Source of the DNA: Gammaproteobacteria bacterium
Lineage (GTDB): Bacteria; Pseudomonadota; Gammaproteobacteria; Chromatiales; Chromatiaceae
Reading direction: 5' to 3'
Assembly: GCA_020445255.1 (NCBI GenBank)
Contig: JAGRGY010000026.1
Location: 1,100 to 65,099 of the forward strand
Length of the DNA: 64,000 bases
Made by a program: the position numbers and the translations under genes. The notes under the pieces were generated by a model that searched no databases, was not told where the DNA came from, and was given only the letters and a program-made list of their open reading frames with translations. Within the stretch, counting starts at the first letter, position 1, and every line of letters starts with the position of its first letter. Below are positions 1-64,000 of the stretch, piece after piece.

Positions 1-352
1 AGCAATTGGCAGACCTCTCGACCATCTCGTCGCGCGGGGAAGGTTGCAGCACCTCTTGTGGATCGCGGCCGTCTCCGGCGGCCGCGATGACCGCCTTCGC
101 GCGATCCCTCGCCGTTTTCAGATCGAGCCCTTGGTCTTCGTGGTCCACGCCTTCCGCGTATCGACCGATCGTGTAGCGGCGTTTCTTCCACTGACCGGCA
201 ACGAGCACCCGAGTCATGACCACGAAGGTCTTGCGGCCACCCTTGGTGACTCGAACACCGAACCCGGGAGTCAATGTGTCCCAAAAATCTTCCTGTACCT
301 TATCGGTCTTCAGGTACTCTACGGTGGGCACGGTAATTCGCTTGCTCGGCAT
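1..352 (-). CDS. Tyrosine integrase, N-terminal part (runs off the left edge)
   Basis: The minus strand is open from an ATG at 352 to the window edge (117 codons). The start MPSKRITVPTVEYLKT, followed by WDTLTPGFGVRVTKGGRKTF and RRYTIGRYAEG, is the arm-binding N-terminal domain (DUF4102-like) of P4-type tyrosine integrases, which recombine mobile elements into tRNA genes. The catalytic domain (R-H-R-Y) lies outside the window, so its integrity cannot be judged. It reads away from a tRNA-Pro 3' fragment 260 bases to its right, and a repeat cluster lies just upstream of its start, as expected for an integrase at one end of an integrated element. Confidence 0.85.
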   Translation of the reverse strand, partial: MPSKRITVPTVEYLKTDKVQEDFWDTLTPGFGVRVTKGGRKTFVVMTRVLVAGQWKKRRYTIGRYAEGVDHEDQGLDLKTARDRAKAVIAAAGDGRDPQEVLQPSPRDEMVERSANC

Positions 353-371
353 TTGTGGTGGTCCCTCACGT

Positions 372-502
372 GGTACCTATTTGGTACCTATTGGCGCATT
401 TTGGTACCTATTTTCCGCGAGGAGTATCTGGTACCTATTTCAGAATAGGTACCATAGGTACCACACCTCGACTGTTTTTAATCGAGAAGAACTTTAGGTA
501 CC
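372..502. repeat. Cluster of GGTACCTATT repeats beside the integrase start
   Basis: Four direct copies of GGTACCTATT start at 372, 383, 403 and 430. Three inverted copies follow: AATAGGTACC at 444-453, ATAGGTACC at 454-462 and TTAGGTACC at 494-502. Copies 430-439 and 444-453 form a perfect 10-base inverted repeat with a TCAG spacer. The cluster begins 20 bases upstream of the integrase ATG and lies between it and the tRNA fragment. By position these are candidates for integrase arm sites, excisionase sites or a repressor operator; the sequence alone does not decide which. Confidence 0.85.
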
Positions 503-610
503 AAATCATAGCAGTGGCAGAATAAGAAATGCAAAAACAGTCACTTATTGGACAAAAACACCACATTCTGATGCTATTTGAGAAGGCTTGATATGAAGGA
601 AAAGCTGAAT

Positions 611-654
611 GGGGTTGTGGGGGTCGGGAGTTCGAATCTCCCCGCTCCGACCAA
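611..654 (+). other. tRNA-Pro(GGG) 3' half, probable attachment site of the integrated element
   Basis: The bases fit a tRNA from the anticodon loop onward: U33 at 611, anticodon GGG 612-614, half stem TGTGG, variable GGGTC, T arm GGGAG-TTCGAAT-CTCCC (627-643), acceptor strand CGCTCCG (644-650), discriminator A and encoded CCA (652-654). No matching 5' half (an acceptor strand CGGAGCG) lies upstream, so it is a fragment. A 3'-half duplicate beside a tyrosine integrase is the usual footprint of integration into a tRNA gene. The intact tRNA-Pro would then lie beyond the left edge. Confidence 0.8.
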
Positions 655-1253
655 AATCGCCTTCTCATACCTGATGTTCCATCCGCGACCTTACGTGGTG
701 TTGTCCCGGCGTCGCCGCATTCGCCGACTTGTGATCCGACACTTGGTGACCAGGGCACTCGCAGTTCCTCAAAACGGAACCAAGGTTCAACCGGCAAGGG
801 CTCGAATTCAGCTTGAGTGTGACTTTTCGGGCCGCAACCGGTTCCCGGAGTTCAGTCGAAGTCGGTCGACAGTCTGATCCAAACCGCATTGCGCTCTGTG
901 GCTGCATTCCAGTCGGGCACCAATGGTGCACAGCGAATGCGCTGATGACAGGATATTTTACATTCTTTAATGCTCGGCGACGGCTGCCGCCGGAGGCTGA
1001 ATCTAAAGATATTCTCTATTTATCATGCATCTAACGCGAGGATCTTATCCTCGCCTGCACTGCATGGCTCGTCGACCGCCGGGAGCGAAAATCCCAATTT
1101 GTGCGGTGGCGCACAGTACTCCGGATCGCCTGTCCGAGATCTTTACACTGTTGTCCATGCACGGCCGACCCGTTTGGTCTCGAAAGCTACAGTGTTAAAA
1201 AAACACGATTATAAACAACATACTAAGAAGACTTGAGCACGCGCCACGATCAC
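655..1253. other. Intergenic stretch, no gene recognised
   Basis: About 600 bases right of the tRNA fragment. Short open frames on both strands have no coherent protein signature, and I see no RNA gene or repeat. It probably is chromosomal flank of the integrated element plus upstream DNA of the VPLPA-CTERM gene. Confidence 0.5.
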
Positions 1254-1269
1254 TGGTATACATGTTGCA
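1254..1269 (+). promoter_or_regulatory. Sigma-54-like -24/-12 promoter
   Basis: TGGTATACATGTTGCA has GG and GC separated by exactly ten bases, and matches the -24/-12 consensus (TGGCACG-N4-TTGCA) at TGG, A and all of TTGCA. It lies about 145 bases upstream of the VPLPA-CTERM gene start. PEP-CTERM-type genes are often under sigma-54 control with PrsK/PrsR, though neither regulator is in the window. No activator site was identified. Confidence 0.5.
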
Positions 1270-1413
1270 TAATGGACCCCGGACGTGCGTTCCCCAGCGG
1301 GGTATCAGGGAGCGGCGCATATCCCGACTCGTGCGGTTTCAGAGTTGTAGGTGAGAACGACAAAACTGACCGGGCTTCTGCCCGATACCCATACCCACAA
1401 ACTTCGCGAAATT

Positions 1414-2007
1414 ATGAGGGGGATGAAGTTGAAAAAATCACTTATAGGCGCTGCGATTGTCGCAGCATTAGGATTGGCATCGTTCGGTGCGAATGCGGCG
1501 CAGGTCACCGTGATGCACGTGACGACCGGTACGTTCACCGGCGGTGTAGCAGTTAACACGCCGTGGTCTGGCGACCTTATGATGGATGTAGACTCGGGCC
1601 TCAATGCGATCACCATCATGATCCCGAACGCGTTTGGATACTCAGGAGGTCAAGTTAGCATCGGTTCCATCGGTACTGGCTTCCATGTTGATGACAGCGA
1701 TCTTTCGATGGTGGACATGACGAACCTCGCCATCACTTGGTCGTTTGCTCCCGGTGCGATCTTCCCGATCGGGAACGAGAACGATGGTGGAGTCGATACG
1801 ACAGGGCTGGCCATGCAAACCATTTCGGGCACGATCGGTGGCGGAGCGTTTGATCTTACCGTCACCGGTGGTTCTGGCATCGGTCCAAGCACGTGGACGA
1901 TGGCTGGTACGTATGAGACGACTGCTGTTCCAGTTCCGGCAGCTGCCTGGCTGCTGGGTAGCGCACTGGTCGGCCTGGTGGGTGTTGCTCGTCGCAAAGA
2001 GGCGTGA
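1414..2007 (+). CDS. VPLPA-CTERM sorting-domain protein
   Basis: A secreted protein of about 197 residues. The N-terminus has a Lys-rich start and a hydrophobic core ending GANAA, a signal peptide. The middle is Gly/Thr/Asp-rich beta-type sequence with no recognised domain. The C-terminus (about the last 27 residues) has the tripartite exosortase tag: the motif VPVPAAAW, a hydrophobic helix LLGSALVGLVGV, and basic ARRKEA. This is the VPLPA variant recognised by exosortase XrtD, and an XrtD is encoded at 22054-23628. ATG 1414 or ATG 1423 may be the true start; both leave the signal peptide intact and neither has a well-spaced ribosome site. A sigma-54-like promoter lies upstream and a strong terminator downstream. 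Confidence 0.85.
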   Translation: MRGMKLKKSLIGAAIVAALGLASFGANAAQVTVMHVTTGTFTGGVAVNTPWSGDLMMDVDSGLNAITIMIPNAFGYSGGQVSIGSIGTGFHVDDSDLSMVDMTNLAITWSFAPGAIFPIGNENDGGVDTTGLAMQTISGTIGGGAFDLTVTGGSGIGPSTWTMAGTYETTAVPVPAAAWLLGSALVGLVGVARRKEA

Positions 2008-2047
2008 GTCGCCTGATAATCGACCAGTTCACACTGTAGGGTATTGT

Positions 2048-2078
2048 GAAGGAGCCCTTCTAGGGCTCCTTCTTTTTT
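2048..2078 (+). terminator. Rho-independent terminator of the VPLPA-CTERM gene
   Basis: A perfect 10-base stem, GAAGGAGCCC (2048-2057) with GGGCTCCTTC (2063-2072), has a 5-base loop and is followed by six T residues. It sits 40 bases after the stop codon. Confidence 0.93.
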
Positions 2079-2122
2079 GTCTTTTACGTAACGTTGCGTT
2101 TTTGACCCGACGTTACCCCTTG

Positions 2123-2149
2123 TTGAGTAGCGGTTCGGTTTAGAGTCCA
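2123..2149 (+). repeat. IS3 element terminal inverted repeat, left
   Basis: Reads TTGAGTAGC, seven variable bases, then TTTAGAGTCCA. It is the inverse of 3270-3296 except in the middle block. Confidence 0.85.
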
Positions 2150-2996
2150 GGGTCAAACGTAGCCGCCTTTGCAGCGAGCTGCTTGGCATGCTGAACGGGC
2201 GTCAGCCCGCCAAGTGTCTTCTTCGGTCTTTCCTCGTTGTACTCGCGGACCCAGGCGCGGAGGACCGCCCGGGCGTGGTTGAGGCTGACGAACCAATGCT
2301 CGTTCGGGCACTCGTCGCGTAACCGACCGTTGAAGGATTCAATGTACGCGTTCTGGTTCGGCTTGCCCGGCTCGATTAAGCGCAGGGCGATGCCGTGACG
2401 ATGTGCCCAGGTCAACATGGCCCAACCGGTAAATTCCTTGCCGTTGTCCGTTCGGATGATCGATGGCCTGCCGCGGAGCGCGCAGACCTCATCCAGCAAT
2501 CGCACCAGATGGTCACTGCCAATCGCGTGCTCCGGAATCACGGCCACCGCCTCGTGCGTGGCGTCGTCGACGATGGCCAAGCATTTGAGCGCCCGACCTG
2601 AGGCGATCCGATCGAAGACGAAATGCATCGACCGGACTTCATTGGCCGCGCCAGGCCGGATCAGCGGCTGACGATCCCCAACCGGAATCTTCTTGCGCCG
2701 CCGTCGGCGCACCTGCAGTTTCTCTTGCGCGTACAGCCGCTCGACGCGCTTGTGATTGACTCGATGCCCGGCCTGGCGCAGCTTGAGGTAGATCATCGGG
2801 GCGCCTTACCGGCGATATCGCTGCGCTATGTCCACGATCTGCTGGCGCAGCTCGGCGTTGCTGTCCGGCCTGGGCATGTAGCGCAATGCCGAGGCACTCA
2901 TGCCGACGACACGCAGCGCGTGCCGCTCGCTCATCCCGCGCTGCTCCTTGAGCCGCACCACTTCCCGACGGGCCGGTGCGGTCACCACTTTTTTCG
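2140..2996 (-). pseudogene. IS3 transposase orfB, broken by an in-frame stop
   Basis: Integrase-core (DDE, rve) transposase half of the IS3 element. The reading frame runs from the frameshift site at about 2994 to the stop at 2140. DDE residues are visible: D in HFVFDRI, D in [10 protein letters not shown] in [16 protein letters not shown] at 2806-2808 splits it: the frame reads RYRR[13 protein letters not shown] where relatives have RYRRYG(Y/A)RMIYLKL, so a Tyr codon has become TAA. Both halves are in the same frame, so a single nonsense mutation explains the break. The 3' half could start at ATG 2796, but it would lack the N-terminal helix-turn-helix part. Confidence 0.9.
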
Positions 2997-3251
2997 CAGG
3001 ACTTCTTTCGTCACTTCGTTCTCGGGCAGGGCTTCTGCCAGCAGCTTCTTCAGCCGCGCATTCTCCGACTCCAACACCTTGAGGCGCTTGGCGTCCGACA
3101 CGTCCATGCCACCGAACTTGCTGCGCCAGAGGTAGTAGCTGGCCTCCGAGAAGCCATGCCGCCGGCACAGCTCCTTGACCGGGACTCCAGCGTCCGCCTC
3201 CTTCAAAAAACCGATGATCTGCTCTTCGCTGTATCGCTTTTTCACGTCCAA
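2982..3251 (-). CDS. IS3-family transposase orfA
   Basis: An 89-residue protein of the IS3 orfA (HTH_Tnp_1) type. It starts MDVKKRYSEEQIIGFLKEAD, has the helix-turn-helix CRRHGFSEASYYLWRSKFGG, and a leucine-zipper-like helix (DAKRLKVLESENARLKKLL) used for OrfA/OrfAB multimerisation. It ends LRKKW directly at the slippery site for -1 frameshifting into orfB. It is full length, but the fusion product would end at the orfB stop. It matches the IS407-like subgroup by pattern. Confidence 0.92.
   Translation of the reverse strand: MDVKKRYSEEQIIGFLKEADAGVPVKELCRRHGFSEASYYLWRSKFGGMDVSDAKRLKVLESENARLKKLLAEALPENEVTKEVLRKKW
2988..2994 (-). promoter_or_regulatory. -1 programmed frameshift slippery site A-AAA-AAG
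   Basis: On the minus strand the orfA frame reads CGA AAA AAG TGG TGA. Slipping one base back on A-AAA-AAG gives GCG AAA AAA GTG GTG ACC, the orfB frame. The heptamer sits one codon before the orfA stop region, the classic IS3 arrangement for making OrfAB. Confidence 0.85.
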
Positions 3252-3269
3252 TCTCCTTCGTCATGGGAT

Positions 3270-3296
3270 TGGACTCTAAATGCCGGTGCTACTCAA
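3270..3296 (-). repeat. IS3 element terminal inverted repeat, right
   Basis: Read on the minus strand: TTGAGTAGC, then a variable block, then TTTAGAGTCCA, matching the left repeat at 2123-2149. Confidence 0.85.
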
Positions 3297-3474
3297 TTTC
3301 GGGGTAGTGTCGTGCGCGACAACTCGGCAACCGACAGGCCCACCCCATGCTGCTTGACCGCCGCAACGGTCTGCTTGACTGAGTACCTTTTGCGCTTCAT
3401 CTGACACCCTCCTCATCGATCAGGGTAGGTCAGAATTCACATCGCATTTGGACCGGTTTCTTGGGAGCCCCTCA
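3293..3474 (-). pseudogene. Stump of a second IS3-family element (start of its orfA)
   Basis: On the minus strand an ATG at 3400 follows a strong AGGAGGG site. It encodes MKRKRYSVKQTVAAVKQH then GVGLSVAELSR, the typical N-terminus of another IS3-type orfA, before the frame runs into the inverted repeat of the neighbouring element and stops. The likely element end is at 3474, where the minus strand reads TGAGGGGCTCCCAAGAAACC, like an IS3 end. The rest of this element is absent on the far side of the IS3 copy at 2123-3296, so it was deleted. Confidence 0.7.
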
Positions 3475-3512
3475 TGCGTACATGTTTGCTTGTGTACTTG
3501 ACAACGAAATGA

Positions 3513-3542
3513 AGACAACCCCGACATTAGTCGGGGTTGTCT
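3513..3542 (-). terminator. Terminator hairpin downstream of the DUF1302 gene
   Basis: A 13-base perfect stem (AGACAACCCCGAC with its complement at 3530-3542) has an ATTA loop. In the minus direction it is followed by the T-rich TTCATTTCGTTG. It sits about 105 bases beyond the stop of the DUF1302 gene. Confidence 0.75.
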
Positions 3543-3648
3543 GCTACGCCGCGCGGCGCAATTCACATTAAATGATCTGGTCAACAGACCCGCGGTATCT
3601 ACTAGGACGTGTCGTCCATCGGGTTACGCGGGCGCTCTAGGGAATGCG

Positions 3649-5805
3649 TCAGAAGATGTACCGGACACCGACTTGGAGATTTGACGATTTCTCGAACTGA
3701 CCAAACAGTGAATCTTCGCTGCCCCAATATTGATTCCATTCGAACGTGCCAATTACCTCGTCGGAGAAGGCATACTCGAAGTCAAATCGGTTCCACCAGC
3801 CGCCCCGTTCCTCAAAAATCATAATGTTGTTCCAGCGGTGCTCTTGAGCATCACCGAAAGGCTTTGAGAAGAACAGTGAGACGAAGCTCTCGAACTCTTC
3901 GCCGATATTCAGCCCGTTGTCCAAGGCAAGTGATGGCATATGCCCCGTGTAGCGGCGGTAATTGGCATTTCCAAGATACGCGCTTCCATTTGCTGTTCGT
4001 GCCGCATTGATGTCGGCGTTGCGAGCGCTTGCTTCATCAACGAAGTCAAGGTTAACGAACTGGATGAACTGGGTACTGACGAACAGGTTGGTCATCACCG
4101 TAACGTCGAAGCCGATAACATATTTGAAAAAATCAGCCTTCTCTGATTTGAGTGCCTGGGTGATATTGCCAATTGCAAGTTCGCCACGGTCTATGACCGG
4201 GACGTTCACATCTTTCTGGTAAAGGAATTCGCCGCGCATGACAACTGGCACGGGGCCGATGTTGTCAAAGGTCGTGTCGAACGACGCGCCGATGTTGTGA
4301 ATTCTGTTAAGCGACTCCGTAAACCTCAAGGTACATCCGGTATCGGTTGCCGCCGCAGCGCGAGCTCCAACAGCGGTGGTGGTCATAATGTTCAACTGTT
4401 CGGTGGCAGAGCAGCGCCTGGTGGCCGATGCAGTTCCTCTTACCCATGTATCCGGAGCCGCACCTGGCGTTGTGTGGTACTGAATGGCATTGTTGTTGGC
4501 TGTGTCAACCACCGGATAGACCCGTTGGCCTGAAGGTGTGTGCATAGTGATGTTTACGGACGGATTTGAATCGTACGAATAGAAATAATTCAACGAGTAG
4601 CTGGTGCCGCCTTCCGTGTACCCCTTGTATCGGAATCCGAAATTCGGATTGGAATCATCGGGATAGTCGCGTACATATGTTGTGTTGAGGTTCACAAACG
4701 AATCGAACGTTGCAAACGAGGTATCTGGGAAATATTCAAATGCCGAATCCGGATTGTATAGGTCCCAGAATCCGTTGTTTTTCGCACCAGTGGGGACGCC
4801 GCCGTCTATAGAGTTGGTGGCATTGTTGTTTTGTCCCAAGGGCACCGTCGGGAGCAACAGGCTGTTGCCGGTCGACTGCATGATGTCATTGAGACACTGG
4901 GCGTTGGCATTTGTCATCACCCCGCCGGATAACCCAGGTGCGTTGGGTAGGCCAACCGAGCCACAACCGACACCGCCGAATCCCAATGACGGTATGTTAT
5001 CGGCGTTCACAAAATTTTGCACAGTCGCATCTTTGGCGCTTAGACCGGCCGTATCGCCCAGACCCGACAAGCCAGCGGCCGCGGACAGGCCATCAAAAGT
5101 CTTGGCAACTCTGCCGAATGCTGGAGCTATGTTGATGAAGCCATTGACCCTGCCCGTGATGGTGTCGACACCTTTGAACACGAACGGGTGGCCATAGTCG
5201 CCGTTTTCGTTAAGTCCGGCAATCTTGTTTTCCTCGTGCTGAGATATGATCAGCTGGAAATTGCCTGTGTCGCCAACGTTACGTTCGGCGTTGATCATCC
5301 ACACCGGAATGCGCGATTCATCCATCGTGTTCTGGTTGAATTCACGCCAATCTGTCGGGTTGATGATGTCGAGCAGCTTGATGCCGTCGGCAGTCCCCCA
5401 TACGACCTGCTGTTTTCCAAGGCGCAAATCCCAATCACCGAAAGAGGTGTCGGCGTAAAGCTCGCGCAGGACCTCGGTCTGGGTATATTGACGTGGCCAC
5501 ACATAGTCTGCGTTGACGCCTTCGGAATTGTGTACAAACTGCAACTCAGCGTGCCAAGTCGAGTCGTCGGTGAGATCGCCGTTGATAAACGTGCGGACCG
5601 TATTCTCGAACTTGAGCAGTTCACCTTGGTCATGCCCGCCTTTCCCGAGCGCGTTTTGCGCCTGCCCTGTTGACGCGCCACCCCGCATGTAGGCGGCAGT
5701 TTCGTTCTTCAGGTAACCGGAAATTTCAATCTCGGCTTGCGCCGCGCCACTCAGCGCCATGCACCCAGCGCACGCGCAGCCGACCACCAATTTTGACGTA
5801 GACAT
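3649..5805 (-). CDS. DUF1302-family outer-membrane beta-barrel protein
   Basis: A protein of about 718 residues with a signal peptide (MSTSKLVVGCACAGCMALSG, cleaved after AAQA). The stretch RLGKQQVVWGTADGIKLLDI then INPTDWREF (about residues 130-160) is the hallmark of DUF1302 proteins. The C-terminus alternates polar and aromatic residues and ends VGVRYIF, the terminal Phe signature of Bam-inserted barrels. DUF1302 proteins are often encoded with DUF1329 proteins and RND transporters, but none is nearby here. The start is ATG 5805, six bases after GGGGAGG; the longer TTG start at 5823 would overlap that site. An internal low-complexity, Gly/Asn-rich stretch at about residues 240-330 may be an extracellular loop. 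The substrate is unknown. Confidence 0.85.
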   Translation of the reverse strand: MSTSKLVVGCACAGCMALSGAAQAEIEISGYLKNETAAYMRGGASTGQAQNALGKGGHDQGELLKFENTVRTFINGDLTDDSTWHAELQFVHNSEGVNADYVWPRQYTQTEVLRELYADTSFGDWDLRLGKQQVVWGTADGIKLLDIINPTDWREFNQNTMDESRIPVWMINAERNVGDTGNFQLIISQHEENKIAGLNENGDYGHPFVFKGVDTITGRVNGFINIAPAFGRVAKTFDGLSAAAGLSGLGDTAGLSAKDATVQNFVNADNIPSLGFGGVGCGSVGLPNAPGLSGGVMTNANAQCLNDIMQSTGNSLLLPTVPLGQNNNATNSIDGGVPTGAKNNGFWDLYNPDSAFEYFPDTSFATFDSFVNLNTTYVRDYPDDSNPNFGFRYKGYTEGGTSYSLNYFYSYDSNPSVNITMHTPSGQRVYPVVDTANNNAIQYHTTPGAAPDTWVRGTASATRRCSATEQLNIMTTTAVGARAAAATDTGCTLRFTESLNRIHNIGASFDTTFDNIGPVPVVMRGEFLYQKDVNVPVIDRGELAIGNITQALKSEKADFFKYVIGFDVTVMTNLFVSTQFIQFVNLDFVDEASARNADINAARTANGSAYLGNANYRRYTGHMPSLALDNGLNIGEEFESFVSLFFSKPFGDAQEHRWNNIMIFEERGGWWNRFDFEYAFSDEVIGTFEWNQYWGSEDSLFGQFEKSSNLQVGVRYIF

Positions 5806-6097
5806 TAGACCTCCCCGGAGCAATTTCGTGTTTTATTTACTTTACGTGCGCACAGCGCTTTCCCTGCCGCTGCACGCCATTACGCATGACTCGATGTCGA
5901 ACATCTTCTGTTGTTGTTTTTCAAAGATGTCCGCTAGCTGACCGAGTCGTAACGGTTTTTCAAATCTTGGCAAAGCTAAGTCCATCGCGCCCTGTTGTCA
6001 AGATGGCCGAGACCTCGGTCCGGTGCGTCGTCTGCTGCGAGGACATGAGGCCGGACACGGTTCGGTTACCATCAGCGACCAAACCGAGGGGAGTCAG

Positions 6098-6610
6098 ATG
6101 GCGGCTTGGTATCTCGCGCACACGAAGGTCAGACAGGAGCTGGTGGCCCAGGCCAACCTGGAGCGCCAGGGATTCGAGGTCTATCTGCCGATGATTGCTG
6201 CCGCGCGCCGCCGTGCCGGACGGTGGCTCGCTGCCGTCGAGCCACTGTTTCCCGGCTATCTGTTCGTCTCGCTCGATCTTGGCCTGGACAACATTTCATC
6301 CATCCGGTCAACCCGCGGCGTCAACTCGCTGGTCAGATTCGGTCCCGAGTTGCGACCGGTGCCCGACGCAGTGGTCGACGCCCTGATTTCCGCCCAGGAC
6401 GGCGATCGACAGACCCCGATCGCGCCTGCCGAACTGTTCAGGGATGGTGACCCGGTATGTTTCGCCGAGGGGCCACTGGCCGGTATGCAAGCGATCGTCC
6501 GCGGTCGTTCAGGTGCCGACCGGGTGGCCGTTCTGCTCTCGCTTCTGGGGCGGGAGCAGGAGGTGGTCGTGTCGCCCGACTCGATCGTGCCGAAGGATCT
6601 TCTTTCGTAG
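6098..6610 (+). CDS. rfaH: RfaH-type transcription antiterminator (NusG paralog)
   Basis: A 170-residue NusG-family protein. The N-terminal domain starts WYLAHTKVRQELVAQANLERQGFEVYLPM without its first Met-Ala-Ala, shown here in two blocks: WYLAHTKVRQE and LERQGFEVYLP; PLFPGYLFV follows, typical of NusG/RfaH. The C-terminal KOW-like domain ends GREQEVVVSPDSIVP. RfaH is recruited by an ops element in nontemplate DNA and then keeps RNA polymerase going through long surface-polysaccharide operons while recruiting ribosomes. An exact ops 12-mer lies at 15098-15109 in this locus, and the remains of a second copy lie at 14726-14941. The start is ATG 6098 after GAGGGGAG; an in-frame upstream ATG adds 25 unsupported residues. 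Confidence 0.9.
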   Translation: MAAWYLAHTKVRQELVAQANLERQGFEVYLPMIAAARRRAGRWLAAVEPLFPGYLFVSLDLGLDNISSIRSTRGVNSLVRFGPELRPVPDAVVDALISAQDGDRQTPIAPAELFRDGDPVCFAEGPLAGMQAIVRGRSGADRVAVLLSLLGREQEVVVSPDSIVPKDLLS

Positions 6611-6736
6611 CGCTGGGATGACATCGCCCGTGTCTCGAGATTGGCGTGCTTTTGAGAAAAGCCGCCCAAACGCTCTAAAGACTCAACGGATGCGTTCATC
6701 TGCTGAACGAAGTCATCAGTAATCCCGGCTGCGGGC

Positions 6737-6862
6737 ATGGGTAGAGCTCCGTTCCGGGTGATCAAACGCCAGTTCGGCTTTGTCAAGGTCCGCGATCGTG
6801 GTCTGGCCGACAAAACCTCGCAGCTGACCGCCTTGTTCGCCTCGCTGAAGATCTGGATTTCT
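6737..6862 (+). pseudogene. IS5-type transposase C-terminal remnant
   Basis: The frame encodes PFRVIKRQFGFVKVRDRGL followed by ADKTSQLTALFASLKIWI. This is the end of IS5/IS1182-type DDE transposases, where relatives read HPFRVIKRQFG, KVRYRGLAKNTAQL and LFALSNLW. Nothing resembling the rest of the transposase lies upstream. The remnant is in frame with the flippase gene that follows, so the long open frame is an accident of the fusion and not a flippase N-terminus. Confidence 0.75.
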
Positions 6863-6937
6863 CCCGGTCCGGTAGACGCCTCTAGCCCAACTGTTGGACT
6901 TCCCCCGCGTCAGGTCGAATGCGATAGTCGGTACGCT

Positions 6938-8272
6938 ATGGCCCATATAATTTCTTCTCTGGCATGGTCGGCGGTAATCCGCATTCTGGGTGTCGGAACA
7001 GCGTTTCTCGTCAACGTCGTTCTTACGCGATTACTGTCTGTCGAAGATGTCGGTCAGTACATGTTGGCATTCAGTACCGTGATGTTTGCCTCGATCGTCA
7101 TGCGGCTCGGCATCAAGCAGGCAACGATGAAGCTAGCTTCCGATGCCCGAAACCAAGGTGATCAGCGCGTCTTGCGGCAGACACTCCTGGGAGTGATGCG
7201 TTTTGGTGTGATCACTACAGGGATTGTGGCCGTGGTCCTGATTTCGGGTATTGCCGACTGGGTTTTTGTCGACGTATTTGACGCTCCCGAGTTAGCGGAT
7301 TTCTCGGCGTGGATTGTCGCTTGGGCGGCCATGATTTCGTTGGCGGCACCGATCGGCGAATCATTGCGCGCTCTGCATAGGCCGGGGTGGGGCGTCGCAC
7401 TCGATATGTCGGCGCAGAGCTCTTTTGTATTCCTGGTTCTGTGGGGCGCTGCGTTTTATTATCACAACGTGAGTTTGCAGCTCGTAATAAAGATATGGTT
7501 TTTTATTGCGCTGATGGTGAATCTGGGAGGCTGCGTAAGGTTGGCCCGCCTCATTGGTTTTGCGGGTGCGTCATTCGCTGAATGGATTTCGGTGGCGAGC
7601 GTATTTCATTTTGCATGGCCAATACTCATATTAAATCTATCGATCTTCTTGATGGCTAATGCGGCACTGTGGGTCGTAAGCTATTTCGTGGGACACGATG
7701 GCGCCGCTTTATATGGAATCGCTCTAAAGCTGTATAACCTCATAGCGCTTCCCTTGCTCATAATAAACCTTGCCTTGGAGCCTCACATCGCAGACTACAT
7801 TCATGCGGGAAGCAAGACCCGCCTGGAGGCTTTGCTCAGGCTCTCTGCATCTCTCGCGTTTTCGCTGACGGCGCTCATTTCCATCGTGCTGATTTTCGCC
7901 GGAAAATGGATACTTGAGCTGGCCTTCGGTCAATCCTACATTGCGGCATACCCGATATTGGTCATATTGATCATGGGTAACGTATTTAATGTACTCACAG
8001 GCTCTTGTTCCAGCGTTCTGCTGCTGGGTGGTCGGCGCATCTGGCTTTCAGCTGTCAATGCGGTGGCGGCCTGTGCAGGGATAATTCTCGCTTTGCTTCT
8101 TGTGCCTCGCTGGGGAGGAGTAGGGGCAGCGCTGTCGACGGCGACAGTGGTTGTCGGAGCGAATGCCGTAATGTGGTGGATCGTCAAGAAGGAATTTGGC
8201 GTGAGCTCCGCGGCATCACTGGTTCCCTGGAATCACTATACATTCTTGAAGCGAGGGGAGGTGGCACGTTGA
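6938..8272 (+). CDS. Wzx-like polysaccharide flippase (MATE/MOP superfamily)
   Basis: An integral membrane protein of 444 residues with about 12-14 hydrophobic helices. The start MAHIISSLAWSAVIRILGVG and then VVLTRLLSVEDVGQYML resembles polysaccharide_synt-type flippases that move undecaprenyl-linked repeat units across the inner membrane. ATG 6938 is chosen because the upstream in-frame sequence is transposase remnant; its ribosome site is weak. It is the first of a tight run of genes: the TTG start of the next gene overlaps its TGA stop. The gene is visibly more AT-rich than the right half of the window, as often seen for O-unit genes. Confidence 0.85.
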   Translation: MAHIISSLAWSAVIRILGVGTAFLVNVVLTRLLSVEDVGQYMLAFSTVMFASIVMRLGIKQATMKLASDARNQGDQRVLRQTLLGVMRFGVITTGIVAVVLISGIADWVFVDVFDAPELADFSAWIVAWAAMISLAAPIGESLRALHRPGWGVALDMSAQSSFVFLVLWGAAFYYHNVSLQLVIKIWFFIALMVNLGGCVRLARLIGFAGASFAEWISVASVFHFAWPILILNLSIFLMANAALWVVSYFVGHDGAALYGIALKLYNLIALPLLIINLALEPHIADYIHAGSKTRLEALLRLSASLAFSLTALISIVLIFAGKWILELAFGQSYIAAYPILVILIMGNVFNVLTGSCSSVLLLGGRRIWLSAVNAVAACAGIILALLLVPRWGGVGAALSTATVVVGANAVMWWIVKKEFGVSSAASLVPWNHYTFLKRGEVAR

Positions 8273-9417
8273 GTAGCAGGCTGTCTCCAGAGCGTCTGGT
8301 ATACATCATATACCTGGCGGCTCTGGTTATCGCATTAACCGGCTTTCCCCTGGTTCGCTACGGGGTTTACGTAATGCCGCTGTTGGCAGGCGCCGTGTGG
8401 GCATTTTCAGGAGGAAAATACCTCAACTTCAACCGTGAGACCTGGGCATTCCTCTTGTTGGTGTTGCTTTCCGTCGTAAGCCTGGTTCCGTGGGATTTCA
8501 ATACGTTTAAGAAAGTATATTTTCTGTACGTTTTTCTATCCGTATTTATTTTATTCGATTTCGCGAAACTTGAGATAGATTTTAGATTTCTCGCAGGATA
8601 CCTGATTGTTGTTGGTGTAATTAATGCACTGACCAGGGGCTCGCCCGGAGTGGCCGAAGAATTCTCTGTGGCGAACTCAAAGTCATTCCTCGAGACCACG
8701 TTCGCATTTCCTTTATCAATGGTGGCTCTCTACCTGTTAATCACGAAGCGGTATTTGTGGGCGCTGCTGTCGACCGTTTTTTTCGTTGTTTTCTTAAAGC
8801 GTGTTGCGATGCTGGCGTTTGTTATCGCTTTGTTGGTGTGGCTGTCACCCAAGCGCATTCGCTCGTTGATCCTTCATCCTGTCACGCTGACCGCGGGTGG
8901 GGTGGCGGTCATGGTGGCATCCATCGCGTTCGCCCAAGGATGGTTCGATAACTACGTGTTTGACTATCTCGGCAGGTCGCCCAATGATTTCAGCAAGGGG
9001 CGCCAGGAGCTGTGGCTGTCAGCGTTGACGGCTACAGGGTTCAACTACGGTGACTTCCTGTTGTGGGGCACGGGGATCGGAAAAGTAGTCACTGATCTGC
9101 AGTCACAGCTGCACGTGGAGCGCGTACTTCTTCACAGTGATTTGCTTTCTCTGGCTCTCGAAATCGGTATTGTTCCGTTCGTGATCTTTATGTACCTGTT
9201 CTTTTCCATTAAGCATAAACAGGGGCGATTGTTCGCACTTTTTCTTGCAATTCTTTTTTCCACCGATAACGTCATTATCTATCAACATGTAATGTTCATT
9301 TACCTATTCATACAGGGGGACATTCGCAGGCGAAGCCGCAAGGCGCCCGCTGCACGTGGGGCGTCTGACGCCGCAGAAATCTCCGCGCGGGCTGGGCTAA
9401 CCGGATCCGTCCCTTGA
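8269..9417 (+). CDS. O-antigen polymerase/ligase-like membrane protein
   Basis: A 382-residue multi-pass membrane protein (about 10-11 helices) with a periplasmic loop at about residues 225-285 that contains SKGRQELWLSAL and GTGIGKV. This loop pattern resembles Wzy/WaaL-type proteins that polymerise or ligate lipid-linked glycans, where R and H residues of the loop act; HSDLLSLALEIGI is typical of the family. The start is TTG 8269, seven bases after GGGGAGG, and it shares TTGA with the flippase stop. Polymerase versus ligase cannot be told from sequence. It is AT-rich like the flippase. Confidence 0.75.
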   Translation: MSSRLSPERLVYIIYLAALVIALTGFPLVRYGVYVMPLLAGAVWAFSGGKYLNFNRETWAFLLLVLLSVVSLVPWDFNTFKKVYFLYVFLSVFILFDFAKLEIDFRFLAGYLIVVGVINALTRGSPGVAEEFSVANSKSFLETTFAFPLSMVALYLLITKRYLWALLSTVFFVVFLKRVAMLAFVIALLVWLSPKRIRSLILHPVTLTAGGVAVMVASIAFAQGWFDNYVFDYLGRSPNDFSKGRQELWLSALTATGFNYGDFLLWGTGIGKVVTDLQSQLHVERVLLHSDLLSLALEIGIVPFVIFMYLFFSIKHKQGRLFALFLAILFSTDNVIIYQHVMFIYLFIQGDIRRRSRKAPAARGASDAAEISARAGLTGSVP

Positions 9418-10601
9418 AGATTCTGTTGGTCCACAATCGTTATCAGCAGCGTGGAGGGGAGGATTCGGTATTCGACGCGGAGCTGGAGCTGCTGTCCGGG
9501 CACGGAAACGATGTCGTTCCGTTGTTGGTGACCAACGATGACGTCCGTGGGGCTGTCGCCAAGTTGCGAGTGGCGAGCGGCACCATTTATTCGCCTTTCG
9601 GGGTCCGCCGGGTGCGTCAGGAGATTCGCGCACATCGGCCGGACGTTATGCATGTTCACAATTATTTTCCCAGATTATCTCCGTACATTTTTCGCGAGGC
9701 CCACCGACAGCAGGTTCCCACCGTGCATACGCTCCACAATTACCGGCCGATCTGCCCATCCGCGAACCTCCTGGTAGACGGCGTGATCAATGAATCGAGC
9801 ATCGAGAAAAGCGCGTTCCACATGGTCGGAAAGCGTGTGTACAGGGGGAGTTATCTTGGTACGGCAGTCGTTGCAGCGATGGTCGAGTTTCACAAATGGC
9901 GCGCAACGTGGCAGAGAGATGTCGACGCCTTTGTGGCGCTGACCGAGTTTGCGCGGTCGAAATTCGTCCAGGCGGGATTTCCGCAAGCGCGTATTCATGT
10001 AAAACCCAATTTTCTTCCGAACAGTAAGCTTGCCGGCTTGCCGGCAAGTCGGCAGGCGGAACGGCGCGAAGGCGCGCTATTTGTCGGCCGCCTGTCCAGC
10101 GAAAAGGGGATAACGACGTTGCTCGAGGCGTGGCGGGAGATCGACTATCCGTTGACGTTGGCGGGAGGAGGGGCGACCGAGGAGATGCAGCGGAGTGCGC
10201 CGCCGCACGCTGTGTTCGTCGGTGAATTACCGCGCGAACACATTCTCGAGTTGATGCACGGTGCTGCGTTCCTGGTGATGCCTTCGGAATGGTATGAGGG
10301 TTTCCCGGTCACGCTGGTCGAGGCCTATATGTGTGGGTTGCCGGTTGTCGCGAGCGACATCGGCAGTCTCGGTGAGCTGGTGGTGCATCAGGCGACAGGG
10401 CTGAAGTTTTCACCAGGGGATCCCGACGCTTTGCGTGTTGCGGTTAGGCAGATGCTCGCACTCGGCGATGACGGCAGGGCAAAGCTGGGGGCGTATGCGC
10501 GGAAAATCGCGCAGGAGCGCTATTCAGAGGAGAAAAATCTCTCTCGCTTAATCGAGATATATGAAAAAGCGCAACGGGTATTTTGGGGAGGCAGTGGGTA
10601 G
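9414..10601 (+). CDS. Glycosyltransferase family 4
   Basis: A 395-residue GT-B fold retaining glycosyltransferase. The N-terminal domain has MKILLVHNRYQQRGGEDSVF and HVHNYFPRLSP; the C-terminal nucleotide-sugar domain has FVGRLSSEKGITTLLEAW and the EX7E region EWYEGFPVTLVEAYMCGLP (the second Glu is in VEAY). It would add a sugar to the lipid-linked repeat unit on the cytoplasmic face. The start is TTG 9414, again overlapping the preceding TGA as TTGA, so it is probably translationally coupled to the polymerase gene. The sugar specificity is not readable. Confidence 0.88.
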   Translation: MKILLVHNRYQQRGGEDSVFDAELELLSGHGNDVVPLLVTNDDVRGAVAKLRVASGTIYSPFGVRRVRQEIRAHRPDVMHVHNYFPRLSPYIFREAHRQQVPTVHTLHNYRPICPSANLLVDGVINESSIEKSAFHMVGKRVYRGSYLGTAVVAAMVEFHKWRATWQRDVDAFVALTEFARSKFVQAGFPQARIHVKPNFLPNSKLAGLPASRQAERREGALFVGRLSSEKGITTLLEAWREIDYPLTLAGGGATEEMQRSAPPHAVFVGELPREHILELMHGAAFLVMPSEWYEGFPVTLVEAYMCGLPVVASDIGSLGELVVHQATGLKFSPGDPDALRVAVRQMLALGDDGRAKLGAYARKIAQERYSEEKNLSRLIEIYEKAQRVFWGGSG

Positions 10602-11736
10602 CGTGCGGGGCTTGCTTGTATTGATCGGATGCGTCGCATTGGCTGCAGGTGCGTTTGCCGCTGAGGCGCTGGAGTGGGCACCGGAAAATCTTTGCGGTGA
10701 CGTAACGGCCAGCCCGGTGGCGGCAGGGTCTTGGCTGGAAGGTGGTTGGGGTATTCGCGTTGTGATACCTGCCGGTGATGATGCAAGGCAGGTCGAACGG
10801 TTCAGAACCGGCACCCTGTTACAGCAACTCAAGGCCATCAAGACGGCCCGTTGGGTCATGTTGAATCTGACGGCGCCATCATTCGGAGGGCTATTCACTT
10901 CCCCTGGCGCTGTGTTTGAACAACCGACACAGGGAACAACGGCGTCTCGATTCGACTTGCTCGGTCTTTACATCGATCAGCTCAGGCGCGACGGCTACAA
11001 GATCATGCTCTACGTGGCGTCGCAAGGGCCGTCGCTGAATTTTCTTTCGACCGCACGCGTGTCGCGAATGAAGCGACAACAGCCAAAGTTCTACGGCGAT
11101 TTGGTTGCCGCGGAAAACGCGTGGAAGGCGTATCTGGAACGATCACGTCTTTCCGCGGACGAGGCCTATGGGCAAATCATTGCGACGTTTTCGCAGCGGT
11201 TCGGCAACAAAGTGGATGCGTGGTGGTTCGACCACGGAAATCATGGGAACCCGGCACGCTACATCCGGGCGGCGAAATCGGGAAACCCGGAGGCACTGGT
11301 CGCCTGGGCGGGAAACCGGCGCGTATACAGGCGGCAGCGCGGCTCGGCGCCAATATGGCTGTTGGGGCGGAGTACGTTATTGGCCGACTTCACGGATGGT
11401 CACGTATCACCGACCCTGAAAGACGGAGGCGGTCACGTGCCGTGGTGGCCAGAAAACGAATGGCTGGTTGATCAGGTCGAACAGTGCTTCCGTGTCTCTG
11501 GCGCGATTCCGCATATTTTTTCACCGCTTCAGAGCACCTGGCAAAGTGGTGACCGCGTGTTTCCAACCCGAACCGCGGTTGACTGGACCAGAAGGGTCAT
11601 CGCTTCAGGTGGCGGCATTACCTGGGCGGCCGCTCTCAGAGCGCCGAACTACCAGTATGCAGCGATCGCAGACGATGTCTTTAAACGGCTGAAGCAGATT
11701 GATGCGGCCATGGCGGGTTCGGGGTTTCGGCGATGA
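10561..11736 (+). CDS. Secreted alpha-L-fucosidase-like protein (tentative)
   Basis: About 391 residues with a hydrophobic export signal (LLVLIGCVALAAGAFAAEA). The body has DLLGLYIDQLRRDGYKIMLY followed later by NKVDAWWFDHGNHGNP and PEALVAW. This order resembles the TIM barrel of GH29 fucosidases, in which the Asp of WFDG is the nucleophile; here it reads WFDH. Together with gmd and fcl this suggests an enzyme that trims fucose in the secreted polysaccharide, but the match is by pattern only. The ATG at 10561 overlaps the glycosyltransferase by 41 bases; GTG 10603, just after the GT stop and 11 bases from GGGGAGG, is a credible alternative start. Confidence 0.55.
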   Translation: MKKRNGYFGEAVGSVRGLLVLIGCVALAAGAFAAEALEWAPENLCGDVTASPVAAGSWLEGGWGIRVVIPAGDDARQVERFRTGTLLQQLKAIKTARWVMLNLTAPSFGGLFTSPGAVFEQPTQGTTASRFDLLGLYIDQLRRDGYKIMLYVASQGPSLNFLSTARVSRMKRQQPKFYGDLVAAENAWKAYLERSRLSADEAYGQIIATFSQRFGNKVDAWWFDHGNHGNPARYIRAAKSGNPEALVAWAGNRRVYRRQRGSAPIWLLGRSTLLADFTDGHVSPTLKDGGGHVPWWPENEWLVDQVEQCFRVSGAIPHIFSPLQSTWQSGDRVFPTRTAVDWTRRVIASGGGITWAAALRAPNYQYAAIADDVFKRLKQIDAAMAGSGFRR

Positions 11737-11907
11737 GACTGATCAGGGATGGGCGCGGCGGAGGATCGATAACCGGCAGACTGTGGGTGGTGCGCCGAAG
11801 CAGGGATTTGCGAGGACTGAATCTATAGCTGGAATTTATCCGTCGTCAAAGCTTTCAGCCAACGAATCCGCGTATGCTCTTGGTATTCCAGCGCTGTTTG
11901 CAGATTG

Positions 11908-12852
11908 TCAGTGATAATATCGCCACAGCAGTGGCCAGGTAACGAATGTAACCAGGAGTTTTTTCCACGACTTCATTTCTTTTCGCCATCGGTCGTCACA
12001 CCTGATTTCCACCATGCCACGGTCAAATCTGGATGGGTTTCCTGAAATGGTGTGATGCGCAGACATCAAAACATCAGATGTACCGGAGAGGATTTTGAGA
12101 AATTCGCCGGTCGTCCTTCCCATATATGAAGCCAAGTAACCAAGGGTTTCTGTCGGATTGGCGGCGAGCCCTTCATATGTGATTCGAACGTAGTCGTGTC
12201 TGCGGGCTACTAGCTCCGTCGATATGTTGTTCACCATCCATTTTAGCGCGCTACGCAGAGTGGAAACGGTTGGCATGTACTCGACTCTATCAACGATTTC
12301 CTTTCGGATTTTTCGCTTTTGTCGAGAAAATGTAACTGCCCGGCTATCTCTGACGACGTGAATCAATTTGATGCGTAAGTTACTGTAACGAAGCAAGAGG
12401 TAAGCAAACGGCACTGCTTTTGATGAGTCAACGATGATTTCCGCATCGGTGACTTTGGAAATCGAGCGATACAACTCATCGTAAGATGAGATTATGGATT
12501 TCACTATGTCTTTCTTGCGCCCTGTATTTACGCCGAACAGTAGCGCAGGAAATCTCAACATCGAGCCGATATTGCGGTATACAAGGTATTCGTTTTCCGA
12601 AAGTCGCCTCTTTCGGCGGTCGTACTCTATAAGTATATCGTTCCATGTTCCGCAGCTATCGAAGCTTTCGCCGCAGCCACAGAGTTGGTTGTCCACCACA
12701 CCGCGCGACCAAATGAAAATCAATTCGCCAACAGATACGACACGGTCTAGCTCGCCCAGCAGCATGTCAACCAAGGTGGTGCCGCTCCTCCCCTCGCCAA
12801 CGAGCAAAACAACTGTCGGATCCGTAGGAAGTGATTCAGGTTGACTGGACAA
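11908..12852 (-). CDS. Sulfotransferase (PAPS-dependent)
   Basis: A 314-residue protein with the two PAPS-binding motifs of the sulfotransferase family: the 5'-phosphosulfate loop VGEGRSGTTLVDMLLGEL (residues about 18-35) and the 3'-phosphate motif IHVVRDSRAVTFSRQ (about 175-190). It probably sulfates sugars of the polysaccharide made by this locus, or its lipid-linked precursor. The start is a TTG at 12852, the first start codon before the P-loop. It is the last gene of a minus-strand group headed by the GT26 gene at 14498. It is notably AT-rich compared with the right half of the window, suggesting transfer. The acceptor is not known. Confidence 0.85.
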   Translation of the reverse strand: MSSQPESLPTDPTVVLLVGEGRSGTTLVDMLLGELDRVVSVGELIFIWSRGVVDNQLCGCGESFDSCGTWNDILIEYDRRKRRLSENEYLVYRNIGSMLRFPALLFGVNTGRKKDIVKSIISSYDELYRSISKVTDAEIIVDSSKAVPFAYLLLRYSNLRIKLIHVVRDSRAVTFSRQKRKIRKEIVDRVEYMPTVSTLRSALKWMVNNISTELVARRHDYVRITYEGLAANPTETLGYLASYMGRTTGEFLKILSGTSDVLMSAHHTISGNPSRFDRGMVEIRCDDRWRKEMKSWKKLLVTFVTWPLLWRYYH

Positions 12853-12992
12853 GGTATTGGCTCACTGAGTCTGATCTTGGTGTTCGTGAAGCATAACAAA
12901 TAGACATTGAAAAGAATGCGGACATATTTAAGATAGGTTTTGTTGCTTACGGGGTGCTTGGCTGGTCTCTCATGGCTTGAATATGTGTGAAG

Positions 12993-13688
12993 TCACAATG
13001 ATATCTCACGCATTTTCGAATACAGCCGGAGCGCGACCGCAAGGTCGCGATCAAATTTCTTCAGCTCGTCTCGCATGCGATGCTTGATCGCGGTACGTGA
13101 TGCCGACGGGCGGGCAACGCGAGCTTCGGAGAGATGGCCGCCGGAGTCTTTCATCTCCATATTTTCGACCGCGGTGCGGATTTCAGCGTCAGTTTCGTCG
13201 GTTGGGTGGAATTCTGCCAGGTTAAGTGCGAAGCGGCCGTTCAGGGCAAGAATGACCTTATTGAAATCTGTCGTTGTTGTATTGAAGTCCGATACCACGA
13301 AATCGCGGGCCAGAGGAAGCGCTGCCTCGTGGAAAGAAACGTATCTTCGGATGGCGAGTGGTATATCTACATTTTCTTCACGAATGACATACGAGAGAAT
13401 GGCGTCTTCCGGGCTTCGGATCAGTAATAACGTCGGTATTCTTTCCTGATAGGCTCGTTTGATTTGAGCTATCGCATGTGTGTGCCGGGCTAATTCAATG
13501 GCGGCCGGCTGGCTCGTTTTCAGTACCGCAACTGCGTATGTGTTGGCGCAGCGGGGATATCCCTCCACGACGAGTTGCGTCGATTTCGAGATCAGAAGGC
13601 CATGATAGCGCCGCCGCAGGGGCATGATTCGATAAAACAACACAGGGTGTCGCCGAATATAGTCCAGAATCGATTCTCTCGGCTTCAC
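12993..13688 (-). CDS. Sulfotransferase-like protein
   Basis: A 231-residue protein shorter than its neighbour. It has a PAPS-loop-like motif VVEGYPRCANTYAVAVL (about residues 40-56) and a second motif LLLIRSPEDAILSYVIRE (about 87-104) in the position of the 3'-phosphate-binding segment. The P-loop lacks the canonical SGTT and reads CANT, seen in divergent sulfotransferase-like proteins of polysaccharide loci. The start is GTG 13688, only six bases after the GT26 gene stop, so the two are probably co-transcribed. It may be a second sulfotransferase for another position; activity is unproven. Confidence 0.65.
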   Translation of the reverse strand: MKPRESILDYIRRHPVLFYRIMPLRRRYHGLLISKSTQLVVEGYPRCANTYAVAVLKTSQPAAIELARHTHAIAQIKRAYQERIPTLLLIRSPEDAILSYVIREENVDIPLAIRRYVSFHEAALPLARDFVVSDFNTTTTDFNKVILALNGRFALNLAEFHPTDETDAEIRTAVENMEMKDSGGHLSEARVARPSASRTAIKHRMRDELKKFDRDLAVALRLYSKMREISL

Positions 13689-13694
13689 TGTTGC

Positions 13695-14498
13695 TTAATC
13701 CCGGTCGGTTGTGGCGTTGCGTACTGTCCTGCTGCGACTCAGTGTGCCGGGAAGATTCAGTAGAAATCGGGTGTTTGTTATCAAATAGCGTCGCCAAAGG
13801 CGCCGTGGTTCGGCCAGCAGGCGATAGAGCCATTCGAGCCCCAGTTGCTGGTAGATGAGGGGGGCGCGCTTTACGGTTCCTGCGTGAAAGTCGAATGCCG
13901 CACCAACGCCAATGAGAACCCCGCTTACCCGTTTTTGCTCCTGCTGCCGCGCCATCCAGATTTCCTGTCGTGGGCAGCCCAAACCGACAAAGACGAGACC
14001 AGCGGCAGTTGCATTGATCGTGTCGATGTAGGTTTGCTCCTCTTCTTCAGTCCAGGCGCCGAATCGTGGGCTAAGTGAGCCGCGCACATCAAGGTCAGGA
14101 AAGCGCTTTTTTATGTTGCTTTGCAAGCGATCCAGTGTCTCGGGGGTGGAGCCAAACAGAAACGCGCCAACGCCGTGGCGTTCGGCAGATTCACAGAGCC
14201 GCCACATAAGGTCGGGGCCGGCAATGCGAGTTTGATTGTTGTAGCCTTTTCGCCTCATTACCCATGCGATCGGGGCGCCGTCCGCAAGCACCATGTCGGC
14301 CTTTCGCAAGGCGGCAGCCAGCTGTTGGTCGTCCAGCGCGGTTACGGCCGAATGCACGTTGCACAAGCAGACGCCGCGCGGTTGATTGGACGAGGCCCAG
14401 CCAAGCAATCTTTCGGTAGCCTCGTTCCAACTGATTGCGTCGATGAACGTTTCGAGCACCTGGGTGCCGGGGCGATGGCTTTCCTGTTGAGTTGTCAT
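13695..14498 (-). CDS. WecG/TagA/CpsF family glycosyltransferase (GT26)
   Basis: About 267 residues. Family marks are CNVHSAVTALDD, ADMVLADGAPIAWVMRRKG, RIAGPDLMWRLCE, FLFGSTPETLDRL and VGLGCPRQEIWMARQ, then GVGAAFDFHAGTVKRAP. Members transfer ManNAc(A) or a related sugar to an undecaprenyl-PP-linked acceptor as an early step. With the WecA-like enzyme at 26070 this would make the second sugar addition. The start is set at ATG 14498; an upstream ATG adds a 24-residue tail without family similarity. It heads a minus-strand group with the two sulfotransferase genes. Confidence 0.9.
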   Translation of the reverse strand: MTTQQESHRPGTQVLETFIDAISWNEATERLLGWASSNQPRGVCLCNVHSAVTALDDQQLAAALRKADMVLADGAPIAWVMRRKGYNNQTRIAGPDLMWRLCESAERHGVGAFLFGSTPETLDRLQSNIKKRFPDLDVRGSLSPRFGAWTEEEEQTYIDTINATAAGLVFVGLGCPRQEIWMARQQEQKRVSGVLIGVGAAFDFHAGTVKRAPLIYQQLGLEWLYRLLAEPRRLWRRYLITNTRFLLNLPGTLSRSRTVRNATTDRD

Positions 14499-14725
14499 TC
14501 TTGGGGGATGCGGGGTTAGTCGAAAAAACGGGGGAATGCACAGTAGCGCGTGCCTCGTACGGAATTTCAATTATGCCGTGGACGGTGGAACACGCAAATC
14601 GTTGACTCTGCCTGGCCTGATGGTGATCGCAGTGGACGCGCAGAACCCTGTGCCCGACGCCCGCGCCGGAGGTTCGTGACCTCCTGCTTGACGTTTCCTG
14701 GCGGCGCATTACCCCGGACCGGCAA

Positions 14726-14941
14726 TTGAAATGTGATTCAGCTGGGCACGCCGAATCGGTGAAGCTGTTTCTGAGATGCGAATATCGCATTTGCCACGGC
14801 GCACAATCCGCATGCAAAGCGGCATCGCAGGCTGAGCCGCGACCGGGTGGCAGTCCTGCCATCGACCCCGGGGGCGCTAGCAGGGGTGGTTGTATCGCCC
14901 GATTCCATCGTGCCGCAGCGGTTGAGGTGGGGCTTGGGTAA
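14726..14941 (+). pseudogene. Decayed second rfaH-like gene (3' part)
   Basis: The last part of an RfaH-like protein is readable in three frames. KLFLRCEYRICHGAQSA aligns with ELFRDGDPVCFAEGPLA of the intact RfaH at 6098. MQSGIAG in another frame aligns with MQAIVRG, and DRVAVLPS...GVVVSPDSIVPQ aligns with DRVAVLLS...EVVVSPDSIVPK. The DNA identity over the last 110 bases is clear by eye. Frame changes and a stop break the gene, and no N-terminal NusG domain is visible upstream. It sits about 160 bases before the ops element, where a locus-linked regulator might once have been. Confidence 0.75.
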
Positions 14942-15012
14942 TGCGGATCCGGCCACATTTCATGTTCGTGCGTGCTTGTTCGAAATGCGTTGTCTGTGCT
15001 CTAATCTGCGTG

Positions 15013-15035
15013 CTGCGTTCATTCGATGAACGCAG
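15013..15035 (+). other. Perfect hairpin in the EPS leader
   Basis: CTGCGTTCAT pairs perfectly with ATGAACGCAG across a TCG loop. It is not followed by a T run, so it is not a simple terminator. It lies about 60 bases upstream of the ops element. Confidence 0.5.
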
Positions 15036-15097
15036 TTCCCCGCACGCGTGCTACGCCGCGAGTTCCAGGCCGATCCGGGTGTGCCAAGCAACGGAAG

Positions 15098-15109
15098 GGC
15101 GGTAGCGTG
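15098..15109 (+). promoter_or_regulatory. ops element (RfaH recruitment site)
   Basis: GGCGGTAGCGTG is identical to the 12-base ops sequence of E. coli long surface-polysaccharide operons. It lies in the leader about 270 bases upstream of the EPS-associated MarR gene and the export operon, on the same strand. Downstream bases CACCGG...CCGGTG can form a short hairpin. An rfaH gene (6098-6610) and a decayed copy lie in the same locus. This indicates RfaH-dependent antitermination of the operon starting here. Confidence 0.85.
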
Positions 15110-15379
15110 TCACCGGCGTTGGCTTTCCGGTGGCCAGATCGACGGCACCTTCGATGACGTCCACTCCAGCCTGCCGGCTTTTGGCTGTTACTGCTGGATT
15201 GTGTTTAAGAGTCATCACTGACAATTCGTCTCACCGCCTTCTGGCACCAGGATTTCGCAATGGGGCGTTGGATGCCTTGCCATCGCCGGTGGTTGTGTGC
15301 GCTTTGTGTCTCGATACGGAAATGCTGGCGTCAATCTAGTTCGTGCAAAAATCGTTGACGCTTCCTACAGGCCCTCTCA

Positions 15380-15736
15380 TTGCCCGACGATCTGCCAAAC
15401 GACGTAACCACAACCGAGGCTCACCTGCTTGTCATGCGGCTGATCGAGGCGCAGCCGGAGCTGTCTCAGCGCGAGATTGCAGCGGCGCTCGGGATCAGTC
15501 TCGGCAAGACGAATTACTGTCTGCGCGCGCTGATCGCGAAAGGCTTTATCAAGGCGCGCAATTTCCGCAACAGTGGCGAGAAAATTCGATACCTCTATGT
15601 GTTGACGCCATTAGGCATAGAGCATAAGGCGAGGCTGTCCATGGCCTTTCTCGACCGCAAGCGCCGTGAATACGAGGCGCTGAGACGCGAGATCGAGATC
15701 CTCAGCCGCGAGGTGAACCCACCCGAAGGCCTGTGA
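15380..15736 (+). CDS. EPS-associated MarR-family transcriptional regulator
   Basis: A 118-residue winged-helix protein. LSQREIAAALGISLGKTNYC is the helix-turn-helix, followed by LRALIAKGFIKARNFRNSG and YLYVLTPLGIEHKARLSMAF, then a C-terminal coiled helix (KRREYEALRREIEILSREV). This is the pattern of the MarR-type regulator found in EPS loci (family MarR_EPS). It starts at TTG 15380; a shorter start at the internal ATG would remove part of helix 1. It lies between the ops element and the export operon, so it is probably co-transcribed and may tune it. Confidence 0.88.
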   Translation: MPDDLPNDVTTTEAHLLVMRLIEAQPELSQREIAAALGISLGKTNYCLRALIAKGFIKARNFRNSGEKIRYLYVLTPLGIEHKARLSMAFLDRKRREYEALRREIEILSREVNPPEGL

Positions 15737-15855
15737 GCCACTGCGAATCCGGCGGCAGAGCGTGTAAACTGCGCGCGCTGGACGTCGGGAATAAAGATCT
15801 GGCGCTGTGTTCCCGATAAGGTACAGGGTGTCGCCTGGCAAGGTTAGGAGAAGAT

Positions 15856-16431
15856 ATGAATACCGCATTACCGATCATGGTGCGGCTGGTGGTGTTCTTG
15901 GGGCTGTCGTGGATGGTTGCGGGTGCCGCTGCAGACGGCGACGACAACAAGGGCTACCGGATTCAGCCCGGCGACGTTCTGCACATCGATGTATGGCATG
16001 AAGAGGAACTGCAGCGGGAGACCCTGGTCCGGCCGGACGGTGGTATTTCCTTTCCCCTGGTGGGCGACATCAATGCGGAGGGACGGACGGCGGTCGCACT
16101 GACCGCTGAGATAACCGAAAAACTCGTCCGCTTCATTCCGGACCCGGTGGTGACAGTAACCGTCGCCCAGGCGGCTGGTAACCGATTATACGTGCTCGGC
16201 GAGGTCGCGCGACCGGGTGAGTTCGCAATGAGTCGTCCGGTCAACGTCCTACAGGCGCTGGCAATGGCAGGCGGACTCACCCCTTACGCGGACCGTGACA
16301 GTATCCAGGTCTTGCGGGGAAGCGGCGATCAGCAGAAGGCCATGCCGTTCGACTATGCCGATGTGGCCGGTGGCAGGTCCCTGGAACAAAATATCCAGCT
16401 GCAACCCGGCGACGTAGTAATGGTTCCCTAG
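15856..16431 (+). CDS. Polysaccharide export protein (Wza-like, PEP-CTERM/EPS type)
   Basis: A 191-residue periplasmic/outer-membrane export protein. A signal peptide ending GAAA is followed by the poly_export domain (YRIQPGDVLHIDVWHEEEL; VRPDGGISFPLVGDI) and a SLBB domain (NRLYVLGEVARPGEFAM; LQALAMAGGLTPYA). It is the short exosortase-associated form, lacking the lipobox Cys and C-terminal helix of E. coli Wza. It would form the periplasmic exit path with the beta-barrel at 16454. AGGAGA precedes the ATG at 15856. Confidence 0.92.
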   Translation: MNTALPIMVRLVVFLGLSWMVAGAAADGDDNKGYRIQPGDVLHIDVWHEEELQRETLVRPDGGISFPLVGDINAEGRTAVALTAEITEKLVRFIPDPVVTVTVAQAAGNRLYVLGEVARPGEFAMSRPVNVLQALAMAGGLTPYADRDSIQVLRGSGDQQKAMPFDYADVAGGRSLEQNIQLQPGDVVMVP

Positions 16432-16453
16432 ACCCGGCGAACGGGATCGCAAG

Positions 16454-17626
16454 ATGCCTCATGCCGTGCGTCCAGCTTGTTGCGGATTGCTACCGATAAT
16501 CCTGTTGGCGTCGTCGACGGCTAGCTGGGCAGACGATTGGTACCTTGAGCCGCGCGCGAGCATGCAGGGATTCTATGACGACAATGTCGGCCTGGTCGTT
16601 TCGAATCCGAAGGCATCCACTGGCGCAGTGGCGCGCGCCGCGGCGAAAATGGGCAGACGATCGCAGGTGTTCGATATTAGCGTGGATGCGGAGTTCATTC
16701 GCCGGCAGTATTTCAACGATCCTAGCCGCAACACCACCGATTCCGTGATTGACGCCGACCTTGTCAAAGCAACCCGCCTGGATCGCTATGCCCTGAATGC
16801 ACACCTCGATCTGGATTCCACCGTCACCAGTGAACTGGCCAGTTCGGGGCTGACTCGCGTGCCGAAACGGCGCGTCCGCTGGCAGCTCGCTCCAAGCTGG
16901 CGCCACCAACTGATGCCGTTGTGGGGGGTGACTGCAAACGCCAGTTACCAGGATGTGAGTTATCGCGATGCCCAGCTCACCGGTCTGGTTGATTACACCT
17001 ATCTGACGCTGGGCGCAGATACGGACTATCGCTTTGACGAGAGGACGCAGTTGCTCGGTCAGGTCAGCTTTGCGCGCTACGAATCGGATCAGACCTCGAC
17101 GACGTCGGACACCACGGGGATTCTGGCCGGCATCGGCTACAATTTTTCGCCGACATGGTCGGCAAGAGCGCTGCTAGGTCTTCGAAAAACGGAGACATCC
17201 CAAACGACCTTTGCTGGTACCTCAACGGTGGACGATACTGGCTATCTTGTAGATATTTCGACCACCAAGCAGTATCAAACAGGTGCGCTCACCGTCGGGT
17301 TGAATCAGTCCACAAATCCAAGTGGCTCGGGGGAATTGCTGGACTCCGAACATCTGAGCATGGATTGGAATCAGCGCTTGTCGCATCGCTGGCGCTTCAC
17401 ACTGACGGCTGATCGGTACAAGAATGAACGGTCGTCTGGTATGGCTGGCACCAACGATCGTCAGTATCTGAACATCAGGCCTGGTCTCCGCTATAAACTC
17501 GACCGTGAATGGTCGCTATCTGCCGCTTATCGGTATCGGTATCAGAAGTACGACGTCAACCCGGATTCGGCGACCTCGAACGCATTGTTGTTGACGTTGT
17601 CCTATCTCCCGGTCAGCAGAAAGTAA
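16454..17626 (+). CDS. EPS-locus outer-membrane beta-barrel protein
   Basis: A 390-residue protein with a signal peptide (cleaved after TASWA) and alternating amphipathic beta strands throughout, e.g. YRFDERTQLLGQVSFARYES and YKLDREWSLSAAYRYRYQKY. It fits the beta-barrel family (BBP2_2; PEP-CTERM-associated type) that regularly follows the export protein in exosortase EPS loci and probably forms the outer-membrane channel. It starts 22 bases after the export gene stop; the next gene begins 33 bases downstream, so all are one operon. Confidence 0.85.
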   Translation: MPHAVRPACCGLLPIILLASSTASWADDWYLEPRASMQGFYDDNVGLVVSNPKASTGAVARAAAKMGRRSQVFDISVDAEFIRRQYFNDPSRNTTDSVIDADLVKATRLDRYALNAHLDLDSTVTSELASSGLTRVPKRRVRWQLAPSWRHQLMPLWGVTANASYQDVSYRDAQLTGLVDYTYLTLGADTDYRFDERTQLLGQVSFARYESDQTSTTSDTTGILAGIGYNFSPTWSARALLGLRKTETSQTTFAGTSTVDDTGYLVDISTTKQYQTGALTVGLNQSTNPSGSGELLDSEHLSMDWNQRLSHRWRFTLTADRYKNERSSGMAGTNDRQYLNIRPGLRYKLDREWSLSAAYRYRYQKYDVNPDSATSNALLLTLSYLPVSRK

Positions 17627-17659
17627 TAAACCTGATATACCCCCCGGAACTCGATCTGT

Positions 17660-19411
17660 ATGGAAGAAGCAACAAGCCTTGGTTTGGCCGAATATCTTTC
17701 CGTTCTGCGCAGGCGCCGATGGCAGCTGATTATCCCGGCCATGGTGCTGTTCCTGTTATTCGCGCTTGCGGCGATCGTCATTCCGTCGACTTACCGTTCG
17801 CAGGCGACCATCCTGATCGAGCAACAGGAGATTCCTCAGGACTTGGTCCGGTCGACGGTGACCAGCTTCGCGGATAAACGCGTGCAGACGATCAGCCAGC
17901 GTGTCATGACGACCGCCAACCTCGGCAAGATCATCGAAAAGTACGATCTGTATCTGGAGGAGCGCGAGCAATTCACCGTTGCCACCGTTGTCGAGACAAT
18001 GCGTGAAGATATCGAGTTGAAGATGATCAGTGCCGATGTGGTGGACCCACGCAGCGGCCGTCCGACCTCCGCGACGATCGCGTTTTCGCTGTCCTACGAC
18101 AACGAGTCGCCGGAAAAAGCGCAGAAAGTGGCGAACGAACTCACTTCGCTGTTTCTGAACGAAAACATCAAGGAGCGCCGCCAAGTCGCGCAAGAGGCAT
18201 CGCGGTTCCTCACCGAAGAATCCGACAAGCTGGCGGCGCAGATCGCAGAGATGGAGGCCAAGCTGGCGGTATTCAAAGAGGAAAACAGTAACAACCTGCC
18301 CGAATTGCAGGCACTTAACCGCGAGTTTCTGCGTCGCACCGAGGATCAGTTGATCCGCAACGAGCAGGATGTGCGCAGCCTTGACGAGCGGATCATCTTC
18401 CTTCAGGGGCAGATGGCGCAGACGGACCCCTACAGCAATATGTACTCGGCAACCGGTCAGCGTGTGTTATCCGCAGCGGACCGTTTGAAGGCACTCGAGG
18501 CGGAATACACCTCGGTTGCATCGCGTTACAGCGCGGACCATCCAAGTCGGATCGCGATGGAGCGGGAGCTGGTTGCCTTGCGCCAGGAAGTGGGTGGTGT
18601 GGACATTGCCGACCTGCAGCGCAAACTCACGGAGCTAAAGGGCGAGTTGGCAGCATTGAGCAAGCGCTACTCGACCGAGCATCCGGATGTAAAGGGCAAG
18701 CAGCGCGCAATCGACGGGGTGTTGAAGCAGATCGCTGATGCGAAGTCCAGTCGACGCAAGGCTGCTGCTCCGACCGATCAAGCCGATAACCCGGCCTATA
18801 TCCAGTTGCAGTCCAGCCTGCAGGCCGCACAGGCGGAACGTCGCTCGCTGCTGGAGGCCAGGAAGGCGCTCGAGGAGCAGCTAAAGCAACTCGAACAGCG
18901 GCTTGTCGATGGGCCTCGGGTGGAGCAGGAGTACTTGGCGATGATGAGGGAATATGACAATGCCGTGTTCAAGTTCAAGGAGATGAAGAACAAACAGGTG
19001 GAAGCGCAGCTCGCCGAATCCCTCGAGACGGAGAGCAAGTCGGAACGCTTTGTACTCGTCGAGCCACCGTTGTTGCCTGAAGAGCCCGACAGCCCGAACC
19101 GGATCGCCATCCTGCTGGTTGGCTTCATCGTCTCGCTGGGTGGCGGTGCGGCAAATGTGGGTCTGCGCGAAGCTGTGGACGACGGTATCCATGGTGCCAA
19201 GGCATTGGCCGCCGTGGCGGGCATGCCACCGCTGGCGGTAATCCCGTATATCGAAACGCAGGCAGACCGAAGCAAAAGACGTTGGCGGAACATTCTGGTG
19301 TTCCTGGGTCTGGTTGGGTTGATCGTCATTGTGCTGGCGCTGATCCATTTCCTGTATCGACCGCTTGATGTCTTGTATTTCCAGGTTCTGCGGCAATTCG
19401 TATTGTTGTGA
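17660..19411 (+). CDS. Wzz/GumC-type chain-length determinant
   Basis: A 583-residue inner-membrane co-polymerase. TM1 is at about residues 25-45 (IIPAMVLFLLFALAAIVIP), followed by the Wzz domain, a long periplasmic coiled coil at about 180-460, then Pro-rich PPLLPEEPDSPNR before TM2 (about 480-500) and a third C-terminal hydrophobic segment (NILVFLGLVGLIVIVLALIH). It belongs to the PEP-CTERM-locus chain-length family. It has no fused kinase domain; the partner kinase is the next gene. It would set polymer length and link polymerase to exporter. Confidence 0.9.
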   Translation: MEEATSLGLAEYLSVLRRRRWQLIIPAMVLFLLFALAAIVIPSTYRSQATILIEQQEIPQDLVRSTVTSFADKRVQTISQRVMTTANLGKIIEKYDLYLEEREQFTVATVVETMREDIELKMISADVVDPRSGRPTSATIAFSLSYDNESPEKAQKVANELTSLFLNENIKERRQVAQEASRFLTEESDKLAAQIAEMEAKLAVFKEENSNNLPELQALNREFLRRTEDQLIRNEQDVRSLDERIIFLQGQMAQTDPYSNMYSATGQRVLSAADRLKALEAEYTSVASRYSADHPSRIAMERELVALRQEVGGVDIADLQRKLTELKGELAALSKRYSTEHPDVKGKQRAIDGVLKQIADAKSSRRKAAAPTDQADNPAYIQLQSSLQAAQAERRSLLEARKALEEQLKQLEQRLVDGPRVEQEYLAMMREYDNAVFKFKEMKNKQVEAQLAESLETESKSERFVLVEPPLLPEEPDSPNRIAILLVGFIVSLGGGAANVGLREAVDDGIHGAKALAAVAGMPPLAVIPYIETQADRSKRRWRNILVFLGLVGLIVIVLALIHFLYRPLDVLYFQVLRQFVLL

Positions 19412-19466
19412 TCGGAATTCGGTGGACGTATTCATTCGACAATTGATATTGGAGAGCACGAACAGC

Positions 19467-20243
19467 ATGGACAGAATGAAACCGAGCCCTGACGGCTCGT
19501 TGCGAGACCCGTCAGCCATTCCTGGTGCTCAGAAAATCGTTTATACGCAGACCCGGCGATTACAAACGAATGATGCTTACCTGAAAGATCACCGTGTGAT
19601 CGCGGAATCGACGGATGCGGTCGGAGCGTCTTATAAAGTCCTGCGAACCCACGTCCGCCAGCGGATGCTTGCCAACCAGTGGCAGACACTGGCGATCACC
19701 AGCCCCAATGAGGGAGCGGGCAAAACGCTCACATCGATCAATTTGGCTATCAGCCTGGCGCGAGAGGTCAATCAGACTGTACTTTTGGTCGATCTCGACC
19801 TGCGTCGCCCCAGCATTGCCCGTTACTTCACCAACGAAAATCTGCCGGGAATCAGTGATTATCTTTTCAATGATGCACCGTTGAGTGAGCTGCTTTTCAA
19901 TCCCGAAGGGGTCGAGCGTCTGGTCGTGTTGCCGGGGAACAAGGCGATGGAATATTCCTCCGAGACGCTGTCGTCACCAAAGATGGTGGCGCTTGCCGAG
20001 GAACTGAAAACACGCTACCCGTCGCGCCTGGTATTGCTGGATATGCCCCCGTTGCTGGCCTGCGACGATGTGCTCGCATTTTCACCGTACTTCGATGCAG
20101 CGCTTCTGGTGGTCGAGGAATCTGCGACGACCAATGCCGAGGTTAGGCATTCTCTCGATCTGCTGCGGCGGACCAATCTACTTGGCCTGGCATTGAACAA
20201 ATCGCGTGACGAAGTGCCGAGCTACGGTTACGGAGCGCGTTGA
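19467..20243 (+). CDS. BY-kinase-like tyrosine autokinase of the EPS locus
   Basis: A 258-residue cytoplasmic P-loop protein. Walker A SPNEGAGKTLTSINLA (about 82-97), Walker A' LLVDLDLRRPS (about 110) and Walker B LVLLDMPP (about 192) are the three motifs of bacterial tyrosine kinases that partner Wzz-type proteins. The expected Tyr-rich tail is reduced to PSYGYGAR. Phosphorylation cycles of this partner normally control polymer length. ATG 19467 follows GGAGAG by ten bases; the frame is open further upstream but overlaps the previous gene without family similarity. Confidence 0.88.
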   Translation: MDRMKPSPDGSLRDPSAIPGAQKIVYTQTRRLQTNDAYLKDHRVIAESTDAVGASYKVLRTHVRQRMLANQWQTLAITSPNEGAGKTLTSINLAISLAREVNQTVLLVDLDLRRPSIARYFTNENLPGISDYLFNDAPLSELLFNPEGVERLVVLPGNKAMEYSSETLSSPKMVALAEELKTRYPSRLVLLDMPPLLACDDVLAFSPYFDAALLVVEESATTNAEVRHSLDLLRRTNLLGLALNKSRDEVPSYGYGAR

Positions 20244-20838
20244 AAATCGCGCGGATGACGCGCCTTCGCTGACCCGGCGCCTCGATATTTGTGACGTTAG
20301 CCGTGCAGCGTGGTGTATCCGGCGCCACGCTCACGAATATTCTGCTTCCGGTTGTCATATTTCCCGCTGCCATCGAGGTCGGCCCAACTACTGACCGAGG
20401 TCGCCTGTATTGGAGTTGGTGGCCAAGCCGGATCACCTACTGACGAAAGACCGAGATCATGCCTGGCGGGTGACAGCAAGCGTAGTTGCAGTGACGTTCG
20501 CTTATGAGACTCTTGAGACGCGAGCTGGCGATACGTCATGTCGGATTCTTTTTACTTGCTGGTCCATAGAAGTGGTCAGCGTCTCAGAATGCGTCGTTGT
20601 TAAGAGGGCGTTGCGGTTGGCCTACGGAATCGTGGTGGTGTTGATCGGTATTGGTGCGACTTTCGATTAGTATGCAGAAAAAGGTCGATCGAGCGTTTAT
20701 TTTGGATGCCAAATCTTGGATTGGTATGACTTTGCCGACGGCCTAGCGACCCTCGACGACTCCGGAAGCGCTACTTGATGGCCGGAATTTTGTTCTATTT
20801 GACGACGAAAAGTAACTCGTTTCGATGAAGCTTGATAG
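20244..20838 (+). other. 595-base gap inside the EPS locus, nothing recognised
   Basis: No frame here shows a credible protein, and no RNA, repeat or strong terminator is visible. A promoter for the sugar-transferase gene may lie in its 3' half, but no motif is convincing. Confidence 0.5.
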
Positions 20839-21555
20839 ATGAAGACTGAACCAGTTGAGGCATTTCCGTACAAACCGCCAACCGCAGAAATTCAGCAGAG
20901 ATATCACCACGTCTTTGAATTGAATAAACCGCTGCCAACTCGTTGGGCCAAGGTGTTGTTCGATAAACTGGTGGCATCGTTGATGCTGATCATTTCGGCG
21001 CCAATACTTCTACTGTTAAAAGTGGCGTATGTGATCGAGGGATGGCTTTTGCCGGACAACGCCGGGCCGATGTTTTTTTACTACAACGCGGTTAGTGCTG
21101 GACGGGTTTTTCCAAAATATAAGATTCGCCTGATAAAAACGAAATACATCGAGCCTGAGGGGGCGAGGCGTCACGATTGGATTGCGTACTCCGCCGAGTG
21201 GACACCCGACAGCCGTACACATGTCGGTAGCTTCGTGAAGAAGTTCTATCTGGATGAACTTCCACAGTTCTGGAGTGTGCTCAAGGGCGACATGAGTATC
21301 GTCGGTCCTCGACCGCTGTCTGTGCTGCATTACGAGCGCGACAAGGCGCAGGGAAATGTAACTCGTTTCTTGCTGCGGGGTGGCTTATTGGGACTTGGGC
21401 ACATCAATAAAGGCACACCGGAGATGGGCAATCCAGTTTATGAGTATGAATACGTCAACGAATATCTGAACCGGTCGTCGCTCGGGTTGTTGATGCTCGA
21501 TCTTTGGGTCATCTGGCGGGGGCTCACAGTAATCGTTAAGGGAGGCGGGCATTGA
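20839..21555 (+). CDS. Undecaprenyl-phosphate sugar-phosphate transferase (bacterial sugar transferase)
   Basis: A 238-residue short monotopic phosphoglycosyltransferase. The re-entrant membrane segment follows the DKLVASLMLIISAPILLL motif (about 39-56). The catalytic part has KYKIRLIKTKY (position of the usual FRTM motif) and the signature SFVKKFYLDELPQFWSVLKG with DMSIVGPRPL, including the Asp-Glu pair. It would start repeat-unit synthesis by moving a sugar-1-phosphate from a nucleotide sugar to undecaprenyl phosphate. It precedes xrtD with a 500-base gap. A second initiating enzyme is encoded at 26070. Confidence 0.88.
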   Translation: MKTEPVEAFPYKPPTAEIQQRYHHVFELNKPLPTRWAKVLFDKLVASLMLIISAPILLLLKVAYVIEGWLLPDNAGPMFFYYNAVSAGRVFPKYKIRLIKTKYIEPEGARRHDWIAYSAEWTPDSRTHVGSFVKKFYLDELPQFWSVLKGDMSIVGPRPLSVLHYERDKAQGNVTRFLLRGGLLGLGHINKGTPEMGNPVYEYEYVNEYLNRSSLGLLMLDLWVIWRGLTVIVKGGGH

Positions 21556-22053
21556 TGCCCTGTCTGAACGATCTGTGAGAGCGATACCGCTGGTCTGGGA
21601 AAGGTCGGCGCCCGGCAGGGGCATGGGCCGGAGACCGGCAAGGAAGCACTGAAGGGAGGCGGCCGATCTCATCGTTACAGCGTGAGATGGTGAGCCAGGC
21701 AGCCGCCGCAACAGGGCATGGCGTTTGTTGCTCTGTCGGGTGCGCGGTGTCGGGGAAAGCAGCTTTCGGTGCCAACCGATGGTTACCGACGAGTACGCCA
21801 GACTGGCTGGTTCGGCTGACCGGTAATTGGCGCAACTTCGACTTTGGTCTGGGTCTCCTGAGTCGGCGCAACTGAATCGCGTCGGCGGAAATCACGGTGT
21901 GCGTGTCGGATTTGCCGGCGAGCGGGAACTGAGCCTGCGAAGCGAGCCGAACATGCGCGCATTTGGTTTGCGGGTATTGGGCAAGTAGACCGCATTTCGT
22001 AAAAGTGATCGTTTAGGGTTCGTTAGATAACCTGGAAACGACCGAAATCAATT
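21556..22053 (+). other. 500-base gap before xrtD, nothing recognised
   Basis: No coding frame with family similarity and no clear terminator. A weak GG-N10-GC match at 21980-21993 lacks the TT of the -12 box. Confidence 0.4.
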
Positions 22054-23628
22054 GTGGTGGAGATCTTGAACAAGACGTATACGGTCAACGTGCTGGCTTT
22101 GATAATTGGGTTGCTTCTCAGCACGGCGCTCGCCTTGCTTGTTGGGTGGTCAGGTGTTGTGCACGCAGTAGAAAACTGGAGTCGCGAGGAATACAGCTAC
22201 GGCTACTTCGTGCCTCTGTTGGTTGCCTTTTTTATTTGGCAAAAAAAGAACGATTTGGTCGAAGTGCCGTTGCAGGCGTCTTGGTCAGGTGTCGTCTTGG
22301 CCGCGATTGGGCTGCTGGTCATTGCGTTTGGTGAGCTTGGCACGTTGTATGTGATGGTTGAGTACGGCTTCGTGGTTACCCTCCACGGCATCGCGTTGGC
22401 CCTGCTCGGGTGGAAAGGTTATCGCTTGGTAGCGCCACCGCTGGCGCTGTTGTTCTTTGTAGTGCCGTTGCCGAATTTTTTCTACAACAATCTGTCGGCG
22501 TACCTGCAGCTGGTGTCGTCCCAGATCGGGGTGTGGGTTGTTCGTGCCTTCGGCATCAGTGTTTTCCTGGAGGGAAACGTTATCCAGCTGGCTACGATGA
22601 AATTGCAGGTTGCCGAGGCGTGCAGCGGACTGCGTTACCTGTTCCCGCTGATGGCGGTGGGGTTCATCGTTGCTTATATGTATCGTGCGCCGCTTTGGAA
22701 GCGTGCGCTGCTTTTTCTGTCGACGATCCCGATCACTGTGTTGATGAACAGTATGCGCATCGGTCTGATCGGGGTTTCCGTCGAGTATTGGGGCTCAGAG
22801 ATGGCCGAGGGTTTTCTGCACGATTTTGAAGGCTGGGTGGTGTTCATGGCCTCGCTCGGTGTGCTGATGATGGAAATGTGGCTGCTTAATCACATCGGTC
22901 GGACGCGGCAGCGATTTCGGGATGTCTTCTACCTGGAGTTGCCGGGCCCTTCCGATACTGCATGGACATACGGCTCGCGTGCCACTGCCCCACCGTTCAT
23001 CGCACTGGTCGGGGTGCTCGTCGCCGGGACGGTGGCGATGCAGGTTCTCCCGCATCGCGAAGAGGTCGTGCCTTCACGCGAGTCCTTTGCCGGCTTTCCG
23101 ATGGCGATCGCCGACTGGGAGGGTAGGGGTGGAATGCTCGAGTCGATCTATATCGATGCACTGAAGTTCGACGATTACCTGCTGGCCGACTATTTTCACG
23201 CCGGCGCGCCGCCGATCAACCTGTACATCGCCTACTACGGGTCGCAGCGCAAGGGGGCCTCGGTGCACTCGCCCAAGAGTTGCCTGCCGGGCGGGGGCTG
23301 GGAGATGTCGAGCTTTGGCCAGTATGTCGTCGACGGCGTAACGGTCAATGGCCAACCGTTAAAGGTCAACCGCTCGATCATCCAGAAGGGCGAAAACAGG
23401 CAGCTGGTTTATTACTGGTTCCAACAGCGAGGCCGGGTAATGACGAACGAGTATATCGTCAAGTTGAATCTGTTCCGCGACGCGATCGTTCGTAATCGTA
23501 CCGACGGTGCCTTGGTTCGGCTGGTATTGCCAATGCCACAGACGCTGGATGTCGCCGACGCCGACAGGGAACTGAGCACGTTCGCGCGGGTGCTTGCGCC
23601 GCTGCTGACGAGCTATATCCCGAACTGA
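22054..23628 (+). CDS. xrtD: VPLPA-CTERM exosortase XrtD (exosortase-EpsI fusion)
   Basis: A 524-residue fusion. The N-terminal part (about 1-300) is an eight-helix exosortase with the catalytic Cys in VAEACSGLRYLFPL (about 190), Arg in LMNSMRIGLIG and His in GFLHDFEGW. The C-terminal part (about 315-520) is an EpsI domain (DDYLLADYFHAG; VHSPKSCLPGGGWEM). Exosortase plus EpsI in one chain is the XrtD arrangement, whose targets carry VPLPA-CTERM tags; two such proteins are in this window (1414, 30491). Exosortases cleave the tag in the inner membrane after Sec export. The start may be GTG 22054, GTG 22057 or TTG 22066. Confidence 0.9.
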   Translation: MVEILNKTYTVNVLALIIGLLLSTALALLVGWSGVVHAVENWSREEYSYGYFVPLLVAFFIWQKKNDLVEVPLQASWSGVVLAAIGLLVIAFGELGTLYVMVEYGFVVTLHGIALALLGWKGYRLVAPPLALLFFVVPLPNFFYNNLSAYLQLVSSQIGVWVVRAFGISVFLEGNVIQLATMKLQVAEACSGLRYLFPLMAVGFIVAYMYRAPLWKRALLFLSTIPITVLMNSMRIGLIGVSVEYWGSEMAEGFLHDFEGWVVFMASLGVLMMEMWLLNHIGRTRQRFRDVFYLELPGPSDTAWTYGSRATAPPFIALVGVLVAGTVAMQVLPHREEVVPSRESFAGFPMAIADWEGRGGMLESIYIDALKFDDYLLADYFHAGAPPINLYIAYYGSQRKGASVHSPKSCLPGGGWEMSSFGQYVVDGVTVNGQPLKVNRSIIQKGENRQLVYYWFQQRGRVMTNEYIVKLNLFRDAIVRNRTDGALVRLVLPMPQTLDVADADRELSTFARVLAPLLTSYIPN

Positions 23629-23683
23629 CTTGGTGGCAGATTGTTGTGGGTGATGACGCGTTGCACAAACACTTGGACGGGAG

Positions 23684-24781
23684 ATGATGGAGAACGCAAA
23701 AAAAGCATTAATCACAGGTATCACCGGTCAGGACGGCGCGTACCTCGCAGAGTTCCTGTTGGACAAAGGCTACGAGGTTCACGGACTCAAGCGTCGCTCG
23801 TCGCTCTTCAATACCGACAGAATCGATCACTTGTATCAGGATCCGCACGTCGATCACCGCAACTTCATCCTGCACTACGGCGACCTGACGGACAGCACCA
23901 GTTTGATCCGGGTAATCCAGAGCGTCCATCCCGACGAGATCTACAACCTTGCGGCACAGAGCCACGTTGCGGTGTCGTTCGAGTCGCCCGAGTACACGGC
24001 GAATGCCGATGCCATTGGTGCATTGCGTATTCTCGAGGCGATTCGCATTCTCGGCCTGGAGAAAAAGACGCGCTTCTACCAGGCGTCGACGTCAGAGCTG
24101 TTCGGCAAGGTGCAGGAGATACCGCAGCGCGAGTCGACGCCCTTTTATCCGCGGTCGCCCTATGCCGTGGCCAAGCTCTATGCGTACTGGATCACGGTTA
24201 ACTATCGTGAGGCCTATGGGATTTATGCATGTAATGGCATTCTGTTTAACCACGAATCACCCGTTCGCGGCGAAACATTCGTAACGCGAAAGATCACGCG
24301 CGCGCTGGCACGCATCAAGCTAGGGCTCCAGGACAAGGTTTATCTTGGGAATATGAACTCGAAGCGTGATTGGGGGCACGCGCGCGACTATGTCGAGATG
24401 CAGTGGTTGATGCTGCAGCAGGACGAGCCCGAGGATTTCGTTATTGCGACGGGCAAACAGTATTCGGTGCGGGAGTTTGTCGAAATCGCCGCGTCACACG
24501 TCGATATGCATATCGAATGGCGTGGCGAGGGTCTGGAAGAAAAGGGCATCGAGCGGGACACCGGGCGAGTAATTGTCGAGGTGGATCCGCGGTATTTCCG
24601 GCCTACCGAGGTGGAGACGCTTCTCGGCGATCCATCGCGTGCCCGCGAGAAGCTTGGATGGACACCTAAGATTTCGTTTGAGCGAATGGTTCAGGAGATG
24701 ATGCACACTGATCTGGAACTGGCGAGACGGGATGATCTGGTGGAGCGGGAGGGCTTCAAGGCCTTCAAGTATTTTGAGTAG
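23684..24781 (+). CDS. gmd: GDP-mannose 4,6-dehydratase
   Basis: A 365-residue extended SDR enzyme. It has the NAD(P) motif [17 protein letters not shown], the catalytic TSELFGK (Thr/Ser-Glu) and the [10 protein letters not shown] Tyr-Lys pair, plus [16 protein letters not shown], diagnostic of Gmd. It converts GDP-D-mannose to GDP-4-keto-6-deoxymannose, the first step to GDP-L-fucose. fcl follows at once. The sequence GGACGGGAG precedes tandem ATG codons at 23684 and 23687. Confidence 0.97.
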
Positions 24782-24784
24782 GTG

Positions 24785-25744
24785 ATGCCGAATTTCCTTT
24801 CTGATGTTTCCGCCAAGGTCTACGTGGCCGGTCACCGTGGCATGGTTGGATCGGCGATTGTGAGGGCTTTGCAGGCGGCCGGGTTTCACAACATTGTTGT
24901 GCGCGGGAGCCGTGAGCTCGATCTGCGTAGCCAGCAGGCGGTAGATGATTTTTTCGCTGACGAGAGGCCCAGATTCGTGTTTCTCGCGGCTGCGAGGGTT
25001 GGAGGTATCCTGGCCAACAATAACTACCCGGCGGACTTCATCTACGACAATCTCGCCATCGAGACGAATGTCATCCATGCGGCCTACAAATATGGTGTGC
25101 AGAAGCTGTTATTTCTTGGCAGCACCTGCATCTATCCAAAACTGGCCCCTCAGCCATTGAAGGAGGAATACCTCCTTACCGGTCCGCTGGAGACCACCAA
25201 CGAGTGGTACGCGGTGGCGAAGATTGCGGGAATCAAGCTCTGTCAGGCCTATCGCCGGCAACATGGTTGTGACTTCATCTCTGCGATGCCGACCAACCTG
25301 TACGGACCGGGCGACAACTACGATCTCGAGAGCTCCCATGTAATTCCAGCAATGTTACGCAAGATGCACGAAGCAAAAGTCGCGGGCGAATCGAATGTCA
25401 TGCTGTGGGGAACCGGTACGCCCTTGCGTGAGTTTCTGCACGTTGATGACCTTGCAGATGCATTAATGTTCCTGATGAAGCACTACAGCGATTTTTCGCA
25501 TGTGAATGTTGGCGTAGGTAGTGACTTGACGATTCGGGAGCTGGCTGAGCTGGTTCGTGGTGTTGTTGGTTTTGACGGGGAACTGTCGTTTGATGCGACC
25601 AAACCGGACGGTACGCCGCGCAAGCTTGTGGATACGACATTAATTAACGACTTGGGGTGGAGTGCGAAAACGCCACTGCGCGTCGGGCTTGAGTCGGCGT
25701 ATCAGTGGTTTGTCGACAACTATGCGAATGCGAGGGCGCGTTGA
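24785..25744 (+). CDS. fcl: GDP-L-fucose synthase (epimerase/reductase)
   Basis: A 319-residue SDR enzyme. [14 protein letters not shown] is the nucleotide-binding motif; LGSTCIYP and [12 protein letters not shown] give the Ser-Tyr-Lys triad, and [10 protein letters not shown] is family-specific. It epimerises and reduces GDP-4-keto-6-deoxymannose to GDP-L-fucose, completing the pathway started by gmd three bases upstream (GTG 24782 is an alternative start). With the fucosidase-like protein at 10561 it argues that the polymer contains fucose or a related 6-deoxysugar. Confidence 0.97.
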
Positions 25745-26069
25745 GGCGCGAGGCTGAGAGAATGACCGCTTGCGCTCTGGCAGGCAGGCCGCCTGCCGTG
25801 AGTCTATATGCCTGCTACCTACACCGGAAGTTGCGAAGTGTTTGGCGCATCACGGCGGGAAATCGCGACATTGACAATGATGTCAATCGCGGTGCAACGC
25901 TGGATTCGACGTTTCCGCTTTAGGTATCTCATGCAAAGTTTATCGTTTCCGCCGGGGCGCGCCCGCGAATGCGCGTTGAGCGGGATCGCCAAATTGCCTG
26001 TCAAGGACTTGCAATTGTGCGGGGTTCTGCTCTGTTGCGCGGTCTTCGAATCGGAATTGCGTTGCATCC
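25745..26069 (+). other. 325-base gap, nothing recognised
   Basis: Only a GC-rich inverted repeat (GGCAGGC/GCCTGCC near 25783-25797, no T run) stands out. It separates fcl from the WecA-like gene. Confidence 0.4.
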
Positions 26070-27701
26070 ATGATCGCCGTCTATAGCGCGATTCTCGCCC
26101 TGCTGCTGGCGATTGTTCTGGTGCCGGTGCTTGCGCATTGGGCCGGGATTTTCGGGCTTCTGGACAAACCGGGGCCGCGGAAGATTCACCACGAGTCCGT
26201 GCCGCGTGTCGGTGGGATTGCGATCGCAGTCGGCGCACTGGTGGCAGTGGCTGTGTGGATACCCCTGCGTTCGGTCGTCGCGGGTTATTTCGTCGGTGCC
26301 GTGATCATATTCGTGTCGGGGCTGATGGATGACCGGTTCAACCTGGACTATCGACTCAAATTTGTCGGACAGATCGCGGGCGCGCTGGCGTTCGTTTTCC
26401 TCGGCGACTTCGAACTCACACGCGTGCCGTTTGCATCCCATTCGGTCATGCCGGCATGGCTGGGCATTCCTCTGACGGTCGTCGTGCTTGTCGGCATCAC
26501 CAACGCCATCAACCTGTCCGACGGGATGGACGGCCTGGCCGGTGGAATGAGCCTTTTGGCTGCCGGTACGTTGGGTTATCTCGCGTACATCGGGGGTGAC
26601 AAAGCCGCGGCCATTCTCGCCCTGTGCCTGGTCGGCGCGATTCTCGGCTTTCTTCGCTACAACACGCATCCTGCGCGCGTGTTCATGGGCGACTCGGGTA
26701 GCCAGTTCCTGGGTTTCAGCGTGGCGGCGCTCGGGTTGATCCTGATAGAGCGCAGCGACACCTTGGTAAGCCCACTGGTTCCCGTGCTGGTATTGGGGCT
26801 TCCGATAACCGACACGGCCCAAGTGATGATCCGACGTGTATTGGCAGGCGGTTCGCCTTTCGTGCCGGATCGCAGGCATCTTCATCATCGCTTGCTGGAC
26901 GTGGGTCTGAGCCAGCAAGGGGCCGTGCTGATCGTCTACCTGCTGCAGGGCGCACTGGTCTGGATCGCGTGGAGACTGAGGTACGAGCATGATGCCGTCG
27001 TGTTCGCGGTCTTCGTGCTGTTTGTGGCATTGCTCATGACGGGCATAGCATTCTGGGAAAAGTCTTTTGCAGCGGGCCGCATCCAGTCGCGTCGGTGGAC
27101 CTTGGTCGAACCGCTTGTCGCGTATCTGCGCAGATCACGTCTCTTAAGTCGGTTGGGGTTTTGGGGGGTCCTTTATGGCGTCTCTGTCCTGTTCATCGTC
27201 GTCGCCGTGTTGGCGGCCGATGTCAGCGCCGACATCGGGTGGCTCGCTCTATTGCTGTTCGGGATGCTGTTGTCGACCCACCTGCCGCAGAAGTTGCTGT
27301 CGCCGCTCGCGTTGGAACGGGTTGCCACATTTACGACCTCGGTCTTGACCATCTACCTGGCCGAATCGTCCGGGCTGGGCCGCATTGGCGACCTGGCATG
27401 GTTTCACGGATACCTGGTGTTGATTCTGTTGTGCATAGGACTCTGGCTGCGTTTTGGGGGCACCCGGGGTTTTCAGCTGAATGCGCTGGATCTGTTGATT
27501 GTGCTGGTCGTGGCCATCTTACCCAACATGCCAGTGGTCCGGGAGTCGGATCTCGCGCCGATGGTCTTGGAGAGTCTGTTGTTGTTCTATGCGTGCGAGC
27601 TGATTCTCAACGAATCAAATGACAGGCGCCGGGTGTTACGGCTGTCGACACTACTGGCGCTGGCGATTCTCATGGTGCGGGCGGTCGCAATTGCTGCATG
27701 A
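26070..27701 (+). CDS. WecA/MraY-like polyprenyl-phosphate sugar-1-phosphate transferase with C-terminal membrane extension
   Basis: 543 residues. The first ~330 are a WecA-type enzyme: FGLLDKPGPRKIHHESVPRV then GGIA, the Asp pair in SGLMDDRFNLD, NAINLSDGMDGLAGG, FMGDSGSQFLGF and the His-rich loop DRRHLHHRLLD. It transfers HexNAc-1-P to undecaprenyl phosphate. The last ~200 residues add five or six further hydrophobic segments without a recognised domain; such long forms occur in exosortase EPS loci. It would act before the GT26 enzyme at 13695. It lies 63 bases before prsT. Confidence 0.9.
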   Translation: MIAVYSAILALLLAIVLVPVLAHWAGIFGLLDKPGPRKIHHESVPRVGGIAIAVGALVAVAVWIPLRSVVAGYFVGAVIIFVSGLMDDRFNLDYRLKFVGQIAGALAFVFLGDFELTRVPFASHSVMPAWLGIPLTVVVLVGITNAINLSDGMDGLAGGMSLLAAGTLGYLAYIGGDKAAAILALCLVGAILGFLRYNTHPARVFMGDSGSQFLGFSVAALGLILIERSDTLVSPLVPVLVLGLPITDTAQVMIRRVLAGGSPFVPDRRHLHHRLLDVGLSQQGAVLIVYLLQGALVWIAWRLRYEHDAVVFAVFVLFVALLMTGIAFWEKSFAAGRIQSRRWTLVEPLVAYLRRSRLLSRLGFWGVLYGVSVLFIVVAVLAADVSADIGWLALLLFGMLLSTHLPQKLLSPLALERVATFTTSVLTIYLAESSGLGRIGDLAWFHGYLVLILLCIGLWLRFGGTRGFQLNALDLLIVLVVAILPNMPVVRESDLAPMVLESLLLFYACELILNESNDRRRVLRLSTLLALAILMVRAVAIAA

Positions 27702-27763
27702 TTGCTGCTGCCGCACAATAGGCAAGGAAAAGGTGATGACCCCGGGGCTGAATCGAGTTTGAG

Positions 27764-30169
27764 ATGATGAAATCGAAGTTTGGTGAATTTTTGTCTGTCG
27801 TCGTGCTTTCGATCGGCATAGCTTTCGTTCTTGCCGCCTGTGAAGGACAGGGCTCACGGGACGCCTATGTTGCCAAAGGCAAGGCGCTCTTCGAAGCAGG
27901 AGATCTGGCGCGCGCGCGCCTGGAGCTCAAGAATGCCCTCCAGATCGACGACAAGTTTGCCGATGCGTGGTTGCTGATGGGGCGCGTGGAAGAACGAAGC
28001 GGCGACCTGGGTAGAGCCTATGGCGATTACTCCAAGGCGGTCGAGCTCGCACCGGACCTGGTGGATGCCCGGGTCAAAAGGGCGACGATCCTGCTCGCCG
28101 CCAAGCAGTTGGACAAGGCGGAGGAAGACATTACAGCCGCGCTCGCGAAAGCCCCAGGCCAAGCTGATGCGTTGGCGCTGCGTGCCTCGCTCGAGTTTCG
28201 CCGCGACAACAAAGATGCGGCAGAGAAAGACGCCAGGAGGGTGCTCGAAATCGACCCGGGCCATTCCGGTGCCGGCGCCATCTTGGCGACCTTGCAGATC
28301 GCAAACAAGCAATATGCCGAAGCCGAGGGAACCCTGCAGGCGGCAATTGGTGCGAACCCGGACAAGGCCGGTCTGCGCATGTTGCTCGCCAAGGTATACG
28401 AGTCGCAGGGCAACTCGGTACGCCTCGTCGAGGTACTGCACTCGCTCATTGCAGACTTCCCCGATGAATTTACGTACCGTCTGGCGTTCGCCAAATATCT
28501 GGTCGGTCAGCAGCGCCAGGAGGAGGCCGAAGACGTCCTGAGGAAGGCAGTTGAGGCCGCGCCAGACGAAACGACCAGGCAGCGGGCCCTCGTCGAACTT
28601 GTCATGCGGATCCGGGGTATGGAGGCGGCCAGGACGGAACTGGCTGCGATGACCGCTCGCCAACCCAATGCGATTGGGCTGAAGTTCATCGAGGCCGACC
28701 TGCTCCAGGCCGGAAACGAAGCAGAGGCCGTCGAAAAGACTTACCGCGACATCATCGAACTTTCGGGCGGCACTGGCCCGGATGCGATCAAGGCACGCAA
28801 TGCATTGGCGCAGCGGCTGATCAAGGAAAAGCGGAACGACGAAGCGGCAGCACTGATCGACGCCGTGTTGGCGGAATCGTCACGTGAGCCCGACGCCTTG
28901 CAGCTCAGGGCTGTGTTGGCGCTGCAGAAGAAAGATCCGGCGCAGGCTGTCGCCGATCTGCGTTCGGTGCTGCGCGACTATCCCGAACGCGTGGCGGCGG
29001 TCCGGTTGCTGGGTCAGGCGCACGCCATGCAGCAGGAATACGCGCTCGCGCAGGACGCGCTGGAAAAGGCAATCGCCATGCAGCCGGACGAGCAGACGGC
29101 CTATCTTTTGCTGGCTGAAGTCCAATCGCGCACAGGCGATCTGGACGGTGCGCAGGCGACGATGGAGCGGCTGCTTGAAAAGGTGCCTGAAAGTGCTGTG
29201 GCACAACAGGTAATCGCCAAGATCCAGATGTCGGAAAGGGATTGGGTGGGGCTCGCGGAACGCGGCAACAAGATCAAGGCCCAGAATCCCGATCACCCGC
29301 TTGGCTACTATCTCGAGGGGCTTGCGATGCAACAGCAGGGCAAGCACGCCGAAGCTATTGTGTTGTTCGACCAGGCGTTGGAACGCAAGGCCGACGCGCT
29401 CGAACCCCTGATCGCGTCTGTGCGCAGCCAACTTGCGTTGGGACAGGCTGCACAGGCGCAGGAGCGCTTGGAGGGCTTTCTCAAGGACAAGCCGGATAAC
29501 CTCGTGGCATTGACGATCCTCGGCGACATTTACCTCGCCGGCGGTTCGATCGAAAAGGCCATGCGGGTATTGAATGACGCCGTGCGCTATCACCCGGCAT
29601 CGCCTCGAGCCTACCTGCGCCTGGCGCAGGTTCAGCTTGGGAAGGGGGATCGTGCCGGGGCCCGTAAGACCCTGGAAAAAGGGGTTGGCGCCACGGACAG
29701 CAATGCCCTGTTGGCAATGGAGCTGGCCAACCTCGTCGCGGCAATGGGTGACCGCGAAGCGGCAATCAAGCTGTACGACGACGTGATCACGAGAAACCCT
29801 GAGGCGCTCGGTCCGGTAAACAACCTGGCGATGCTGCTTGCGACCGATTCTGCGAACCAGTCTGAACTCGATCGGGCGTTGGAACTCACTGCGCGTCTGA
29901 AGGATTCGAATCTGCCGGCATTTCTGGATACCGTCGGCTGGGTGCATTACCTGCGCGGCGAATACGACCTGGCGTTGCCCTTCCTGGAAAAGGCAGTGAC
30001 CGGTACCCCCGACTCGCCGGAACTGCACTATCACGTCGGCATGACGTACGCAAAACTCGGCCGGGTGGATGATTCCCGCGAACATCTCGCCGTTGCCGCG
30101 TCGGCGCAGAACTTCCCGCTGCGCGAAGAGGCGCAACGAACATTGACGACGATGGGGTCGGGCGGCTGA
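27764..30169 (+). CDS. prsT: PEP-CTERM-system TPR lipoprotein PrsT
   Basis: 801 residues. The N-terminus has a lipoprotein signal with lipobox VLAAC (Cys at about 26), and the rest is almost wholly tetratricopeptide repeats, e.g. ARLELKNALQIDDKFADAWL and AYLRLAQVQLGKGDRAGARK. The length and the arrangement match the TPR lipoprotein (PEP_TPR_lipo family) found with exosortase EPS loci. It may be an assembly or scaffold protein for export, in the periplasm at a membrane face. Tandem ATG codons at 27764 and 27767. Confidence 0.92.
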   Translation: MMKSKFGEFLSVVVLSIGIAFVLAACEGQGSRDAYVAKGKALFEAGDLARARLELKNALQIDDKFADAWLLMGRVEERSGDLGRAYGDYSKAVELAPDLVDARVKRATILLAAKQLDKAEEDITAALAKAPGQADALALRASLEFRRDNKDAAEKDARRVLEIDPGHSGAGAILATLQIANKQYAEAEGTLQAAIGANPDKAGLRMLLAKVYESQGNSVRLVEVLHSLIADFPDEFTYRLAFAKYLVGQQRQEEAEDVLRKAVEAAPDETTRQRALVELVMRIRGMEAARTELAAMTARQPNAIGLKFIEADLLQAGNEAEAVEKTYRDIIELSGGTGPDAIKARNALAQRLIKEKRNDEAAALIDAVLAESSREPDALQLRAVLALQKKDPAQAVADLRSVLRDYPERVAAVRLLGQAHAMQQEYALAQDALEKAIAMQPDEQTAYLLLAEVQSRTGDLDGAQATMERLLEKVPESAVAQQVIAKIQMSERDWVGLAERGNKIKAQNPDHPLGYYLEGLAMQQQGKHAEAIVLFDQALERKADALEPLIASVRSQLALGQAAQAQERLEGFLKDKPDNLVALTILGDIYLAGGSIEKAMRVLNDAVRYHPASPRAYLRLAQVQLGKGDRAGARKTLEKGVGATDSNALLAMELANLVAAMGDREAAIKLYDDVITRNPEALGPVNNLAMLLATDSANQSELDRALELTARLKDSNLPAFLDTVGWVHYLRGEYDLALPFLEKAVTGTPDSPELHYHVGMTYAKLGRVDDSREHLAVAASAQNFPLREEAQRTLTTMGSGG

Positions 30170-30490
30170 CCAGGTAGCGGTCTGCTGAAACAGGTTTGGC
30201 GGCTTGCGATTCGCCAATCGGTTGGGACGATTTGCCGCGGGGTACCATGGAGAAGTGAAGTGGTGCCTCGCACTGACGGAAAATTTTACACTCGCTAGCA
30301 AGTGGTTTTTGTAAACTATTGTATTTTAATCGGTTTTTTTGAGGGCTTGGTTTTTGCTTACTCAGACCGGGGGCTGGTGTTTGTCCAGGTGTGAGTAATG
30401 TTAAGTGAGTCGCAACTTTACACCTAGATTGCGACAAGACTCATTGCTGTTCCAATCAACGCAATCGAAATTGCGATCCAGGAGGAAAGC
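30170..30490 (+). promoter_or_regulatory. Long AT-rich leader of the second VPLPA-CTERM gene
   Basis: 320 bases, distinctly AT-rich at 30285-30355 (runs such as TTGTAAACTATTGTATTTTAAT), likely the promoter area. A hairpin at 30409-30435 pairs GTCGCAA with TTGCGAC around a 13-base loop, within the expected 5' leader. No sigma-54 site with GG-N10-GC spacing was found. Confidence 0.4.
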
Positions 30491-31216
30491 ATGTCGGGGA
30501 ATTGGGTGCGTCGGGGTCTGCTGGCGGCCTTGTTGACCGTCGGCTATGTGGGAACTACTGCTGCTGCGGTCGTCGAATACACCGGGCAGACCGTCAAATA
30601 CGTCTTCGATACCGGTGGCAGCTCGATCGATGACTATCTGGATCTCTATGCCAGTGCACACGTGCTGCCCGGAACGGATACGCTGCGGTTGACGCCCGAC
30701 GGCTGGATCGCCCTGGCTACGTTCGGTGCCTCGGGCAATTCAATAGACTTCAGCAACGATACGCTCACCTTCAGCGTCGTCTCGTTGGACAGCAACACGG
30801 CGATCGAATCGGTGTCGCTTTCCGGGGGCGGTGACTACTATCGGGTCGGTGGGTTTGTCGGCGTGGGTGGCGAGTTGCGCGTGAATTCTACCGATGTGGC
30901 CGGAATTACCGCCGGTGATTTCTCGACCAGTTCCACGATCGACAATCTTGTAACGACCCAATGGTTCGAACAGGCGAGCCTTGGCGGCTACAACGATGCG
31001 TCGTTGGTGGTCACGGTGGAAAACCTGCTTTCGGCTGGAATTGTCGACTTCGTTAACGGTGAAGTCGTGACGACGGGCATACTTGCCTTCATCGAGAAGA
31101 AGTTCGTGGATATCTCTGTCGGGACGACGACCGTGCCGATCCCGGCCGGGGCGCTGCTGATGGCGTCAGCGGTCGCAGGCCTCGGATTCGTACGTCGACG
31201 CCGCCGCGACGCGTAA
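30491..31216 (+). CDS. VPLPA-CTERM sorting-domain protein (second)
   Basis: A 241-residue secreted protein. An AGGAGG site seven bases before the ATG makes the start firm. The signal peptide ends TTAAA. The mature part is Ser/Gly/Asp/Val-rich with no recognised domain. The C-terminal tag is VPIPAGALLMASAVAGLGFV followed by RRRRRDA: the VPLPA-like motif, helix and basic tail. It is a probable XrtD substrate, released into or anchored in the extracellular matrix. It closes the EPS locus after prsT. Confidence 0.88.
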   Translation: MSGNWVRRGLLAALLTVGYVGTTAAAVVEYTGQTVKYVFDTGGSSIDDYLDLYASAHVLPGTDTLRLTPDGWIALATFGASGNSIDFSNDTLTFSVVSLDSNTAIESVSLSGGGDYYRVGGFVGVGGELRVNSTDVAGITAGDFSTSSTIDNLVTTQWFEQASLGGYNDASLVVTVENLLSAGIVDFVNGEVVTTGILAFIEKKFVDISVGTTTVPIPAGALLMASAVAGLGFVRRRRRDA

Positions 31217-31257
31217 CATCGACGTAGTCGCCCTTTCAGAGACAGTTCGTTTGAACG

Positions 31258-31281
31258 AGGCCATGCCACCGTGCATGGCCT
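31258..31281 (+). terminator. Bidirectional terminator hairpin
   Basis: AGGCCATGC pairs perfectly with GCATGGCCT around CACCGT. It lies between the convergent VPLPA-CTERM and TlpA-like genes. The following TGTCGTCT is only moderately T-rich. Confidence 0.65.
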
Positions 31282-31338
31282 TGTCGTCTCTGCCGCCGCC
31301 AGATCCGGAATGTCTCTTCGCCCTGGTCGGTCCCGGAC

Positions 31339-31908
31339 TCATTTCCCGCTCGCCTGCTGCGGTCCGACTGCGCCTCTCGACAGCGAGCGAATCGCTTCGA
31401 TCACATCGGCATCGTTCCAGTCGACGGTGCCGATCACGGCGAACCTCACGTTGCCTTCCGGATCGACCAGGTAGCTCGTTGGCAGCACCTGCACACCCCA
31501 GCGCTCGAATTCCCGGCTGTCCCGGTCGAGCAGGACCGGAAAATCCATATGCAGCTGGTGCGCAATCGTCTGCACGCGGCGGTCGGCTTCGCCGACATTG
31601 ATCCCGAGAACCAGGAACGACTCGTCCTGCAGCGTCTGCTGCAGGCGGACGAGATCCGGCATCTCGCGGATGCAGGGCGTACACCAGCTTGCCCAGAAGT
31701 TGACGAGTATCGTCTGTCCGTGGAATTCGCCGAGCGTGCGCGTGCGGCCGTCGAGATCCGGCAGATCGATTTCGGCACGCAGTCCCGGCGGCAGCGCCTG
31801 CAGTTGCCCGGCAGCCAGCGCGCTGGCGAACGGCATCGACATGGCCAGGGCCAAGGCCAGGATCCACGATGCAGGAATCCTACTGCTGGTTCTGCGCGCG
31901 TCGCTCAT
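31339..31908 (-). CDS. TlpA-like thiol:disulfide redoxin, exported
   Basis: 189 residues. A signal/anchor (WILALALAMSMPFASALAA) is followed by an AhpC/TSA-thioredoxin fold with active site FWASWCTPCIREMP (Cys-Thr-Pro-Cys, about residue 90) and cis-Pro in VQVLPTSYLVDPEG. It would reduce or transfer disulfides in the periplasm. ATG 31908 is chosen since the longer frame (to 32091) lacks signal-peptide character. It converges with the EPS locus end. Confidence 0.88.
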   Translation of the reverse strand: MSDARRTSSRIPASWILALALAMSMPFASALAAGQLQALPPGLRAEIDLPDLDGRTRTLGEFHGQTILVNFWASWCTPCIREMPDLVRLQQTLQDESFLVLGINVGEADRRVQTIAHQLHMDFPVLLDRDSREFERWGVQVLPTSYLVDPEGNVRFAVIGTVDWNDADVIEAIRSLSRGAVGPQQASGK

Positions 31909-32261
31909 GTCGGCCCACTCTGTTTGCAGGATCTGCACCCCTGATCTTTTTATCTTAGCGCGCGCCGGCCGCGCGAAGCCGCTGCATGAAGGGTTTTGGA
32001 GTCTCACCGTCGCCGTTCGTCGATCGACGTCCAGAGGCCGCCAATGGCGCCGGGCGTGCGAATGGCCCCGTGCGCGGTCGCTTGCGTCCAATGTGCGCCT
32101 GTGGAACGAGGTGGATAGTTCCTGCGACGCCGCCTGCCGGTCTGGCCGGCTTCCTTCCGCGGACCGATTCGCGCAGAATTGCGCGACGGATCGATGCCCT
32201 CGCTGTCGCGTCCTGCTTCACGGCGGGCGTCGGCGCCCGACAACAATGATGGAACCTCCGA
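31909..32261. other. 353-base divergent intergenic region, nothing recognised
   Basis: It lies between the TlpA-like gene and the APS kinase gene. Open frames here are antisense or extensions without family similarity. It must hold promoters for both directions, but no motif is clear. Confidence 0.4.
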
Positions 32262-33983
32262 ATGTTCAAACGAGTTGATTACCACGGTGGCGAGACGCCT
32301 CCTTCGCTGGTGGTGGCGCCCGAGCGCGCCGAGGACGTGAAATCGGCGGCGGCCGGGGTGGCGTCGCTCACATTGAACCAGCGCCAGTTGTGTGACCTGG
32401 AACTGCTGATGAGCGGTGCCTTCGCACCACTGTCCGGCTTCATGAACCAAGAGACCTACGATTCGGTCGTCGAGCGCCTGGGCCTGCCCGACGGCACGCT
32501 GTGGACGATACCGATCGTGCTCGACGTGACCGAGGCGTTCGCCGAGAAGTTGCAGCCGGGCGCACAGATCGCCTTGCGTGATACCGAGGGATTCATGCTG
32601 GCGATGTTGGATGTGTCGGACGTCTGGCATCCCGACAGGACCCGCGAGGCCGAGTTGGTGTACGGCACGTCCGACGCCGGCCATCCCGGTGTGCGCTACC
32701 TGAACGAGACGGTCAATCCGGTCTACGTCGGCGGGCGTGTGCAGGGCGTCGAACCGCCGGCCCATTACGACTTCATGGGGTTGTGGGATACCCCCGCCGG
32801 CATGCGTGCCGCGTTCGAGAACCTGGGGTGGCGGCGCGTGGTGGCGTTTCAGACCAACAAGGTGGTGCACCGTCTGCAGCGCGAGGTGGCGGTCAACGTC
32901 GCGCGCTCGCTGCAGGCCAACCTGCTGCTGCATCCGGCAGTCGGCAGCCATATGCCGGGCGATCTGCAGGTCTATGCACGTGTGCATTGCTACAAGGCGG
33001 TGCGGCGCTACTTCCCGGAGGGTCTTATGCGGCTGTCGCTGCTGCCACTCGCATCGCGTGTGGCTGGACCGCGCGAGGCACTGTGGCATGCGATCGTGCA
33101 CCAGAACTATGGCTGCACCGATTTCATCGTCGGCCCCAAGCACGCGAATCCGCCGCCGCGGCCCGATGGCTCCCGCTTTTACGACGCCGACGACTCGCGC
33201 GCGCTGATCGATGCGCACAGCGCTCGACTGCAGATCAATGTCGTGCACAGCGAACCGCACGGTTATGTCGCTGCGGAAAATGCGTTCATGCCCGTCGCGC
33301 AGGCACGCGAGCAGGGACAGGAGGTGCTGCAGTACACGGATTCGCAGCTCAGGCGCGACCTGGTCGCCGGCAAGAATCCGCCGGGCTGGTTCTCCTATCC
33401 CGAGGTGTACGAAGAGCTGCGGCACGTGTATCCGCCGCGCAGCCGGCAGGGGTTCACGCTGTTCTTCACCGGACTGTCCGGGTCGGGCAAGTCGACGCTG
33501 GCGAAGATCCTCTACGGCAAGCTCGTCGAAGGCGGGCGGCGCCCCGTCACGCTCCTCGACGGTGATGTCGTGCGCCAGAATCTGTCGAGCGAGCTGGGTT
33601 TCTCGCGTGCCCACCGGGACCTGAACATCCGCCGCATCGGTTTCGTCGCCAACGAGATCACCAAGAACGGGGGGATCGCCATCTGCGCACCGATCGCCCC
33701 GTACCGCCAGACCCGGCGTTTCGTCCGGGAATCGATCGAGCAGCATGGCGGCTTCGTCGAAATCCATGTCGCGACACCACTGGCCGAATGTGAGAGCCGG
33801 GACAGGAAAGGGCTGTATGCCAAGGCGCGCCAGGGACTGATTCCCGAGTTCACCGGGATCAGCGACCCCTACGAGGAGCCGGAAAACGCCGAGCTGGTGA
33901 TCGACACGTCGGACATGTCACCGATGGAATCGGCGCAGGTGGCCTTCCTGTATCTGCTCAAAGAGGGCTACATCGAAACCTGA
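32262..33983 (+). CDS. cysC: Two-domain APS kinase with degenerate ATP-sulfurylase-like domain
   Basis: 573 residues. Residues ~1-385 are ATP-sulfurylase-like, and ~395-573 are APS kinase with an intact P-loop FFTGLSGSGKSTLAK, LLDGDVVRQNLSSELGFS and the kinase lid region GLYAKARQGLIPEFTG. In the sulfurylase part, the substrate motif usually QTRNPxHRxH reads QTNKVVHRLQ, and GRDHAGPG reads GPKHANPPP. In Thiobacillus denitrificans a two-domain homolog with altered motifs is known to be an APS kinase without sulfurylase activity, so this enzyme probably makes PAPS from APS only. PAPS is the donor for the sulfotransferases at 11908 and 12993. Confidence 0.85.
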   Translation: MFKRVDYHGGETPPSLVVAPERAEDVKSAAAGVASLTLNQRQLCDLELLMSGAFAPLSGFMNQETYDSVVERLGLPDGTLWTIPIVLDVTEAFAEKLQPGAQIALRDTEGFMLAMLDVSDVWHPDRTREAELVYGTSDAGHPGVRYLNETVNPVYVGGRVQGVEPPAHYDFMGLWDTPAGMRAAFENLGWRRVVAFQTNKVVHRLQREVAVNVARSLQANLLLHPAVGSHMPGDLQVYARVHCYKAVRRYFPEGLMRLSLLPLASRVAGPREALWHAIVHQNYGCTDFIVGPKHANPPPRPDGSRFYDADDSRALIDAHSARLQINVVHSEPHGYVAAENAFMPVAQAREQGQEVLQYTDSQLRRDLVAGKNPPGWFSYPEVYEELRHVYPPRSRQGFTLFFTGLSGSGKSTLAKILYGKLVEGGRRPVTLLDGDVVRQNLSSELGFSRAHRDLNIRRIGFVANEITKNGGIAICAPIAPYRQTRRFVRESIEQHGGFVEIHVATPLAECESRDRKGLYAKARQGLIPEFTGISDPYEEPENAELVIDTSDMSPMESAQVAFLYLLKEGYIET

Positions 33984-34083
33984 CCGCCGGCGCTGCATGC
34001 GCCGGTCCGGTGGGCGGTCTGCCGACGCTGCGCGAAGGGTTGTGCCTGCTGCGGGACGGCGTCGTGTGTCGGGCAAAAAACTG

Positions 34084-34104
34084 AAGCCGGCATATAGCCG
34101 GCTT
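34084..34104 (-). terminator. Hairpin with A-run on the plus side (minus-strand terminator shape)
   Basis: AAGCCGGC pairs with GCCGGCTT across ATATA. On the minus strand it is followed within three bases by TTTTTT. No minus-strand gene lies close to its right, so its role is unclear; as a plus-strand structure it could end the APS kinase transcript. Confidence 0.45.
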
Positions 34105-34182
34105 GCAATGGCCCCGAGGGGTGTCCCTGCTTACTTTGTTGTTGTTTCTTGTTGTTGTTATCCGTATCTGTGCATCAATTGG

Positions 34183-34204
34183 GCCATATCGAAATATGGC
34201 TTTT
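34183..34204 (+). terminator. Weak terminator between APS kinase and pntAA
   Basis: GCCATAT pairs with ATATGGC around CGAA and is followed by TTTT. The stem is AT-rich. The flanking 34130-34160 is a low-complexity GTT-type repeat. The rest of 33984-34417 holds no recognised gene. Confidence 0.5.
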
Positions 34205-34417
34205 GAAACATGTAGTTATGTAATGACTGTCGCATTACCCGTCACGCTCGTGTAAAGGACGCTGACAGGGTTTCGGATTAAGCGCGACGGCTGAACCGTC
34301 CTCATCCCGGCCAGCGAATACGTCCCGATACCGCATGGGTATCCGTTTTGACCCCCGTTGGCTGTTCGGCCGATAATGCCGGGCTGTTTCAACATGGTGC
34401 AGACCCAAAAAACGCCA

Positions 34418-35518
34418 ATGAAGCTCGGCATTCCGAAAGAGACGGTGGCAGGCGAATCGCGCGTCGCGACGACGCCTGAAATTGCGCAAAAGCTGGTTGG
34501 CGGCGGCGTCCAGGTGTTGCTCGAGCGGGGGGCCGGCGAGGCCGCCCATTTCAGCGACCAGACCTATGCCGACGCTGGCGTGACCCTGGCCGATCGTGCC
34601 ACCGTCCTGGCGGCCGACGTCGTCGCCAAGGTGCGCAAACCGGACCTCGACGACGTGGCGCTGATGCGCGAGGGCGCGGTGCTGGTCGGGTACGCAGAGA
34701 CCTGCGGCGATGACCCGGTCGTCTCAGCGATGCAGGCGCGCGGCATCGCCGTCGTCGCCATGGAACGCATCCCGCGCATCTCGCGGGCCCAGTCGATGGA
34801 TGCGTTGTCGTCGCAGGGCAACATTGCCGGCTACCGCGCCATGATCGAGGCGGCCAGCCATTTCGGGCGCTTCGTGCCGGTGATGATGACCTCGGCCGGG
34901 TCGGCCAAGCCGGCGCGTGTCGTGGTGCTCGGCGCCGGTGTCGCCGGCCTGCAGGCGATCGCGACGGCACGGCGTCTCGGCGCCGACGTGCATGCCTACG
35001 ACGTGCGCCCGGAGACGCGCGAACAGATCCAGTCGCTCGGTGCCAAGGCGATCGAACTCGACATCGGCGAAGGCGGTTCGGGCGAGGGCGGTTACGCGAA
35101 GGAGCTGTCCGACGAGGGCAAGGCCAGGCAGCAGGCGCTGCTGGCCGACGAGCTCGCCAAGGCGCACATCATCGTCTCCACGGCCATGATCCCGTGCCGG
35201 CCGGCGCCGACACTGATCACCGAGGACGTCGTCAGTCGCATGCGCGCGGGATCGGTCATCGTCGACCTCGCGGCCGCGACCGGTGGCAACTGCCCGCTGA
35301 CCGAGGCCGACAAGGTCGTGGTCAGGCACGGCGTGATCCTGGTCGGCCACACCAACTACCCGTCGATGATGGCGTCGGATGCCAGCGCCTTCTATGCGAA
35401 GAACATTGCCAACCTGCTGGACATCATGTTCGATCGTTCCGGCGATGTGCCGGTGCTGAAGAATCTCGACGACGACGAGATCACGCGCGCGGCCCGGTTG
35501 CCGGCGTCCGACGCCTGA
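34418..35518 (+). CDS. pntAA: NAD(P) transhydrogenase subunit alpha, part 1
   Basis: 366 residues of the soluble NAD(H)-binding dI component. MKLGIPKETVAGESRVATTP is the family start, and VVVLGAGVAGLQAIATARRLG is the dinucleotide fold. It has no membrane helices; those are in the next gene, giving the three-subunit form as in Rhodospirillum. The enzyme couples hydride transfer between NADH and NADP+ to proton movement. The start MKLG at 34418 fits relatives, although it lacks a Shine-Dalgarno sequence; the frame is open to 34358. Confidence 0.95.
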   Translation: MKLGIPKETVAGESRVATTPEIAQKLVGGGVQVLLERGAGEAAHFSDQTYADAGVTLADRATVLAADVVAKVRKPDLDDVALMREGAVLVGYAETCGDDPVVSAMQARGIAVVAMERIPRISRAQSMDALSSQGNIAGYRAMIEAASHFGRFVPVMMTSAGSAKPARVVVLGAGVAGLQAIATARRLGADVHAYDVRPETREQIQSLGAKAIELDIGEGGSGEGGYAKELSDEGKARQQALLADELAKAHIIVSTAMIPCRPAPTLITEDVVSRMRAGSVIVDLAAATGGNCPLTEADKVVVRHGVILVGHTNYPSMMASDASAFYAKNIANLLDIMFDRSGDVPVLKNLDDDEITRAARLPASDA

Positions 35519-35554
35519 CGGCGCAGCCCATCGCTTTCCACGGAGGACAAGGTA

Positions 35555-35842
35555 ATGCCCGATACACTGGTCGCCCTTTACGTTTTCGTGCTCGCCTGTT
35601 TCATCGGCTACTGGGTGATCTGGGGCGTCACGCCGTCGCTGCACACGCCGCTGGTTGCGTTGACCAACGCGATCTCGGGCATCGTCATCGTCGGCGCGCT
35701 GCTGGTCACCGGTCTCGAGTCGGCGGGCGGCGCCGCCGAGGTGATCGGTTTCTTTGCCGTGCTGTTGGCATCGATCAACGTGTTCGGTGGCTTCCTGGTC
35801 ACGAACCGGATGCTCGCGATGTTTCGCAAGAAGAACAAATGA
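35555..35842 (+). CDS. pntAB: NAD(P) transhydrogenase subunit alpha, part 2
   Basis: A 95-residue membrane subunit (dII) with three hydrophobic helices: [35 protein letters not shown] and [19 protein letters not shown]. It follows pntAA by 36 bases behind GGAGGA and precedes pntB by six bases. It forms part of the proton channel with PntB. Confidence 0.95.
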
Positions 35843-35848
35843 GGCCGT

Positions 35849-37249
35849 ATGCAGATCTCCGCTAACCTTCAGGCCGTCGCCTACCTCGTCTCGGCGATCC
35901 TGTTCATCCTGTCGCTGAAAGGGCTCACGCATCCGGCGTCGGCGCGGCGCGGCAACTTCCTCGGCATCGCGGGCATGGCGATCGCCGTGGTCGCGACCTT
36001 GCTCGGCAGCGAGGTGCAGTCTTACGGCTTCATCGTCGCCGGCGTCGTCGTCGGTGGCCTGATCGGCGCGGTGCTGGCGATGCGCGTGCAGATGACGGCG
36101 ATGCCCCAGCTGGTCGCCGCGCTACACAGCTTTGTCGGCCTGGCCGCAGTGCTGGTCGCGATCGGCACGTTCCTGAACAAGCGCGATGCCGGCCTGCTCG
36201 ACGCTGTCCTGATGGGCGAGCTGTCGGCGGGTGCGATCATCGGCGCGATCACGTTCACCGGTTCGGTGATCGCGTTCGGCAAGCTGCAGGGGCTGATCTC
36301 CGGCAAGCCGGTGAAGTTTCCGATGCAGCACCAGCTCAACGCGGTCATCGCGCTGGTGACGATTGCGCTGGGCGTCCATTTCGCCTCCACCGGCAGCCTC
36401 GCGTCGCTGGCGTTGATGACACTGCTGGCGCTGGTGCTCGGCGTCACGCTGATCATCCCGATCGGCGGTGCCGACATGCCGGTCATCATCTCGATGCTGA
36501 ACAGCTACTCCGGGTGGGCCGCGGCGGCGACCGGTTTCACGCTGCACAACAACCTGCTGATCATTGTCGGCGCGCTGGTCGGGTTCTCCGGTGCGATCCT
36601 GTCGTACATCATGTGCAAGGCGATGAACCGCTCGATCATCAACGTCGTTTTCGGCGGTTTCGGCAGTGAAAGCGCCGCTGGCGCCAGCGCCGGCGCCACG
36701 GCGATGGAAAAGGGCGTCAAGTCCGCGTCGGTCGAGGATGCCGTGTACTGGATGGAGGACGCCAACCGCGTGATCATCGTGCCCGGTTACGGCATGGCAG
36801 TGGCGCAGGCGCAGCATGCCCTGAAGGAACTGATGGAACTGCTCGAGGCCCGGGGCGTCGAGGTCAGGTTCGGGGTCCACCCGGTGGCGGGGCGTATGCC
36901 GGGGCACATGAACGTGCTGCTGGCGGAGGCCGACATCCCTTACGATCACGTCCTCGAGATGGACGAGATCAATCCTGATTTCGCCTCCACCGACGTGACC
37001 CTGGTCGTCGGTGCCAACGACGTCGTGAACCCGGCTGCCAAGGAGGACGCGTCGAGTCCGATCTACGGCATGCCGATCCTCGAGGCCGGTCGCTCCCGGC
37101 AGGTCTACTTCCTCAAGCGTTCGATGAACCCGGGCTACTCGGGCGTCGACAACCTGCTGTTCTACCAGGACAACACGTCGCTGATCTTCGGTGATGCGAA
37201 GGACACGATCGAAGGTATGGTCACTGCGTTGAAGGGCGGCGGTCACTGA
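35849..37249 (+). CDS. pntB: NAD(P) transhydrogenase subunit beta
   Basis: 466 residues. About eight or nine membrane helices fill residues 1-260, followed by the soluble NADP(H)-binding dIII domain with VIIVPGYGMAVAQAQHAL, FGVHPVAGRMPGHMNVLLAE and SRQVYFLKRSMNPGYSGVDN. It completes the proton-translocating transhydrogenase that supplies NADPH. It is the last gene of pntAA-pntAB-pntB and converges with the GGDEF-EAL gene 39 bases on. Confidence 0.96.
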   Translation: MQISANLQAVAYLVSAILFILSLKGLTHPASARRGNFLGIAGMAIAVVATLLGSEVQSYGFIVAGVVVGGLIGAVLAMRVQMTAMPQLVAALHSFVGLAAVLVAIGTFLNKRDAGLLDAVLMGELSAGAIIGAITFTGSVIAFGKLQGLISGKPVKFPMQHQLNAVIALVTIALGVHFASTGSLASLALMTLLALVLGVTLIIPIGGADMPVIISMLNSYSGWAAAATGFTLHNNLLIIVGALVGFSGAILSYIMCKAMNRSIINVVFGGFGSESAAGASAGATAMEKGVKSASVEDAVYWMEDANRVIIVPGYGMAVAQAQHALKELMELLEARGVEVRFGVHPVAGRMPGHMNVLLAEADIPYDHVLEMDEINPDFASTDVTLVVGANDVVNPAAKEDASSPIYGMPILEAGRSRQVYFLKRSMNPGYSGVDNLLFYQDNTSLIFGDAKDTIEGMVTALKGGGH

Positions 37250-37288
37250 CCGGCGGTAGCCCGCGCCCGGCTGCCGGTCGGCGCGCAG

Positions 37289-39331
37289 CTAGGCGACGAT
37301 CAGCGTGTGCAGGCTCCGTGTACCGTCGGATTCCCGCAGCGTTGCCTCGATCTGGCTCAGCGGCTCGGGTTTGTGCAGGCCGAAGCCCTGGGCGAAATCG
37401 ACATCCATTTCGCACAACAGCCGCTTGATGCGGTCGTTTTCGACGTACTCGGCGACCGTGCGCTTGCCCAGCTTCTTGCCGATCGTGTTGATCGATTCGA
37501 CCATCGCGCGGTTGATCGGGTCACGATCGATGTTCTGAATGAAGCTGCCGTCGATCTTCAGATAGTCGACCTTCAGGTAGCGCAGCTGGTTGAACGACGA
37601 CATGCCGGCGCCGAAGTCGTCGAGCGCGAACTGACAACCCAGGTCGCCGAGACCCTCGATCAACGCGGCGGCATTCGACAGGCTGCGCACCGCTGCCGAC
37701 TCGGTGATCTCGAAGCACAGCGAGCGTGGTGGAACGCCCGAGTCGGCAATCTCGTCGCGGACGTAGAGATGGAACTGCGGGTCGGAGGCGGCCGGGCCGC
37801 AGATATTGATGTTGATGCGAACGCTGTTTGCCAGCGGGCCGAGGCCGGCCAGCCAATGCAGGCTGTTGCGCACCACCCAGCGGTCGATGTCCGGTACGAC
37901 GCCGTAGCGTTCGGCAGCGGGCATGAACAGTCCCGGGGGGATCAGGCCCAGGCCGTCGTCGTCGCGCATCCGCAACAGCACCTCGAGTGCGAGGCGGCCG
38001 TCGTCGAGTTCGTGGTTGAGCGGCTTGATGATCTGGCCGAACAGGATGAATCCGTCATTGGCGATGGCGTCGGCGATACGGGTGACCCAGCGCATCTCAC
38101 CGCTGCGGCGCAGCGCGCGTTCGTTGCCCCGGCCGGGTTGATGGACGCGGTTGCGGCCCTCTTCCTTGGCCGAATAGCAGCAGGCGTCAGCGATGCCGAG
38201 CAGCTGTTCGAGGGTGATGGGCTCGACGCCGAACGGTACCAGGCCGATGCTCGCGTAGACCCTGAACGACTGGCGGTCCCAGATGAACTCGAAATTCTCG
38301 ACTGTGCGCCGGATCTTTTCCGCCACCGCTTCGGCGTCCTTGGCGTTCGTGTAACGCAGCAGGACGCCGAATTCGTCGCCTCCGATGCGCGCGATCACGT
38401 CCGAACCGCGCAGGCTGGCCGCCAGGCAGTCGGAGAGGTCGCGCAGCAGGGAGTCGCCGGCGGGGTGGCCGCAGGTGTCGTTGACGACCTTGAAGCGGTC
38501 GAGGTCGAACACCAGCAAGGCGTGCTGCTGCGGTGCTGCCTCGCTCTGTTCCAGCGTCTGCCCCAGCGTGGCCTCGAAGGCCTGGCGGTTCAGCAGCCCG
38601 GTCAGTTGATCGTGTGCGGCATGATGCGACAGCTGGCGGTTGCGCGCTCCGGCGTTCATGACGACGAACACGGCGATGCCGATCGCCATCGCCAGCGCAC
38701 CCATGCCGGACAGCGTGGACAGCAACACTGTCTGGTGGAACTCGTTGCCGGCCTGGTGGATCTGGTTCTGGGCAGTCTGGTGGATGGTGCGCACGAAATC
38801 GTCGAGTCTGGCGAGCAGGGCGAGGTGGCCGTCGATCGAGGCCTGTACGGCCTCCATCGTCTCGCCGTCGGACGGGGTCGCGTCGCTGAAAAGCAGGTCG
38901 AGCGCCCGGTTGTTCGGTTCGCCCAACGCGCGTGCCATCTCATCGAGTACGTCGAACTGCTGCCGCTCGTTGTCGTTGACCAAGCGGTCGATCAAGGTCT
39001 CGCGCGCGCGGACGTACTTGGCTGCATAGCCGAAGAAGCGCATCTTCTCTTCGTCGCGATCGAACAGATCGTTCTGCCGCGGCATCGAACGCAGGCTGTC
39101 GATGCGTTCGCGAATCGACTCGCGCATGGTGTACGCCAGCACGGTCTTCATCCCGGCGACCCGGACGAGGCCGGACATCTGGTCGTTGTACTGGTGGGTC
39201 GTGTGGTAACCGCCGATGATCGACAGCAGCAATATCCCGATCACGATCGCGAAACCGACCGTGGTGATCGCCTTCACGTCGTATCTGCGTGTCAGCGGAT
39301 TGGCGCTGGAAGACTCTGATTGCGTGTGCAA
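37289..39331 (-). CDS. Membrane GGDEF-EAL protein (c-di-GMP metabolism)
   Basis: 680 residues. TM1 (ITTVGFAIVIGILLLSIIGG), a periplasmic helical sensor of about 190 residues, TM2 (SGMGALAMAIGIAVFVVM), GGDEF (RIGGDEFGVL, with inhibitory-site RGSD before it), then an EAL domain. In the latter the EAL triad reads EVL, but LCFEITE, LDDFGAGMSSF, LKIDGSFIQ and TVAEYVEN are kept. It may make and/or degrade c-di-GMP. TTG 39331 is the likely start: the longer frame to 39682 would overlap the opposite Sel1 gene and lacks similarity. The MshE at 54933 has c-di-GMP-binding repeats and could respond. Confidence 0.9.
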   Translation of the reverse strand: MHTQSESSSANPLTRRYDVKAITTVGFAIVIGILLLSIIGGYHTTHQYNDQMSGLVRVAGMKTVLAYTMRESIRERIDSLRSMPRQNDLFDRDEEKMRFFGYAAKYVRARETLIDRLVNDNERQQFDVLDEMARALGEPNNRALDLLFSDATPSDGETMEAVQASIDGHLALLARLDDFVRTIHQTAQNQIHQAGNEFHQTVLLSTLSGMGALAMAIGIAVFVVMNAGARNRQLSHHAAHDQLTGLLNRQAFEATLGQTLEQSEAAPQQHALLVFDLDRFKVVNDTCGHPAGDSLLRDLSDCLAASLRGSDVIARIGGDEFGVLLRYTNAKDAEAVAEKIRRTVENFEFIWDRQSFRVYASIGLVPFGVEPITLEQLLGIADACCYSAKEEGRNRVHQPGRGNERALRRSGEMRWVTRIADAIANDGFILFGQIIKPLNHELDDGRLALEVLLRMRDDDGLGLIPPGLFMPAAERYGVVPDIDRWVVRNSLHWLAGLGPLANSVRININICGPAASDPQFHLYVRDEIADSGVPPRSLCFEITESAAVRSLSNAAALIEGLGDLGCQFALDDFGAGMSSFNQLRYLKVDYLKIDGSFIQNIDRDPINRAMVESINTIGKKLGKRTVAEYVENDRIKRLLCEMDVDFAQGFGLHKPEPLSQIEATLRESDGTRSLHTLIVA

Positions 39332-39466
39332 TTTGCTTTTGCTTGTAATTGGAACAGGTTCGTCGATCCTGGCTTGGGCAAGCGAGCTTCCGTTCTTCTG
39401 CTCTATAGTGGCAGCCGGTCGCGATACTTTAAGGTCTGCATCACCGCGAACTGGCTGGGACTGAAT

Positions 39467-39862
39467 ATGAAGAAAAGGTCGTGTTTTGCGCTGTTCGCCC
39501 TGTTGCCGGCGATGGCGGCGGGTGCGGATCCCCTGGCCCTTTGGCACGCCGGTGAACGCATGGGTGCGATCGAGGAATGGCGCCGCGCCGCAGTCGCCGG
39601 GAACAGCGGTGCGGCCTTGTATCTCGGTTACATCTTCAAGCAGGGGATCGGCGTTCCGGCCGATGACGCGCGCGCATTCCACTGGTACCTGCGTGCTGCA
39701 GAGGACGGTTCACCGGCGGCCCAATATGAGGTTGCGCTGATGTTCGAACTGGGCAGCGGCGTGGCCCAGGATCTCGGCCAGGCGACCTACTGGTACCGAC
39801 AGGCCGGCACCCAGGCGTGTCCGGCAGCACTGACGACCGGGGTCATGCTCGGCGAGCCCTGA
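39467..39862 (+). CDS. Small secreted Sel1-repeat protein
   Basis: 131 residues. A signal peptide (MKKRSCFALFALLPAMAAGA) precedes two clear Sel1-like repeats: GAALYLGYIFKQGIGVPADD then ARAFHWYLRAAEDG, and AAQYEVALMFELGSGVAQDL then QATYWYRQA. Sel1 repeats mediate protein contacts, often in the periplasm. It is divergent from the GGDEF-EAL gene, with 135 bases between starts, so the two may be functionally linked. Confidence 0.82.
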   Translation: MKKRSCFALFALLPAMAAGADPLALWHAGERMGAIEEWRRAAVAGNSGAALYLGYIFKQGIGVPADDARAFHWYLRAAEDGSPAAQYEVALMFELGSGVAQDLGQATYWYRQAGTQACPAALTTGVMLGEP

Positions 39863-39923
39863 ACTTGTCCCGAACGCGGGGCGCACCGAAAATACCGGGC
39901 CCGCCGAACCCACACCAAATCGC

Positions 39924-42900
39924 TTGTCGACTACCGAAGACCACATCGAGAACTGCCTGCTGCGTGATCGCGCGCGCCTGCGCCGGCGCCTGGAGACGAT
40001 TGCGGACACGACGCCAGGCACCGGGCCGCGCGACGAGCTGGAACGCGAGATCGCGCGATCCGCCGCGGTAGCACGAGCGCGCGGCGAGCGTCTGCTCGCG
40101 CTGACGTTTCCGGATGCGCTCCCGATCAGCGCACGGATCGACGAAATCGGTGAATTGATCCGCGTGCATCAGGTCGTCGTGCTGTGCGGCGAGACCGGCT
40201 CCGGCAAGTCGACCCAGCTGCCCAAGCTGTGCCTGCAGCTCGGCCGCGGGGTTTTCGGCCGCATCGGCCATACCCAGCCGCGGCGCATTGCGGCGCGCAG
40301 CCTGGCGTCGCGGATTGCCAGCGAGCTGGGCGAGGAGACCGGGCAGACCGTTGGCTACAAGGTGCGTTTCCGCGATCATGTCGCCGACGAGACGCGCGTC
40401 AAGCTGATGACCGACGGCATCCTGCTGGCCGAGATCCGCAGCGACCGCGACCTCACCGAGTACGACACGCTGATCATCGACGAGGCGCACGAGCGCAGCC
40501 TCAACATCGATTTCCTGCTCGGCTATCTGCACAGGCTTTTGCAGCGCCGTCCGGATCTCAAGCTGATCATCACGTCGGCGACGATCGACCCGGTGCGCTT
40601 CGCGCGGCACTTTGGCGATGCGCCCGTGATCGAGGTCTCCGGGCGCACCTTTCCGGTCGACGTGCGCTACCGGCCGCCGACCGAACCCGGCGGGGGAGAG
40701 CGCGACGAGTCGGTGCAACAGGCGATCGTCGACGCGATCGACGAGCTGTCGCTGGACGGCAGCGGCGACATCCTGGTATTCCTGTCCGGCGAACGCGAGA
40801 TCCGCGAGACGGCCGAGACGCTGCGCAGGCACAGGATGCTGCACAGCGAGGTGATCCCGTTGTACGCGCGCCTCAGCCCGTCGGAGCAGGCGCGCGTGTT
40901 TGCGCCGAGCGGGCGACGCCACATCGTGCTGTCGACCAACGTGGCCGAGACCTCGTTGACCGTGCCCGGCATCCGCTACGTGATCGACGCCGGGTTTGCG
41001 CGCATCAGCCGTTACAGCGCGCGCAGCAAGATCCAGCGTCTGCCGGTCGAGCGCGTGTCGCAGGCCAGCGCCGAACAGCGCAAGGGCCGCTGCGGCCGCG
41101 TCGCCGAGGGGATCTGCATACGGCTTTACGACGAGGACGACTTCAACGCCCGGCCGGTGTTCACCGAACCGGAGATCCAGCGCACCAACCTCGCCGCAGT
41201 GATCCTGCAGATGGCGACGCTGGGGTTCGGCAACGTCGAGTCGTTCCCGTTCGTCGACCCGCCGGATTCGCGCCTGATCCGCGACGGCTACACGCTGCTC
41301 GAGGAGCTGGCGGCCGTGGATGCCAAGCGCCGCGTGACATCGCTCGGCAGGACGTTGGCGCGCCTGCCGGTCGACCCGCGCGTGGGCCGCATGCTGGTGG
41401 CAGCGGGGCAGGGGGCGTGCCTGAACGAGGTGCTGGTGATCGCCGCGGCGCTGTCGGTGATGGATCCACGCGAACGGCCGGCCGACAAGCGGCAGCAGGC
41501 CGACGAAGCACACGCGCTGTTCGCCGACGGGCGCTCGGATTTCATCGGCTTTCTGAAGCTGTGGCGTTTCCTCGAGGAGAACCGCCGCCACCTCACCCGT
41601 CGCAAGTTTGAACGCCTGTGCCGGCAGCATTTCCTGTCGCCGACACGGGTGCGGGAGTGGCACGACGTGCACGTGCAGCTGCGTATGCAGATGCATGAAC
41701 TCGGCCATCGCGAGAACGAGGTCGAGGCCGACTACGTCAGCATCCACCGCGCACTGCTGACCGGTCTGCTGAGCCACGTCGGCATGCGCACGCAGGGCGA
41801 CAGGGCCGACTACCTCGGCGCGCGCAACCGTCATTTCCATATCTTTCCGGGGTCGGGGCTGTTCGCGCGTCAGCCGAAGTGGGTCGTCGCCGCTGAGTTG
41901 GTCGAGACGACGCGCCTGTATGCGCGGGGTGTCGCGGCGATCGAGCCGGAATGGGTCGAGCCGCTGGCGCTGCATCTGGTCAAGCACAGCTATTCGTCGC
42001 CGCGCTGGCACGCGCGTGCCGGCCAGGTGTTCGCTGACGAAAAGGTCACGCTGTACGGGATCCCGATCGTGCCGCGCCGCAAGGTGGCATACGGTCGGAT
42101 CGATCCGGCGGAGTCGCGCAGCCTGTTCATCCGCCACGGTCTGACCGAGGGCGACATGAACACGCGCGCGCCGTTCTGGCGGCACAACCGCGAGGTCGTC
42201 AGCGAGCTGCGCGACGTCGAGGCCAAGGCGCGCGGACGCGAGATGCTGGTCGACGAAGAGGTGATCCATGGCTTCTATGCCAGCCGGCTGCCGGACGAGG
42301 TGCACAGCGTCGCCGCGCTGGAGACCTGGCTGCGGACCCTGCCGCCGGAGCGCGCGAAGCTGTTGCACATGCGCTATGAAGACCTGTGCCGGCACGCCCC
42401 TGGTGACGACTGGGTCGCGCAATACCCGGATCATCTCGACCTGAACGGAACGCGCCTGCCGCTGCGTTATCGTTTCACGCCGGGCGAGGGCGACGACGGC
42501 GTCACCTTGGTCGTGCCGCTCAGCGTGCTCGGTCAGCTGACGCCCGGGTTCGTCGATCGCGTGGTCCCGGGGCTGCTGCTGGAGAAGGTGACGGCGCTGC
42601 TGAAGGGCCTGCCCAAGTCGCTGCGTCGGCAGCTGGTGCCGATACCGGCGTGCGCGGAACGCTGCATGGCGGCGCTGCCGGTCTCGGACGCGCCGCTGGT
42701 GCAGACCCTCGGCGCGACGATCCGTCAACTCACCGGGTTACACGTACCCGAGGACGCATGGCAGCCGGCGCAGCTGCCGCCCTACCTGCAGCTGCGCATC
42801 CGGCTGCTCGACGCGGATCTGCACGGCGAACTGGCGGTGTCGCGCGACCTCGCGGCGCTGCAGCAGGCCTACGCCGGCGACCGGCGCGCCGCGGCCGCAG

Positions 42901-43820
42901 AGCGGGGTCAGCCCGCTTTACCCGCCGGGTCGACCGGGCATCTGGTCGACTGGACCGTCGGTGCGCTGGCCGAGCAGGTTACCCAGCATGCCGGCCGGCT
43001 GCAGGTACGCGGTTACCCGGCGCTGGCCGACTGCGGTGACCATGTCGAGATGCGCGTCGTCGACAGCCTGGACGCCGCGCGCAGGGTCCATCACGTGGGT
43101 TTGCGGCGCCTGTTGTGGTTGCGTGAGTCGAAGGCGATACGCACGCTGAAAAAGAATGTGCGTGGTCTGTCCGAGATGCGCCTGCACTACGCCAACGTGC
43201 CGTCGCCACCCGCCGGTATGCATGACGAGGTTCGCGACATTCTCGACGAACTCGTTGCGCTCGCGCTCGACCGCGCGTTTATCGACGACGCATGGCTGAT
43301 CCGCGACCGCGAGGCATTCGAGCGCTGCAGGGAGTCCGGTGGCCCGCGACTCGGCCCCAGCCTGCTCGAGGTGGCGGAACTCGCCAGCGCGGTGCTCGAC
43401 CAGGCCCACGGCCTGCGCCGTGCGCTGACCGGCATCACCCAGGGCAACTGGAAGCAGGCCGTCGACGACATGCGCGAGCAGCTGGACCGCCTCGTCTATC
43501 GCGGTTTCGTCAACACCACGCCGTATTCACGGCTGCTCGACTATCCGCGCTATCTGAAGGCGATGGCATTGCGCATCGACAAGCTGCACACGGCGGCCGC
43601 GCGTGATCAGCAGCGCATGCAGGAGATGGCGGGCATCCGCGACGACTGGCGGGAACGCGACCGCGCCGCACGCGTCAGGGGCGTTGACGATGCGCGGCTC
43701 GCCGAGATCCGCTGGGCGTTGGAGGAACTGCGCGTGTCGCTGTTTGCCCAGGAGTTGAAGACGCCGCGGCCGGTATCGGTCAAGCGGATTACCGGCCGCT
43801 GGCGGGAGCTCGGCCTGTAG
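39924..43820 (+). CDS. hrpA: ATP-dependent RNA helicase HrpA
   Basis: 1298 residues, the usual length of HrpA. Motifs: I GETGSGKSTQLPK, II DEAH in LIIDEAHERSLN, III TSATID, V/VI region STNVAETSLTVPGIRYVID and QRKGRCGRVAEGICIRLY. The OB fold and the long DUF3418 region follow. It is a DEAH-box helicase acting in RNA processing and stalled-ribosome rescue. The start is TTG 39924 (LSTTEDHIENCLL), with no good ribosome site. Very long antisense open frames here are GC-driven shadows. Confidence 0.97.
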   Translation: MSTTEDHIENCLLRDRARLRRRLETIADTTPGTGPRDELEREIARSAAVARARGERLLALTFPDALPISARIDEIGELIRVHQVVVLCGETGSGKSTQLPKLCLQLGRGVFGRIGHTQPRRIAARSLASRIASELGEETGQTVGYKVRFRDHVADETRVKLMTDGILLAEIRSDRDLTEYDTLIIDEAHERSLNIDFLLGYLHRLLQRRPDLKLIITSATIDPVRFARHFGDAPVIEVSGRTFPVDVRYRPPTEPGGGERDESVQQAIVDAIDELSLDGSGDILVFLSGEREIRETAETLRRHRMLHSEVIPLYARLSPSEQARVFAPSGRRHIVLSTNVAETSLTVPGIRYVIDAGFARISRYSARSKIQRLPVERVSQASAEQRKGRCGRVAEGICIRLYDEDDFNARPVFTEPEIQRTNLAAVILQMATLGFGNVESFPFVDPPDSRLIRDGYTLLEELAAVDAKRRVTSLGRTLARLPVDPRVGRMLVAAGQGACLNEVLVIAAALSVMDPRERPADKRQQADEAHALFADGRSDFIGFLKLWRFLEENRRHLTRRKFERLCRQHFLSPTRVREWHDVHVQLRMQMHELGHRENEVEADYVSIHRALLTGLLSHVGMRTQGDRADYLGARNRHFHIFPGSGLFARQPKWVVAAELVETTRLYARGVAAIEPEWVEPLALHLVKHSYSSPRWHARAGQVFADEKVTLYGIPIVPRRKVAYGRIDPAESRSLFIRHGLTEGDMNTRAPFWRHNREVVSELRDVEAKARGREMLVDEEVIHGFYASRLPDEVHSVAALETWLRTLPPERAKLLHMRYEDLCRHAPGDDWVAQYPDHLDLNGTRLPLRYRFTPGEGDDGVTLVVPLSVLGQLTPGFVDRVVPGLLLEKVTALLKGLPKSLRRQLVPIPACAERCMAALPVSDAPLVQTLGATIRQLTGLHVPEDAWQPAQLPPYLQLRIRLLDADLHGELAVSRDLAALQQAYAGDRRAAAAERGQPALPAGSTGHLVDWTVGALAEQVTQHAGRLQVRGYPALADCGDHVEMRVVDSLDAARRVHHVGLRRLLWLRESKAIRTLKKNVRGLSEMRLHYANVPSPPAGMHDEVRDILDELVALALDRAFIDDAWLIRDREAFERCRESGGPRLGPSLLEVAELASAVLDQAHGLRRALTGITQGNWKQAVDDMREQLDRLVYRGFVNTTPYSRLLDYPRYLKAMALRIDKLHTAAARDQQRMQEMAGIRDDWRERDRAARVRGVDDARLAEIRWALEELRVSLFAQELKTPRPVSVKRITGRWRELGL

Positions 43821-43838
43821 GTCCTTGGGCCTGCGCGA

Positions 43839-43985
43839 CTATTTTTTTGTCGCCTGCAGCACTTCGCGTTCGATCAACCGGGTCAGCCAGTTGGACAGGC
43901 TGCGGCCGTCCGCGTCCGCCAGCTTCTTGGCCTGTTTCTTCAGCTGGGCATCGACCCGGAAATTAATGACTTTTTCTTTAGACAT
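43839..43985 (-). CDS. Ribbon-helix-helix DNA-binding protein
   Basis: 48 residues: MSKEKVINFRVDAQLKKQAK followed by KLADADGRSLSNWLTRLIER. The beta strand VINFRVD and the two helices match Arc/CopG-type RHH repressors, which usually autoregulate. A larger in-frame extension upstream is not supported. A perfect 10-base palindrome, TGTATATACA, lies 30 bases upstream of its ATG, and a tiny membrane ORF starts divergently at 44062. It could be an antitoxin-like regulator, although no toxin gene is evident beyond that ORF. Confidence 0.75.
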   Translation of the reverse strand: MSKEKVINFRVDAQLKKQAKKLADADGRSLSNWLTRLIEREVLQATKK

Positions 43986-44014
43986 TGGACATTTAACGCA
44001 CGAAGTGTTTAACT

Positions 44015-44024
44015 TGTATATACA
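44015..44024. promoter_or_regulatory. Palindrome TGTATATACA, possible RHH operator
   Basis: A perfect 10-base palindrome midway between the divergent RHH gene and the tiny ORF, in an AT-rich gap. Position suggests an operator overlapping both promoters. Confidence 0.35.
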
Positions 44025-44061
44025 GTGTAATTCGAGTGCCGAACCGGGGTCCCCACTAAAG

Positions 44062-44184
44062 ATGTTATACGAATCCGCAAAAAGTGAACTGACGGCGCCT
44101 CCCGCCAGCGTGTCGCTGACCGCGATGGCGGTTGAAGCGGCCGCGCTGCTGGCCGTGTCGGTCCTGCTGGTCTGGCTGATCTGA
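44062..44184 (+). CDS. Possible 40-residue single-helix membrane protein
   Basis: MLYESAKSELTAPPASVSLT then AMAVEAAALLAVSVLLVWLI: a polar N-terminus and one C-terminal hydrophobic helix of about 19 residues. The ribosome site is weak (CACTAAAG before ATG). It is divergent from the RHH gene. It has no recognised family; small hydrophobic ORFs next to RHH regulators can be toxins, but nothing here proves it is expressed. Confidence 0.35.
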   Translation: MLYESAKSELTAPPASVSLTAMAVEAAALLAVSVLLVWLI

Positions 44185-44289
44185 TCCGCGTCACCCGCTA
44201 GCGTCCACCAACGCCTGTCCGGAGGCGATTTTTTCCCGTCGGGACGGTAACATCGCGGCGTCTTTGTGAACCGCCGTCCGAGGCTCCGC

Positions 44290-44778
44290 ATGTCGTCCTG
44301 CCCCTGTGGCTCCGGCCACGAATACGAATCCTGCTGCCAGCCCTACATCGAGGGCACCGCGATACCGCCGACGGCGGAGCTGCTGATGCGCTCGCGCTAC
44401 AGCGCCTATGTGCGGCATGCCATCGATTACCTGGGCGAGACCTTGCACCCGGATAGTCGTGGCGACTGGGACCGCGAGGCGACGCGTCGCTGGGCGGAGA
44501 ATGCGGGCTGGCAGGGCCTCGATATCGTGGCGACCGAGGCGGGCGATGAAGGCGACGACGAGGGTGTCGTCGAATTCGTCGCGCGATTCGAGGAGGACGG
44601 CCGTTTGCTCCAGCACCGCGAGCGGAGCCGTTTTCGTCGCCTCCGCGGTCGCTGGTACTACCTGGACGGCGAGACGCCGCGCCCGCGCACCGAACGCCAC
44701 CAGGCCCCGAAGGTCGGTCGCAACGACCCGTGCCCGTGCGGCAGCGGCAAAAAGTTCAAGAAGTGCTGCGGCGCCTGA
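44290..44778 (+). CDS. ychJ: YchJ family protein with two SEC-C zinc motifs
   Basis: 162 residues. N-terminal SEC-C motif [15 protein letters not shown] (residues 4-18), the YchJ core ([20 protein letters not shown]), and a C-terminal SEC-C motif [18 protein letters not shown]. Each motif binds zinc through CxCx(8)CC. The biochemical role of YchJ is not established. The start is ATG 44290, whose third residue begins the first motif's context; an upstream ATG at 44266 is in frame. Confidence 0.9.
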
Positions 44779-44806
44779 CGCGCCGGAGGCCGGGACGCTG
44801 AACACC

Positions 44807-45400
44807 GTGGAAAGGCCGTTCGCCGAATCCTGCGTGCAGAATCGGGATCCGATCTTCGCCGTCATTGCACCGCGGCTGAGCGGGTGCCGCGATCTGCTGG
44901 AGATCGGCAGCGGTACCGGCCAGCATGCCGTGTACTTCGCGCCGCAGTTGTCGCACCTGAACTGGCAGACCAGTGACCGGGCCGAGAACCATGCCGGCAT
45001 CCGGCAATGGCTCGCGGCCGAGGGCAGCGGCAATATCCTGGCACCACTCTGTCTCGACGTGGTCGACGATCCGTGGCCGGCCGGTCCCTACGACGCCGTG
45101 TTCAGCGCCAATACCGCCCACATCATGGATGAACCGGCCGTCGCGGCGATGTTCACCGGCGTCAGTCGGGTGTTGCGGCCGGGCGGCCTGTTTCTGCTCT
45201 ACGGTCCGTTTGCCTACGACGGGCGGCACACCGCCGACAGCAACGTCCGCTTCGATGCCTGGCTCAAGGCCCGTGATCCGGCGATGGGGGTGCGCGACGT
45301 GAGCTGGCTGACCGGGCTGGCGGCCGCGGCCGGGATGGTGCTGCACGAAGACGTCGGTATGCCCGCCGACAACCGCACCCTGGTCTGGCTCAAGTCCTGA
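44807..45400 (+). CDS. DUF938 SAM-dependent methyltransferase-like protein
   Basis: 197 residues. VERPFAESCVQNRDPIFAVI is the usual DUF938 start, followed by the SAM motif LLEIGSGTGQHAVYFAP, NTAHIMDEPAVAAMF and RVLRPGGLFLLYGPFAYDGR, WLKARDPAMGVRD. The substrate is unknown for the family. GTG 44807 is the most likely start. It follows ychJ by 28 bases and may be co-transcribed. Confidence 0.85.
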   Translation: MERPFAESCVQNRDPIFAVIAPRLSGCRDLLEIGSGTGQHAVYFAPQLSHLNWQTSDRAENHAGIRQWLAAEGSGNILAPLCLDVVDDPWPAGPYDAVFSANTAHIMDEPAVAAMFTGVSRVLRPGGLFLLYGPFAYDGRHTADSNVRFDAWLKARDPAMGVRDVSWLTGLAAAAGMVLHEDVGMPADNRTLVWLKS

Positions 45401-45462
45401 CGACCGCCGGCCGTTACCAGCGGGTATCCGGCCCTGTCGGCCGCAGTGCTACACTCCCGACC

Positions 45463-46095
45463 ATGCAAGCCCTCGCCAAGTCGCTGATTCTCCTCATGAC
45501 GTGCACCGCCTTCGCACCGACACCGGGTGTGGCCGACGTATTCAAGTACCGCAACGCGAGCGGCGAGATCCTGCTCACCGACCGGCCAATGCGTGGCCTG
45601 AAGCTGCTCAAGCGCTATCGGATGGAGACCGGCACCGTCGCGCCCCAGCCTTCGGTCGACGCGCTGGCGGCGATGCGTGAGCGCCAGCGTGCACTTGGCC
45701 CCCTGATCGAGAGTGCGGCGATTGCGAGCCAGCTGCAGCCGGAACTGGTGCACGCGGTCGTGCGCGCCGAGTCCAGCTACATCAGCGATGCCGTGTCGTC
45801 CAAGGGCGCCGTCGGACTGATGCAGCTGATGCCGGCGACAGCCGAGCGCTACGGCGTCGGCGACCGGGCCGATGCCGCCGAAAACCTGCGCGGCGGTACG
45901 CAGTACCTCCGCGACCTGCTCAAGCTGTTCGACAACGATCTGCAATTGGCTCTCGCGGCCTACAATGCCGGCGAAAACGCGGTGATCCGTTATGGCCATG
46001 CGATTCCACCCTACGACGAGACGCGCGATTACGTGCGCAAGGTGATCGGTTTCTACAAGGCGATGAATGCCGACGAGACGCTGGCGCTGCGCTGA
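45463..46095 (+). CDS. Lytic murein transglycosylase (SLT domain)
   Basis: 210 residues. The signal peptide ends GVADV; a DUF4124-like strip (VFKYRNASGEILLTDRP) precedes an SLT domain with the catalytic Glu in VVRAESSYISDAVSSKGAVG, then LMQLMPATAERYGV and LALAAYNAGENAV. It cleaves peptidoglycan glycan strands in the periplasm. It stands alone with 60 bases upstream of the previous stop. Confidence 0.9.
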   Translation: MQALAKSLILLMTCTAFAPTPGVADVFKYRNASGEILLTDRPMRGLKLLKRYRMETGTVAPQPSVDALAAMRERQRALGPLIESAAIASQLQPELVHAVVRAESSYISDAVSSKGAVGLMQLMPATAERYGVGDRADAAENLRGGTQYLRDLLKLFDNDLQLALAAYNAGENAVIRYGHAIPPYDETRDYVRKVIGFYKAMNADETLALR

Positions 46096-46208
46096 TCGGC
46101 ACACCCGTTTTCGATCGGGATCGAACTCCCGCTCCACCGAACCATCGAACGATCCATGTGGCTTACCGCGGTGCGTTCGATGCCTGACCTGCAGCTATCC
46201 CCCGAGCG

Positions 46209-46736
46209 ATGACGACCGCTGAAGACAACCAGAAACCGACCCGGTCACGCAGGCCGCGCTGGGTCCGGTGGTCCCGTGACCTGATACTGATCGTGGTGGT
46301 CCTGGGTGCGATCCAGTGGTGGCAGTCGCGCGGGCTCGCGCACGGCAAGGCAGTACCGCTGGCGGGCATGCGCGTCGACGGGTCACCGCTGCAGGTCGAT
46401 TATCGTGACGGGCCCGTGCTGGTGCATTTTTGGGCGAGCTGGTGTCCGATCTGTCGCGTCGAACAGGACACCATCGACGCGATCGCGGTGGATCGGGCCG
46501 TAATCACGGTGGCGACCACGTCCGGTACCGCGGACGAAGTCGCCGCCTACCTCGGTGAGCACGGCCTGCGCATGCCGGTGCTGATGGATGAGCGCGGCGA
46601 CATTGCGCGCAGCTGGGGTGTCCGCGGTGTGCCGGCAACCTTTATCGTCGACCGCAGTGGCGCGATTCGCCATGCCGGGATGGGCTATTCGACAGGGCTT
46701 GGCCTGCGCCTGCGACTCTGGCTCGCCGGCTTGTGA
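46209..46736 (+). CDS. Membrane-anchored thioredoxin-like protein (ScsD-like)
   Basis: 175 residues. A single N-terminal helix (LILIVVVLGAIQWWQSRG) anchors a periplasmic thioredoxin fold with FWASWCPICRVEQDTI (Cys-Pro-Ile-Cys) and cis-Pro in VRGVPATFIVDRSG. It resembles ScsD/TlpA-type disulfide reductases. It converges with a small gene 18 bases downstream. Confidence 0.85.
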   Translation: MTTAEDNQKPTRSRRPRWVRWSRDLILIVVVLGAIQWWQSRGLAHGKAVPLAGMRVDGSPLQVDYRDGPVLVHFWASWCPICRVEQDTIDAIAVDRAVITVATTSGTADEVAAYLGEHGLRMPVLMDERGDIARSWGVRGVPATFIVDRSGAIRHAGMGYSTGLGLRLRLWLAGL

Positions 46737-46754
46737 CTGCGCGACTCGCGTCGC

Positions 46755-47000
46755 TCAGTCCTCGCCGACGACGCGCTCCTCGCGCGGCGCGCTGAGCAGC
46801 TTCTCCGCCTCCACCGCATTCTTCGCGAAGATCAGGCGGCAGTCGCGTCCGGGGGCCGCGCTGGCGTCGTCCTTCAACGCCGCGCGGCGTTCGCGCGCGA
46901 GTTTGCGCGCGGGCTTGAAGCTGTCGAAGGTCTCGATGTGCTCGAGCACCTTCTTCGTGCCGCCGTCGGACGGCGTGACGTAGTAAACGAAGTAAGGCAT
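46755..47000 (-). CDS. Conserved-looking hypothetical protein, 81 residues
   Basis: It starts MPYFVYYVTPSDGGTKKVLE and is Lys/Arg/Glu-rich with LIFAKNAVEAEKLL; no signal peptide or membrane helix. Its composition and codon use look coding (GC-rich third positions), and relatives of this shape occur in gammaproteobacteria by my recollection. No function is recognised. Confidence 0.65.
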   Translation of the reverse strand: MPYFVYYVTPSDGGTKKVLEHIETFDSFKPARKLARERRAALKDDASAAPGRDCRLIFAKNAVEAEKLLSAPREERVVGED

Positions 47001-47086
47001 GACTGCGCTGTCGTAGAAAAATCCGCCGACAGTCTAACCGACACGCGTCCCGCGTCGGAGTGGCGTTTTCCGCGCAGTCAGTCCGG

Positions 47087-47557
47087 TCATCGTCCCGGCC
47101 TGCCCGGAAGCGGGTTGCCGTAGCTGACGTTGTGCAGGTGTTCGCGCAGCTGCCGCTCGCGTTCCTCCAGCAGCCGTGTGACGGCGCCGGGCCGCAGCGC
47201 CGGGCCGAGGCCGTCGGCGCGGCGGGGCAGGGTCGCGTCCAGCATCGTGACCTCGCTGTCGTAGAACGCCTGCCACGCGCGGGCGTTGCGGTCGAACGCG
47301 GCGCGTTGGTGCGCATCGAGACGGCTGCGCAGCGCCTCGGACCAGCGCCGGATGCGATCCCTGAGCACGGCCTGCTGTGATTGTTCGCAGGCCGCCACGC
47401 TGTGCGAGTCGCGGGCGGCCGCGACGCAGTCGCGCAGGTCCTGGCGCTCGCGCTGCGGGCCGGCCGCTGTCGCGGCACACAGGCTGGCGGCCGAGGCCAG
47501 GGCGAGGATTTTGCGCCGCGCCGCCGCGTTGGTTAATCTAGCGCGCAATTTTGTCAT
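47087..47557 (-). CDS. LprI/DUF1311-like exported protein
   Basis: 156 residues with a signal peptide (ILALASAASLCAATAAG). The mature part is helical with Cys pairs and Trp (DCVAAARDSHSVAACEQSQQ; RWSEALRSRLDAHQRAAFD), the pattern of lysozyme-inhibitor LprI/DUF1311 proteins. Its ATG is only 15 bases from the divergent psiE start. The family match is tentative. Confidence 0.55.
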   Translation of the reverse strand: MTKLRARLTNAAARRKILALASAASLCAATAAGPQRERQDLRDCVAAARDSHSVAACEQSQQAVLRDRIRRWSEALRSRLDAHQRAAFDRNARAWQAFYDSEVTMLDATLPRRADGLGPALRPGAVTRLLEERERQLREHLHNVSYGNPLPGRPGR

Positions 47558-47572
47558 CCCCGGATGCCCAGT

Positions 47573-47989
47573 ATGTCCGAACCCGTACTCAGTCCCAAGT
47601 TAACCGAACTCGGCAACAAGCTGTTCGAGATGTTCCATCTGTTGGGCCTGTTCGTGATCGGCACGTCGATTCTCTGGGCTTCATGGGTCGAGGTGTTCGA
47701 GATCATTGGCCACGGCGGCCCCAAGATCAAGGACGTGCTGCTGCTGTTCATCTACCTCGAGCTGGGTGCGATGGTCGGGATCTATTTTCAGACCAAACAC
47801 CTGCCGGTCCGCTACCTGATCTACATCGCCGTCACCGCGCTGACGCGTGTGCTGGCGATCGATATCAAGGAGATGAGCGACATGCACATGATCACGCTAT
47901 CGGCGGCGATCCTGATCCTGTGCCTCGCCGTGCTGGTGCTGCGCTTCGGCAGCAGCCGATTCAACGAACGCGACCCGGTGGAGAAATAG
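47573..47989 (+). CDS. psiE: PsiE-family phosphate-starvation-inducible membrane protein
   Basis: 138 residues with four membrane helices: LLGLFVIGTSILWASWVEVF, VLLLFIYLELGAMVGIYF, YLIYIAVTALTRVLAIDI and ITLSAAILILCLAVLVLRF. The pattern and length match PsiE. The physiological role is unknown. ATG 47573 is favoured over ATG 47564, three codons upstream. It is followed 15 bases later by a small hypothetical gene. Confidence 0.85.
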   Translation: MSEPVLSPKLTELGNKLFEMFHLLGLFVIGTSILWASWVEVFEIIGHGGPKIKDVLLLFIYLELGAMVGIYFQTKHLPVRYLIYIAVTALTRVLAIDIKEMSDMHMITLSAAILILCLAVLVLRFGSSRFNERDPVEK

Positions 47990-48004
47990 CGGCTGCTGCC
48001 GGCG

Positions 48005-48343
48005 ATGGAAGGTGCACCGAAAATCCGCACGGCGCTGCCCCAACGGCGCTATCTGTACGGCGATTACCAGGTGACGGTGCTGGGTGACGTCGACAGCGCC
48101 GATGAACGCACCTATCTGCTGATCGCCGCCTTTGTGCGCGACGGCGAGACGCAGCCGCGCCTGTATGTCGTCGCCGAGCGTGTCCACGGGGGCATCGGGC
48201 TGCGCGTAATCGGCGCGTCCATGGACGAGGTCCTGGATGTCGATCCGCGCTGGGCCAACATCGGCGCCTTCGTCGATCAGGCGTTGCAGACAGGGTCGCA
48301 ACTGCTTGGATTGGAGCAGGAGACCGCCTATCCACTGGGCTGA
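48005..48343 (+). CDS. Hypothetical protein, 112 residues
   Basis: A soluble, acidic alpha/beta-type sequence (YLYGDYQVTVLGDVDSADER; IGLRVIGASMDEVLDVDPRW) with no recognised motif. It is tightly behind psiE, so probably co-transcribed. Coding character is good, function unknown. Confidence 0.6.
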   Translation: MEGAPKIRTALPQRRYLYGDYQVTVLGDVDSADERTYLLIAAFVRDGETQPRLYVVAERVHGGIGLRVIGASMDEVLDVDPRWANIGAFVDQALQTGSQLLGLEQETAYPLG

Positions 48344-48440
48344 CCGCAGCCTCCCGCCGAACCTGCGCCGGGATGAAATTTTTTCCTTAAGTCGTTGAGT
48401 TAGCAGCCGCTATCGTCCTCGTAAACGCCCGCCGGGGCTG

Positions 48441-49397
48441 TTGCATGGGGAAGAAGTGTTGCGCAACTGGTTGAAACGCAGAGCGGATTCGGGTCGGCGT
48501 GTCGGCCTGGATGTCTACGCGGACGGATTCGCCCTGGCCGTGATCAGGACCACCGATGCCAGTGCGCCAGTGGTCGATGCCGCGCGCTGGTTTCCGCTGC
48601 ACGGTGCCGATGCCTTGGCGGGGGATCTGGGCAGGGCGGTCAACGAACTCGGTGTACGCGGTCTCCCGGTAGTCGCGACCCTGCCACATGCCGCCTATTC
48701 GCTCGTTCAACTCGAGGCCCCCGATCTCGAGATCGACGAACTGCGCGAGGCGATGCGCTGGCGAGTCAGGGATCTGATCGATTTTCCCGTCGAACAGGCC
48801 ATTGTCGACGTGTTTCGCCTGCCCGCCAGCCGGCGTGCCGGCGCACCGCCGCTGCTGTACGTCGTCGTCGCGCGCCAGGCCGATGTGCAACACCTGACGC
48901 AGGCGGTTGCTGCCGCCGGGCTCGACATCGTCGCGGTCGACATCGTCGAGATGGCGATCCGCAACCTTTCCCGCAACCTCGACCGGCCACAGCGGCCGCG
49001 CGCCTACCTCCACCTGCAGCCGGGCCAGACGGTGATCGAGATCGCCGATGGCGACAACATCTATCTCAGTCGCCGTGTGCTCCAGGACTACGATGGCGAC
49101 GCCGATGCCGTGGTGCTCGGTGCGCAGATGGAGAACCTGGCGCTCGAGGTGCAGCGGTCGCTCGACTATTTCGAGAGTCAGTTCGCACTGGGTGCCGCTG
49201 ACCGCCTGTCGCTGATCGTTTGCGACAACGCGCTGTTCGAGGCCTTCTCCGGCGTGGCACGCAGCTTCCTCACCGTGCCCACCGAGCGCTTCAGCTTCGA
49301 CGCCATCAGCATGGCGCCCGGGGTGCAGCTCGACGTGTTGGGACAGGGTGTGACCGCGCTGGGTGCGGCCATGCGGGGGGTTGCATGGGCAGCCTGA
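48441..49397 (+). CDS. mshI: MshI-like pilus assembly protein (PilM-type)
   Basis: Up to 318 residues, an actin-like/PilM fold: RRVGLDVYADGFALAVIR, VVATLPHAAYSLVQLEAPDL, LREAMRWRVRDLIDFPVEQA and LDIVAVDIVEMAIRNL. It would form the cytoplasmic ring of an MSHA type IV pilus machine. The start could be TTG 48441, GTG 48456 or TTG 48459; the latter two follow GGGGAAG. It heads a nine-gene msh cluster and overlaps the next gene by 13 bases. Confidence 0.88.
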   Translation: MHGEEVLRNWLKRRADSGRRVGLDVYADGFALAVIRTTDASAPVVDAARWFPLHGADALAGDLGRAVNELGVRGLPVVATLPHAAYSLVQLEAPDLEIDELREAMRWRVRDLIDFPVEQAIVDVFRLPASRRAGAPPLLYVVVARQADVQHLTQAVAAAGLDIVAVDIVEMAIRNLSRNLDRPQRPRAYLHLQPGQTVIEIADGDNIYLSRRVLQDYDGDADAVVLGAQMENLALEVQRSLDYFESQFALGAADRLSLIVCDNALFEAFSGVARSFLTVPTERFSFDAISMAPGVQLDVLGQGVTALGAAMRGVAWAA

Positions 49398-50011
49398 ACC
49401 AGGAGATCAATCTCTACCGCGCCGATTCGGAGCAGGACCGTGCATCCTCGCAGGCGCGGGTGCTGCTGATCACGGTGGCCGCGCTGTTCGCCGGTGTGCT
49501 GCTGCTCGCGCTCGTCGGCGAACTGTACCTCGCCGATATGGGCGGACGCCGAGACGCGGTCGCGGAGCGCCTGCACCGCCAGCAGCAGGAGCTGGAACGC
49601 GTCCGCGGGCAGCTTGTGGAACCTACGATCGACCCATTCCTGACAGCCGAACTCGAGGGGCTGCGCGCGCAGCTCGACCACGTAAACGCCAATCTCGCCG
49701 CGCTCGCCAGGGTTCGGCCGTCCGCAACCGGATTCGCGGAGTTCTTCGCCGGCCTGGCACGCAATACCATCGACGGCCTGTGGTTCGATGGCGTCGTGCT
49801 GTCGTCGGGTGGCGACGAGGTGATGCTGAAGGGCGTCGCGCGCGAACCGTCGCTGGTGCCGCGCCTGTTGCAGACGCTCGCGGTCGAGCCCGCCTTCAGT
49901 GGGCGCAGCTTCCGCAAGGCCAGTTTCGACCGCCTGCCGGAAGAGCAGGGCGGTCTGGTCGGCTTCGAGTTGCGCAGCGCCCACGTCGAGGGTGCCGACG
50001 ATGCAGGCTAA
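49385..50011 (+). CDS. PilN-like MSHA assembly protein (MshI2 type)
   Basis: 208 residues. The start MGSLNQEINLYRADSEQD is typical of PilN-like proteins, followed by one membrane helix (VLLITVAALFAGVLLLALVG), a coiled coil, and a fimbrial-assembly domain (GLWFDGVVLSSGGDEVMLKG). It joins the inner-membrane alignment complex with PilM- and PilO-like partners. In some Vibrio-type clusters this function is part of MshI. It overlaps both neighbours (13 and 11 bases). Confidence 0.85.
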   Translation: MGSLNQEINLYRADSEQDRASSQARVLLITVAALFAGVLLLALVGELYLADMGGRRDAVAERLHRQQQELERVRGQLVEPTIDPFLTAELEGLRAQLDHVNANLAALARVRPSATGFAEFFAGLARNTIDGLWFDGVVLSSGGDEVMLKGVAREPSLVPRLLQTLAVEPAFSGRSFRKASFDRLPEEQGGLVGFELRSAHVEGADDAG

Positions 50012-50669
50012 CTGGCAGCAGATCGTCGACCGCTTCGCCGCGCTGAGCACGCGCGAACGCATGCTGGTGTTGGCGGCGTTGGTCGCCGTAGCCTATCAGC
50101 TGGGTGACCTGGTCATTCTCGACCGCCAGTACCAGCGCGTCGAACAGATCAACCGCGAGATCGCGACCGACAATCGCACCATCGCCAACCTGAACACCGA
50201 ACTGCAGCTCGTCGCCACCCGCGCACAGGCCGATCCCAATGCGCGCTTGCGTAGCGACGTGAGCCGGATGCGGGAGCAGCTAACCGGGCTTCGGGCGCAG
50301 CTCGTCGAAGCCACGGCGGGAATGATCTCGCCGCGTGACATGGCACGTTTCCTAGAGCAGTTGCTGGTGCAGGACAGCAGCCTGACCATGATGCAGTTGC
50401 GCACTCTCGATGCTGCCCCACTGTTGCCGGCAGATGCCGATGCAAAGAAGGACGTGACCGTTCGCGGGCCGACGCTGTACCGCCACGCGTTCGAGATTGC
50501 ATTTTCCGGAGGCTATCTCGCGACCTTGCGTTACATGCAGGCGCTCGAATCACTGCCGTGGCGTTTCGTCTGGGACAGCGTCGACTACGAGGTGGTCGAC
50601 TACCCGAACAGCGTCGTGCGCCTGCGCCTGCACACCCTGAGCCTGTCGGAGGATTGGATCGGTGTCTGA
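50001..50669 (+). CDS. mshJ: MshJ (PilO-like)
   Basis: 222 residues. One N-terminal membrane segment (MLVLAALVAVAYQLGDLVIL), a coiled coil (QYQRVEQINREIATDNRTI), then a PilO-type domain (SSLTMMQLRTL; FEIAFSGGYLATLRYMQALE; WDSVDYEVVDYPNSVVRLRL). This is the standard MshJ layout between MshI and MshK. The ATG at 50001 overlaps the previous gene by 11 bases. Confidence 0.9.
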   Translation: MQANWQQIVDRFAALSTRERMLVLAALVAVAYQLGDLVILDRQYQRVEQINREIATDNRTIANLNTELQLVATRAQADPNARLRSDVSRMREQLTGLRAQLVEATAGMISPRDMARFLEQLLVQDSSLTMMQLRTLDAAPLLPADADAKKDVTVRGPTLYRHAFEIAFSGGYLATLRYMQALESLPWRFVWDSVDYEVVDYPNSVVRLRLHTLSLSEDWIGV

Positions 50670-51033
50670 ACCCATTCCCTACCTGCTCCTGTGCGGCGTG
50701 CTGTCGCTCGCCGCGTCGGTGCCCGTGTACGCGCAGGAACTGCGCGACCCGACCCGACCGGGCGGCTGGCAACCGGCGGTCGCCGAACGCGTCGAATCCG
50801 CCAGAGAGGATCGTGTTCCGCTGCACCTCCAGGGCATGTTCAGCGTCGCCGGCGCACGCAGCGTGATGATCAACGGCCGGCGGGTGGCGATCGGCGACCG
50901 CGTCGCCGGTGCCGAGGTCGTGGAGATCGGGCCGGACACGGTGGTGCTGGATGCCAACGGTCGACGGCTTGAACTGGCGTATCAGCTGTCCGCCGTCAAG
51001 GCTCCAGTCGAGAAAACCGAGGAAGAAAAATGA
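50662..51033 (+). CDS. mshK: MshK (PilP-like)
   Basis: 123 residues. The signal peptide ends VYAQ, then LRDPTRPGG and the HQ-like domain RVPLHLQGMFSVAGARSVMI with NGRRVAIGDRVAGAEVVEI. It links the inner-membrane complex to the MshL secretin. It starts at GTG 50662 with an 8-base overlap and overlaps mshL by 4 bases. Confidence 0.9.
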   Translation: MSEPIPYLLLCGVLSLAASVPVYAQELRDPTRPGGWQPAVAERVESAREDRVPLHLQGMFSVAGARSVMINGRRVAIGDRVAGAEVVEIGPDTVVLDANGRRLELAYQLSAVKAPVEKTEEEK

Positions 51034-52763
51034 ATTGGCTGATCGCCTTTGCCGCCGCCGTCGCCCTGACCGCTTGCCAGACCCGCGAACCACGGGACGG
51101 AACCGCAATCGACTCGATCAAGCAGGCTTATCAGGAGGCGCGCCAGGATGCAGAGACGCGCCGTGTCGCGCCCCCGCCAGAGGTGGCCGCGGCGCTGATG
51201 CCGGCATTGAACATCAAGCTCGGCGGCATCGACAAGACCGCTGACGAACACCGCTTCGACGTCAACGTGAGCGGCCTGCCGGCGCGCGACTTCTTCATGA
51301 GCCTGGTCGATGACACCAGCTACAACATGGTCGTGCATCCGCAGGTCGACGGCGAGGTGTCGCTGGTGCTGAAGAACGTGACGATACCCGACGTGATGCA
51401 GGTGATGCGGGACGTCTACGGCTACGAATACGAACGCACCCGCAGCGGCTTCCACGTGCTGCCGGTCAGGCTGCGGTCGCGCATCTACCAGATCAACTAC
51501 CTGAACGTGAAGCGCAGCGGAAATTCCGAGATGCGCGTCAGCTCGGGGCAGGTGACCCAGACGTCCAACTCCGACTCGTCCAACCTGTCGACCAGCAACA
51601 GTTCCTCGGCCGAGACAGTGCCCGCATCGAAGGTCATCACAGAAAGCGACGCCGACTTCTGGGGCGAACTCAAGTCGGCCCTGGAGGCGCTGGTGGGCAG
51701 CGAAGGTGGGCGTTCCGTGGTCGTGTCGCCGCAGTCCGGTGTCGTCGTCGTGCGTGCGATGCCGAACGAGCTGCGCGAAGTCGAGAGTTTCCTGCGCACG
51801 ACCCAGGCGACCCTGCAGCGGCAGGTCATCCTCGAGGCGAAGATCATCGAGGTCGAACTCAGCGACGGCTACCAGTCCGGTATCAACTGGGCCAAGTTGG
51901 CGGGCGTGGGCAGCGGCAAGACCGTCACGTTTGGCCAGACCGGCGGCGGCACCGTGTTCGGATCCGACGACGGTGTGGCCGGGACGGCGGGCAACAGCGG
52001 CGATCTCGACCCGGCCAACTACGCCGCGGTCAACGCACTCGCCACGCAGGCGTTCGGCGGCGTGTTCTCTGTCGCGGTCAACGCGGGGAGCTTCACTGCA
52101 TTCATCGAATTGCTGGAGACCCAGGGCAACGTGCAGGTGTTGTCGAGCCCTCGCGTTGCCACGGTCAACAACCAGAAGGCCGTGATCAAGGTCGGGCAGG
52201 ATGAGTTTTTCGTCACCGACGTGTCGACGACCACCGTCACCGGCACGGCGACCAGTACCACGCCCGAGATCACGCTCACGCCGTTTTTTTCAGGCATCGC
52301 GCTGGATGTGACGCCGCAGATCGACAACCGCGGTGGTGTCACGCTGCATATCCATCCCTCGGTCAGCAACGTCGTCGATCAGACCAAGACCTTTACCATC
52401 GACGACCGGGCCCAGACCCTTCCGCTGGCGCAGTCGCGCGTGCGTGAGTCCGACAGCATCGTGTACGCGGTCAGTGGACAGATCGTCATGATCGGCGGCC
52501 TGATGCAGGAATCGACCAGCGAGGACCTCGCCGCGCCGCCCGGCATCGGCGACATACCCTTCGTCGGCTCCGCGTTCCGGCACACTCGCCAGCGCGCACG
52601 CAAGAGCGAACTGGTGATCCTGCTGAAGCCGGTCGTCGTCGACGGACCGGCCGCCTGGGGCGAGGCGCTCGCCGGCTCGGCGCGGACCATCGACCGCCTC
52701 GACCGCGGTTTCCACTACGGTGGCAAGACCGAGGTGTTTGGCACCGAGGGCGAGGTGCGCTGA
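51030..52763 (+). CDS. mshL: MshL outer-membrane secretin
   Basis: 577 residues. A lipoprotein signal (lipobox LTAC, Cys at about 16), then the N1/secretin_N-type part (LPARDFFMSLVDDTSYNMVV), a Ser/Asn-rich linker at about 172-200, and the secretin domain (VLSSPRVATVNNQKAVIKVG; QIVMIGGLMQE; SELVILLKPVVV). It forms the outer-membrane pore through which the pilus exits. Start and stop overlap mshK and mshM. Confidence 0.95.
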   Translation: MNWLIAFAAAVALTACQTREPRDGTAIDSIKQAYQEARQDAETRRVAPPPEVAAALMPALNIKLGGIDKTADEHRFDVNVSGLPARDFFMSLVDDTSYNMVVHPQVDGEVSLVLKNVTIPDVMQVMRDVYGYEYERTRSGFHVLPVRLRSRIYQINYLNVKRSGNSEMRVSSGQVTQTSNSDSSNLSTSNSSSAETVPASKVITESDADFWGELKSALEALVGSEGGRSVVVSPQSGVVVVRAMPNELREVESFLRTTQATLQRQVILEAKIIEVELSDGYQSGINWAKLAGVGSGKTVTFGQTGGGTVFGSDDGVAGTAGNSGDLDPANYAAVNALATQAFGGVFSVAVNAGSFTAFIELLETQGNVQVLSSPRVATVNNQKAVIKVGQDEFFVTDVSTTTVTGTATSTTPEITLTPFFSGIALDVTPQIDNRGGVTLHIHPSVSNVVDQTKTFTIDDRAQTLPLAQSRVRESDSIVYAVSGQIVMIGGLMQESTSEDLAAPPGIGDIPFVGSAFRHTRQRARKSELVILLKPVVVDGPAAWGEALAGSARTIDRLDRGFHYGGKTEVFGTEGEVR

Positions 52764-53686
52764 TGTACCTGCCGTTCTTCGGGCTCGATGAACTGCCGTT
52801 CAGCCTGACGCCGGACACGAGCTTCTACTACGGCAACCCGTCGCACCAGGAGGCGCTGAACACACTGCTGATCGCCTTGCAGATGGGCGAGGGTTTCATC
52901 AAGGTCACCGGCGAGGTCGGAACAGGCAAGACGCTGTTGTGCCGCAAGCTGCTGCGTGAACTCGAATGCATACCGGGGTTCGTCACCGCTTACATCGCCA
53001 ATCCGGCAATGACACCGACCGCTTTGCGCGCCAACCTCGCCGACGAGTTGGGCATCCGCTACGCGCGCAATCTGGGCCAGCACGAGGTCATGCAGTTGAT
53101 CGACCGCCATCTGGTCGGGGAGCGCAAGCGCGGCAATCGCGTCGTATTGCTGATCGACGAGGCACAGGCGCTGCCGCGCGAATGCCTCGAAACGATTCGC
53201 CTGCTGACCAACCTGGAGACGGAGAAGAGCAAGCTGCTACAGGTGGTGTTGATCGGCCAACCGGAACTGGATGCCCGGCTCGCGCATCCGTCGGTTCGGC
53301 AGCTCAGGCAGCGCGTCACGTTCAGTCATGCCCTGACACCGATGCGCAACGGCGCGGTCGCCGGGTACCTCGCGCATCGCCTGGCGGTCGCGGGCTTCAA
53401 GGGGCCATGCCCGTTTCCGGCCACGCTGGCCCGTGATATCGGCAGGGTATGCAAGGGCGTGCCGCGCCTGGTCAACATCGTCGCCCATAAATGTCTGCTT
53501 GCCGCTTATGGTGAGGGCAGGGCCGTGGTCACGCGTCGACACGTCAGGCGCGCGATCGCCGACACCGAGGCGTTTGGCGAGCCGCGACGCGGGGCACTGG
53601 CCTGGCGTGCAGCCATCGCGCTGGTAGGCGCGGTGACCATCGGTGCAGCCGCGTTCGGTTCCTACCTCTTGCACAGCACGGGTTAG
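52763..53686 (+). CDS. mshM: MshM, ExeA-like AAA ATPase
   Basis: 307 residues. MYLPFFGLDELPFSLTPDTS is the usual start; Walker A GEVGTGKTLLCRKLL, Walker B RVVLLIDEAQALP, and a C-terminal membrane helix (ALVGAVTIGAAAFGSYLL). It is likely involved in secretin placement through the cell wall. Its ATG overlaps the mshL stop by one base. Confidence 0.93.
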   Translation: MYLPFFGLDELPFSLTPDTSFYYGNPSHQEALNTLLIALQMGEGFIKVTGEVGTGKTLLCRKLLRELECIPGFVTAYIANPAMTPTALRANLADELGIRYARNLGQHEVMQLIDRHLVGERKRGNRVVLLIDEAQALPRECLETIRLLTNLETEKSKLLQVVLIGQPELDARLAHPSVRQLRQRVTFSHALTPMRNGAVAGYLAHRLAVAGFKGPCPFPATLARDIGRVCKGVPRLVNIVAHKCLLAAYGEGRAVVTRRHVRRAIADTEAFGEPRRGALAWRAAIALVGAVTIGAAAFGSYLLHSTG

Positions 53687-53695
53687 GTCGCTGCA

Positions 53696-54940
53696 ATGAG
53701 TCTTCTAAACCAGGTACTCCGGGATCTCGAGGCGCGGGAATCCCGTCACCCGCAGATGCCGGTCCACTGGGCTGCGGTGACGCCCGACGGTCGTGTTCCG
53801 GACACGCCGGCCACCCCGGCATGGCGTCGTCGGATGCGTCCGGGCATGGTCGGGCTGTTCGTCGCCCCGCTGCTGATCAGTGCATGGGCTTACCAGCACG
53901 TTTGGCAGGCGCCTGACGTGGCGATTGTGGAAACCGACGACGCAGCAAGTCGCATGTCCGCGATCGGAGCATCTTCGGCGATGACGCACGTCGGCGGCAA
54001 TGGCACCGCCGAAGCAGCCGCTTTGGTTGCCGTGTCAGGTGCCGCGGAAGCCGGGGTTTCCCGGGTGACAGAGTCGTCGATTGCGACACCGGTGCCTGAA
54101 CGTCACGAAGCCGAACCGACGGTCGCGGCCGTCGACCGGACCACTGCGGTGGAAACAGCTACAGCGCCGGACGTGCCTGTGACGGCGCCGCAGATCCAGG
54201 CCGAGGTAGACGACAGCGCCACCGTGGAGGTCGCGAGCGCACCCGAACCCCAGCCCGAGCCCACGTTCCTCGAGTTGCGCAACGTCGAGTTGCCGGCGGC
54301 GCAAACGTCGGTACATCGCGCGACGCATGCACCGGCAACGTCGCAGAGACGTCAGAGCGTGACCCGTGCCGACGAGAGCGATCCGCTCGCCGCGGCACGC
54401 CGTGCGATCGAGTCGGGCGAACTGGCGGTCGCCGAGAACCGGTTGCAGCGGCGGCTGCAGACATTTCCGGACGACCGCGATGCGCGCGAACTCCTGATCG
54501 GCCTGATGCTGCGCGGTGACCGTACGGATGCGGCGATGCGCCAGCTCGAGACGGGACTTGCCTATTACCCGGCGCACGGCACGTTCGTGCTGATTCTGGC
54601 ACGCCTGCAGGTGGAGCGCGGCGAGACAGGCAGCGCGATGGCGACGTTGCGACGCGGTGCGGGAATCCGTGCGATTCGCGACGACTGCCTGCAGATGCTC
54701 GGTGCGCTGCTGCAACAGCTGGGACGATACGCCGAGGCGGCCGAGACCTACCGGCAGTTGGTCACGGTCGCCCCGCAACTCGGCAATGCGTGGATCGGGC
54801 TGGCGATCAGTCTCGACGCGCAGGGCGACCTCGCCGCGGCCGACGGTTACCGACGGGCGCTGGTGCTCGGTGGACTGCAGGCCGCGGCCGACAGCTACGC
54901 GCGCCAGCGACTGGCGGCGCTGGAGTCTTCCGGTGGGTGA
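53696..54940 (+). CDS. mshN: MshN, TPR pilus assembly protein
   Basis: 414 residues. It starts MSLLNQVLRDLEARESRH, a hallmark of MshN, followed by one membrane helix (GMVGLFVAPLLISAWAYQHV), a long Ala/Val/Thr/Glu-rich periplasmic linker (about 85-215), and TPR repeats (ALLQQLGRYAEAAETYRQLV; GNAWIGLAISLDAQGDLAAA). It overlaps mshE by eight bases. Confidence 0.9.
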   Translation: MSLLNQVLRDLEARESRHPQMPVHWAAVTPDGRVPDTPATPAWRRRMRPGMVGLFVAPLLISAWAYQHVWQAPDVAIVETDDAASRMSAIGASSAMTHVGGNGTAEAAALVAVSGAAEAGVSRVTESSIATPVPERHEAEPTVAAVDRTTAVETATAPDVPVTAPQIQAEVDDSATVEVASAPEPQPEPTFLELRNVELPAAQTSVHRATHAPATSQRRQSVTRADESDPLAAARRAIESGELAVAENRLQRRLQTFPDDRDARELLIGLMLRGDRTDAAMRQLETGLAYYPAHGTFVLILARLQVERGETGSAMATLRRGAGIRAIRDDCLQMLGALLQQLGRYAEAAETYRQLVTVAPQLGNAWIGLAISLDAQGDLAAADGYRRALVLGGLQAAADSYARQRLAALESSGG

Positions 54941-56675
54941 CAGCGGCGCCGACGCACAGGCTGCCGTGGCACAGGCGCCCCACCGCAAGATCCGGATAGG
55001 CGATTTGCTGGTCAGCAATGGCGTCATCAGCGAGGCACAGCTGATGGCGGCCCTCGCGGAGCAGAAGAAGACCGGCCAGAAACTCGGCAACACACTCATC
55101 GAAAGCGGCGTCATCGACGAGGACCGGCTGCTCGCCTTCCTGTCACAGCAGCTGCAGATCCCGCTGATTGACCTGGTCCGCCATCCGGTGGATCCACAGA
55201 CGGTGCGTCAGCTGCCGGAGACGGTCGCGCGACGCTATCGCATCGTCGTGCTGGAGATGCGCGAGCACGACGTGCTGCTTGGCATGGCGGATCCGACCGA
55301 CCTGTTCGCGTACGACGAGGCGAGCCGGCTGCTCAAGCGCCGCGTGCGTCAGGCGGTCGTGCGCGAAAGCGACCTGCTGCGGATGCTGGGCCGCTACTAT
55401 CAGGACACCGAAGACCTGCAAAACCTCGCCGGCGAGCTGCACCAGGAGTTGACCGACCGCGACGTCGACCTGCAGCAGATGTTGTCGACGATCGCCGCCG
55501 AAGACGCACCGGTCGTGCGCCTGTTGCAGAAGCTGTTCGAGGAGGCGATCAACAACAAGGCTTCGGACATCCACATCGAGCCCGAGGAACACCTGCTGCG
55601 CATCCGGCAGCGCGTCGATGGCATATTGCATGAACGCGTCATGAACGAGGTGCGTATCGTGTCGGCGCTGGTGCAGCGTCTGAAACTGCTCGCCAACCTC
55701 GACATCTCGGAGAAGCGCCTGCCACAGGACGGCCGTTTCCAGATCAAGGTGAAGAATCGCCAGGTCGACGTGCGACTGTCGACGATGCCGGTCGCCTACG
55801 GCGAGGCAGTGGTCATGCGCCTGCTCGACCAGACCGCCGGCATTCTCGATTTCGAGCAGCTGGGCCTGCCGCAGAGGCTGCGCACGCAACTGCGCGAAAT
55901 CGTGCGCCGGCCACACGGCATGTTGCTGGTAACCGGCCCGACCGGCAGCGGCAAGACGACCACACTGTACGCGGCGCTCAACGAACTCAACACCGCGCAA
56001 CACAAGATCATCACGGTCGAGGACCCGGTCGAATACCGCATGCCGCGCGTCAACCAGGTGCAGGTCCACGAGCAGATCGGGTTGACGTTCGCGCGCGTGC
56101 TGCGTACGGCGCTGCGTCAGGACCCCGACGTGATCCTGGTCGGCGAGATGCGCGATCTGGAGACCGCACAGATCGGCCTGCGTGCGGCGATCACCGGGCA
56201 CTTCGTGTTGTCGACGCTGCATACCAACAGTGCGGTCGGCACCATCAGCCGGCTGATCGACATGGGTGCCGCCGGATATGTCATTGCGACCGCGCTGCAG
56301 GCTGTGCTGGCGCAGCGGCTGGTGCGGCGTGTGTGCACGCACTGCGCCGCGCCGCACGCGCCGGATGAACACGAGCAGGCCTGGCTGGAGAAGCACTGCC
56401 CGGACCAGGCCGACACAGACCGGTTCCGTGCCGGCGCGGGATGCGAACGCTGCAACCAGACAGGGTTCCAGGGGCGCATCGGTGTCTACGAGCTGTTGCA
56501 GATGCGCGGCGACCTGCTGGTCGCGCTGCGCAATCAGGATATCGACGCCTTTGCCGCTGCGGCGGCGACCGATCAGGAATTCGTTCCCATCACCTCGGCG
56601 GCGCTCGAGCTCGCGCTCGATGGACGGACCAGCCTGAGCGAGGTGATCCGGGTCGGGGGCGACGGGGATCACTGA
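54933..56675 (+). CDS. mshE: MshE, pilus extension ATPase with MshEN domains
   Basis: 580 residues. Two N-terminal MshEN repeats (RIGDLLVSNGVISEAQLMAA; KLGNTLIESGVIDEDRLLAF) correspond to the c-di-GMP-binding motif known from Vibrio MshE. The GspE/PulE ATPase follows: Walker A GPTGSGKTT, Asp box, Walker B VGEMRDLETAQIGLRAAITG, and the zinc Cys pairs CTHC and CERC. It powers pilus extension in the cytoplasm. It starts at GTG 54933, overlapping mshN. Confidence 0.95.
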   Translation: MGDSGADAQAAVAQAPHRKIRIGDLLVSNGVISEAQLMAALAEQKKTGQKLGNTLIESGVIDEDRLLAFLSQQLQIPLIDLVRHPVDPQTVRQLPETVARRYRIVVLEMREHDVLLGMADPTDLFAYDEASRLLKRRVRQAVVRESDLLRMLGRYYQDTEDLQNLAGELHQELTDRDVDLQQMLSTIAAEDAPVVRLLQKLFEEAINNKASDIHIEPEEHLLRIRQRVDGILHERVMNEVRIVSALVQRLKLLANLDISEKRLPQDGRFQIKVKNRQVDVRLSTMPVAYGEAVVMRLLDQTAGILDFEQLGLPQRLRTQLREIVRRPHGMLLVTGPTGSGKTTTLYAALNELNTAQHKIITVEDPVEYRMPRVNQVQVHEQIGLTFARVLRTALRQDPDVILVGEMRDLETAQIGLRAAITGHFVLSTLHTNSAVGTISRLIDMGAAGYVIATALQAVLAQRLVRRVCTHCAAPHAPDEHEQAWLEKHCPDQADTDRFRAGAGCERCNQTGFQGRIGVYELLQMRGDLLVALRNQDIDAFAAAAATDQEFVPITSAALELALDGRTSLSEVIRVGGDGDH

Positions 56676-56692
56676 AGCGGATCTGCGCACCG

Positions 56693-57916
56693 ATGCCAAA
56701 CTTCGCCTACACCGCACGTGATGCCCGTGGCGCGCCGATCAACGGCGAGCTCGAGGCGCCTTCCGAGCGCCAGGTCGCCGAACAACTTCTGCGCACCGGC
56801 GTCACACCGATTCGGATTTCACCGAAGCGTGCCGCCACGGTGGCGGCCGTGTCGATGCCGATGCTGGGCAGGGGGCGCGTCCGTCTTGACGAGATCGTGA
56901 TGCTCGCGCGTCAGTTGCGCACGCTGAGCAAGGCAGGCGTGCCGATACTGCGCGGTCTGCATGGCCTCGCGGAGACGACCAGCAACCCGCTGCTCGCGGA
57001 GGTGCTTCGCGACGTGCATCGGCAGCTGCAGGGAGGGCGCGAGCTGAACGCCGCATTGGCGCGCCACCCGAAGGTGTTCTCGCCGCTGTTCATCGCACTG
57101 GTGCAGGTTGGCGAGAACACCGGGCGGCTCGACGAGGCTTTCGGCCACCTCGCCGATTACCTGGAACAGGAGAAGCAGACCCGGGAGCGCATCGCGGCGG
57201 CGATCCGTTACCCACTCGTGGTGCTGTTCGCGATCGGCGTCGCGCTGGCCATTATCAACATCTGGGTCATTCCGACCTTTGCCAGTGCGTTTGCGCGCTA
57301 CAACACCGAGCTGCCGTTGATGACCCGGCTGTTGATCGGTTCGTCGGAATTCTTCGTCGACTACTGGCCGGCATTGACGCTGGGTGCAGTCGCCGCAGGC
57401 GTCGCGTTCCGACGCTGGGTGGCCACGGAACGCGGCGCGCTGAGCTGGTCAGCCTTCCTGTTGCGTGCGCCGCTGACGGGCGCAATCGTGCGCAAGGCCG
57501 TGCTCGGTCGGTTCGCCCGGTCGATGGCGTTGACAATGCGTTCTGGCGTGCCGCTGATCCATGCGCTGACGGTCGTCTCCGGCGTCGTCGACAATGCCTT
57601 CGTGGGCGCGAAGGTCAAGGCGATGCGCCAGGACATCGAGAAGGGTGATACGGTATCGCGCACCGCGGCGGCAACCGGCCTGTTCACGCCGCTGGTGCTG
57701 CAGATGCTGGCGGTCGGCGAAGAGACCGGTGCGCTCGACCAACTGCTGGACGAGACGGCGACGCACTATCAGGCCGAGGTCGACTTCGAACTCAAGCGCC
57801 TCGGCGACGCGATCGAGCCGCTGATGATCATCGTCATCGGCGTGCTGGTCGCGGTCCTGGCGCTTGGCGTGTTTCTGCCGCTTTGGGATCTCTCCTCGGC
57901 AGCGCACGGCAGCTGA
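56693..57916 (+). CDS. mshG: MshG, inner-membrane platform protein (GspF family)
   Basis: 407 residues. It begins MPNFAYTARDARGAPINGEL. Two T2SSF domains are visible (LARQLRTLSKAGVPILRGLH; FARSMALTMRSGVPLIHALT) and three membrane helices, the last MIIVIGVLVAVLALGVFLPL. It is the platform on which MshE acts. It is the last msh gene in the window: no mshB/A/C/D/O/P/Q pilin gene follows, and the next genes are on the other strand. Confidence 0.94.
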   Translation: MPNFAYTARDARGAPINGELEAPSERQVAEQLLRTGVTPIRISPKRAATVAAVSMPMLGRGRVRLDEIVMLARQLRTLSKAGVPILRGLHGLAETTSNPLLAEVLRDVHRQLQGGRELNAALARHPKVFSPLFIALVQVGENTGRLDEAFGHLADYLEQEKQTRERIAAAIRYPLVVLFAIGVALAIINIWVIPTFASAFARYNTELPLMTRLLIGSSEFFVDYWPALTLGAVAAGVAFRRWVATERGALSWSAFLLRAPLTGAIVRKAVLGRFARSMALTMRSGVPLIHALTVVSGVVDNAFVGAKVKAMRQDIEKGDTVSRTAAATGLFTPLVLQMLAVGEETGALDQLLDETATHYQAEVDFELKRLGDAIEPLMIIVIGVLVAVLALGVFLPLWDLSSAAHGS

Positions 57917-57945
57917 AGCAGAACACTGCGGGCGGCGGGGCATGC

Positions 57946-58905
57946 TCATTCGCCGTCCGCGATCCAGGCGGCAATGCGCCGCTCCGCGTAGTAGGTGGCG
58001 ATGCCGGGCCACGCGCCCCCGATAAAACCGACGTGTCCGCCGGCAGTCGGGAGTTCGAGCATGACGCAGTCGGGAAGTTCGTCGGCGCCGGGTGGTGAAT
58101 CCGGGAACATGAACGGGTCGTCGAGCGCGTGCAGTATGAGCGTCGGCACGCGAATGGCCGGGACGAACTGGCGGCTGCTGCAGCGCGTGTAGTAGTCGTC
58201 GACGCCGTCGAAGCCGTGCAGCGCCGCCGTCACCCGATCGTCGAACAGGCGAAAGGTGTCGAGTTCGTCGACGTCGATCGACAGCGGCGACGGCATGCGC
58301 GCGAACTTGTGCCGGTAGGCGCGCTGCAGACTGCCCACCAGGTGGCGTTGGTAAAGACGCGACCCGCCGTGTTCGAGGCGTTTCGCCGCGTCTCCGAGGC
58401 GGAACGGGACCGAGATCGCCGCGGCGCGCGTCAGGGCCGAAGCCGCGCCCTGTTCGCCGAGCCACTTCAGCAGCACGTTGCCACCGAGTGACACGCCGAT
58501 GGCCGCGAACACCGCACGACCGTAGCGTTGTTGGATGTGCTCGATCACCGCCTGCGGGTCGTCTGTTTTGCCGCTGTGGTAGCTGATCGGCAGCCGGTTG
58601 GTTTCGCGGCCGCAACCGCGGAAATGCATCAGGCATACGCGCAGACCGCGCCGGTTCAGCGCGCGCATGATGCCGGTCGCATAGTGCGAACGGATGCTGC
58701 CCTGCAGGCCGTGCATGAACAGCACGATGTCGCCCCCGCGCGGCCCGGACCAGGCGAGGTCGAGGAAGTCGCCGTCCGGCAGTTCCAACCTCTCCCATTC
58801 GATGTCGATGCGCGGCCGGTGGCGGAACAACGCCGGCCACAAGGTCTGGGCGTGGTGGCCGCGCAACCACCAGGCCGGACGGAACGGGCTGTCGACGATC
58901 GGCAT
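57946..58905 (-). CDS. YheT-like alpha/beta hydrolase
   Basis: 319 residues. RPAWWLRGHHAQTLWPALF is the YheT start; nucleophile elbow AIGVSLGGNVLLKWL, Asp in LILHALDDPFMFP and His in AGGHVGFIGG. Probable esterase of unknown substrate. Its ATG shares the A of TAATG with the ABC transporter stop, so it is translationally coupled to it. Confidence 0.9.
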   Translation of the reverse strand: MPIVDSPFRPAWWLRGHHAQTLWPALFRHRPRIDIEWERLELPDGDFLDLAWSGPRGGDIVLFMHGLQGSIRSHYATGIMRALNRRGLRVCLMHFRGCGRETNRLPISYHSGKTDDPQAVIEHIQQRYGRAVFAAIGVSLGGNVLLKWLGEQGAASALTRAAAISVPFRLGDAAKRLEHGGSRLYQRHLVGSLQRAYRHKFARMPSPLSIDVDELDTFRLFDDRVTAALHGFDGVDDYYTRCSSRQFVPAIRVPTLILHALDDPFMFPDSPPGADELPDCVMLELPTAGGHVGFIGGAWPGIATYYAERRIAAWIADGE

Positions 58906-60716
58906 TATTCGGCGTGGCGGTACAGGCTGGCGTACAGGCCGTCGTTGCGGATCAGGTCGTCGTGATGACCGTCCTCGACGACCCGTCCGCCGTCGAACAC
59001 AAGCGCCCGATCCGCCTGGCGTACGGCACTGAGCCGGTGCGCGACGATCAGCGTGGTGCGCCCGGTGAGAAAACGCTGCAACGCAGCATGCAGTTTCTGC
59101 TCGGTGGTCGTGTCGAGTGCCGACGTGGCCTCGTCGAGAATGACCACCTTCGGATCACTCAGGATCATGCGCGCGACCGCGAGGCGCTGGCGCTGGCCAC
59201 CGGACAGACGGATGCCGTCACGCCCGACCCGGGTCTGCAGTTGGTCGGGCAGTTCGCGCACGACGTCGGTTAGCTGCGCGACGTCGAGCGCCTGCCATAG
59301 CCCGGGATCGTCCACCGGTCGGCCGAGCGTCAGGTTGTTGCGCACCGTGTCGTTGAACAGCACCGGGTGCTGCAGCACGGTGGCGACGTTGTCGCGGACC
59401 ACATCGAGACCGATCTGATCGACCGGGACACCATCGAACGAGACCTGCCCACTCTCCGGCAGGTACAGGCCCAGCAGGACCTGCACCAGCGTGGTCTTGC
59501 CGCCGCCGCTGGCGCCGACCAGTGCCACCTTCTCACCGGCGCGGATCTCCAGATTCACGTCGTCGAGCACGCGCGGACCGCTGCCATACCGGAAACTCAC
59601 GTGTTCGATGCGGATCGCGACCGTGGGCTTGCCGGCGAACGGGTCGTGCAGGTTCGGGTAGCGGGGTTCGAGCCCGACGTCCATCAGCCGGTTGATCCGG
59701 TCCAGCGCCGCCTTGGCGGCGAGATACGCGTACTGGATCGCGAGGATCTCCTGTACCGGCGACATCATGAACCACAGGTAGGCGTATACCGCGAGCATCT
59801 GGCCGATGCTGAGATCGGAATACAGCACCATGAACATCGACAGTGCACGGAAGATGTCGAAACCGAACAGGAACACCATGAACGACAGACGGTTGGCGGC
59901 GTCGCTGCGCCAGGTGAAACTGGCCGAGTGATCGCGGATATTGCCGGCCGCGTCGATCACGCGCTGGACGTAGTGGCGCTCCCGATTGCTGGCGCGGATC
60001 TGCTGGATCGCGTCGAGCGTCTCGGCCAGTGATTCCTGGAACACCTGGTAGGCGCTGTTCTCGCGCGCCTTCAGACGCTTGACGCGACGTCCGAAGATCG
60101 TGGTCAGATAGATCACGAACGGGTTCAGCAGCAGGATGAACAGCGCGAGTTGCCAGTGCATCCACAGCAGTACGATCGCGGTGCCGATCACGCTCAGGGC
60201 GGCGACGATGAACTTGCTGGTCGATTGGCTGACGAACTGGTCGATGGCGTCGAGATCGGTCACCAGGTGCGAGGCCACGGTGCTGCTGCCCAGGGTCTCG
60301 TACTCCGACATGGAGAAGCGTTCGAGGCGCTGCAGCAGCGTGCGCCGGATCTTGAAGATCACGTCTTTCGAGATCAGCGTGAATTCGCGCGTCTGCCAGA
60401 CGTTGAAGATCAGCGTCAGCACGCGCAGCAGCAGGGTCAGCGCGAGGATCGCCGCGATGTAGAGGACCGGTCCGTGCCAGCTCTGCGGAAACAAAGCGTT
60501 CATCCACGCCACGGCCGTCCCGGGCTTTTGCAACAGCACCTCGTCGACCAGCAGCGGGATCAACAGCGGCACCGGCACCGCGACCAGCGCACCGAGGATG
60601 GCGATCAGGTTGGCCGCGACCAGTTCACGTCGGTGACTGGCGACCATTTGGACCAGCTCGCCCCACGTGTAGACTTCGGATCGGAGAGGTACGGCGGCAT
60701 CGGTGGAACGCGACAT
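58905..60716 (-). CDS. ABC transporter, fused membrane and ATPase (MsbA-like half-transporter)
   Basis: 603 residues. Six membrane helices fill ~1-320; the ATPase has Walker A LVGASGGGKTTLVQVLL, signature RLSGGQRQRLAVAR, Walker B VVILDEATSALD and the H-loop His in IVAHRLSAV. Homodimers of such proteins export lipids, peptides or glycolipids. It precedes the hydrolase in one two-gene unit. Its ATG (60716) lies within the 5' region of the divergent M23 gene. The substrate is not readable. Confidence 0.92.
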   Translation of the reverse strand: MSRSTDAAVPLRSEVYTWGELVQMVASHRRELVAANLIAILGALVAVPVPLLIPLLVDEVLLQKPGTAVAWMNALFPQSWHGPVLYIAAILALTLLLRVLTLIFNVWQTREFTLISKDVIFKIRRTLLQRLERFSMSEYETLGSSTVASHLVTDLDAIDQFVSQSTSKFIVAALSVIGTAIVLLWMHWQLALFILLLNPFVIYLTTIFGRRVKRLKARENSAYQVFQESLAETLDAIQQIRASNRERHYVQRVIDAAGNIRDHSASFTWRSDAANRLSFMVFLFGFDIFRALSMFMVLYSDLSIGQMLAVYAYLWFMMSPVQEILAIQYAYLAAKAALDRINRLMDVGLEPRYPNLHDPFAGKPTVAIRIEHVSFRYGSGPRVLDDVNLEIRAGEKVALVGASGGGKTTLVQVLLGLYLPESGQVSFDGVPVDQIGLDVVRDNVATVLQHPVLFNDTVRNNLTLGRPVDDPGLWQALDVAQLTDVVRELPDQLQTRVGRDGIRLSGGQRQRLAVARMILSDPKVVILDEATSALDTTTEQKLHAALQRFLTGRTTLIVAHRLSAVRQADRALVFDGGRVVEDGHHDDLIRNDGLYASLYRHAE

Positions 60717-60762
60717 GCCGCCAGTCTATCAAAGCGGCCGGGGCGGCCGTCGGAGGGAAAAC

Positions 60763-61626
60763 ATGCGCTGGGTGTACGGGGTCTTCTGGGTGGTGGCGAT
60801 CGCGCTGGGTAGTTCGGCGGTGGGTGCCGGGTCCCAGGGCGCGCCGGATTACGTGCTTGACGGGCGTCTGATCCAGGGCGGGCTGGTCGTCGGACGCACC
60901 GCGCCGGGCAGCAGAGTGACCCAGGACGGTCAGCGCGTGCGGGTCAGCGCAGACGGCGATTTCCTGCTCGGTTTCACGCGTGACGCGCCGGCGACCTCGG
61001 ATCTGAGCGTCGAACTGCCCGGTGGACGGGTGGTCAGCGAGACATTGCAGGTCGCCGCGCGCGAATACGACATCCAGCGCATCGACGGGCTGCCGGAGAG
61101 CAAGGTGTCGCCGTACAAGCCAGAGGACCTGGCGCGCATCCGCAAGGACAGTGCAGACGCCAACAAGGCGCGCGCGCGCGACGACGACCGGCAGGACTTC
61201 CTCGGTGGATTCGCGTGGCCGGTGACGGGGCCGATCTCCGGTGTCTACGGCAGTCAGCGCGTGCTGAACGGCAAGCCACGGCGGCCACACTTTGGCGTCG
61301 ACATCGCGGCACCGGTCGGCACGCCGGTCAGGGCGCCGGCCGCCGGCGTGGTGACACTCGCGGTGCCTGACATGTTCTTCTCCGGCGGCACGCTGATCAT
61401 CGATCACGGCCATAAGCTGTCGTCGAGCTTTCTGCACATGAGCAGGCTGCTGGTGACGGTGGGCGACCGTGTGCGCCAGGGCGACGTGATCGGCGAGGTA
61501 GGCGCGACGGGCAGAGTGACCGGGGCCCATCTCGACTGGCGCATGAACCTGCGCGACCGGCGGATCGATCCGCAACTGCTGGTGCCGCCGATGTCCGAGA
61601 CGACGGCGGCGTCCACCGAAAGGTGA
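60763..61626 (+). CDS. Exported M23-family peptidase
   Basis: 287 residues. ATG 60763 follows GGAGGG; the signal peptide ends AVGAG. An N-terminal beta domain (about 30-115) precedes a LytM domain (about 155-270): GVYGSQRVLNGKPRRPHFG with VDIAAPVGTPV (the HxxxD zinc motif) and TGAHLDWRMN. In the canonical HxH the second His is Asp here (HLD). A group of gammaproteobacterial M23 proteins share that HLDWR form. It probably cuts peptidoglycan cross-links, or acts as a regulator if the zinc site is altered. Confidence 0.85.
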   Translation: MRWVYGVFWVVAIALGSSAVGAGSQGAPDYVLDGRLIQGGLVVGRTAPGSRVTQDGQRVRVSADGDFLLGFTRDAPATSDLSVELPGGRVVSETLQVAAREYDIQRIDGLPESKVSPYKPEDLARIRKDSADANKARARDDDRQDFLGGFAWPVTGPISGVYGSQRVLNGKPRRPHFGVDIAAPVGTPVRAPAAGVVTLAVPDMFFSGGTLIIDHGHKLSSSFLHMSRLLVTVGDRVRQGDVIGEVGATGRVTGAHLDWRMNLRDRRIDPQLLVPPMSETTAASTER

Positions 61627-61693
61627 TGCGCGGCGGCCATAAGATCCTGTTATATTCGATCAAATCGATTAGGCAATAGAGAGCCCCACACTC

Positions 61694-63001
61694 ATGAAAC
61701 GGATTGCCCAGGTGATCGCCCTGCTCGCGCTGTTTCCGACCGGCGGCGCGATGGCCGCCGACCTGACCACGGTCTACGGGCTGGCGGGCGAGAACGACCC
61801 GGCGCTGCGCGCGGCGCGCGCCACGCGTGATGCCACGTACGAAGCCGAGCCGCTCGCGCGTTCGCGGCTGCTGCCCAGCGTTGCCGTGAGTGGCGAGGCG
61901 AACTACACCAACCAGGACGTCGACAGCCGGGTTTCCGGCTCCTACAACGACAGCTTCACCTCGGCGAACGGGGCGATCCAGGCCACGCAGCCCCTGTACC
62001 GCAAAGACCGCAGCGTGCAGCTCGAACAGGCAAGGGACCAGGTCGCGCAGGCGGACATCGACTATGAGTCAGCAACCCAGGACCTCGTCGTGCGGGTGGC
62101 GCAGGCGTATTTCGGCGTTCTGTCGGCCCAGGACACGCTCGAGTTCGCCGAGTCCGAAAAGAAGGCGATCGCGCGTCAGCTCGACCAGGCCAAGCAGCGC
62201 TTCGAGGTCGGCCTGATCGCGATCACCGGCGTACACGAGGCGCAGGCCCGGTACGACCAGTCGCGGGCCGACGAGATCCTCGCCCGCACCAATGTCGACA
62301 ATGCCATAGAGACGCTGAACGAAATCACGCTGCAGGCGGTGCAGCCGTTGTCGCGTCTAAAGGAAAAGATCCCGCTCGATCCGCCTCAACCGGCCGGCCT
62401 CGAGGATTGGACGAAGCTGGCGCTCGACAACAACCCGGGCATTCAGTCGGCGCGCTACGACGCCGAGATCGCGCGCAAGGAGATCGAGGTCGCCGAGGCG
62501 GGCGATTCGCCGGCACTGGACCTGGTCGGATCCTATGGCATCAATCGGACCAATGCCGATTTCGGCAGCGATTCGAACAGCGCCCTGGTCGGCCTGCAGA
62601 TCAGTCTGCCGTTGTACACCGGTGGCGGTGTGCAGGCGAGTGCGCGCCAGGCGCGCTACCGCTACGAGGCCGCGCAGGAGGTGCTCGAGCAGCGCCGCCG
62701 TGCCGTTCAGACCCAGGTCGGCAACGCCTACCGTGGGGTCGTGTCGAGCGTCAGCCGCGTCGCGGCGCTGGACGCCGCGCGCGTCTCGGCGCAGAGCGCG
62801 CTCGAGGCCACCGAGGCCGGCTTCGAGGTCGGTACGCGCACGCTGGTCGACGTGCTCAACGGTCAGCGCGACCTGTTCCGCGCGCGCCGTGATTATGCCC
62901 AGTCGCGCTACGACTACATCCTGAACACGCTGACGCTGCTGCAGGCCGCCGGTACGCTCGGTGAGGATGACGTCACTCGGGTCAACAGCTGGCTCAAGTA
63001 A
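61694..63001 (+). CDS. tolC: TolC-family outer-membrane efflux protein
   Basis: 435 residues. Signal peptide ending GAMA, then two repeats of the OEP domain with long helices (QAYFGVLSAQDTLEFAESEK; GNAYRGVVSSVSRVAALDAA) and beta segments (VQASARQARYRYEAA). AGQINITLYTGG-type strands appear as LQISLPLYTGGGVQA. It forms the trimeric exit duct used by type I exporters and RND pumps. No inner-membrane partner gene is adjacent except the ABC protein at 58905. Confidence 0.94.
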   Translation: MKRIAQVIALLALFPTGGAMAADLTTVYGLAGENDPALRAARATRDATYEAEPLARSRLLPSVAVSGEANYTNQDVDSRVSGSYNDSFTSANGAIQATQPLYRKDRSVQLEQARDQVAQADIDYESATQDLVVRVAQAYFGVLSAQDTLEFAESEKKAIARQLDQAKQRFEVGLIAITGVHEAQARYDQSRADEILARTNVDNAIETLNEITLQAVQPLSRLKEKIPLDPPQPAGLEDWTKLALDNNPGIQSARYDAEIARKEIEVAEAGDSPALDLVGSYGINRTNADFGSDSNSALVGLQISLPLYTGGGVQASARQARYRYEAAQEVLEQRRRAVQTQVGNAYRGVVSSVSRVAALDAARVSAQSALEATEAGFEVGTRTLVDVLNGQRDLFRARRDYAQSRYDYILNTLTLLQAAGTLGEDDVTRVNSWLK

Positions 63002-63031
63002 CGCGCGTCGGCAGTCGAAGGCGTCGTCTGG

Positions 63032-63050
63032 CGGCCGCCGCAGGCGGCCG
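63032..63050. terminator. GC-rich hairpin between convergent tolC and GT2 genes
   Basis: CGGCCGCC pairs with GGCGGCCG across GCA. It lies between the two convergent stops; no T run follows, so termination is only probable. Confidence 0.4.
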
Positions 63051-63051
63051 T

Positions 63052-63933
63052 TCAGTGGCGTTCGCGGCGCGCGAACATCAGGCTGGTGATCTGTTCCGAT
63101 ACGATGCCGATCAGGAACGTCAGCAGCGATGTCATGTACAGCAGCGCGCTCATGTTGGTGAAGCGGCCGCCGGTGGCGTAGGTGTAGCCGTACAGGCTCG
63201 TGGCCGAGAGGAACAGCAGCGCGCTGATCGGCAGGAACAGCTTCAGCGGCGAGTAGAGTGCGCCGATCTTGAAGATGATCACCATGAAGCGAGCACCCTC
63301 ACGCCAGATCTTCAGGTGGCTGCGGCCCTCACGCTGGCGCACGTCGATCGGCTCGTAGGCGACCGTGTAACCGGAGCGGAAGAACGCCATCGTCGACGTG
63401 GTCGGGTACGAGAATCCGTTTGGCAGCAGGTGCAGGAATTCGCGAAAGCGGGCCGCATTGACCACCCGAAAGCCGCTCGTCAGGTCGGGGATCCGCTGAC
63501 CTGTCATCCAGCTGGCCAGGCGGTTGAAGACGAAGTTGCCGATGCGTCGGAAGGTGCTGGCCTGATCCCTGCCACTGCGCGCACCCACCACCATGTCGAG
63601 GTCGGCCGAAAGAAATCTGCGCCACAGGCGCTGCAGGTCGCTCACCAGGTGCTGCCCGTCGGCATCCAGCATCGCGAGCACGCGGCCACGCGCGGCACGC
63701 GTGCCACGCTTGATCGCGGCGCCATTGCCCATACGGTACGGATTGCTGACGACCCGGCAGCCGTGCTCGGTGCAGATCGCCTTTGTGTCGTCGCTCGAAC
63801 CGTCGTCGACGACGATAATCTCGGCATCCGGAAACGCGGCCAACAGCTCGGGTACCAGCGACTTCAGGCTGGCTGCCTCGTTCAACGCGGGGAGGATGAT
63901 GCTGAGTTCCGGTGTGGTGTCGTCAGTGTGCAT
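63052..63933 (-). CDS. Glycosyltransferase family 2, dolichyl-phosphate-mannose-synthase-like, with C-terminal helices
   Basis: 293 residues. GT-A fold with LSIILPALNEAASLKSLVPE, EIIVVDDGSSDDT and MLDADGQH (DXD), IPDLTSGFRVVNA, and two or three membrane helices at the end (LFLPISALLFLSATSLYGYT). It probably moves a sugar from a nucleotide to a polyprenyl phosphate. Its ATG overlaps the stop of an open frame coming from the window edge. Confidence 0.9.
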   Translation of the reverse strand: MHTDDTTPELSIILPALNEAASLKSLVPELLAAFPDAEIIVVDDGSSDDTKAICTEHGCRVVSNPYRMGNGAAIKRGTRAARGRVLAMLDADGQHLVSDLQRLWRRFLSADLDMVVGARSGRDQASTFRRIGNFVFNRLASWMTGQRIPDLTSGFRVVNAARFREFLHLLPNGFSYPTTSTMAFFRSGYTVAYEPIDVRQREGRSHLKIWREGARFMVIIFKIGALYSPLKLFLPISALLFLSATSLYGYTYATGGRFTNMSALLYMTSLLTFLIGIVSEQITSLMFARRERH

Positions 63934-64000
63934 GTCCTGCCTGCTGAATTTGCTGGTCGACTGCGGCGCGAAGGGTCGCGAGCTGCCGTTGCTGGTCGGC
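63923..64000 (-). CDS. Possible C-terminal end of a gene entering from the right edge
   Basis: The minus strand is open from the edge for 25 codons (Gln/Ala-rich, ADQQRQLATLRAAVDQQIQQ) to a TGA at 63923-63925, which overlaps the GT2 start by 11 bases. The overlap and coiled-coil-like composition suggest the tail of an upstream gene in the same operon. Too short for identification. Confidence 0.4.
   Translation of the reverse strand, partial: ADQQRQLATLRAAVDQQIQQAGHAH

Follow-up and report, generated by a model that had tools for sequence, protein, structure and literature searches.

A Putative Locus-Encoded rfaH/ops/Winged-Helix Module at an Exopolysaccharide Operon and at Related Polysaccharide Loci

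The ops Element and Its Locus

The 12-mer GGCGGTAGCGTG at 15098-15109 on the plus strand is an exact ops element and its sole copy without mismatch in the window, i.e., the whole 64-kb stretch of DNA analyzed here. Comparison with related loci indicates that it very probably functions as an ops site and belongs to a module, widespread at polysaccharide clusters, that is encoded in the locus and comprises rfaH, ops and a winged-helix regulator. What was observed directly is the sequence itself, how well it is conserved, that its occurrence depends on RfaH being present, and the gene order around it. The sequence-only reading of this DNA had placed an exact ops in the leader of an exopolysaccharide (EPS) operon and an intact rfaH upstream of it. 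Sequence and position bear out the first claim, and the second holds as well: rfaH (6098-6610, plus strand) runs from an ATG at 6098 to a stop codon ending at 6610 and encodes a locus-encoded, RfaH-type NusG paralog of 170 aa that scores 148.5 bits against TIGR01955 (cut-off, 144.5).

The rfaH gene is the first of a plus-strand group that also includes wzx and glycosyltransferase genes. It lies 8.5 kb from ops, and genes on the opposite strand (11908-14570, minus strand) separate the two, so that RfaH must act in trans in the window. Pieces of an IS3-family transposase (1650-3264, minus strand) are found ~3 kb upstream of rfaH, as might be expected if the locus were mobile or had been rearranged. 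The ops-bearing gap is bounded on one side by a WecG/TagA-type gene (13695-14570, minus strand) and on the other by the first gene after the ops leader, which has a TTG start and encodes a MarR_EPS winged-helix regulator (15380-15736, plus strand; TIGR04176, 145.9 bits with a cut-off of 88; HTH_24/MarR). That the gene directly after ops encodes this regulator and not an export protein is a detail absent from the sequence-only reading. The genes that follow on the plus strand encode a Wza-like polysaccharide export protein (15856-16431; TIGR03027, E = 5e-42, under the curated cut-off), an outer-membrane beta-barrel protein of the EPS export set (16454-17626; weak TIGR03016 match, OMP_b-brl), a Wzc-like polysaccharide chain-length determinant (17660-19411; TIGR03007, E = 4e-76) and a tyrosine autokinase (19365-20243; TIGR03018, E = 3e-46), the last of this tightly packed set. 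After two gaps of ~0.5-0.6 kb comes the gene for the exosortase XrtD (22054-23628, plus strand; TIGR04152, 594.5 bits with a cut-off of 400), and a VPLPA-CTERM protein is encoded at 30491-31216 (TIGR03370, 28.7 bits with a cut-off of 25.35). With XrtD above its cut-off and a VPLPA-CTERM protein, this is an XrtD/VPLPA-CTERM exosortase locus. A sulfotransferase-like gene (11908-12852, minus strand) and a gene for a bifunctional ATP sulfurylase/APS kinase (32262-33983, plus strand) flank the EPS locus, which hints that the polysaccharide may be sulfated.

Within the leader, a promoter-like TTGTTC-18-TCTAAT motif with an extended -10 (14976-15005, plus strand) would place ops ~90 nt downstream of the transcription start; it was recognized by eye and missed by the consensus scan and is therefore unsupported. 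Scans of the window for promoter consensus and intrinsic terminators gave no useful signal. Just 5' of ops is a possible remnant of a JUMPstart-type hairpin (15074-15095, plus strand) with a 4-bp stem, TCCG/CGGA, which is weak and not significant (p ~0.5), and the leader RNA of the window folds no better than its shuffles.

The motif is not enriched in this genome. Matches with at most two mismatches are at chance level in the window (14 vs. 10.5 +/- 3.3 by chance), and the 4.1-Mb genome contains three exact copies vs. seven of a reversed control pattern and, at one mismatch or fewer, 52 vs. 124 copies. Genome-wide enrichment was thus ruled out as support. Both other exact copies are within long open reading frames (ORFs), and only the copy in the window has a leader position. 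Since the exact copies outside the window are all intragenic, the idea that RfaH has further targets across this genome was also rejected. A variant, GGCGGTAGCATG, on contig 14 is located where a small ORF ends, upstream of a gene that looks glyoxalase-like by eye; this variant was taken to be a chance match. The excess of the reversed control over the 12-mer in this genome (L002-L003, L254-L280) may reflect avoidance of strong pauses, or perhaps codon bias. At the genome's rate of 3 per 8.2 million strand positions, ~3e-4 exact copies are expected in the ~0.8-kb gap on the right strand. For a 12-mer without genome-wide enrichment, it is conservation that decides, and position and conservation together carry the argument.

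Conservation of ops and Its Dependence on RfaH

MarR_EPS is absent from the same-genus genomes searched, which leaves a comparison of orthologous leaders without material. With the MarR_EPS protein as query, 80 related loci were collected from named genomes, and each genome was searched for RfaH, whose presence was defined as a score of >65 bits to TIGR01955 (the best NusG-type matches score ~64 bits or less). A leader ops was defined as a site with at most one mismatch within 350 nt of the start of the MarR match. Such a site is found in 30 of the 80 loci, 19 times as an exact copy, and RfaH is encoded in 29 of these 30 genomes. Where RfaH was not detected (35 loci), a leader ops is found once, with one mismatch, and an exact one never. 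The association with RfaH presence is very strong (Fisher p = 3.8e-9), a value that serves as a guide only, given the shared ancestry of the 80 loci and some incomplete assemblies. Conservation in related loci and co-occurrence with RfaH had been set as a check beforehand, and the 12-mer passed it.

Across 32 leader sites, substitutions are concentrated at positions 1, 10 and 12, and only 2 of 15 are inside C3-G8 (p = 0.004), the six-base ops core that RfaH reads in Escherichia coli (PMC5995543). Several RfaH-bearing loci without a leader ops carry ops elsewhere in the cassette (e.g., L026, L035, L075, L085 and L090). Some loci have more than one site. In L043, two ops-marR units with an exact ops are separated by 2.5 kb; L015 has a variant at -84 in addition to its exact copies at -7207 and -4132; and in L034, two further exact copies are found upstream. 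Could these be serial loading points for RfaH? L025, from an assembly that bears the label Hyphomicrobiales and has no detected RfaH, contains an exact ops at -2709 relative to marR, which may be attributed to a missing contig, misbinning or chance.

The spacing between ops and the MarR_EPS gene is 271 nt in the window, the longest but one, with a median of 54.5 nt elsewhere. This spacing, together with a hairpin weaker than those of the relatives and genome counts at or below the control, is what would be expected if the 12-mer of the window were a chance match and ops were real only elsewhere. We regard this explanation as very improbable, because few such matches (~3e-4) are expected in the gap on the right strand, comparably long spacings are found in L017 (297 nt) and L077 (180 nt), and the 12-mer shares with dozens of relatives the same kind of leader, the same family of downstream gene and an RfaH encoded in the locus.

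The working-site interpretation is also supported by a held-out sample chosen by RfaH alone and independent of MarR. A profile built from these RfaH proteins was run against 369 evenly drawn genomes of the class; the best 30 RfaH loci, ~3 kb each, were taken, and 34 nusG loci of similar length were used as the control. Of the 30 rfaH loci, 15 have an exact same-strand ops within ~1.5 kb of the gene, compared with none of the 34 nusG loci, and the reversed motif was found downstream of the gene in neither set. In most of the ops-bearing held-out loci, rfaH and ops are separated by an ORF of ~200-225 aa whose beginning resembles a winged helix. Its product has a conserved, DLAEIA-containing end and occurs in many gammaproteobacterial families (L286, L289, L294, L295, L302, L304, L308 and L310). 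By our own identification, it is probably the helix-turn-helix neighbor that PMC7593976 describes for one RfaH cluster.

Cassette Order and the JUMPstart-Like Hairpin

The commonest order of the cassette is rfaH, hairpin, ops and marR, in which ops is 50-290 nt past the rfaH stop codon; rfaH-HTH-ops, marR-rfaH-ops and ops-marR-rfaH are also found. In the relatives, the stem ends 1 nt before ops, with arms such as TGCTG/CAGCA, TGCCG/CGGCA and TGCGG/CTGCA. Of 64 sequences, 49 contain a complement to their own 3' arm, compared with a mean of 16 and a maximum of 25 when the arms were exchanged among sequences (300 trials). The arms of the hairpin 5' of ops in the relatives thus covary, and the architecture is that of JUMPstart (Rfam RF01707; Hobbs and Reeves, 1994, cited in PMC2864571), which likewise has a hairpin directly 5' of ops and polysaccharide genes downstream. 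It differs in that the hairpin sequences of the relatives vary too much for the Rfam gathering score, which was reached in none of 18 related loci. The window scores 14.9 bits against RF01707, under the gathering score of 35, and so falls outside the family.

The RfaH Proteins

The RfaH of the window has a NusG-type N-terminal domain (PF02357). Aligned with E. coli RfaH, it retains K10, R23, R73 and E48 and has the changes H20 to N, N70 to R, I93 to V and F130 to V (E. coli numbering). Hence, three of the four side chains with which E. coli RfaH reads ops (K10, H20, R23 and R73) are kept, and so is E48 among the autoinhibition residues, of which I93 and F130 are replaced. The AlphaFold2 (AF2) model has a mean pLDDT of 89.5, and its best informative Foldseek match is the ops-recruited RfaH 8phk (TM, 0.69/0.72). 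The C-terminal domain is predicted to adopt a NusG-like beta fold in this protein and in a second family member alike, a result that, without an alpha-helical control, does not discriminate. The beta models are only suggestive of an RfaH that may lack E. coli-type autoinhibition. Such a lack would agree with a published observation that genes for RfaH proteins predicted to be monomorphic tend to lie next to a long operon (PMC13015549).

In the set of 40 RfaH proteins whose locus contains an exact ops, position 70 is invariably Arg, position 73 is Arg in only 14 proteins and Leu in 15, and His occupies position 20 in only 7. In E. coli, Ala substitution of K10, H20 or R73 severely compromises RfaH recruitment (PMC5995543). 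Judged from the alignments, either another residue, for which R70 is the obvious candidate, may replace R73/H20, or these proteins may rely less on base reading.

That most RfaH proteins here lack R73 and/or H20 is also compatible with an explanation in which strong pausing of RNA polymerase is the sole reason for the retention of the motif, independently of RfaH, e.g., for leader folding or regulator binding; ops is indeed a consensus-type pause (PMC6391919, PMC7819879). Against this, 34 of the 35 MarR_EPS leaders without detected RfaH also lack ops, as do all 34 nusG loci, and the full 12-mer is retained beyond the needs of the pause consensus. We give this explanation as little credence as a chance match.

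Relation to Exosortase Loci

The sequence-only reading had further proposed a special link of ops and RfaH to XrtD, and this was not borne out. XrtD was found above its cut-off in 42 of 194 genomes of the family that were searched; RfaH is encoded in 12 of the 42, including the genome of the window, and 30 are without it. In the XrtD neighborhoods that were fetched, an exact ops is present in 4 of 11 RfaH-bearing relatives and in none of 29 RfaH-less ones, and in three of those four (G031, G155 and G226) the ops-marR-rfaH unit points away from xrtD. The flanks searched around the 80 MarR_EPS loci, which extend up to 10 kb, contain no XrtD homolog. The exosortase was thus ruled out as a constant partner of ops/RfaH by the XrtD counts and the flanks. 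An ops/RfaH pair dedicated to regulating XrtD-type EPS systems would account for the window itself and for the cassettes adjoining xrtD in G031, G155 and G226, but it is the least credible of the explanations considered, because most XrtD genomes lack RfaH, MarR_EPS loci lack XrtD nearby and all three cassettes diverge from xrtD. The XrtD counts and the divergent cassettes instead make exosortase loci just one of many kinds of polysaccharide locus in which the module is found. From these comparisons, the recurring unit is rfaH, ops and a small MarR/winged-helix regulator, and the exosortase link is incidental. Among open-access papers, none was found that links RfaH with an exosortase, and none that combines RfaH, MarR, exopolysaccharide and ops, although earlier reports of ops beside these genes may exist.

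Proposed Mechanism

Based on E. coli RfaH, from which pausing, recruitment, NusG exclusion and antitermination are inferred, we propose that RNA polymerase started upstream would pause at ops, where RfaH from the gene 8.5 kb upstream would bind the exposed non-template strand and displace NusG. RfaH would then remain on the polymerase, so that the EPS operon from marR_EPS (15380 to at least 20243) would be read without Rho-dependent loss and this long, weakly translated operon would be transcribed to its end. The proposed module has three components, rfaH, an ops that usually follows a JUMPstart-like hairpin and the gene for a small winged-helix regulator, and would range over the Gammaproteobacteria sensu GTDB, i.e., the classical beta- and gammaproteobacteria. 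Points against this explanation are the lack of motif enrichment in the genome, the 271-nt spacing, the weak hairpin, the 8.5 kb between rfaH and ops and the changes at H20 and F130.

Where ops just follows rfaH, a cis route may be envisaged in which the polymerase waits at ops while the trailing ribosome finishes RfaH. Tentatively, and with rather less confidence than in the working site itself, we propose that locus-encoded RfaH proteins of beta- and gammaproteobacteria may use the same ops as E. coli and read it differently, with R70 invariant and R73 and H20 dispensable, that in the commonest cassette order they may be loaded in cis, and that the window may represent a rearranged case acting in trans. 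The idea of cis recruitment has already been published (PMC7819879, PMC13015549), and a review favors it for NusG paralogs encoded in their own operons (PMC6391919); the new element here is the position of ops.

Comparison with Known Systems and Implications

The locus shares with the E. coli RfaH/ops system an identical 12-mer in the untranslated leader of a long surface-polysaccharide operon, an RfaH that scores above the curated cut-off and keeps K10, R23, R73 and E48, and, in the relatives, substitutions that avoid C3-G8. It differs in that rfaH is in the locus, whereas that of E. coli is a distant stand-alone gene, in that one leader target was found, compared with 16 ops sites in MG1655 (PMC7819879), in the changes of H20 to N, N70 to R and F130 to V, in the MarR_EPS gene after ops, and in residue 73, which across the group is usually not Arg. 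In the portions of PMC7593976 that concern RfaH clusters CL2-CL8 and other NusG paralogs (UpxY, TaA and LoaP), rfaH is likewise described beside EPS/glycosyltransferase genes, and cluster CL4 has a helix-turn-helix regulator; those passages give no ops, whereas here exact ops copies are found beside such genes, even where R73 is absent.

The same passages place the DNA-reading residues late, with R73 described as having arisen later, and these residues of RfaH are likewise reported as late in origin elsewhere (PMC7819879, citing PMC7593976). The exact ops copies beside locus-encoded RfaH proteins, some of which lack R73, suggest that ops recognition may be older or more flexible than the mapping of residues implied. 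According to a review, no information was available on the recruitment of NusG paralogs besides RfaH (PMC6391919), and the cassettes described here offer a testable recruitment site for locus-encoded NusG paralogs. The combination of ops and RfaH may also be used as a marker for RfaH-controlled polysaccharide loci beyond enterobacteria. From the loci compared, a locally encoded RfaH-ops switch seems to be widespread across distantly related bacteria.
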